The notes below the pieces were generated by a model. The model did not search any database, was not told where the DNA came from, and worked only from the letters and a program-made list of their open reading frames with translations. Source: a virus. Taken from it: a DNA stretch of 28,993 nt. Location of the stretch: the IMG/VR virus record IMGVR_UViG_3300020141_001130, positions 1 through 28,993 of that record; one strand, 5' to 3'. The translations under genes were made by a program, and so were the position numbers. Position 1 is the first letter of the stretch. Each line of letters opens with the position of its first letter. Shown here in pieces: positions 1 to 28,993 of this stretch.

Positions 1-359
1 CCAAGATTTGCCACAGTTGGCGTCTTGGGAATAACTGACATATTAGCCAGAATAATCAATGACTCTGTGTTTTTGTCAGCAACAGTCAAACTAACCGCAC
101 GATCATCTACTTTATTCACTGACATTTCTACTTCTTCATCCAAGATACTCAACATCTTCTTGAATTGAGCAGTATCATGAATACCATACTCACCTTTTTC
201 CAAAGCAATGCCATTGAATGATACATTGCCTGCCAATGTTTTGTCTTCTGTAACAATATTGGTTTTGATGTTCTTACCGTCCGCTTCCAGCTTTACGCGC
301 TCAACTGTGCCGTTAAGATTATAAAGTTCGATGAACTTGATTAGATTTGATTTATTCAT
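1..359 (-). CDS. 45: probable sliding clamp (gp45-like), C-terminus cut by window edge
   Basis: About 119 N-terminal residues are visible; the gene runs off the left edge. It starts at the ATG at 357-359 (MNKSNLIKFIELYNLNGTV). The pattern fits the first domain of a T4 gp45/PCNA-type processivity clamp: a short N-terminal helix, beta strands with an ISL-like GKNIKTNIV segment, then a stretch around residues 60-75 (GEYGIHDTAQFKKMLSILDE) that resembles the FDVAIYDLNGFLGILSLV region of T4 gp45, followed by SLIILANMSVIPKTPTV. Clamps encircle DNA and tether the polymerase, and this gene lies directly downstream of the family B polymerase. Similarity is of fold and pattern, not strong identity, so the call rests partly on context. 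There is no Shine-Dalgarno sequence; a promoter-like element ends only a few bases before the ATG. Confidence 0.55.
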   Translation of the reverse strand, partial: MNKSNLIKFIELYNLNGTVERVKLEADGKNIKTNIVTEDKTLAGNVSFNGIALEKGEYGIHDTAQFKKMLSILDEEVEMSVNKVDDRAVSLTVADKNTESLIILANMSVIPKTPTVANL

Positions 360-370
360 TGTAGGTTATT

Positions 371-399
371 ATATTGTCTGGTTATTTGGTATTTGTCAA
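371..399 (-). promoter_or_regulatory. putative promoter for the clamp-like gene
   Basis: On the minus strand: TTGACA (394-399), 17-base spacer, CAATAT (371-376) followed by AAT, which also gives TATAAT with a 20-base spacer. The same layout stands before gene 43. Transcription would begin about 4 bases before the ATG. Confidence 0.45.
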
Positions 400-404
400 T
401 AGTA

Positions 405-2915
405 TTAGAAACTAAAAAACTGTTCAATCGTTGCATTATTTTCACTATACATGTCCCATCTCATGGCAGTGTAAAAATCTGTTAGTTTGCCTTCAAGTTC
501 AGCATCCCAAATCTTGGTTCGATGAATGTATTTATGAATAAAATCCATAATAACTTTGGGATCTTTGCCATCGTCCTTGAATGCTATACCACTCAAACCA
601 AATGGATTTTCTTTGAGATATACCCACTTTATTTTACCACCATGTAAAATAGGTTCTGTATCATTTAGTTCATATTTATTTAGCATATCATTATATGCCA
701 ATGCTGCTTTACATTGAGCAGTTGATCCGCCTTCAAAGTTAAATGGTTGGCGATCTTTTGGATCAAAGTTTATTTTGGCTTCTGTGTTGGATATAAACTT
801 GACCGATGTGTTCTTGGCAATGTCTTCCAGTTCAAAATCTTTCATTGTATCTTTGAAAGTTACAATCTTGGCATTGACTATTTTGTTTGGAGTACCTTGA
901 AGAATGTCTGTCAAAATACCTTTCATGAAATCACGAAACTTCTTGGGATATGATGAACGCACAACATCCAGTCCTTTGATTTCAATTTCATCCACATCTT
1001 TGCTTTCTTCCATGTTGTATACCTTGCGCATAGCATAACGCTTTTTTACAACCCAAAACGCAGATTGTGCTACAACATCGGCTGCGATTTTGATGCGATT
1101 GTCGGTGCTGTTGAACATACGCACCATCATAACTTTGTAGAAATCGTTAAGTTCATCTGACACGGTTCCAATCGTCTTGATTGCAAATGGTTTTACATCT
1201 TCAATCTTTTCATGATCGGCCAAGGACTTTATGTCCAAATACAATGAGTCGGTGTCGATGTAAATAACATAATCTTTATCTTTGGTGCCGCAACGCTTGT
1301 TGAACTTATTATTCACATACTTGGCACTGGTCTTGATGATTTCTTGACCAGTCAATGTCACCGCAGCAGCATTATCCAAGTCGTAAAAACGAAATATACT
1401 CAAACCCAACACACCATACAACGAGTTGAGCAAAATCTTTTGTACATGTTGACGACGCTTCCAGAACACATATTGTTCTTTATCTTTGCGCGTACTGGCA
1501 TCTTTCATCTTGGTTTTATATTCTACACGCTCGGCAAACCATGTTTTGAGAATGTCTGGAATACAACCAAGTTTACTTTGGTCATATACAATACCATTGG
1601 CACTAACTGACAAATTATTATCTACAATGATTTTACCAAAATCTTCATAGGTATAAACTTCATTATCAAATGCGATTTTATCACCGGATTTTTTGACCAA
1701 CTTTTCACTGTCCCAATCTTTGATTATGCCCACTTTAGTTTCTGGACTGATGTTGAGACTCATGATCACAGATGGATACAGAGAGTTGATGTCGGCAGAA
1801 CATACCCAATCATAACGGCCAGGCACAGGATCTTTTACATACGCACCCTCAAACCCAACATCGTCAGCTAAATCATCATCCCTATCCACAACGTCCAATT
1901 TCAATTTTTTGTTGGGAGCAATCAACTTCTTGCGACGAAGATATGTGAGCAAAGCACCTTCAAGAAACTTGGAAGACATACCAAACTCTTCATAACCCAC
2001 ATGACAAACATGACATATGCTCATTGCCAACTCAATAAATTGAAGTTGGTCATTCATCTTCTTTACCAGAATAATATCATGAAGATTATATTCTATGAAC
2101 TTCTTTATATCACTCTTCATAAGGTCGTTCAATGAACCTTCATATTCAATCTTACCAATTTTTAGTTCTTCTTTAGCAACTGTATCTAGTCGATAGTTGG
2201 TTAAATTCTTGCCGCTATATTTCTTATATAATACAAGATAATCCAGTGCATTAACACCAGCAATGGTCATCTTGTTTTTATATTTATTGAAATAACAAAT
2301 ATTGATTGGACTCAAAGCATTTGCTACTTCTTCACCCAATACTCTAACCAAACGAGCATGCAGATATGGAAAGTCAAATCCGTCAATGTTCCAACCACTT
2401 ACAATAGTTGGCTTGACTTCATCCCACTTTTTTAGAAATGCAACAAGCAAATCTTCTTCATTTAGATATGGCAAAATGATAGTATTGTCTTTATTTTCAT
2501 TTTGTACCACACCATCTTTGTCTAATATAAAACAATAATATGTGTCTTTAACTTCATCAAGTAAAGCAATAGCAGTTACTTCTTTGATTGGGTCTTCAAT
2601 GTTTGGATAGCCGCCAACTGAATCAACTTCGATGTCAATATATGCTCTGCGATGATTTATACTAACTTCATCACTATCAGCATATGCATCAATAAGAACT
2701 CTAGTATCTACAGGTATATCAGAAGAAAATAAAGTAGGATCGCGAAAATTAAATTTTGTAATTCTTTCAAGACTATCACCGAAAATTGATTTATACTTTC
2801 CATTCTTAGATTTTCTATAAGCATATGGTTCATCTTTGAACGATACATACCCATTCAAATCGTCCCATAAATGGATGGTAGAAGTTTTTCTGTCGCAGTA
2901 AATGGATTGATACAT
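405..2915 (-). CDS. 43: family B replicative DNA polymerase with 3'-5' exonuclease (gp43)
   Basis: 836 residues, slightly shorter than T4 gp43 (898). Exonuclease motifs are intact: Exo I D94-I-E96, Exo II in SGWNIDGFDFPYL (D181), Exo III Y276-x3-D280. Polymerase motifs are intact: motif A SADINSLYPS with D375, motif B QKILLNSLYG (about 492-501), motif C YIDTDS with D554 and D556. It should copy the phage genome with proofreading, together with the neighbouring clamp-like gene and the helicase and gp32 encoded farther right. The ATG at 2913-2915 has no Shine-Dalgarno sequence, and a promoter-like TTGACA-N17-CAATAT lies immediately upstream. The gene follows the kinase gene with a 40-base gap and precedes the clamp-like gene by 45 bases. 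No inteins or insertions are seen. Confidence 0.97.
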   Translation of the reverse strand: MYQSIYCDRKTSTIHLWDDLNGYVSFKDEPYAYRKSKNGKYKSIFGDSLERITKFNFRDPTLFSSDIPVDTRVLIDAYADSDEVSINHRRAYIDIEVDSVGGYPNIEDPIKEVTAIALLDEVKDTYYCFILDKDGVVQNENKDNTIILPYLNEEDLLVAFLKKWDEVKPTIVSGWNIDGFDFPYLHARLVRVLGEEVANALSPINICYFNKYKNKMTIAGVNALDYLVLYKKYSGKNLTNYRLDTVAKEELKIGKIEYEGSLNDLMKSDIKKFIEYNLHDIILVKKMNDQLQFIELAMSICHVCHVGYEEFGMSSKFLEGALLTYLRRKKLIAPNKKLKLDVVDRDDDLADDVGFEGAYVKDPVPGRYDWVCSADINSLYPSVIMSLNISPETKVGIIKDWDSEKLVKKSGDKIAFDNEVYTYEDFGKIIVDNNLSVSANGIVYDQSKLGCIPDILKTWFAERVEYKTKMKDASTRKDKEQYVFWKRRQHVQKILLNSLYGVLGLSIFRFYDLDNAAAVTLTGQEIIKTSAKYVNNKFNKRCGTKDKDYVIYIDTDSLYLDIKSLADHEKIEDVKPFAIKTIGTVSDELNDFYKVMMVRMFNSTDNRIKIAADVVAQSAFWVVKKRYAMRKVYNMEESKDVDEIEIKGLDVVRSSYPKKFRDFMKGILTDILQGTPNKIVNAKIVTFKDTMKDFELEDIAKNTSVKFISNTEAKINFDPKDRQPFNFEGGSTAQCKAALAYNDMLNKYELNDTEPILHGGKIKWVYLKENPFGLSGIAFKDDGKDPKVIMDFIHKYIHRTKIWDAELEGKLTDFYTAMRWDMYSENNATIEQFFSF

Positions 2916-2923
2916 TGCAAATT

Positions 2924-2952
2924 ATATTGCCAGAACCAACAAAGATTGTCAA
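2924..2952 (-). promoter_or_regulatory. putative promoter for gene 43
   Basis: On the minus strand: TTGACA (2947-2952), 17-base spacer, CAATAT (2924-2929) followed by AAT. It is identical in both hexamers and in spacing to the element before the clamp-like gene. Transcription would begin within about 2 bases of the ATG. Confidence 0.5.
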
Positions 2953-2955
2953 CAA

Positions 2956-3402
2956 TCAAATCGTAACAACACTATCAAAACCCTCCGACTTGGTTGGACC
3001 AAACAACTTGCTGGCTTGTTTGTCAATAACCCATTCTGGTACTTTACGAGCACGTTTGTTGTTCTGTGATTTACAATCACTTACAGGAGTATCAATAAAA
3101 TATGCTCTTATTTCGGCATTGTTTGCTTTGCCAATATCAATCCAATCTTTGCGTTCTTTGATATTAAGACTTGTGGCATCAATAATAGTATTCTTACCTT
3201 GTGATAAATAATCATTTACACGCTTTCTTGCAATCTCAAATACTCGTCCATTTTGACTTTGATCTTCGGCGTTTCCAGTCAGTTCCACGCGAACTGCATC
3301 AGTTTCCACCAACTCTGCTTTGAGTGATGTTTTCAAGCCATTAGCATATGTGCTCTTACCCGAGCCACTTATACCAACCATGACTGCTAAAATAGGTTTC
3401 AT
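2956..3402 (-). CDS. P-loop kinase resembling the 5'-kinase domain of phage polynucleotide kinase
   Basis: 148 residues. The N-terminus has a Walker A loop, GISGSGKST (residues 9-17). It is followed by ETDAVRVEL (nucleic acid or acceptor side), DATSLNIKERKDW (like the DTNLNPERRLAW segment of T4 PseT) and NNKRARKVPEWVIDKQASKL (like the lid region [21 protein letters not shown] of PseT). This is the AAA_33/zeta-toxin-like kinase fold. The C-terminal phosphatase domain of T4 Pnkp is missing, so it is a stand-alone kinase that may phosphorylate 5'-OH ends of DNA or RNA. A different small acceptor cannot be excluded. The ATG at 3400-3402 is preceded by TATAAATAG with no Shine-Dalgarno. The gene lies 9 bases after the glycan enzyme gene. 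Confidence 0.75.
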   Translation of the reverse strand: MKPILAVMVGISGSGKSTYANGLKTSLKAELVETDAVRVELTGNAEDQSQNGRVFEIARKRVNDYLSQGKNTIIDATSLNIKERKDWIDIGKANNAEIRAYFIDTPVSDCKSQNNKRARKVPEWVIDKQASKLFGPTKSEGFDSVVTI

Positions 3403-3410
3403 CTATTTAT

Positions 3411-3438
3411 ATTATGTGATTGTTTTTATTTTTGTCGA
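3411..3438 (-). promoter_or_regulatory. putative promoter for the kinase gene
   Basis: On the minus strand: TCGACA (3433-3438), 16-base spacer, CATAAT (3411-3416), then ATAAATAG and the ATG. The -10 equals that of the rIIA element. TATAAATA here (3404-3411) also matches the T4 late-promoter consensus, but it is too close to the ATG for that use. Confidence 0.35.
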
Positions 3439-6400
3439 GGATATTTCTGGGGTTCTCTTTAAGTATATCACTCTACATTCCAAGTGGTCAAACTTGCCAA
3501 CCCAATCGTCCCCCATAATCAAAACGTGGACATCATATTTTTTTATGTCTGACATTTTTTGGTTCCAAGAAGTTTCCGGTATTATCTGGTCTACTATTTT
3601 TAAAGATTCCAACCATTTTTTTCTATGATTGTATGAAAATTTACTTTGCTTGTTCTTTTCCGAGTTAAAGCTGTCCGTTGAAAGTCCAACAATCAACTTA
3701 TTACCAAAACTTTTTGCTCGGTGCAATAGTTCAATGTGGCCGTAATGAAAAGTATCAAATGTACCATACGTTATGACATTGATTTGTTTTGGTGCACTTT
3801 TTTCTGTCATCCACTTTTCTACTATTTTTTTCTGCTCTTCGGGATCAACCAAATAACCGGTATCATAATGATTGACTGGTGAATATGCCCAATCCCATTC
3901 TTTGATTGGAGTTTTCCAATTAGTTCCATATTTTGTTATTACATATTCCATTTCGTTAACCGGTACAAAGAAGTTGTGATCCAAAAAGGTAATTTCTTTG
4001 GTATTGAATGGAGTATATCTATAATCTATTCGCTTATTATTTTTGAATGCGCAGTGATATAAAAACGCATCTTGCTTGTAAAAAAAGAATATATCTGTTT
4101 TTATGTTGAATCGCAGCAAACTTATTTCAAATGAATTTTGAGGATATCCGAACGTGTGTTTTATCTCAAACCCGTTTGATTTTATAGCAGCAAGTACTTC
4201 TGGAGAAAAATCCGAGAACATTATACCAATATCCGTATCCAAGTCGTGTCCAATAAAATCTTTTTCTCTCACATATCCAAGCAAAGTTCCGTCTTGTAGC
4301 CAATACGGAACCTTGAAAGATCTCAGTATTTTATCCAAATCGGATAAATTTTTTAAAGCAATCCATTTGTCAAATCGTTGTTTTGGAAGTGATGGATTTA
4401 TCGTCAATACATTCACAAAGTTCACATAATAATTTATGTTTTTTCGTTTGATCCAATCATTAAACATATCCATTGCTCTGCTCCTGTATGTGTTGTATGT
4501 GGCATCTCTTAATTGTTTATGAACAATGGAGACATTGTCCAGATACCCAACTTTTAACTTGTCTCTATGTTCAAAAAAGAATGCGGCGTGTTCTGCTATT
4601 TTGAGTTTATTATCCCAACCAAATTTTTTTATTTTTTCTGTTTTTGCAATAAAAAAATTTAAAATAAGATGGGATTGCTTGTAATCTCCCATATCTTGGT
4701 ATCCTCGTTCAGTAACGACCGCTTTATTCTTTTCATCTATGGAAAAATATCCATAATACTGAACCGCTATCTTTTTTTCCAATACTTGCCCGCCGAGAAC
4801 ATCAACGTCGTTTCTTTCAATTATTTCATAAAATTTTTCCAAACAAGTTTCTTCGGTAAACTCAAAATCGTCGTCCAACAATACAAAATATTTTGTTTTT
4901 ACTTTTGACACTCCAAAATTTCTTCCCGCCGACACTCCGGAGTCAAATTCTATATTGTATGTTTCTACATTTGGATAATCAAATTGTAATGGAGGGTTTG
5001 AATCATCTACAATAATAATTTGTATGGTTGGGTAAAACTTTCGAATGCTCAATATCAAATTTTCAACACAATTTTTGCGTATAAAAGATTTTACCAACAG
5101 TGTCACATTTTCATTAAGCTTTTTGTGATTTTCTATTGCGGCTACATTGGAAAATTTTGTCAAATCCCATTTCACCAGTTTTGCATAATATTCCACATTT
5201 CTATTTTCTCTTATGTCGGATTCTCCAACTTCTGCTATTACTATATTTGGAAAAAACGTATAACATTGAGATTTGTATTTTTCTTGCAATGCCGATATAA
5301 GGTTATCTACGGGTTTTTGTTTGGTCAATGCCACCTCTATTATTTCATCGTAAATAGAAGAATTGATTGCCCATGCAAATGTACCCAGTGTATTTTTACA
5401 TTCATAAAATCCGTTATTAGGCGTGATATTTTCCCAATCAAACTGACTTGCGCCTAGATATAATAATTTCCACGGCAAATTTTTTATATCTTGAATTTTA
5501 TTTTTAAAATCTTCACTAATCGCGACATCGTCTTCAAATATCAATATTTTATTAAATCCATTTACTTTTGCGTCTTTAATTATCTCTATATGACTCAATA
5601 AGCAAGCAAGGGCTCCGGTGGATTTTATTGATAGAGGTATTTTTAACTTTTTGTTATTTTCCACAAAACGCACATCTGCGATAGATAGATCTTTTTTATC
5701 AATGGCATTGAATCTTCTCACGCATATTCCATGTTTTTTAAATTCGGCAGATACTATTTTCCACCTATCGGATCTGCGTTTTAAGTTCAAACAATATATT
5801 TGATCAAAATACAAATTTATATCTATAACTTGGTGCTCTTCAATAATTGTTGGCGTTGCCGTCAATGCTGCCGACGGTGTAGGTGTCGGAGTTGGTCTAG
5901 CCACATCATGCCATAAATGTATTCCTTTATGATCCATCTCTTGCACGAAAATATTTTTCGACTTTAAGCGTCTATCAAATTCTATATCCTCTTTTCCCCA
6001 ACCAAACAAACTTTCATCCATTCCACCAATATTCAAAAATGCATTTTTTTCAAATATAAATGACAAAGCTCCATACAAAGAAATATATTCGGCGGATTCG
6101 TCTTCATATGACACATTCAATTTTTCTCCCCGTAATATTCGTGTGCTATCGTCGCTCGTTAATTTTTTTCCTGTTGAGTATGGTTTTATAAAATCTTCTG
6201 TCCATTCAACACCAAACACGTTATTAAACTTCATATAAAAATCAACATCATTTACCCAAACATATTTTGTGTTTGCGTGATTTTTTACTGCCCAGTTTAT
6301 TATACCAGTTTTATGAAACTCTTCACTCTTCGAGACATATAATAAATGTTCAGAGTTAAATTCTTTCAAGTCCAGTGATGTAGCAGATTCTTTAACTTGC

Positions 6401-6525
6401 TCAACCACCAATACTCTAGCACCTGTTTTTATGATATGAGGCAAAATAAATTTTAAATTATTCAACCTATCAATTCCCAATTTATAAATTGGAACTATAA
6501 ATGTAACGTCGTTGGCAGAAATCAT
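3412..6525 (-). CDS. five-module glycan enzyme: GT-A, GT25-like, GT2/GT12-like, LicD-like transferase, cytidylyltransferase
   Basis: 1037 residues, reading as five enzymes in one chain. (1) About 5-208: a GT-A glycosyltransferase with VNDVDFYM (DxD at 92-95) and GGMDESLFGWGKEDIEFDRR (167-186), typical of galactosyltransferase C-domains. (2) A Thr-Pro linker, about 209-226. (3) About 240-440: GT25-like, with YCLNLKRRSDRW, GALACLLSHIEII and LIFEDDVAIS (328-337). (4) About 472-690: GT2/GT12-like, with IIIVDDSNPP, SAGRNFGV, VLLDDDFEF (548-556) and EHAAFFFEHRD. (5) About 715-880: LicD/fukutin-like phosphotransferase, with LQDGTLLGYVREKDFIGHDLDTDIG (743-767). (6) About 915-1037: TagD-like cytidylyltransferase, with TYGTFDTFHYGH (HxGH at 927-930) and RTPEISSTKIK. 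The last module would make a CDP-activated alcohol and the LicD module would transfer it, while the GT modules build the sugar part. The order and the combination are visible; the substrates are inferred. No membrane segment is seen, so it should act in the cytoplasm on a phage protein, DNA or nucleotide sugar. Confidence 0.85.
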   Translation of the reverse strand: MISANDVTFIVPIYKLGIDRLNNLKFILPHIIKTGARVLVVEQVKESATSLDLKEFNSEHLLYVSKSEEFHKTGIINWAVKNHANTKYVWVNDVDFYMKFNNVFGVEWTEDFIKPYSTGKKLTSDDSTRILRGEKLNVSYEDESAEYISLYGALSFIFEKNAFLNIGGMDESLFGWGKEDIEFDRRLKSKNIFVQEMDHKGIHLWHDVARPTPTPTPSAALTATPTIIEEHQVIDINLYFDQIYCLNLKRRSDRWKIVSAEFKKHGICVRRFNAIDKKDLSIADVRFVENNKKLKIPLSIKSTGALACLLSHIEIIKDAKVNGFNKILIFEDDVAISEDFKNKIQDIKNLPWKLLYLGASQFDWENITPNNGFYECKNTLGTFAWAINSSIYDEIIEVALTKQKPVDNLISALQEKYKSQCYTFFPNIVIAEVGESDIRENRNVEYYAKLVKWDLTKFSNVAAIENHKKLNENVTLLVKSFIRKNCVENLILSIRKFYPTIQIIIVDDSNPPLQFDYPNVETYNIEFDSGVSAGRNFGVSKVKTKYFVLLDDDFEFTEETCLEKFYEIIERNDVDVLGGQVLEKKIAVQYYGYFSIDEKNKAVVTERGYQDMGDYKQSHLILNFFIAKTEKIKKFGWDNKLKIAEHAAFFFEHRDKLKVGYLDNVSIVHKQLRDATYNTYRSRAMDMFNDWIKRKNINYYVNFVNVLTINPSLPKQRFDKWIALKNLSDLDKILRSFKVPYWLQDGTLLGYVREKDFIGHDLDTDIGIMFSDFSPEVLAAIKSNGFEIKHTFGYPQNSFEISLLRFNIKTDIFFFYKQDAFLYHCAFKNNKRIDYRYTPFNTKEITFLDHNFFVPVNEMEYVITKYGTNWKTPIKEWDWAYSPVNHYDTGYLVDPEEQKKIVEKWMTEKSAPKQINVITYGTFDTFHYGHIELLHRAKSFGNKLIVGLSTDSFNSEKNKQSKFSYNHRKKWLESLKIVDQIIPETSWNQKMSDIKKYDVHVLIMGDDWVGKFDHLECRVIYLKRTPEISSTKIKTIT

Positions 6526-6550
6526 ATATAACAGTTAAAAATTGTATTCG

Positions 6551-7210
6551 TTATGGGAATGATTCAAATCCACCCGGCGGTGCTGCAAAAACGTAGTCGT
6601 AGTAGTCGGTAGGTGTAGGCGTTGGTGTAGGCGTTGGTGTAGGCGTTGGTGTAGGAGTCGATGTAGGCGTCGGCGTAGCAGTTGGCGTTGGTGTGGGAGT
6701 CGGCGTAGCAGTTGGTGTCGGTGTCGGTGTTGGGCGAAGTGGTCGTTCTGGGCATGTTGAGTGCGGTGTTGGCGTTGGTGTAGCGGTCGGCGTTGGTGTG
6801 GGAGTTGGAGTAGGCGAAGTAAGAGTATTTGTTGGTGTGGGGGTGGGAGTATTTGTGGGCGTGGGTGTTGGAGTATTTGTTGGTGTTGGCGTTGGTGTGT
6901 TGCTCGTGCGAATCAATGGACTTTTGTTTGATAACAATGTCCAACCATTTTTATTTCCAATTTTGGTGGTTTTTACATACAAAAAAGAACCAGTGCTGAT
7001 TTGATTTAATGACAAATCTTCTGACGTTATGGCATATGTGGGTATACCAAATTGTTGAAAATATACATCTTCCCATCCAGAAGCAACAGACCCAGAATAA
7101 TTTATCTTATAAAGACTACCAGTTTTGTAAAACTGCGATCCTTTAGGACCATCCAATACATTATTTGGGTCTCCATAATATCCTACGGTATTTCTTATAA
7201 TAATAGACAT
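6551..7210 (-). CDS. Thr-Pro repeat protein, unknown N-terminal domain
   Basis: 219 residues in three parts. Residues 1-103 form a compact domain with no family I recognise, rich in Gly, Tyr and Ser ([40 protein letters not shown]). Residues 105-201 are almost purely Thr-Pro dipeptides with Asn, Ala and Ser interruptions and a single island, [11 protein letters not shown], holding the only cysteine. The tail is [18 protein letters not shown]. Such Thr-Pro tracts are extended stalks and are common O-glycosylation targets. The gene is 25 bases upstream of the glycan enzyme, which carries a short Thr-Pro linker of its own, so this could be its acceptor or a virion surface or tail protein. That is inference. 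An overlapping frame also stays open for 126 codons, only because of the repeat. Confidence 0.8.
6608..6898 (-). repeat. degenerate Thr-Pro-encoding microsatellite
   Basis: About 290 bases made of variants of a 6-base unit (plus-strand GGTGTA, GGCGTT, GGTGTG, GGAGTA). It encodes the Thr-Pro tract of the 6551-7210 protein. Third-base variation between units shows that the peptide, not the DNA unit, is being kept. Slippage should make its length variable among relatives. Confidence 0.9.
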
Positions 7211-7268
7211 GTATTGTTATAAGTATCAATTGGTCACAGAATTATGATAAAACACACCCAAGATTATA

Positions 7269-7496
7269 TCATTTGTGCTCGTCTACACCCTCCTCTTTTT
7301 TTGGATATCCTCGAATCAATACAGGCAGTGTCTTGTTTATAAATTCACCAACCATGCCAACAAATGCCATACCAACTGCCGTGCCCAGTGTGGCAATAAT
7401 TATAACAAAAAAGAATTGCCCCCAAATATCCCACGTTCGTATCATATCAAGTATTTCTTGGACCATATAAACAGAACTATACATAAACACAACCAT
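7269..7496 (-). CDS. small single-pass membrane protein, unknown function
   Basis: 75 residues. One clear hydrophobic segment at about residues 24-50 (WGQFFFVIIIATLGTAVGMAFVGMVG) is followed by a basic and then acidic C-terminus (RGYPKKEEGVDEHK). This looks like a one-helix inner-membrane protein; the distribution of charges does not settle its orientation. The start is uncertain: in-frame Met codons at residues 1, 5, 11 and 18 are possible, and none has a good Shine-Dalgarno sequence. Small membrane proteins in this position of phage genomes are often lysis or superinfection factors, but nothing in the sequence shows that here. It lies between the Thr-Pro protein and a 114-aa unknown. Confidence 0.65.
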   Translation of the reverse strand: MVVFMYSSVYMVQEILDMIRTWDIWGQFFFVIIIATLGTAVGMAFVGMVGEFINKTLPVLIRGYPKKEEGVDEHK

Positions 7497-7515
7497 CTGT
7501 CAAACATTTATTTTA

Positions 7516-7860
7516 CTATACTGTTTTTTTATCTGTGTCTTCGGATTTCTTTTTATCGGTCGCAGATTTCTTATCTGTTGTTTCTGGATTCCAATTAAAT
7601 AAAACTGGCGGTGTTTTTTTTCGCCATCCTTGTGTAGCATCTCTTTCAAAATACCATAAAATACATTTCTTTCGCTTTCCTTCTGTTACTTCTCTATTTA
7701 TGGCTCTTATTGTACCAACAACCAAGTTTAAGCTGCCATATGAAATTGGTTCTCCCATATCACTGTCATATAGTGCATACATTGATTCTCCCAACTCATA
7801 CCAGTAAAATATATTTTCTTCGTGGTCTATTTTTTTTAAATGAAGCGGCTTCTTTTTCAT
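7516..7860 (-). CDS. hypothetical protein with charged C-terminal tail
   Basis: 114 residues, family not recognised. The first ~90 residues look folded, with aromatic-rich strands (ENIFYWYELGESMYALYDSDMG; CILWYFERDATQGWRKK). The last ~20 residues are a Lys/Asp/Thr-rich repeat-like tail (TDKKSATDKKKSEDTDKKTV). The ATG at 7858-7860 follows the terminator hairpin at 7873-7906 by 12 bases, reading TATTTATATAT just before the start. There is therefore no Shine-Dalgarno sequence and no room for an ordinary promoter. Translation probably depends on read-through or on a processed transcript. Confidence 0.65.
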   Translation of the reverse strand: MKKKPLHLKKIDHEENIFYWYELGESMYALYDSDMGEPISYGSLNLVVGTIRAINREVTEGKRKKCILWYFERDATQGWRKKTPPVLFNWNPETTDKKSATDKKKSEDTDKKTV

Positions 7861-7872
7861 ATATATAAATAG

Positions 7873-7906
7873 AAAACCGCCGAAGCTTTTAGGCTTCGGC
7901 GGTTTT
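7873..7906 (-). terminator. rho-independent terminator after the 7936-8328 gene
   Basis: A perfect 14-base stem (7873-7886 with 7893-7906) around the loop TTTTAG. The GC-rich core is CCGCCGAAGC. On the minus strand the stem ends in TTTT, followed by CTATTTATAT. Because AAAA sits at the other foot, it could also stop transcription coming from the plus strand. Confidence 0.85.
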
Positions 7907-7935
7907 GGTTAATTGAACTATAATTAGTTCTATTT

Positions 7936-8328
7936 TTAGCTTGCGGAGGCAGCTACGGTGTTTGTAGTTGCGGCAGCATTGGCAGTGACAGGAATCACGG
8001 ATTTGTTCTTCTTGTCGGTATTAACCTCGGCAACCGAAAAGGTTGTCAGCGGCTCAGAGGCGGAAATAACTCCCGCAGCTTTGGCAGCTTCAAGCAATTC
8101 TTTGCTAGGATTTGAGCGAGAGAATACAAGTCTTGGACGACCAATTGCGGGCTTGATTTTACCAATGACCATAACATCCTTGTTTTCAACAGCCTGCTTT
8201 ACACGAAAGCGAAGTGTGATATTAACCGCGTCTGGATACTTACCTTGAATGTCATCAATTGTAAAGTGGCTTGTGGGCCATTCAATGACGAACGAGTTTT
8301 TCTTACTTGTTTTATTGTTATTATTCAT
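7936..8328 (-). CDS. hypothetical protein, possibly DNA-binding, Ala/Thr-rich tail
   Basis: 130 residues. After a polar N-terminus (MNNNNKTSKKNS) comes a compact domain at about 13-93, including FTIDDIQGKYPDAVNITLRFRVKQAV and GKIKPAIGRPRLVFSRSNPSKELLEAAKAAGV. The helix-helix-strand arrangement and the basic GRPRLVF segment are compatible with a winged-helix-like fold, but I do not recognise a family. The tail (PVTANAAATTNTVAASAS) is low complexity. It follows rIIB by 38 bases and is closed by the 7873-7906 terminator, so it is probably the last gene of the rII transcript. The upstream sequence is A-rich (ACTAATAAATAAACAT before the ATG) and has no Shine-Dalgarno. Confidence 0.7.
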   Translation of the reverse strand: MNNNNKTSKKNSFVIEWPTSHFTIDDIQGKYPDAVNITLRFRVKQAVENKDVMVIGKIKPAIGRPRLVFSRSNPSKELLEAAKAAGVISASEPLTTFSVAEVNTDKKNKSVIPVTANAAATTNTVAASAS

Positions 8329-8366
8329 ATGTTTATTTATTAGTTTTATTTATTTTATTCCAAATT

Positions 8367-9593
8367 TTAGCTTCCAATGTTATCGTTGAATCCGTCGGAG
8401 TATCCATCGCGAAACGCATCGCTGCTGTCCCACTCTAGACTTGCTTTATAAGCAAGACCATTGATGGCGTCGGTTTCTCCCTGTTCATAGCCAGCCACAT
8501 ATTCAGCTTCGTCCTCATCCTCGGAATCCGGAATATCTGCGGCGGCTTGGTTTATGCGTTGATTATAACCATCGTTGTATCCAATGCGATATGAGTTTTC
8601 TCGGCTATAATCACGACTGGTACCATATTCACGTCCAACTTCGAGGTCAGACTCACCAGCTTCATAACCTTCACGATATGCAGCCGCATTCCAAGGAGAG
8701 GTTGTATCAACCTTGTCGATGGTTGCGGATTTGTTGCCACAAGAGCAATCGTCTTCACATGCACCATCGGTGGGTTCTTGATCAGAATCCCAATCGGTAT
8801 TGATCTCTTCGGCGTTGCTTGTATAAACAACCTTGTCCAATTCCTTGACAACATCAAGGATTTCGGAAGCAACGGTATATTCGCAAACACGCATCTTGGT
8901 GTGACCTTCGTACTTCGGAACACTTACAACATCCTTTGGATTGATCTTGACGATCAACAGACGATTTCCGTTTGCAGAGCGAACCTGACCCTTGACGAAG
9001 TGACCATAGCCAACAACATAATCAAGAGCACCAACATGCAGACCCTTGCTGCAATCAATACCATAGTTGTCGTCAACCATATTGCGAGGCATAGAAACAA
9101 CCGAGCCAACGCTATTCAAGAACTTACCGGAGTAAATATCGGTATAATCACTGCGAACGGCTTTATAGGCCAAGAAGCAGCCGTCTTCGGTGATTGGAAG
9201 ACCATAGTTCTCAAGGAACCAATAAGTCTCGCTCACAGCACGGGCCGAAGGATTTTGCATAAGGTTTTCAAGGAACTTGACCATATGATCAAACTTGAAA
9301 CCTTCAGTCATCATTTTGATGATGCGGTCGGTTAGGGTATTATGAACAACAAAACCAGCATAGAAGATTTGACCGTTCTCAATCTTCACACGATTGCCAG
9401 TGTATTGAGATACAGCTTTGGCAACATTGACGAGATTTTCAATTTTGTTGAATTCTCCTGCTTTGATGCTGTCAATGATTTTATTATAGTTTGGGTGGTC
9501 TGGTGCCACAGTCAAACACTCGTTCTTTAGATAGAGCGTGACGGAGCCGTTGGTCTTGATGACATACGGAATGCTGTTTTGTGTATTACTCAT
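8367..9593 (-). CDS. rIIB: rIIB-like protein with C-terminal GYxxG repeats
   Basis: 408 residues. Residues ~85-250 carry the typical rIIB segment: LPITEDGCFLAYKAVRSDYTDIYSG (132-156), SVVSMPRNMVDD, CSKGLHVGALDYV and LLIVKINPKDVVSVP, which match the corresponding T4 rIIB stretch closely in pattern. In T4, rIIA and rIIB are membrane-associated proteins that affect lysis inhibition and exclusion by lambda Rex; the mechanism is unknown. Residues ~255-300 are an acidic linker with a cysteine cluster (CEDDCSCG). Residues 305-408 hold four copies of an aromatic-x2-Gly-Tyr-x2-Gly repeat (FRDGYSDGF and relatives), which is not something I associate with T4 rIIB. The gene follows rIIA by 73 bases, and that gap contains a promoter-like element. 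Confidence 0.88.
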   Translation of the reverse strand: MSNTQNSIPYVIKTNGSVTLYLKNECLTVAPDHPNYNKIIDSIKAGEFNKIENLVNVAKAVSQYTGNRVKIENGQIFYAGFVVHNTLTDRIIKMMTEGFKFDHMVKFLENLMQNPSARAVSETYWFLENYGLPITEDGCFLAYKAVRSDYTDIYSGKFLNSVGSVVSMPRNMVDDNYGIDCSKGLHVGALDYVVGYGHFVKGQVRSANGNRLLIVKINPKDVVSVPKYEGHTKMRVCEYTVASEILDVVKELDKVVYTSNAEEINTDWDSDQEPTDGACEDDCSCGNKSATIDKVDTTSPWNAAAYREGYEAGESDLEVGREYGTSRDYSRENSYRIGYNDGYNQRINQAAADIPDSEDEDEAEYVAGYEQGETDAINGLAYKASLEWDSSDAFRDGYSDGFNDNIGS

Positions 9594-9631
9594 ATTATTA
9601 TTTTTTATTAGTTAATCTATTCAATACTGCT

Positions 9632-9660
9632 ATATTATGTGGATTATTTATTAATGTCAA
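9632..9660 (-). promoter_or_regulatory. putative promoter for rIIB
   Basis: On the minus strand: TTGACA (9655-9660), 17-base spacer, TAATAT (9632-9637). It lies in the gap between rIIA and rIIB and would leave a leader of about 30 bases. The match to the sigma70 consensus is good at -35 and 4 of 6 at -10. Confidence 0.5.
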
Positions 9661-9666
9661 TATATT

Positions 9667-11856
9667 TTAGCTGTTTTCGTCAATAAAGTTGATGATTTTA
9701 TATACTGGGGAAGCAACAATAGAGTAGTGATCTCCAATGTCCAGCACACCAAGATACTTTTCAGTCAACATCTTTTTGAACTCAATTGGATCAATGTCCA
9801 ACTCGGTATGTTTATTTGCTTTGATGTCAAACAGTTCCAAAAACTTGACATTGTTGGAACTATCTTTGAGCAGTTCGCTATAAGATTTTACAAATGTTTG
9901 GAACTTTTTGCGAGTGTCGGCATTTGTAATATTGCTCACGATTTGCGGATGGCGAGTAAGCTTATTATAAATATCATTGACTGTTTCAAACTTGGCACGA
10001 CTTTGAATGCGATACAAATCTTGTTCATACTTGGCTTTGTCGGCATGCACAACCTTCTTTACAATATCAAAAATATTGATCCATTTACCAATCTTGAGCA
10101 AGTTTTTGTTCTTTACATTGATACCATAAATCATGGTTTCAGAACCATTGAGCTTGTTGTCTACAAGCAATTTTAATGCTTCAGACATATGAGCTTCAAT
10201 ATTCTTGCCATTGTTCCAAACAGGATCGGCATAAAAGAAATCAACATAATAATATGTACCAGCAGAATCAAATGTAGCGGCTTTTTTACCCCAATAAACA
10301 TATGCTCCATTATGGTGCTTCTTTGTTGGCTTGATAAACTCACTGATATCTGCATAGAAAATTTCGTCAGTACCAGCGGTCTTTTTTTGACGAGGTGTTG
10401 GCGGAGGTTTGGGCAGAGACTCAATATTGGTGACAATATTTTTGTTCCAACCAAAATAATTCATATGCTTATTGAATGTATCATTGTTCTTGGATTCATC
10501 GGTGATGATATAGCAAGTGGGAAATACACCAGTAGAATACTTTGTACGCAAGTGATGTCGCAGACGAGCACTTTTGATCGCACGAAGATTTGTATAAAAA
10601 ATATCCACACCACGGTTTTCAGAATACGTAGTATAATTTGAAGTACGTTTGAAACGACCATTGGCGCTGTCAAGCATATACAGCACAAATTCACCACCAA
10701 CATTGCTTGTTGGGTCAAATGCTCCAGTTGCTTTATGAACAGTATTGATATTTTCACTGCCATGAGTTATATTCAATCCATTATACTTGATTGGAATATC
10801 ACCAATGATGTTGCGAATATGGCTATACTGACTGTTATAGCCATTATATTTGGCGTATAGATGCATAGCTTCCCAACGACTCTTGGGAGTTTCAATGCTC
10901 TTATATACCATTTCTTTTAGTTCGTCAACGGCGGTTCGTAGTACAGAAATAATAGCCAGTGTGGTGGCATTATTGTCTTCATACTGAAGCTGTTCTTTAT
11001 TGGGCGCAACTTCCAGTTCGCCAATATCAAAGAAAAAGTCAAAATTGCCATAGTTCAAAGCTTGTTCAAGCTTGTAACCATCATTATTCAGAACACTATG
11101 CAAAGCATTACGCAAAGCACTGGCATTGATAGGATAGCAATAGTTGCCCATGAACGCATTGCATCCACGGTTATAATAACCGCCATCATTCTTGCGCATA
11201 GACCAACGCTTGCCAGTGTAAATATATTCACGCGGCTTGTATTCAATATTGGCACCAACAACGGTTGGACGATAACGAAACGGTTCATATGCACGAACAA
11301 TCTTGTCTTGCCACATACCAATGTCACCAATCTTTACACCAAACTTGATTTCTACACCGTTATGTTCATTAGAATCTTGTGTAACAACATGCAGAATGCT
11401 GGGAGAACCAGATTCATCAATAAAGCAGTTGTAAACATGCTTCTTACCCTTATAGAAAGAAGTTACATTAAAGTTATCAGTATAATTGAATGGAGTCTTG
11501 CTGCCCAGTCCCATGCAACCATCACTGTCATTATCAGCAGTCTTTGTGGACTCAAAATATGTAGTGTAAATAGTGTCAATAGCTTCGGGGCTAAGACCTG
11601 TGCCAAAATCACGCAGGCTGAACCAAGGTTCCAGTGTGTTGGGAGCATGAACCTCAAACATCTTGTCGGTGTTCTTCGCCTTGACATGACTGTCCCATGC
11701 ATTGGCACCAAGTTCACGCGGAATAGCAAGAATGGGCTCGCTATAGAAACCGGACAGAATCTTGAACGCCTTGGCAGACGCCTTGATCTTGAAGCGGCTG
11801 GGAGCAGCAATAATGTTGCTGATGACTGGTGAGGATTTTTCTTGTGTGATAATCAT
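9667..11856 (-). CDS. rIIA: rIIA-like protein with GHKL ATPase domain
   Basis: 729 residues, about the length of T4 rIIA (725). The N-terminus, MIITQEKSSPV then FKIKASAKAFKILSGFY, parallels T4 rIIA. GHKL ATP-binding boxes are present: N-box RELGANAWDSH (E48, N52, D55), G1 DFGTGL (83-88) and G2 GCMGLGSKTPF (113-123). This places it with the Hsp90/GyrB/MutL-type ATPases. The C-terminal half has no recognised domain. It is a partner of rIIB immediately downstream, in the same order as in T4. A promoter-like element sits 24-51 bases before the ATG. The large plus-strand open frame opposite (11062-11832) is a shadow. Confidence 0.93.
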   Translation of the reverse strand: MIITQEKSSPVISNIIAAPSRFKIKASAKAFKILSGFYSEPILAIPRELGANAWDSHVKAKNTDKMFEVHAPNTLEPWFSLRDFGTGLSPEAIDTIYTTYFESTKTADNDSDGCMGLGSKTPFNYTDNFNVTSFYKGKKHVYNCFIDESGSPSILHVVTQDSNEHNGVEIKFGVKIGDIGMWQDKIVRAYEPFRYRPTVVGANIEYKPREYIYTGKRWSMRKNDGGYYNRGCNAFMGNYCYPINASALRNALHSVLNNDGYKLEQALNYGNFDFFFDIGELEVAPNKEQLQYEDNNATTLAIISVLRTAVDELKEMVYKSIETPKSRWEAMHLYAKYNGYNSQYSHIRNIIGDIPIKYNGLNITHGSENINTVHKATGAFDPTSNVGGEFVLYMLDSANGRFKRTSNYTTYSENRGVDIFYTNLRAIKSARLRHHLRTKYSTGVFPTCYIITDESKNNDTFNKHMNYFGWNKNIVTNIESLPKPPPTPRQKKTAGTDEIFYADISEFIKPTKKHHNGAYVYWGKKAATFDSAGTYYYVDFFYADPVWNNGKNIEAHMSEALKLLVDNKLNGSETMIYGINVKNKNLLKIGKWINIFDIVKKVVHADKAKYEQDLYRIQSRAKFETVNDIYNKLTRHPQIVSNITNADTRKKFQTFVKSYSELLKDSSNNVKFLELFDIKANKHTELDIDPIEFKKMLTEKYLGVLDIGDHYSIVASPVYKIINFIDENS

Positions 11857-11879
11857 GTGTTTTTTATTACTATTCCATT

Positions 11880-11907
11880 ATTATGCCGACATAATATAGA
11901 AAGTCAA
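11880..11907 (-). promoter_or_regulatory. putative promoter for rIIA
   Basis: On the minus strand: TTGACT (11902-11907), 16-base spacer, CATAAT (11880-11885, 5 of 6 consensus). It shares the 14-base string CTTGACTTTCTATA, plus a similar -10 region (CATAATAATG versus CATAGTTATG), with the element before the AAA+ gene at 14897-14924. The predicted leader is about 17 bases. Confidence 0.6.
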
Positions 11908-11926
11908 GATGTTTTGATAAAAAGTA

Positions 11927-13933
11927 TCAACTTTCTTTGGAAAGGAACATTTTATTCAATGTATGTGCAATCTGTACAACGTTCTGTACATCAACGAATT
12001 GAGCATCTTTGCCATACATATTACGAAACAAGTTGGAATTTTTATCAGATCGCTTGTTATTCACATTATTACATTCAATAAAATAGCTCAAAATAGACAC
12101 TCCAATTTCACGAATTTTATTGATTTGTTTCTTTGTATGTTGGGCTGCGACGTTTCCATAATAACCCACACCAAATGCAGGTTCTCCGTCCGATAGATTT
12201 ACAAAATAACTATCCATTTCATATGTAGAAGCCGGAACGTGTTTTATGATTGCTTGAAATGCCAAGCCTTCTGGTGTTGATCCGTGTGGAAACAACAACG
12301 GAAATAGTTGAACAATCTTGTTGAACTTATCTTTGCGTGAGTCATATGCCATCACAATATACGGAGTTTCATTTCCACGGTTCATACAAACTCCACTTCT
12401 AAATGAAATGGTCAAAGCTACATTGTTTATCATGCTAACGGCTTTGGCAATTGCAACAAGTGTTGTCATTGTTTTTTCCCACTTTGTTTCCATTGAAGAA
12501 GAAGCGTCCACAGTTACATGCAAATGAGCATTCTTATATTTGTCTGTGGTGGTTTGATAAAACAAATTTTCTCCTTGGAATCCAATAGATGCCAACAACC
12601 GCTTGTCAATCTTACCTTTTTGTAGGCGAGTAAATTTTGTGGTTTTTACTTCACTGCGAATTTGCAATTTTCGACCAAGCATAGTTCCGAGAATAATTCC
12701 CTGCTGCACTCCCCGCGAAGAAGCTGGATTTCCAGTTTCACGGGAAAACTTACTGGTGTAAGGAAATTCCGATGTCATCATAAGTTCACGGGTCATGTTT
12801 TTTACCAAGACACAATCAACTTTTGGAACAGTTTCATCTCCCACTTGCACAATATCAACCGAGCTTTGTTCAAGAATTTGAAGTTTCTTGATAGTGTCCT
12901 TATCAAAAGGAGATTGTTGAACTTCACGAGAAACAATTTGTTCTTGTTTATCAATGAGTTTATCAACCTTCTTTTTCTGTGATTCGGTCAGATCTTTGGA
13001 CGGATTTTTATCCGGAGTTTCGTCGGCGTCGTCTTGAATAGGATTTGCAGAAGATGGCGTACCCCCCAATACATCGTCGATATCGTCGTTGGACTCTGAC
13101 TGCTCTGATTTATCATCAGACGGTTCATCGCCACCGGATTGCTTGTCTTGATTGTTTTGTTCGTCCTGCTTCTTAGGTTTGTCTTTTTCTTCTATAACAC
13201 TGTTGATAATAATCTCGGTGATTTGATATGCTAGTTCCAAACGATCCTTTGGATTTGATAGTTCAGCACGCAGAATATTGTTCAAATTCAACACCTCACT
13301 AATCTTGCGTAATGCAGGAAGTGCGTCCAAATCGGTATTTGCATTTGTAATATTGGTTAGACGAAATTTATAATTTTTTACAGTGGCATTTCTATAAGCA
13401 TCCGACTTCAATGCTTCACCAATTTCTGGCAAATTAAAATAGCGGTCATATAATGCTTGATAATATCCACGATAACCCGGTGCACTTTCATACGCCCAAG
13501 CATCAATATATCTATCCTCAACTACATTGAGAATATATTTTGCCAAATTACCAATATAGTTTTGATCAAAATGACCCTTGGCAGCGGCAGTCAAACTGCG
13601 AGGAATTTTTCCCCACATGGTCTTGATCAAATCAAAATCGCTTTTGACAATGTGCATGGCTTCATGCAACGACAATCCAACCGTGGGATCAAATTCACCC
13701 TTGGTCAATTCTCCGCCAATGTAAATAACTTTACCATCGGTCATGGAAGTTGAATTCTCGGCAAAACGAACAGGAATGTTCTTGCCGGTAAGAATATACA
13801 CGAAGTTTCCAATAGCACGGCGATACGCCGACAGTTTTAACAACGCCATTGTAGAACCAGCATCAAACTTTTGAACATTAAAATCGTCGCCAAGCCAAAA
13901 CTTGGAATGATCTGCCAAAACTTTAGTTTTCAT
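11927..13933 (-). CDS. metallopeptidase-VWA domain protein (CobT/MoxR-partner type)
   Basis: 668 residues. An N-terminal zinc-peptidase-like region has LSLHEAMHI (HEAMH, 90-94) and NVVEDRYID (136-144), the pattern of peptidase domains found in CobT-like VWA proteins. Residues ~250-325 are a highly acidic, Gln/Asp/Ser-rich disordered linker. The C-terminal von Willebrand A domain has a complete metal-ion-dependent adhesion site: DASSS (D476, S478, S480), STPEG (T553) and SDGEP (D582). VWA proteins of this kind work with AAA+ ATPases such as MoxR or CobS to remodel or activate a substrate. The start ATG overlaps the stop of the AAA+ gene by one base (TAATG), so the two are translationally coupled. 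The target is unknown. The cobaltochelatase role of CobT is not implied, because no chelatase subunit is seen. Confidence 0.88.
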   Translation of the reverse strand: MKTKVLADHSKFWLGDDFNVQKFDAGSTMALLKLSAYRRAIGNFVYILTGKNIPVRFAENSTSMTDGKVIYIGGELTKGEFDPTVGLSLHEAMHIVKSDFDLIKTMWGKIPRSLTAAAKGHFDQNYIGNLAKYILNVVEDRYIDAWAYESAPGYRGYYQALYDRYFNLPEIGEALKSDAYRNATVKNYKFRLTNITNANTDLDALPALRKISEVLNLNNILRAELSNPKDRLELAYQITEIIINSVIEEKDKPKKQDEQNNQDKQSGGDEPSDDKSEQSESNDDIDDVLGGTPSSANPIQDDADETPDKNPSKDLTESQKKKVDKLIDKQEQIVSREVQQSPFDKDTIKKLQILEQSSVDIVQVGDETVPKVDCVLVKNMTRELMMTSEFPYTSKFSRETGNPASSRGVQQGIILGTMLGRKLQIRSEVKTTKFTRLQKGKIDKRLLASIGFQGENLFYQTTTDKYKNAHLHVTVDASSSMETKWEKTMTTLVAIAKAVSMINNVALTISFRSGVCMNRGNETPYIVMAYDSRKDKFNKIVQLFPLLFPHGSTPEGLAFQAIIKHVPASTYEMDSYFVNLSDGEPAFGVGYYGNVAAQHTKKQINKIREIGVSILSYFIECNNVNNKRSDKNSNLFRNMYGKDAQFVDVQNVVQIAHTLNKMFLSKES

Positions 13934-14895
13934 TAGAAAGGGGGTAGACTGCTGTCGTCTTTGTTGTTGTTTGAGTTGAACACTTTGTTCAGTGGGTCGG
14001 ATTTGACCGGAACATGCTTTTGTACAACTTGTTTGACCATTGTGCGTTCACTGTCCAAACCACCGTCGTCTGGATAGTCTGGGTAAATCACCATTTCAGC
14101 CAACTCTACCAAACCAAATCCATCAACGGTGAGTTCAGCCATTTCTACTACAGAACGAGTAGAAACAAAACGACTCAACTTTCCTTGCTTTGTAAACTCA
14201 CGAGTTGTAGCAGAAATTTGAGCAATCTTGTCCATGAGATTCATATCAGCATCGGGACAAACCACCTTTATCAACTTCAGTTCTTCTTCGGAAGAAAGAA
14301 TATCAACTTCAATCTTAACCGTGAAACGATCAGTCAAAGCTTTGTCCATGACTCGTGTGGCGGTATAATCATTGCCAATATTTGCCGTAGCAACAAATGA
14401 TACACCATCAGCAACTTTTACAATCTCACTGCCAATCTTTTCATCCAAACGCAAATAACGCTGAATATAATCAAGTGGCGTCAACAAAATATTCCAAGCA
14501 TCTGGATGAGCACGAGATAGTTCATCGAGGTGAATAATGCTGTTTGGTGTACGCAATGCTTTTACAAATGGAGATTCATCAAATAATGTGCCTGTTTCTT
14601 TGTTAAAATGTGTATTGCCAATGAGTGTAGCACGGGGGTCTTGAGTAGCACCCATATTGAGATAAAAATAGTTCTCACGACGCTTGAGAGCATCAACCAA
14701 GCATTGAACTGCCAATGTTTTGCCTTGACCAGCAGGTCCAAGCAACAGAATATTTTTGCCACGCAAAGCACTGCGTACAAGATACTTCCATTTCAGTTCG
14801 CCCATAAACAGCTTATCGGGCTTGAGCGAATAGCAAGTATCAATGATGTCTTTGACTTCGTTGGATGAATATTTCTTTGTTTTACTCATGTACAT
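13933..14895 (-). CDS. MoxR/CobS-like AAA+ ATPase
   Basis: 320 residues if started at 14895. AAA+ motifs: Walker A GPAGQGKT (53-60), Walker B SIIHLDELSR (D124-E125), sensor 1 in VATANIGND (N172), and an arginine-finger-like ALTDRF (R190). The architecture fits the MoxR/CobS clade, whose members act as ring ATPases on a VWA partner, and that partner is encoded next with a one-base overlap. CobS-like genes are common in T4-type phages of marine bacteria. The start is ambiguous. ATG at 14893-14895 (MYMSK) has AAGAAGG at a good distance, whereas ATG at 14887-14889 (MSKTKK) would sit exactly at the expected start of transcription from the promoter-like element upstream. Confidence 0.92.
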   Translation of the reverse strand: MYMSKTKKYSSNEVKDIIDTCYSLKPDKLFMGELKWKYLVRSALRGKNILLLGPAGQGKTLAVQCLVDALKRRENYFYLNMGATQDPRATLIGNTHFNKETGTLFDESPFVKALRTPNSIIHLDELSRAHPDAWNILLTPLDYIQRYLRLDEKIGSEIVKVADGVSFVATANIGNDYTATRVMDKALTDRFTVKIEVDILSSEEELKLIKVVCPDADMNLMDKIAQISATTREFTKQGKLSRFVSTRSVVEMAELTVDGFGLVELAEMVIYPDYPDDGGLDSERTMVKQVVQKHVPVKSDPLNKVFNSNNNKDDSSLPPF

Positions 14896-14896
14896 A

Positions 14897-14924
14897 ACTA
14901 TGCCTTCTTTTTATAGAAAGTCAA
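14897..14924 (-). promoter_or_regulatory. putative promoter overlapping the AAA+ gene start
   Basis: On the minus strand: TTGACT (14919-14924), 16-base spacer, CATAGT (14897-14902). The spacer includes AAGAAGG, which could instead serve as a Shine-Dalgarno sequence for the first ATG in transcripts coming from upstream. Transcription from this element would begin near 14890, leaving the inner ATG at 14889 leaderless. Confidence 0.5.
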
Positions 14925-14935
14925 GTACCATATCA

Positions 14936-14966
14936 TAAAAAACCCCACTTTTTATATAGTGGGGAT
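14936..14966 (-). terminator. rho-independent terminator after the 14984-15499 gene
   Basis: A 7-base stem, CCCCACT (14943-14949) with AGTGGGG (14958-14964), and an 8-base AT loop. On the minus strand it is followed by TTTTTT. It separates the small structural-type genes from the AAA+ gene and its own promoter-like element. Confidence 0.85.
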
Positions 14967-14983
14967 TTTATAGTGTGAATATA

Positions 14984-15499
14984 TCACCATTTTCTACAGC
15001 TCCAAAATCTTGCTTTTGTTCTTGGACCTGGATTTTCGCAATGATGTCTTGCTCTGAAACTCTTACGACGTTTTGGATTGCTCTTTTTGATACGCATGTT
15101 TGGATCACCAAAATTGACTTTCTTTACATTACCTGTCGTTGGGTTCTTAACAAACACTTTAAACTTTTTTACATCGCCACGCATTGGCTTACCAAGTTTT
15201 ACTTTGCGACCACGATATTCTGCTTCTTCTAATGTAGCATCAGCATTCATATCACCATACATTTCATAAAACTCATCACCTTCACATGTATGTTCATCAC
15301 CTTCCGGAATCATATCCCATTTGGTTGATTCATATATTTCTTCAATATCTTCTTCTTCATTTACAGGCACACAATTTGGAACTTCTTTACCACCCTTGTT
15401 CTTTGTGCCATATGCTTTATAGCCTTTCCAACATGGATTTTCCATTTTAACTTCTTCTATAGCTTCAATAATTAATTGTTTTAGCTCAGATTTTTTCAC
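14984..15499 (-). CDS. small virion-type protein with tag-like N-terminus and basic Cys/His tail (GTG start)
   Basis: 171 residues, starting at GTG (15497-15499), with AAGAAGAAA 7 bases upstream as a ribosome binding site. The N-terminus MKKSELKQLIIEAIEEV is a charged amphipathic helix containing an I-x-E triplet, followed by CWKGYKAYGTKNKGGKEVPNC. A middle acidic part precedes a basic C-terminal block (KFKVFVKNPTTGNVKKVNFGD, then KSFRARHHC, NPGPRTKARFWSC, KW). Both segments recall recurring blocks in uncharacterised proteins of marine T4-like phages; I give this from memory of the pattern, and the function is unknown. The Cys/His spacing at the C-terminus could bind metal. The terminator at 14936-14966 follows. 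Confidence 0.75.
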   Translation of the reverse strand: MKKSELKQLIIEAIEEVKMENPCWKGYKAYGTKNKGGKEVPNCVPVNEEEDIEEIYESTKWDMIPEGDEHTCEGDEFYEMYGDMNADATLEEAEYRGRKVKLGKPMRGDVKKFKVFVKNPTTGNVKKVNFGDPNMRIKKSNPKRRKSFRARHHCENPGPRTKARFWSCRKW

Positions 15500-15530
15500 A
15501 AATTATTTCTTCTTTTCTTTGAGAGCAGGA
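15479..15530 (-). repeat. 52-base direct repeat, copy 1
   Basis: Matches 15885-15936 at 51 of 52 bases. The only mismatch is at 15499 (C, versus T at 15905), the first base of the start codon, making GTG here and ATG in the other copy. The repeat covers the codons for MKKSELK, the AAGAAGAAA ribosome binding site and the codons for the upstream tail PALKEKKK plus stop. Confidence 0.95.
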
Positions 15531-15616
15531 TTTCTAGTTTGTATTGATTCAATCAACTCCAAGTGTTGGGCGTCCGGATGTTTCACCCGATTGAGAATAT
15601 TCTTGTTTAGCTTGTT
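15503..15616 (-). pseudogene. leftover C-terminal coding tail ending in PALKEKKK
   Basis: A 37-codon open stretch in the +1 frame relative to the 15549-15905 gene. It ends NRVKHPDAQHLELIE, then SIQTRNPALKEKKK and a TAA stop. Its last eight residues equal the end of the 15909-16616 protein. It has no start codon of its own in a sensible position and overlaps the 3' end of the 15549-15905 gene. It is most simply read as the remnant of a duplicated C-terminus. A frameshifted product of the 15549-15905 gene ending here cannot be excluded. Confidence 0.55.
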
Positions 15617-15905
15617 TCATAGCTGTTATTGCCCAACTCTTTGGAATATTTAACTTCTTTACAATGTCCTCAAGATTTTTTAAATATTGCTTTGCTTCTG
15701 GGTATTTATCAACTATTGCCTCCGCTGCTTGTTTGGCGGCGGCTTCAAATTCAGTCCGTTCTTGAGAATTCAATGGAACTTCTGGGATATATTTAAATCG
15801 AGGAGTTCTCCAGTTTCCGCCGGGAATTTGTATCTTCCGTGGAGGCTGATATGCCATTTCCTGTACAACTTCTTTGATTAGTGATTTTAGCTCAGATTTT
15901 TTCAT
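15549..15905 (-). CDS. small virion-type protein with MKKSEL N-terminal tag
   Basis: 118 residues. The N-terminus MKKSELKSLIKEVVQEM is a near copy of that of the 14984-15499 protein, with an I-K-E triplet at 10-12. Then comes a Pro/Arg-rich segment (PPRKIQIPGGNWRTPRF) and a helical, Ala/Lys-rich C-terminal half (RTEFEAAAKQAAEAIVDKYPEAKQYLKNLEDIVKKL). No family is recognised. The start ATG lies 3 bases after the stop of the 15909-16616 gene (TAATTTATG), and the ribosome binding site AAAGAAAAGAAGAAA is inside that gene's last codons, so translation is coupled. The C-terminus is suspect: a +1 frame through the end stays open and continues into a tail identical to that of the upstream neighbour. 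Confidence 0.72.
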   Translation of the reverse strand: MKKSELKSLIKEVVQEMAYQPPRKIQIPGGNWRTPRFKYIPEVPLNSQERTEFEAAAKQAAEAIVDKYPEAKQYLKNLEDIVKKLNIPKSWAITAMKQAKQEYSQSGETSGRPTLGVD

Positions 15906-15936
15906 AAATTATTTCTTCTTTTCTTTGAGAGCAGGA
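15885..15936 (-). repeat. 52-base direct repeat, copy 2
   Basis: Partner of 15479-15530 (51 of 52 identical). Here it spans the end of the 15909-16616 gene (PALKEKKK, stop), the ribosome binding site and the ATG plus first codons of the 15549-15905 gene. Confidence 0.95.
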
Positions 15937-16616
15937 GTGTCTTTTAGTTTTGTGGTAAGCTTGTCTGAACTTTCCATATCTTTGTCAGTTTTTAAGTGAG
16001 ATGTTTTCGCATCAGCTTTGTTCTTTAAGATACGGTCAATAATCTTTTCAATCTTATCTACCATTTCTCCACCCATTGATGCAGATACATCTTTGTTGAT
16101 TGGACTATTTTCTTTGTCTGCTTTAACATCTGCTTTTTCAGTATTGTCATCTGCAATATCAATCTGCAATTCTTCATCAGCATCATCCATAGTATCATTT
16201 TCTTTTTTCTCATCAACCTTGGCTGGTTTCTTTCCAAATCCTTTTAGACTTTTGTCATATGCTTTTTGAACATATGTCTTTTCAGAATCACCTGCATGTT
16301 TCTTTACAAGTTCCATAGCAGCTTCAAGTGAAACACCACGAGCAATCTTGCGTTCAGATTCATTGGTAACTGATACAACATCATAGTTGTCTTCTGCGTT
16401 CTTGCTCAACTCAACCTTTTGATTGTCATCACTTCCAGCAGTTTTGCCAGTTCCAATGATGTTGCCAGCATTATTTTTACCCATTGCTTTGCCCAAGGCA
16501 TCAGAACCTTTTTTGTCGGCATTATCTACGTGTACTTGTACACCAAATTGATTGTTGGCAATTTCTTGTAATACTAATTTTTTAATGGCTTTTTTGATAA
16601 GGTCTCTGTTGTTCAT
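15909..16616 (-). CDS. acidic/lysine-rich probable virion or scaffold-type protein
   Basis: 235 residues, highly charged. The N-terminus MNNRDLIKKAIKKLVLQEIANN is an amphipathic helix with an L-Q-E triplet. The middle contains a possible small folded region (NYDVVSVTNESERKIARGVSLEAAMELVKKHAG). Residues ~145-235 are Lys/Asp/Glu-rich and probably disordered or coiled (DDADEELQIDIADDNTEKADVK), ending PALKEKKK. The composition resembles phage core, scaffold or internal head proteins, but no family is recognised. It opens the three-gene group 16616-14984. The upstream 86-base gap holds the nrdA terminator and no clear Shine-Dalgarno sequence. Confidence 0.72.
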   Translation of the reverse strand: MNNRDLIKKAIKKLVLQEIANNQFGVQVHVDNADKKGSDALGKAMGKNNAGNIIGTGKTAGSDDNQKVELSKNAEDNYDVVSVTNESERKIARGVSLEAAMELVKKHAGDSEKTYVQKAYDKSLKGFGKKPAKVDEKKENDTMDDADEELQIDIADDNTEKADVKADKENSPINKDVSASMGGEMVDKIEKIIDRILKNKADAKTSHLKTDKDMESSDKLTTKLKDTPALKEKKK

Positions 16617-16656
16617 AGTGTATATATGCGTTTAGTATATAAATAGTTGGGTGCAC

Positions 16657-16684
16657 AAAAAAACCGCCAATAACATGGCGGTTT
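16657..16684 (-). terminator. strong rho-independent terminator after nrdA
   Basis: Stem AAACCGCC (16661-16668) with GGCGGTTT (16677-16684), loop of 8. On the minus strand it runs directly into a seven-T stretch. It closes the nrdB-nrdA unit. Confidence 0.9.
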
Positions 16685-16702
16685 GTGTTGTTTTTATAAT
16701 AT

Positions 16703-18352
16703 TTAGGCCTCACAACTCTTACAATCAAGGATACTTCGTCCAAGTTCTTGGGCTGGATTTGTGCCACGCTGATAATACAGGCACTTTACACCCTGTTCCC
16801 ATGCGAATATAATCAATTGATTAACATCTTTGACCGAAGTCTTGGGATGTATCTGTAAGTTTATACTTTGCCCCTGATCAATAAACTTTTGACGAGCAGC
16901 AGCCTGAATTATAATTTCCTTCTGACTTATTTCGCCAAATGTCTTGAACACTTCTTTTTCATGATCGCTCAAGAATTCAAGGTGCTGTACAGAACCACCC
17001 TTGTGCAGAATACTCTTCCATACTTCTTGAGTATTCTTGCTATGCTTTTCCAATACATTTTCAAGATATGGATTGCGATAAGTGAACTTACCTTTAGCCA
17101 AATCTTTTGTATAATAATTACTGTTTAGCGGTTCAACGGAAGGAGATACTTGACCAAGAATAAATGAACTGCTTGTGGTTGGTGCGATTGCCATTGTAGT
17201 GACGTTTCTCAAACCATAACCCTTGAGCAATGCTGGTTCGCCATATTCCTTTGCCATTTCTTTGCTTGCAGCAATACTCTTGTCGCGAATAACGCGATGT
17301 ATCTGTGTGTTGAGCAGTTTGGCTTCTAAACTTTCAAACGCAATCATCTTGCTTTGTAGATAAGAATGCCAGCCCAATACACCAATGCCAAGTGCTCTTT
17401 GATTTTTGGCAAAGTTGTGAGCAGCCTTGAGAAACGGAATATTTTCAGTTGCATTGATATAATCTTCCATCACAGCATCAAGGAAATATGTTAATGTTTC
17501 AACGGCATCGGTTGTTTTCCAATCATCATAATGAAGCAAGTTCATGGATGATAAATTGCAAACAAATGTTTCGTCGGCTGACGAACTCAAACAAATTTCG
17601 CTACAAAGATTAGAAGCATAAATCTTTATCTTTTTATCCTTGTATACTTGAGGAGCACCATCATTCACATTGTCGCTGAAAAAGATATATGGATAACCAC
17701 TTTCAAAACGCTTCTTGAGCACTTTTGCCCAAATTGATCGAGCGTCTTTGTCTCCATCAATCATCTTCTTCATGAACTTGTTGTTGACACAAACACCAAT
17801 GCTCAAGTCTTGAATAGCATGACCTTCTTCACGAATACCAAGAAATTCCAGAATATCTGGATGATCTATTGGCAAATATGCAGCAAATGAACCTCTACGA
17901 ACATTTGATTGTGAAACAACTCTGGTCACGCTATCAAACATTTCCATGAAATGAACGGGACCAGAACTGGACCCACCAACGCTGATTGGTGTGCCTCTGG
18001 CTCTTAGTTCTCCAAAATAACCAGACGTTCCAGCACCATACTTTGTAAGCATACCCACTTCGGCAGTCTTTTCCAGAATAGAATTCATTGTGTCAGACAC
18101 ATACGACCCATTGCAAGAAATAGACAATCCTCGTCCATTGCCAAAATTTGCCCATACCGGGGATGATAAGCTATACCATCCCTTGTGCATATAAGACTCA
18201 AATTTTTCAGCAAATCCTTTTTTCTTTAGAATTTTTTCAGCAGCCTTTGATATTTCATGAATTCGTTCCTCTGGGGTTTGACCCTTGGGTAGATATCCTC
18301 TTTCAAGAAATGTTACGCTGTCTTTGTTTAACCAATAAATGTCTTTGCTCAT
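16703..18352 (-). CDS. nrdA: class I ribonucleotide reductase large subunit
   Basis: 549 residues; reduces ribonucleoside diphosphates to deoxyribonucleotides with NrdB. Active-site cysteines are in place: C80 in SISCNGS, C250 with N248 and E252 in SNLCSEI, and C265 in FVCNLSSMN. The radical-relay tyrosine pair (CLYYQRG) and the C-terminal CKSC thiol pair (544, 547) are present. Compared with E. coli NrdA (761 residues), the N-terminal ATP-cone that senses ATP/dATP is absent: the protein starts just before the catalytic core. This suggests loss of overall activity control, useful for sustained dNTP supply. The ATG lies 5 bases after the nrdB stop with no Shine-Dalgarno, consistent with coupled translation. 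A strong terminator follows. Confidence 0.96.
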   Translation of the reverse strand: MSKDIYWLNKDSVTFLERGYLPKGQTPEERIHEISKAAEKILKKKGFAEKFESYMHKGWYSLSSPVWANFGNGRGLSISCNGSYVSDTMNSILEKTAEVGMLTKYGAGTSGYFGELRARGTPISVGGSSSGPVHFMEMFDSVTRVVSQSNVRRGSFAAYLPIDHPDILEFLGIREEGHAIQDLSIGVCVNNKFMKKMIDGDKDARSIWAKVLKKRFESGYPYIFFSDNVNDGAPQVYKDKKIKIYASNLCSEICLSSSADETFVCNLSSMNLLHYDDWKTTDAVETLTYFLDAVMEDYINATENIPFLKAAHNFAKNQRALGIGVLGWHSYLQSKMIAFESLEAKLLNTQIHRVIRDKSIAASKEMAKEYGEPALLKGYGLRNVTTMAIAPTTSSSFILGQVSPSVEPLNSNYYTKDLAKGKFTYRNPYLENVLEKHSKNTQEVWKSILHKGGSVQHLEFLSDHEKEVFKTFGEISQKEIIIQAAARQKFIDQGQSINLQIHPKTSVKDVNQLIIFAWEQGVKCLYYQRGTNPAQELGRSILDCKSCEA

Positions 18353-18357
18353 ATATA

Positions 18358-19332
18358 TTAAAATAGATCGTCGAATGTGATAGACTGTGTTTTCTTAGAG
18401 TACTCTACAGGACGCTTGTGAAAGAAATCAGTCATAGTGTTACCCATTACATCTTCATCCATCCACATAGTCAAATCAATAATTTCTTGAGACACATTAA
18501 AAATCTTTTTGAATCCAATCATTTCCAATGAATCATTTAATCTTTTTTGTACATATCCTTTGAGAATATCTGCACTGATTCTTGAATCTTTATAGTCGCC
18601 AATCATCCAATCAATAATTTTGGATTCGGCGTCGTATGATTCTTTGGCTTCGTGTATAATGCGTTCTTCCAGTTCAGCATCAAACAACTCTGGTAGTTCT
18701 TGTCGAATTGTATTTACGATCTTAACGCCAGCAAGACCATGTAGTGTTTCTTCTTTGGCAGTGTATGCAACTTGTTGTGCAGTGTCTTTGAGCAGACCCT
18801 TATAACGATTGAACCAATTGATGATATAAAACTGACTAAATAATGACACGTTCTCTACATACAATGTGAATAGAATAAGAGAGTATACAAACTGCTTTTT
18901 ATCATTTTCATAGTTCTTGTCCAGATACTTGCGTAGATATTTTATTCTACCTTGAATAATATCCAACTTTAGATTTTCTTCAAATATATCCTGCAATTGT
19001 AGCACATCCAACAGTTTTTCATATGCATTGTTATGAATAACTTCAATGTTTCCCATAGTAATACCCAAATCAGATAATGCTGGATGTGGAAGTGTATCAC
19101 CCAACTTTGTCCAAAACTTCTTTACAGAAATTTCAATTTGACCAATTGCACTCAAAGTATTCTTGATGATGAGTTGTTCTTTAACAGTCATCTCAGTCTT
19201 GTATTGTTGCAAGTCAGATGTAAATGTGAACTCGTTTGGAGTCCAGTGTCCTGCCCACATAGCGTCTATATATTCTTGTGCCCAAGGATAGCGATTCGGT
19301 TTGCGTGCAATTTGTTCGTCGAAAATAGTCAT
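18358..19332 (-). CDS. nrdB: class I ribonucleotide reductase small (radical) subunit
   Basis: 324 residues, ferritin-like di-iron protein. Ligand pattern by alignment to the E. coli order: E67 (in QIEI), E97 and H100 (NIEVIH), the radical tyrosine Y104 at the expected +4 position after the histidine, E160 (LYVENVSLF), and E195/H198 (KEETLHGL). The C-terminus (TQSITFDDLF) is the peptide that docks on the large subunit. A tyrosine radical site argues against the tyrosine-free class Ic type. The ATG has the best Shine-Dalgarno in the window (AGGAAGGAA, 5 bases before). The gene leads nrdA, the reverse of the common nrdA-nrdB order. Confidence 0.95.
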   Translation of the reverse strand: MTIFDEQIARKPNRYPWAQEYIDAMWAGHWTPNEFTFTSDLQQYKTEMTVKEQLIIKNTLSAIGQIEISVKKFWTKLGDTLPHPALSDLGITMGNIEVIHNNAYEKLLDVLQLQDIFEENLKLDIIQGRIKYLRKYLDKNYENDKKQFVYSLILFTLYVENVSLFSQFYIINWFNRYKGLLKDTAQQVAYTAKEETLHGLAGVKIVNTIRQELPELFDAELEERIIHEAKESYDAESKIIDWMIGDYKDSRISADILKGYVQKRLNDSLEMIGFKKIFNVSQEIIDLTMWMDEDVMGNTMTDFFHKRPVEYSKKTQSITFDDLF

Positions 19333-19383
19333 AAAAGTTCCTTCCTGTTAGGGTGTTTGTGTGGTGAATAAATACTTCTTATA

Positions 19384-19429
19384 AAAAATAAATTTGTAAA
19401 AAAAATTTTAGAATATTTTCTTACAAATT
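19384..19429 (-). terminator. AT-rich hairpin terminator after the helicase gene
   Basis: Arms 19391-19399 and 19421-19429 (AATTTGTAA/TTACAAATT, 9 bases) extend inward by four more A-T pairs past one mismatch. On the minus strand the hairpin is followed by TATTTTTTAT. The helicase stop codon lies in the stem. It is weak in GC, so partial read-through to nrdB is likely. Confidence 0.45.
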
Positions 19430-20818
19430 GGTGTTTTCACCATTTTGCTTTTGGCGACCACTGTTCCATTTATTTTTCAACATGTTCTTCACACTATTAT
19501 CATCACCTTCCATAGTAGATTGAATTGCCATAGATTCTTTGGACTTGGCGTCATACAAATCAATTTGACCAGTGCTGGTGTTCATATTGGCATACAAAGT
19601 GATGCCGTCTGGTCCAAATCTATTTTTAATAACATGACAACGAGCAGTATTATTTGCTTTATCTGTTGTATTGCGAGCAACACTCAACACAAAGTCGGCA
19701 GTCATGATTTTACGATATGAATCAGCAATGTTATGAGCTTGAACAACATCTTCTTGACCACCGCCGCGATTGGTTTGTGAAGCAGTCCATACTGGAACCT
19801 GTAATTCACCAGCAGCCTGACGCAGTTCTTCGTATATACCACCAGCCTCGCTATAACTGTTGCTATTGGTTTCTTTTTCAAGTGGACGCAAAATATCTGC
19901 ATAATCAACTACCATTTCATCAATGTGAATTCCTTCCAATGCTTGAATGCGTTCAATATGAAACTTCAGTGATTGAGCACTTACTGTCTTCAACGGAAAA
20001 TACTTTACAAAAAGTTTTCCTTTGATGTCTTTGATTTTTTCTTCAACGTCGGATTGACGATGTTTAATTTCTTGAAACTCAATTCCTGTAAAACAACAAT
20101 CATAACGAAGACCAACATAGTTTTCATTCAGTTCAAGTGTAAAGTGAGCAATATTCTTTCCTGATTTCATTGCTCTGGCACCAAGGCTACACAACAGCCA
20201 CGATTTTCCAATACCCGCTGGAGCCACAATGATACCAAGTTCGCCAGGCCCAAGACCGCCATCCATGAGGCTGTCAATGACTTCCCAACCCGTTGAGATA
20301 GTCTTGCGGCACATTTCACTCATACGACCAGCAACTTCCTTGTGATAGTTGTGACCAAGATTGCGTTCCATACCAGCCTTCATTGCCTTGTCAACCAACC
20401 CCTTGATTTTATCATATTCACCAGTCTTTAGATGATCAACTGACTCAATAATGGCACTCTTCAACTTCTGATTCTTACAGAATTCAAGAAATTGTTCGCG
20501 CACAAACTGCAAATCTTTTTCACTGATTTTTGTGTAAACTTGTGTTAGTTGCTGTACCACAGATGATTTGAATGCATCATTTTCAATAGTGTCAATACGA
20601 ACCTTAAATACCTGCGGTGTTGGCAAGTCTTTGTATTGAATATGATATTGAATAATTTCTTTGAGAATCCATTGATGTGCTTCATTTTCAAAAGCATCCA
20701 CATCAATAATGTCGCATATTCTTTCAAGAAATACTTTGTCAGTCAAAATACTTGCCACAATTTTTACTTGGAATTCCAAGCCAAATTTATGTAGATTGTC
20801 GATGATTACTGGTGCCAT
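19421..20818 (-). CDS. 41: DnaB-family replicative helicase (gp41-like)
   Basis: 465 residues, like T4 gp41 (475). The N-terminal ~150 residues are helical. The RecA-fold motor begins at about 175, with Walker A APAGIGKS (199-206), catalytic glutamate in FTLEL (E229), Walker B MVVDYAD (D305) and WTASQTNRGG (sensor/H3). RCHVIKNRFGPDG carries the arginine-finger-like region. It unwinds the fork ahead of gp43 and would be expected to work with a primase, which is not in this window. It lies upstream of nrdB in the direction of transcription, separated by an AT-rich hairpin. Confidence 0.95.
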   Translation of the reverse strand: MAPVIIDNLHKFGLEFQVKIVASILTDKVFLERICDIIDVDAFENEAHQWILKEIIQYHIQYKDLPTPQVFKVRIDTIENDAFKSSVVQQLTQVYTKISEKDLQFVREQFLEFCKNQKLKSAIIESVDHLKTGEYDKIKGLVDKAMKAGMERNLGHNYHKEVAGRMSEMCRKTISTGWEVIDSLMDGGLGPGELGIIVAPAGIGKSWLLCSLGARAMKSGKNIAHFTLELNENYVGLRYDCCFTGIEFQEIKHRQSDVEEKIKDIKGKLFVKYFPLKTVSAQSLKFHIERIQALEGIHIDEMVVDYADILRPLEKETNSNSYSEAGGIYEELRQAAGELQVPVWTASQTNRGGGQEDVVQAHNIADSYRKIMTADFVLSVARNTTDKANNTARCHVIKNRFGPDGITLYANMNTSTGQIDLYDAKSKESMAIQSTMEGDDNSVKNMLKNKWNSGRQKQNGENTNL

Positions 20819-20835
20819 AATAGTTATTTGTTAAT

Positions 20836-20864
20836 ACGATATTTCGTATTTGTTATTTAGTCAA
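20836..20864 (-). promoter_or_regulatory. putative promoter and inverted repeat before the helicase gene
   Basis: On the minus strand: TTGACT (20859-20864), 17-base spacer, TATCGT (20836-20841). The -10 overlaps an inverted repeat (AATACGA, 4-base loop, TCGTATT; 20833-20850), which could be an operator or a short leader hairpin. Confidence 0.4.
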
Positions 20865-20873
20865 TTGTTAATT
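20850..20873. repeat. 24-base element shared with the region before gene 32 (copy 1)
   Basis: Matches 24631-24654 at 21 of 24 bases in the same orientation. It is centred on AATTAACAA(A/T)TGACTAA on the minus strand and contains the -35 of the helicase promoter-like element. Confidence 0.6.
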
Positions 20874-20884
20874 AGAATGTAAAA

Positions 20885-21949
20885 TTAAGAAGTGGCCAAT
20901 ACCGATAAAGGATAGAACACTTCTTGCAACCACACGTGAAAATTTGGTATACTTGTATGCATACCATATGTGGTTAGTTTCTGAATGAAACGAAACTTGT
21001 TGAAATCATATATGCGTTGTACCGATTCGTCAATCTTCATTTGCAAAGATGGTGCAAAATTCGGTTCTTTCAGTTGCATGAGCATATAATTACGTTGTAC
21101 AATTTCTGAATTTTCAACAACTGTGGCATATACTTTGGACTCATTGATACAATCTTTGGCTCGAAGTAGAATATTTTCTACCGAAGTTTCGGTTGATTCA
21201 ACAAGCATAGGAAATCTTTTGATGGCAGTTTTTAGTCCAATGCCGCTTACACCATCAATATTATCAGAAGAATCTCCTTCTAATATACGATAATAAATAA
21301 AATTGCTGGGATGAATACCATATTCATTGATTACATCCTGTACTCCATAAATCTTTTTCTTGATTGGACTCCAGATTTGGACACGATCATTTACCAGTTG
21401 TAGAAAATCTTTATCAGCACTCATGATAGTAATTCTACTATCTTTATACATCTGTGTAGCAATATATCCAATTGTGTCATCTGCTTCAATATAATCAATT
21501 GAAACAATACTCACAGGCAGTTCTTGAAGAAATGATACAAGTTTGCCCATTTGTTCTACAACTGATTTTTGTTCGGTATTTCCATCGCTCATATCTTCAT
21601 ATGCACGATTAAGTCGTTTCATGACCTTTCTACCATCTTTATATTGTGGATATAACTTTCTACGACGTTCGCTGCCACCTTTGCCGTCAAATACAACAAT
21701 GACTCTGGTTGGACGCAATAGTTTGATAGCATAACCCAAACTACTCAAAAACCCAGACACGCCACCAACATGCTCACCATTATCACTCAAGGTTGGCACT
21801 ACGGTCCAACAACGAATAAAATTGTTGGTGCCATCAACTACTAGAATATCACTATTCTTTTCTTTCTTTGTGTTTACAGGCAATGAAGCATGTTCAGATT
21901 TTATCTGAGAGAATATTGATGTGAATTTCTTTTTTGTAGTGTCTTGCAT
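20885..21949 (-). CDS. rnh: 5'-3' exonuclease / RNase H (FEN-like)
   Basis: 354 residues, longer than T4 RNase H (305). FEN/5'-exonuclease metal-site motifs in order: ILVVDGTN (D39), VVFDGKGG (D88), IEADDTIGY (E155, D157, D158), MSADKDFLQL (D179, D181) and EGDSSDNIDG (D226, D229). These are followed by the helix-hairpin-helix GVSGIGLKTA (233-242). In T4 this enzyme removes RNA primers and adjacent DNA from lagging-strand fragments. The extra N-terminal ~33 residues are Lys/Ser-rich and unassigned. The ATG follows the stop of the preceding 118-aa gene directly (TAAATG), so the two are coupled. Confidence 0.93.
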   Translation of the reverse strand: MQDTTKKKFTSIFSQIKSEHASLPVNTKKEKNSDILVVDGTNNFIRCWTVVPTLSDNGEHVGGVSGFLSSLGYAIKLLRPTRVIVVFDGKGGSERRRKLYPQYKDGRKVMKRLNRAYEDMSDGNTEQKSVVEQMGKLVSFLQELPVSIVSIDYIEADDTIGYIATQMYKDSRITIMSADKDFLQLVNDRVQIWSPIKKKIYGVQDVINEYGIHPSNFIYYRILEGDSSDNIDGVSGIGLKTAIKRFPMLVESTETSVENILLRAKDCINESKVYATVVENSEIVQRNYMLMQLKEPNFAPSLQMKIDESVQRIYDFNKFRFIQKLTTYGMHTSIPNFHVWLQEVFYPLSVLATS

Positions 21950-22306
21950 TTACGTTGTTTGTGCCATTATAGCGTTGAAAAATCTTTGCATATTGTGTCG
22001 ATATGATAATCTACCAACTTCTTTGATACCGCTGTCATCTACTTTATAGAATGTTGATCCCACCAGTTCATTGCCCACAAATCGTATTTCACAAAGCATA
22101 ACAGTGCGAAATGCGCTATTATGATGTTTGGTGAAACGAACAAGTTGATCATCATATGCAAGATATGATTTATTTGTTGTCAAATATACATCATCTCCAT
22201 ACTCAGTTTTATGAATTTCAATCTTCTTTTCTTTGCACCATTTCTGAAATTCTTCTGGTTCAGCGGGTGTAAAGTTTGATGTAATATATCTATTTTTTGT
22301 AGCCAT
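21950..22306 (-). CDS. hypothetical protein between uvsX and rnh
   Basis: 118 residues, family not recognised. It looks like a small alpha/beta protein with strands of alternating aromatic and charged residues (GDDVYLTTNKSYLAYDDQLVRFTKHH; CEIRFVGNELVGSTFYKVDD) and a C-terminal helix (SYRHNMQRFFNAIMAQ). Its place inside the replication/recombination block, coupled to rnh by TAAATG, suggests a DNA-metabolism accessory role, but that is context only. The ATG is preceded by CAAATAAAATATT and no Shine-Dalgarno; a 9-base hairpin lies just upstream. Confidence 0.7.
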   Translation of the reverse strand: MATKNRYITSNFTPAEPEEFQKWCKEKKIEIHKTEYGDDVYLTTNKSYLAYDDQLVRFTKHHNSAFRTVMLCEIRFVGNELVGSTFYKVDDSGIKEVGRLSYRHNMQRFFNAIMAQTT

Positions 22307-22324
22307 AATATTTTATTTGAGAAC

Positions 22325-22350
22325 CGTGCAGAGGTATTTCACTCTGCACG
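22325..22350 (-). promoter_or_regulatory. GC-containing hairpin between uvsX and the 118-aa gene
   Basis: Perfect 9-base stem CGTGCAGAG (22325-22333) with CTCTGCACG (22342-22350), loop of 8. On the minus strand the next bases are GTTCTCAAAT, so there is no T-run. It looks more like an mRNA-stabilising or processing hairpin than a terminator; weak termination is possible. Confidence 0.5.
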
Positions 22351-22360
22351 ATCAGTTTCT

Positions 22361-23593
22361 TCAATCTTCCATTCCTTCTGCTTCCGAATCATACGAAATG
22401 TCATCTGCCATTTCACTATTCGGTGCCTTGTATTTCATTACGAATTGCTCGCAAATCTTAGAATACAAGTATTCTTTACATTCAGGGCGATCAACAAGCA
22501 ACTTTGGCAAGTCTCTCTTTTCAAACACAACGGTTTCTGGTTCTTTACCAGCAACCTCCATGATGAATTGAAGATTCTTTGCTTTCTTGTCTTCTTCTTT
22601 TTCTTCTTCCAACTGCTTCTTGGTTTTTTTCTCACCCGCAACTTTCACTTTTTTTGCGTTGGTAACAACATCCCATTCAATTAGTTTTTCCAACCAATTT
22701 CCATAGTTGTCAATACCACGGTCGAAATAGATATCAAACTCAACAGAACGCATTGGCGGTCCCATGCGGTTTTTGATAACCGTACATTTGGTTTTGATAC
22801 CAATTGCTTGCTTGTCGTTGTTTTTGATTTGACCGACACTCTTTAGACGCAAACGCAACGAGGCGTGGAAAGCAAGAGCCTTGCCACCACTGGTTGTGTA
22901 TGGATCGCCCAATCCAACAAAGCCAACCTTTTGGCGAAGTTGATTTGTAAAAGCCAAACAAATACGCTGTTTGGCAATCAGCCCTGTGATCTTTCTCATT
23001 GCCTTGCTGATTGCGATAGCTTTGCCAGTGGCATAACCATCAGCACCGTGATCGCTTGCCATTTCCTTTTTGGTGGAAGCCGCAGCAACCGAGTCAACGA
23101 GAATTGTAACAAGACGATTCTTGCTGCTCTTGCGAACATAGCCGATGATTTCTTCGATTTTATCAAAGATATCTTCGACGGTATCAACATTGATATACAA
23201 CATTTTTGGTACATCAACTCCAATAGCAGTTAAGAATTCAGTTGAAACGGATGTTTCTGTGTCAATGAAAACTGCCATACCTCCCTTGCGTTGTGTTTCC
23301 GCAAGCAAGTGAGCACCCATCAAACTCTTTCCGGATGCTTCAAGTCCAGTTAGTTCAGTAATTCGACCAACAGGCAAACCCGCGTTTGGACGATTGGCAA
23401 TAGCCAAATCAACCAAACTATTTCCGCTAGAAACCCAATCGACTATTTGAGAAGGATCATCTTCTGCGTCAAGAAAGAAAGCAACTTTACCGTCACTGTT
23501 CTTGTTGATGGACTCGGCCAATGCTTCTGCCAGTTCATCTCGACCGGAGGTAATTTCTACTTCTACGGACTTTTTCTTTTTTTCTTTTTCCAT
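22361..23593 (-). CDS. uvsX: UvsX/RecA-type recombinase
   Basis: 410 residues, near T4 UvsX (391). Walker A is ELTGLEASGKS (83-90), a variant of the GPESSGKT of RecA. FIDTETS (about 109-115) and Walker B TILVDSVAA (D167) follow. DNA-binding loop regions are MASDHGADGYATGKA and FTNQLRQKVGFVGLGDPYTTSGGKALAFHASLRLRL, the latter with the typical RecA-family block. The C-terminus is acidic (ADDISYDSEAEGMED), as in many recombinases. It catalyses strand exchange for recombination-dependent replication, loaded onto gp32-coated DNA; gene 32 is directly upstream. No UvsY-like gene is evident. No Shine-Dalgarno: the start is preceded by AAAAATAATTATT. Confidence 0.95.
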   Translation of the reverse strand: MEKEKKKKSVEVEITSGRDELAEALAESINKNSDGKVAFFLDAEDDPSQIVDWVSSGNSLVDLAIANRPNAGLPVGRITELTGLEASGKSLMGAHLLAETQRKGGMAVFIDTETSVSTEFLTAIGVDVPKMLYINVDTVEDIFDKIEEIIGYVRKSSKNRLVTILVDSVAAASTKKEMASDHGADGYATGKAIAISKAMRKITGLIAKQRICLAFTNQLRQKVGFVGLGDPYTTSGGKALAFHASLRLRLKSVGQIKNNDKQAIGIKTKCTVIKNRMGPPMRSVEFDIYFDRGIDNYGNWLEKLIEWDVVTNAKKVKVAGEKKTKKQLEEEKEEDKKAKNLQFIMEVAGKEPETVVFEKRDLPKLLVDRPECKEYLYSKICEQFVMKYKAPNSEMADDISYDSEAEGMED

Positions 23594-23614
23594 AATAATT
23601 ATTTTTGAAAGTTA

Positions 23615-23652
23615 AAAAGGGTGTACCATTGTGTACAGCAGTACACCCTTTT
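23615..23652 (-). terminator. terminator between gene 32 and uvsX, with alternative pairing
   Basis: A 12-base stem (23615-23626 with 23641-23652: AAAAGGGTGTAC/GTACACCCTTTT) and a 14-base loop. On the minus strand it runs into TTTTTAAC. The loop contains a second copy of GTACAC, so the 5' arm can pair with either copy. It would reduce uvsX expression relative to gene 32. Confidence 0.75.
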
Positions 23653-23683
23653 ATAATTTAGTTTATTGAATGTTCAACGCTTA

Positions 23684-24502
23684 TTAGGCGTTGTTGAACA
23701 AATCATTAAACTCGTCGGCAATTGCCTTTGTGTTGGCAGGAGCCTTGACAGAAGCCTTGGCGGTTGCGCTCACAACCGGCTTTGCAGCAGGTTCTTCCGA
23801 GGCAGTGTCGGTTGTTTCTGGAGCAACATCACCGTCTGGATTTGCTTCTGAAGCATTGAGCCAAGTATCCATAACAGATGCCAGTTCATCATAAGTCAAT
23901 TCAGGGAACAAGTCCGTGACGTTCTTCTGATTCTTGACCTTTTCCTTCACTGCACCATCATTCACATCAAACGCAACAGTTGCGTTTGGCTTGACGCGAA
24001 TTGTGGTTTCTGGAAATGACTTTCCGGTTTCTTCTGCGGTTTTGAATTCCACAGTAATATCACGACCAGATTTGAGGTCTGTAATATCACCATAGTCTGG
24101 GTCAGCAATAATAGCAAGAATTTCTTGATATACTTGCTTGCCCATGCCCCAGAATTTCACGCCTTCAGATTCTTGACCGCGAACAAGAATAGGAACATAT
24201 GTACGAAGTTTTGGTTCAAGAGCACGACCCTGTTTCCATTCCTCTTTGCTGCCAGTCTTCTTGAGCTTGCTGGCAAACTCAACAATTGGATCTGGACGAC
24301 CAAACGAAGATGGAGACAAATATGTCTTACCATTCATATTGTAATGAAAAAGCAGTTCAATGAACGGATTTTCAGGATTGTGTGAATAAGGAACAATACG
24401 GATCGTTTGTTTACCTTGCGGTTTCCACAATGAAGTGGATTTTGTTGTGTTGCTCTTGAGAGAATCAAGACGCGATTTAATTTTTGATAGGTCCAATGCC
24501 AT
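23684..24502 (-). CDS. 32: single-stranded DNA-binding protein (gp32-like), no zinc cysteines
   Basis: 272 residues (T4 gp32: 301). N-terminal basic Ser/Thr segment LDSLKSNTTKST resembles the cooperative-binding LAST region. Core features include LWKPQGKQTIRIVPY, PFIELLFHYNMNGKTYLSPSSFG, DPIVEFASKLKK and KFWGMGKQVYQEILAIIADPDYGDI, in the order seen in T4 gp32. The C-terminus is an Ala/Pro/Glu-rich linker ending in the acidic ADEFNDLFNN, as expected for the partner-binding tail. The T4 zinc site is His-Cys3; here the histidine is kept (H53) but no cysteine follows in the corresponding loop, so zinc binding is apparently lost. It coats ssDNA and directs polymerase, helicase and UvsX. The start is preceded by TTAACAAATAAAAAATT and no Shine-Dalgarno. 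Confidence 0.88.
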   Translation of the reverse strand: MALDLSKIKSRLDSLKSNTTKSTSLWKPQGKQTIRIVPYSHNPENPFIELLFHYNMNGKTYLSPSSFGRPDPIVEFASKLKKTGSKEEWKQGRALEPKLRTYVPILVRGQESEGVKFWGMGKQVYQEILAIIADPDYGDITDLKSGRDITVEFKTAEETGKSFPETTIRVKPNATVAFDVNDGAVKEKVKNQKNVTDLFPELTYDELASVMDTWLNASEANPDGDVAPETTDTASEEPAAKPVVSATAKASVKAPANTKAIADEFNDLFNNA

Positions 24503-24702
24503 AATTTTTTATTTGTTAATGTTTAATCTTGTTTGACCAATTTGAAGTGCATCAACTAGGTCAAGGTTGATACAATGCATCAATAAATGACAATGGTCAA
24601 TCTATAATAAGCAATATGCTCATTTTTTAATCGTTAATTAGTCATTTGTTAATTCAAATATAAGTATAAATATAGAGGCTAAATGCCTCAAAAATTTAGT
24701 AA
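24503..24702. other. 200-base non-coding leader before gene 32
   Basis: The longest gap in the window, with no credible open frame. It holds a weak hairpin GAGGC-TAAAT-GCCTC (24675-24689) just after the upstream gene, the 24-base element shared with the helicase leader (24631-24654), and several TTGAC-like strings without a convincing -10. In T4, gene 32 mRNA has a long leader used for autogenous control; a similar role is possible here. Confidence 0.5.
24631..24654. repeat. 24-base element shared with the helicase leader (copy 2)
   Basis: 21 of 24 bases match 20850-20873. It lies about 130 bases before the gene 32 ATG. The -35-like hexamer reads ATGACT here instead of TTGACT. Confidence 0.6.
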
Positions 24703-25098
24703 TTATATTTTAACAATTTTGACTAATTTTGTTGGCGTGATTTTGACTTTTCCGTCACGCGATGTGATAAAACAGCTACGATAATTGTTCCAAGATATTT
24801 GATGTGAAGATGACATTACTCCATTATTCTCCAATTTAATCAACTCGTTGAGAGCATTTATGCTATAAATAATGTTATATTCTTTTTTACGATGCACACT
24901 CATGGTGTGTGGATAAAACTCACTGCCATTCTTTATTACATTATAAGTCAAAAATATATCATCAATATTGTCTCCACTTTGTAATACATACACTTTGCTG
25001 TCTACGATTTGATAATAGCTGCTTAATGCAGTTATTTCATTTTCGTAAGTTTGATATTTTGCAAACGTACACAACAGCTGTGCATTATATTCTGGCAT
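24703..25098 (-). CDS. hypothetical protein
   Basis: 131 residues, not recognised. It appears to be a compact mixed alpha/beta protein (LLCTFAKYQTYENEITALSSYY; DDIFLTYNVIKNG; NIIYSINALNELIKLENNG) ending in a basic strand (KVKITPTKLVKIVKI). The ATG at 25096-25098 lies 3 bases after the stop of the proline-rich gene, so it belongs to the same transcript. A weak hairpin follows its stop. Confidence 0.65.
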   Translation of the reverse strand: MPEYNAQLLCTFAKYQTYENEITALSSYYQIVDSKVYVLQSGDNIDDIFLTYNVIKNGSEFYPHTMSVHRKKEYNIIYSINALNELIKLENNGVMSSSHQISWNNYRSCFITSRDGKVKITPTKLVKIVKI

Positions 25099-25101
25099 AT
25101 A

Positions 25102-25971
25102 TCATATCTCGTTCTTGTCCGCAAGAAGTTTTAATTCGTCACGTTCGACACTCTTGACTGGCACAACTTCACCGGACAATGCAACCACTGCCGCTGTGTT
25201 TCCGGCTAAATCACGCCATTCACCATATGGTGTTTTTGTCCAACCTTTGCTGTTGGCGAACTTTATTGAAAGTGCTACATAATTTGGAGCAGGCGCTGAC
25301 ACTGGTGCTGGTGCTGGTGCTGGCGATGCGGGTGTGGCTTTGGTAGGTTTGGTTGGCGTCGGTTGTGATGCATCCGCTGGTCGGGGATCTTCTGTGTCGG
25401 TTGGTTCCGGTTTATCGGTTGTTTGTTCTGGTTCCGGACCAGTGTCGTTAACTTCGTCATCTGTGACAGCACTGTAAAGTGGATTACCTTCGTCGTCACG
25501 GGGAACATCGTTGGATGATTTCTTGGTATCGGGTGCGAGTGCGGCTTTTTTTTGCACTGGTTGCACAGGTTGCACAGGTTGCACAGGTTCTGTCGAAGTT
25601 ACAGCTTGTTGCGTCTGTCTCTTTTGTTTGCCTCGTTTTTTGTAATACAAATTCATTCCGCCTTTGCCGTGAGTTGGATCGGACCCATGGTGAGTACCTT
25701 TCTTGATTGCACGTTGCTTATACTCAGCCGATGGAAATGTTACAAGCCAACCATCTTTATTGTATGCTTGACGGTCTGGGTATTTTCCTTCATCGACAAA
25801 TCCATCCACAAATTCGTTTACAATAGATTCATCTTCACAAGCATCATACATTGCTTCTGCCACCACTTGTATGTGTTCTATGTTTTTTAGATTCACCATA
25901 CCGTCTTGTATTCTGCTGTCCAAGGCTGCTTCGGTTATAATACCGGAAATAAATTTATTGATATTATTCAT
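25102..25971 (-). CDS. proline-rich, probable virion protein with tag-like N-terminus
   Basis: 289 residues. The N-terminus MNNINKFISGIITEAALDS resembles T4 internal-protein targeting peptides (a hydrophobic helix, then I-T-E followed by Ala). Residues ~25-110 form a small domain containing DGWLVTFPSAEYKQRAIKKGTHHGSDPTHGKGGMNLYYKKRG. Residues ~120-230 are disordered: a VQP repeat (PVQPVQPVQPVQ), then Thr/Asp/Glu/Pro-rich stretches and an Ala-Pro run. A C-terminal ~55-residue domain follows (YVALSIKFANSKGWTKTPYGEWRDL). No family is recognised. It is coupled to the 455-aa gene upstream by TAAATATG. Confidence 0.72.
   Translation of the reverse strand: MNNINKFISGIITEAALDSRIQDGMVNLKNIEHIQVVAEAMYDACEDESIVNEFVDGFVDEGKYPDRQAYNKDGWLVTFPSAEYKQRAIKKGTHHGSDPTHGKGGMNLYYKKRGKQKRQTQQAVTSTEPVQPVQPVQPVQKKAALAPDTKKSSNDVPRDDEGNPLYSAVTDDEVNDTGPEPEQTTDKPEPTDTEDPRPADASQPTPTKPTKATPASPAPAPAPVSAPAPNYVALSIKFANSKGWTKTPYGEWRDLAGNTAAVVALSGEVVPVKSVERDELKLLADKNEI
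25552..25587 (-). repeat. 9-base tandem repeat (four units) encoding Val-Gln-Pro
   Basis: Plus-strand TTGCACAGG repeated (first unit TTGCACTGG). It encodes the VQP run of the proline-rich protein. The near identity of the units implies recent slippage. Confidence 0.9.
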
Positions 25972-25973
25972 AT

Positions 25974-27341
25974 TTAATTTTCGCCGGTATCGTCGGCTTT
26001 TACATTTTTTTCTTCACCGGGTAAAATAAAGTTTATTTTGTTGATACTAAGACTAAGAAAAGTGAATTTACTGTCAGAAGAAACAAACTTGGCGGAATTT
26101 CCACTTCGCTTGTCGATTACTATCAGTCCACTGTATTTGTTTTTTATCAATTTGCCGAGTTCACTTGATATTTTTGAAGCCGTGTATTTATTTTTAAAAT
26201 AAAGTAGATTTTTTGTTTCTCCGACATAATCGGTTTCTGTCATTTCCGACTTTTTGGAAGTCACATTCAATTGGATATTATTTTTTTGAGGATCGTTGGT
26301 AAGCGATTGTAATTCTTTTTTTGCTTGAACTGGATCTACCGAAAATTCTTCTTTCTCTCCACCAATTGTAATATTTATTTTTGCCGTGGCTGTTTGTGAA
26401 TTGTCCAAAGAATCGTCGCCGTTCGCCGTTGCATTCAAACTACTTTCTTTGGATTGTAATTTTTGCCATATTGCCGTAAATGCATTGAATAAATTTGTTG
26501 GCATTTCGGTAGTTCTCAGTAATCTTACAAAATTTTTCAGAGTAGATTCCATCCTTGTTTTATCTCCGGGTATGTCTCCTGTATAATAACGAAACACATG
26601 AACCAGAAAATTTCCCAAGTTCTTGTCTTTGTTGAAATCGTAATCATATTGTTCGGAATTTTTATTCCCACTTTTACGAATTTCGGTGGCAAGTTCGTCG
26701 ATGGCCAATCTAAATTCTGTATTATAATACCCTTTTAAGGTTGGTGCACTAATATTAATGACCGGTGTTTTGTTTTTTCCGGTCAATTCCTTCATTTCAA
26801 TATCTCGGTCCACACTTCCGAAAAGCAAGTCCACTTCGCGATTTCCTCCGGATTTATATCCTTCCATTAAAAATACAAACACCAATTCGCCTCTGCCCAA
26901 TCCTTTGCGCTCTCTTCCCTCAACTGCATCTATTATAGATGCATATCTTCTATTGTTATAAACTTCAATAGCTTCTTCCATAGAACACGAATCATACATA
27001 TCCAAGAATTCTCTGGCAGCTTCATTCGGAATTGATGCGGCAATCGCACTTCTCATCCATTTTGCAGAAGTAGTTCCGGTGCGTTTTTCAGAAGCAAAAT
27101 GTTTGTATCTTTCTGTATCCGTTTTAAATTTTGATCCATTTTTTACATCAGTTTTTTTGGTTGCACCCATCACCGTTGGCTGCGTAGTTTTCTTTTCTTT
27201 TGGAGTTGCAATTCCTTTTTCTGACAATATCTCATTTAGTACTATCATGTTTTCTGGTGTATCATGTCCAGACACCAATCCATCGTGTGAACGCATTGCC
27301 CATTCATTCAAAATGTCGTTTATGATCTTGTTTTTGTCCAT
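25974..27341 (-). CDS. probable virion-packaged protein with a PD-(D/E)xK-like motif
   Basis: 455 residues. The N-terminus MDKNKIINDILNEWAMRS is an amphipathic helix with an L-N-E triplet. A Lys/Thr-rich linker (45-75) follows. Residues ~85-240 look folded and include GLGRGELVFVFLMEG (about 147-161), then REVDLLFGSVDRDIEMKEL (about 168-186). A conserved-looking Gly-x-Gly-Glu, an Asp, and Glu-x-Lys in this order and spacing is the signature layout of PD-(D/E)xK nucleases. The C-terminal half has beta-rich segments (TAKINITIGGEKEEFSVD; YSGLIVIDKRSGNSAKFV; FTFLSLSINKINFIL). The nuclease reading is inference. If right, an N-terminal tag like that of T4 internal proteins would fit an enzyme delivered with phage DNA. 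It starts the 27341-24703 gene string. Confidence 0.7.
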   Translation of the reverse strand: MDKNKIINDILNEWAMRSHDGLVSGHDTPENMIVLNEILSEKGIATPKEKKTTQPTVMGATKKTDVKNGSKFKTDTERYKHFASEKRTGTTSAKWMRSAIAASIPNEAAREFLDMYDSCSMEEAIEVYNNRRYASIIDAVEGRERKGLGRGELVFVFLMEGYKSGGNREVDLLFGSVDRDIEMKELTGKNKTPVINISAPTLKGYYNTEFRLAIDELATEIRKSGNKNSEQYDYDFNKDKNLGNFLVHVFRYYTGDIPGDKTRMESTLKNFVRLLRTTEMPTNLFNAFTAIWQKLQSKESSLNATANGDDSLDNSQTATAKINITIGGEKEEFSVDPVQAKKELQSLTNDPQKNNIQLNVTSKKSEMTETDYVGETKNLLYFKNKYTASKISSELGKLIKNKYSGLIVIDKRSGNSAKFVSSDSKFTFLSLSINKINFILPGEEKNVKADDTGEN

Positions 27342-27404
27342 GGTATATAAATATTCATATATACCACAAAACCGTCTATGATATATACAACTATATTATA
27401 AATA

Positions 27405-28772
27405 TCAAGCAAGATCAATATGCTTCATATCTTTGTAATTTTTACCAATATATACTTTGACCGGAAACTTGTCGCGTTCCATGATACTTTTTAACCTTTT
27501 TATAGTATCCATCTTGTCATCTTTGTGCATATCAAACAATATGCTGTCATATGTATATAGCACAGTCTTACTTTTCTTGTTTTTTAGATATTCTAATAGA
27601 TCACCTAAAACATCCACTGCCATTTCAGTTTCAAATGCTTGTAATATATAATTAAACAATTTGCTTGGATTGGCTTGTGGAATATGACAAGTCTTGATTT
27701 TTCTTTTATATTTGGGAGTTTCAATATATCCATTCTCATTATAGAACTTCCATCTATGGTCAATATACTCTTGAATCTTGGCAAAATAGGGTATGTGTAG
27801 CCATTTCTTATCAAACCCTCCATAAATCTGTGGAAAGGTATATGCTTTGGCTACTGCAATATCTTCTTCATTTGCCGCTTTCTTATTAAAATAATACTTG
27901 GATAAATAAGCATATGGATTTTCATTCTTTTCCATATGAAAGTTTACCAAATGAGCAATAAGACGAGGATGAAAAGCATTATAATCCATCATAACAAGCA
28001 TACCATCATTGCCATGTCTGCTCACAAAACATGTTCTGCTATTGTCGCTTTTATTTAAAGCTGCATAATTTACACTTGCAAAACGATTGCTTGGTCTGCC
28101 TGTTGAAGTCAATAAGTTATATTGTGTATATACCAGATTATTTTTAACATGCTTGGTTTGTTCATTACCAAATTCTTCAGTAAAATCTTCATTCACACAC
28201 ATACCATTGGCTTCAAGTTCTGCAAAGCAGTTTGTGGTTGTATTGTTTACAAACTTGAATCCATCTTCTTTTATAATACTTGTGTCTAGTTCATCAATAC
28301 CTTTTATTTTTTCCATGAACGAGCGAGCATGCTTTAACAATGGCACGCACATGTTTACATCTGGTACATTTCTAAAATTATTTTCAACAAACTTGTGAGC
28401 ATTGGTATTATAGTCGGCATCATCAATTTTACCTTCGCTCAAATACTTTATCAAATTAACATCCACAAAATCATAATCTTTGCCCATCAATTGCACTATA
28501 TTCTTTTTGTCTATAACAAACTTATTGCGAATACTGATTTTCAATGCTTCTTTGATTTTATACAAAGATTCTGGTGGCGTCGAACCTTCATTGTGTTTGA
28601 TTGGCACGCACCAATACGATTTTGATACCAAAAAGTAAAAGAACAAAACACTAACTTCATTGTTTGCAATATGCTTTTCTGCGTCCATACACACTGCATC
28701 TATCACCATAATATCTGATGTGATATGAGACAACAACAAGTTTAAGTCAAAATCTGTTTCTACAATTTGCAC
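27405..28772 (-). CDS. family A-like DNA polymerase, exonuclease apparently inactive (GTG start)
   Basis: 455 residues. C-terminal polymerase motifs: TSTGRPSNRFASVNYAALNK (222-241, like TGRLSS...NLQNIP of Pol I), motif A MMDYNAFHPRLIAHL (D263; Pol I has DYSQIELRVLAHL), motif B AVAKAYTFPQIYGGF (K309, Y317-G318), and motif C LYTYDSILFD (D409; Pol I has VHDE). The N-terminal ~110 residues resemble the Klenow exonuclease fold, but the DTE triad is replaced (VIDAVCMD), so proofreading is probably dead. Both catalytic aspartates remain. The Glu of motif A and the His and Glu of motif C differ, which may alter nucleotide selection. A family B polymerase is also encoded in the window, so this is a second polymerase. 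The start is GTG at 28770-28772; an ATG overlapping it is out of frame. Confidence 0.82.
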   Translation of the reverse strand: MQIVETDFDLNLLLSHITSDIMVIDAVCMDAEKHIANNEVSVLFFYFLVSKSYWCVPIKHNEGSTPPESLYKIKEALKISIRNKFVIDKKNIVQLMGKDYDFVDVNLIKYLSEGKIDDADYNTNAHKFVENNFRNVPDVNMCVPLLKHARSFMEKIKGIDELDTSIIKEDGFKFVNNTTTNCFAELEANGMCVNEDFTEEFGNEQTKHVKNNLVYTQYNLLTSTGRPSNRFASVNYAALNKSDNSRTCFVSRHGNDGMLVMMDYNAFHPRLIAHLVNFHMEKNENPYAYLSKYYFNKKAANEEDIAVAKAYTFPQIYGGFDKKWLHIPYFAKIQEYIDHRWKFYNENGYIETPKYKRKIKTCHIPQANPSKLFNYILQAFETEMAVDVLGDLLEYLKNKKSKTVLYTYDSILFDMHKDDKMDTIKRLKSIMERDKFPVKVYIGKNYKDMKHIDLA

Positions 28773-28778
28773 ATATTC

Positions 28779-28807
28779 AATCTGAATGAAATTTGTGCTT
28801 TTGTCAA
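28779..28807 (-). promoter_or_regulatory. possible weak promoter for the family A-like polymerase
   Basis: On the minus strand: TTGACA (28802-28807), 17-base spacer, CAGATT (28779-28784, 3 of 6 consensus). Transcription would start at about the GTG start codon (28772). The -10 is poor; it is listed because of the repeated placement pattern. Confidence 0.3.
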
Positions 28808-28814
28808 CCAGATA

Positions 28815-28993
28815 TCAACGACCCTGCCAATATTCCAAAAGGTTTGGCAATACTTTTTTTAAGTCAATGCCATTTTCTTTTTGTACTCTTTCTATTTCAA
28901 AACGATTTTGCGATTCAACTCCACTGTTGGACATAATACCGTCATTATATAAATCATTGCGTGGACCGGATATTTTCCAAGCAATCACCACAA
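28815..28993 (-). CDS. C-terminal end of an unknown protein
   Basis: Only the last 58 or so residues are in the window (VVIAWKISGPRNDLYNDG, IMSNSGVESQNRFEIERVQ, KENGIDLKKVLPNLLEYWQGR, then TGA at 28815-28817). The segment is helical and charged at its end. No family is recognised. It lies 42 bases upstream of the family A-like polymerase gene and presumably shares its transcript, unless the TTGACA element in the gap is active. Confidence 0.6.
   Translation of the reverse strand, partial: VVIAWKISGPRNDLYNDGIMSNSGVESQNRFEIERVQKENGIDLKKVLPNLLEYWQGR

Follow-up and report, generated by a model that had tools for sequence, protein, structure and literature searches.

A phage AAA+ ATPase and VWA gene pair predicted to act as a NorQ-NorD-like protein remodeller with a zincin-like domain

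Whether a phage AAA+ ATPase gene and the VWA gene that overlaps it encode a vitamin B12 enzyme or a machine acting on proteins was the question raised by a viral DNA stretch of 28,993 nucleotides (IMG/VR record IMGVR_UViG_3300020141_001130), referred to here as the window. Both reading frames and the overlap between them could be confirmed in the sequence where the first-pass annotation had placed them:

13933..14895, minus strand: MoxR-type AAA+ ATPase of 320 aa (NorQ/CobS-like; phrog_249), from the ORF list and AAA_5, phrog_249 and NorQ matches
14716..14739, minus strand: Walker A motif GPAGQGKT of the ATPase, residues 53-60 (K in 117/117 and T in 116/117 relatives)
13931..13935, minus strand: TAATG, the ATPase stop and VWA start overlap, read from the sequence
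11927..13933, minus strand: metallopeptidase-like and VWA protein of 668 aa, from the ORF list and family alignments

On the coding strand the junction reads ...TTTCTAATGAAAAC..., the stop and start codons sharing one base. The overlap suggests translational coupling; this stays a suggestion because in marine relatives (46 of 80 ATPase loci) the VWA gene comes first and the ATPase gene follows after a gap of 37-4,212 bp. Comparison with three relatives revealed purifying selection on both the VWA gene (pN 0.041-0.247, pS 0.341-0.735) and the ATPase gene (pN 0.012-0.189, pS 0.254-0.68). As judged from the sequences, the motif conservation and selection in both genes are far beyond chance.

A search for the pair in other phages demonstrated that the two genes co-occur. 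The ATPase gene lay directly upstream of the VWA gene, on the same strand, in 79 of 80 VWA loci (gap -41 to +47), and the contig of the remaining locus, L174, offered about 280 bp upstream. Among the 80 ATPase loci, a VWA gene was present in the flank of 59; since the order is reversed in the 46 marine loci, the linkage outlasts a change of gene order. When 15 of the 21 flank-negative ATPase loci were searched over the whole contig, a strong VWA match was found elsewhere in seven and none in another seven, and one further contig gave a weak match (5.1e-6) that was kept out of the count. In Mel-JY01 the two genes are 13.0 kb apart. A genome scan with the VWA-protein profile A1 returned four loci, all from metagenome-assembled genomes, and three of the four contain the ATPase gene as well; we suspect that these are phage contigs in bins. 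A scan with a Bacteroides-phage protein returned one locus. Independent occurrence of the two genes, named beforehand as the finding that would count against a joint function, was thus not borne out by the loci examined. A group I intron was considered for the split ATPase relatives L006, L008 and L009 and rejected, as no Rfam match was obtained.

The ATPase carries the complete MoxR-type AAA+ motif set and matched AAA_5 in Pfam (E 7.8e-17), phrog_249, labelled 'porphyrin biosynthesis', in PHROG (E 2.6e-24) and, as its best solved relative, NorQ (E 1.1e-8). The full Walker and sensor motifs read in the first pass proved nearly invariant in a set of 117 unique ATPases, each 290 aa or longer. 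All 117 have the Walker A lysine, the Walker B DE, the sensor-1 asparagine and the arginine of DKALTDRF, and 116 have the sensor-2 arginine.

The VWA protein consists of an N-terminal HExxH domain, an acidic linker and a C-terminal VWA domain with its MIDAS site, and its features are as follows:

13178..13882, minus strand: N-terminal zincin-like domain, residues 18-252 (AlphaFold2 pLDDT 92.0, pTM 0.87)
13652..13666, minus strand: HEAMH, residues 90-94 (H, E and H kept in 109/109)
13502..13528, minus strand: NVVEDRYID, residues 136-144 (N, E, D, R, I and D in 109/109, partly by recruitment)
13001..13177, minus strand: acidic linker of low model confidence, residues 253-311 (pLDDT under 50)
12542..12700, minus strand: conserved pre-VWA region, putative pore finger by analogy to NorD, residues 412-464
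11930..12541, minus strand: VWA domain, residues 465-668 (NorD VWA 9qh6_G, Z 20.6)
12494..12508, minus strand: MIDAS DxSxS, residues 476-480 (D, S and S in 109/109)
12275..12277, minus strand: MIDAS T553 (109/109; TPEGL had served as a search pattern)
12188..12190, minus strand: MIDAS D582 (109/109)

Taken by itself, this protein matched no Pfam family at E <= 1, including the DUF2201 families PF13203 and PF09967, and no PHROG. Its HEAMH, NVVEDRYID and complete MIDAS motifs could nevertheless be verified across its family: H90, E91, H94, N136, E139, D140, R141, I143 and D144, together with D476, S478, S480, T553 and D582, were present in all 109 unique VWA proteins of at least 580 aa supplied by two scans. 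One of these scans used the patterns EDR.ID and TPEGL, which means that recruitment itself partly dictates the corresponding columns; HExxH was not among its patterns. In an earlier, pattern-free set, H90, E91, H94, N136, E139, D140 and D144 were kept in 53 of 54 rows, the odd row being truncated. These counts describe close relatives, as the scans took the best 80 of 585 relatives (EDR.ID/TPEGL), of 197 (pattern-free) and of 440 (another scan), and the contigs of the 585- and 197-relative scans overlap; L089 and L090 are absent from the A1 and A2 sets.

The VWA half most resembles NorD of the NorQ-NorD complex (PDB 9qh6; PMC13036017). The top solved matches of the VWA model were NorD chains (Z 20.6, 19.0 and 18.6) and the Rea1 MIDAS domain (Z 18.6), the best, 9qh6_G, aligning 243 residues over model positions 359-664 at an rmsd of 3.9; the NorD values lie just 3-4 units over generic VWA domains. 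The likeness extends to the AAA+ sequence, the ATPase-then-VWA gene order and the segment ahead of the VWA core, where G440, I442, D443 and R445 were invariant in 40/40 sequences, in a finger region of low model confidence. The N-terminal domain sets the window protein apart from NorD: two NorD sequences showed no detectable relation to it (hhalign E 0.59), and HExxH was absent from both. DUF2201 (PF13203) proteins likewise have an HExxH domain followed by VWA, but differ in their N..AD motif in place of N..EDR.ID, their length of about 390 aa and a weak alignment (hhalign E 0.022); all hhalign values given here are single comparisons between small alignments.

The model of the N-terminal domain weakly resembled zinc metallopeptidases. 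Rows 1-9 of the VIA list, and 13 of its 31 rows overall, were zinc metallopeptidases, the best being the BlaR1 zinc protease at Z 5.7, where a Z under 8 may be a chance match. A Foldseek search against the PDB returned nothing at E <= 0.001 and 24 rows at E <= 10. The invariant H90, E91, H94 and E139/D140 correspond to a gluzincin-type ligand set of HExxH plus a downstream acid, with E139 or D140 as the candidate third zinc ligand. Given the strict conservation of HExxH and the downstream Glu/Asp in this family, the domain is likely to bind zinc and to process the remodelled client, or at the least to hold it.

The same motif recurs in phage proteins annotated as CobT. HExxH was found in 63 of 65 cyanophage 'CobT' rows (2 gaps) and 27 of 29 SSU5-type rows (2 gaps), and the N-terminal domain aligned with that of the SSU5 type (hhalign E 2.2e-9) and with S-IOM18 (E 3e-5). 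The alignments thus indicate conservation of HExxH in three divergent phage families, and the loss of HEAMH from most homologues, envisaged earlier as evidence against peptidase activity, was not seen. Of 16 named proteins from phages or plasmids, three (nickie, ANB28 and G20c) lost HExxH while the gene pair was kept, so peptidase activity would be dispensable at least in these three. The earlier proposal of a peptidase-like domain added to a MoxR-VWA pair is therefore supported, without cleavage being needed everywhere.

Cellular CobS-CobT is likewise an AAA+/VWA pair, and the SSU5/CRP-810 group links the CobT N-terminal domain distantly to that of the window protein (hhalign E 4-5e-5, probability about 70%), but HExxH was absent from all four cellular CobT compared. 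Seven cellular ORFs had been extracted, and those of Methylobacterium (reading frame apparently wrong, MIDAS absent), Cupriavidus (N-terminus missing) and Photobacterium (diverged, its sole HExxH-like string at residue 366, outside the N-domain) were left out of group comparisons. The CobT structure 9uka was not among the fold matches, which is uninformative; the A1 profile reached it at E 0.56 through the acidic linker alone, and Mae CobT and the S-IOM18 peptidase gave low-complexity or unrelated matches among PDB sequences. In searches of the open literature, which takes in few subscription journals, no paper was found that sets the zinc motif of viral CobT against the cellular proteins.

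On the gene linkage, motifs, purifying selection and VWA fold match, we consider it reasonably probable that the pair is a NorQ-NorD-like ATP-driven protein remodeller with a zincin-like domain, both its catalysis and its client being putative. In NorQD, a finger occupies the pore and a linker is stretched (PMC13036017). By analogy, the ATPase would form a MoxR-type ring in which the VWA protein docks by its conserved pre-VWA segment, the putative finger, and its C-terminus. ATP hydrolysis would rotate the VWA part relative to the N-terminal domain, stretching the acidic linker, with the client held by the MIDAS site, the N-terminal domain or both. The zincin-like module, probably zinc-bound, would then process or at least grip the client.

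The genomic neighbours of the pair are replication and nucleotide-synthesis genes. Among the 79 ATPase-then-VWA loci, nrdA was found in 56, nrdB in 58 and a gp41-like helicase in 66, with nrdA and nrdB upstream of the pair; DNA polymerase III alpha lies near the pairs of SSU5, RHEph10, nickie, ANB28 and B1VFA, and a sliding clamp and clamp loader near that of S-IOM18. The reported adjacency to rIIA-rIIB holds for the window, where rIIA (phrog_612, E 9.8e-98) and rIIB (phrog_609, E 5.7e-72) lie downstream, but it is clade-specific; rIIA was matched in 21 of the 79 loci, and rII was rejected as a functional partner on that count. A further small gene was conserved:

7936..8328, minus strand: 130-aa protein, kept near the pair in 74/79 ATPase-then-VWA loci

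In relatives without rII, it stands directly downstream of the VWA gene, and it is possibly a third member of the module or plain synteny.

The architecture itself is not new. Iyer 2021 (PMC7824862) describes, in jumbo phages of group 2.2, a MoxR ATPase whose neighbour is a vWA protein with a metallopeptidase domain at its N-terminus; the window pair is likened to it by description. That source proposes a role in virion assembly, as a chaperone and protease that would process structural proteins, with ATV p618/p892 as precedent (PMC7824862, PMC7159879). The like architecture speaks for this role in the window. Three neighbouring proteins (14984-15499, 15549-15905 and 15909-16616) have short lysine-rich amphipathic N-termini in common, which might be capsid-targeting tags and would agree with it. 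It fits poorly with the neighbourhood of nrdAB, helicase, DNA polymerase III alpha, clamp and clamp loader genes, and no structural gene adjoins the pair in the window, so that virion assembly is regarded as unlikely here.

A NorQD-like chaperone inserting metal into a phage metalloenzyme, such as the class I RNR small subunit, with an N-terminal domain that only binds metal, is less likely still. NorQD inserts iron (PMC13036017), and the upstream nrdA and nrdB would suit such a role. Against this, the window's RNR proteins had no match in the 6 kb flanks of the 46 VWA-then-ATPase loci (nrdA 0, nrdB 0), no RNR is annotated beside the pairs of SSU5, ICP2 and S-IOM18, and the role would not require a strict HExxH.

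Least probable by our estimate is the reading that Liu 2021 (PMC8651126) proposes for viral cobST, in which the pair would be a cobaltochelatase, CobST, that draws on the CobN of the host to increase vitamin B12. The phrog_249 match of the ATPase, the matches of SSU5-type and CRP-810 proteins to CobT Pfam PF06213 and PF11775, well above cut-offs, and the CobN found in a Synechococcus elongatus control, by which hijacking is possible in cyanobacteria, speak in its favour. The curated models speak against it: with no Pfam match for the window VWA protein, TIGR01651 CobT matched 3 of 40 relatives (best E 0.0076) and scored phage relatives at 84-179 bits against a cut-off of 759, where two cellular CobT reached 1166 and 839; TIGR01650 CobS scored phage ATPases at 60-82 bits against 559 and did not match the window ATPase at E <= 0.001. 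Of 5,426 E. coli genomes, 219 have the SSU5-type pair, carried on plasmids; no CobN was found in the control genome of this species, a test that concerns SSU5-type relatives and not the window's host. E. coli is not known to make B12 de novo. CobN was not found within the 29-kb window. The window RNR has a separate small subunit; an RNR of this kind is class I and B12-independent. Cobalt chelation is therefore unlikely, as the first-pass annotation had held, and the pair is not read as a cobaltochelatase.

To the known architecture, the present analysis adds that HExxH is kept in cyanophage and SSU5-type 'CobT' and absent from four cellular CobT. The viral cobST of Liu 2021 (PMC8651126), among them cyanophage cobS with its 'peptidase' neighbour, are AAA+/VWA neighbours with related N-domains; there they are assigned to B12 synthesis and the peptidase label is taken as a mistake, whereas the zinc motif was strictly kept here. 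Tentatively, and with less confidence than in the remodeller itself, we propose that phage cobS/cobT, including the cyanophage core cobS and its neighbour, form one metallopeptidase-VWA superfamily that would use ATP to remodel and cut a protein during genome replication and would not serve B12, with cellular CobT as a same-fold relative that lost the zinc site. The gene cobS is counted as a core viral auxiliary metabolic gene (PMC9301287), and the role of cyanophage cobS in cobalamin synthesis is stated as unknown (PMC9983427). The partner of cobS has a strict zinc-peptidase motif that the compared cellular CobT lack. This motif advises caution against counting these genes as B12 metabolism, offers a simple mutational test and brings together two published views of such a gene pair (Iyer 2021, Liu 2021). 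Widespread phage genes called cobS and cobT may be protein-remodelling or cutting machines, not vitamin B12 enzymes.

Family matches identified the source of the window, a virus record of 28,993 bases, as a tailed phage whose replication genes are T4-like and comprised DNA polymerase B, a RecA-like recombinase, a gp32-like protein, a DnaB-type helicase, and a 5'-3' exonuclease; a ribonucleotide reductase was also encoded. Two of its genes overlapped by one base (TAATG) and were followed by rIIA and then rIIB:

13933-14895, minus strand, ATPase gene with AAA_5 and CbbQ_C-type matches
11927-13933, minus strand, ORF encoding the VWA protein of 668 residues

The VWA protein had no Pfam or PHROG family matches. 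Elsewhere in the window, a 1,037-aa protein (3412-6525) had matches to LicD, to several families of glycosyltransferases, and, at its C-terminus, to a cytidylyltransferase domain.

Relatives were collected from IMG/VR with three queries: the VWA protein (8 loci), the ATPase (best 80 of 197), and a 40-row alignment (best 80 of 585). The first-pass annotation had held that loss of the HEAMH residues in most homologues would argue against peptidase activity. Among close relatives the HExxH, N..EDR.ID, and MIDAS residues were all retained in 109/109 unique full-length proteins listed, the EDR.ID and TPEGL columns being partly set by recruitment, as both were search patterns of the 40-row-alignment scan. 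In an earlier set recruited without such patterns, H90, E91, H94, N136, E139, D140, and D144 were kept in 53/54 rows, the odd row being truncated. Purifying selection was seen on both genes.

Outside the window family, the motif was retained in most proteins. Of the cyanophage-type rows, 63/65 had the two histidines and the glutamate as well as N..ED..IE (the remaining two gapped), with cobS downstream in 69/80 loci listed; 10 of the 11 loci without cobS ended within 1.1 kb. In the SSU5 type, the first H was present in 27/29 rows and the E and second H in 28/29 (the rest gapped), with the ATPase downstream in 31/32. Among named phage and plasmid proteins, 13/16 carried HExxH. The exceptions, nickie, ANB28, and G20c, lacked HExxH while retaining the ATPase neighbour, which is evidence against a universal requirement for catalysis.

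Independent occurrence of the two genes, the other outcome that would have spoken against the pair, was not the pattern found in VWA loci (best 80 of 585), where the ATPase gene lay immediately upstream in 79/80 (gap -41 to +47). Among ATPase loci (best 80 of 197), this order was seen in 13, 12 of them within 6 bp and one (L030) with 1,853 bp between the genes; in 46 the order was reversed, the genes lying 37-4,212 bp apart, and in 21 the flank had no VWA gene. Whole-contig search of 15 of these 21 revealed a VWA gene elsewhere in seven and no strong match in eight, the longest being 108, 60, 48, and 40 kb, although contigs may be incomplete. The genes were separated by 13.0 kb in Microcystis phage Mel-JY01 and adjoined in the huge phage LR756508, where a second, 657-aa ORF, weakly ATPase-like (E 1.2e-8), lay just upstream of the pair (L089, 4340-6313). 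Because pairing outlasts order change and separation, the two genes are more likely a functional pair than an accident of synteny.

In ten related loci (L098, L099, L100, L104, L107-L111, and L149), the ATPase gene was broken into two ORFs right after Walker A, the first ending with a conserved tail of ~26 residues and the second starting with one of ~13 residues. A GIY-YIG endonuclease ORF lay between the halves in 9/10, none being detected in L104. With pN (0.20-0.38) below pS (0.33-0.88) in the tails, this arrangement may be a stable one that still functions.

In the AlphaFold2 model of the full VWA protein (mean pLDDT 74.4), a disordered acidic linker joins an N-terminal domain to the VWA domain. 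The top solved match of the VWA half was NorD complexed with NorQ (Foldseek E 8e-8; VIA Z 20.6, rmsd 3.9, 243 aligned), followed in VIA by the Rea1 MIDAS domain (Z 18.6) and generic VWA domains (14.5-17); among solved structures, the ATPase was closest to NorQ (E 1.1e-8). The N-domain (residues 18-252) modelled alone (pLDDT 92.0, pTM 0.87) gave no Foldseek match at E <= 0.001. Rows 1-9 of its VIA list were all zinc metallopeptidases (13/31 rows overall), with scores in the range where Z <8 can be chance: BlaR1 5.7 over 130 residues, selecase and abylysin 4.3-4.5, jannalysin 3.8, aminopeptidase N 3.5, and two M4 enzymes 3.3-3.4.

Using hhalign in single comparisons of small alignments, the window-family N-domain could be related to those of SSU5-type proteins (E 2.2e-9), Bacteroides phage BS162P1 (2.7e-10), CRP-810/T5S1 (1.2e-7), Mae-Yong1326-1 (2.1e-5), and S-IOM18 (3e-5), and weakly to ICP2 (9.1e-4, probability 23%). 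No direct relation was seen to cellular CobT (0.36), NorD (0.59), or DUF2201 (0.022). PF06213, the CobT N-domain family, matched SSU5 (E 2.1e-37), RHEph10 (6.5e-6), and CRP-810 (2e-15), but not ICP2. As these three proteins were also linked to cellular CobT by hhalign (E 4-5e-5, probability 68-70%), cellular CobT is probably a remote relative that lacks the zinc motif, HExxH being absent from 4/4 cellular CobT compared.

NorD and the phage VWA protein share an identical order of parts, namely N-domain, linker, invariant pre-VWA segment (G440, I442, D443, and R445 in 40/40), and VWA domain. In NorQ-NorD, a NorD finger enters the ATPase pore and the linker is stretched (PMC13036017). The phage pair would exert the same motor action as NorQ-NorD, while the zincin-like N-domain may grip or cut a client.

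Cobalt chelation had been considered unlikely, and the scores agree. Phage proteins reached 84-179 bits against the CobT equivalog cut-off of 759 (two cellular CobT, 1166 and 839), and phage ATPases 60-82 bits against the CobS cut-off of 559; the window ATPase did not match the CobS model. The SSU5-type pair was plasmid-borne in 219/5,426 E. coli genomes and chromosomal in none, and CobN (PF02514) was not found in the E. coli control genome. CobN was present in 5/14 control genomes, among them Synechococcus elongatus, so that hijacking of host CobN is conceivable for cyanophages. The Caulobacter vibrioides control had CobT above the curated cut-off and no CobN family match.

The location beside rIIA-rIIB held in the window but not widely: downstream of 79 ATPase-then-VWA loci, rIIA was present in 21 and rIIB in 19, while helicase (66), nrdB (58), and nrdA (56) lay upstream. 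A 130-aa protein (window 7936-8328; core ITLR.R..A...GRPK/R) was encoded downstream in 74/79, directly adjoining the VWA gene when rII was absent, and is a possible third component. Upstream of the window ATPase, three small proteins (14984-16616) had alike lysine-rich amphipathic N-termini (MKKSELK.LI.E...E-like) and are possibly tagged or packaged. Few of the neighbours of the ATPase-then-VWA loci recurred at the 46 VWA-then-ATPase loci; DNA polymerase and Hsp20 were near the pair in L020, and DNA polymerase III alpha was closely downstream in five named relatives. Common to these neighbourhoods is a replication-phase context, and a virion context is not.

The passages of Iyer 2021 on group 2.2 jumbo phages describe a MoxR-vWA pair, the vWA member having an N-terminal metallopeptidase, and propose a role in virion assembly with processing (PMC7824862). 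Liu 2021 interpreted such viral pairs as 'cobST' of B12 synthesis and regarded the peptidase label as a mistake (PMC8651126). Our comparison suggests that Iyer 2021 and Liu 2021 saw a single superfamily. The window pair is a divergent example of this already described kind, with a wider, testable implication for viral 'cobS/cobT'.
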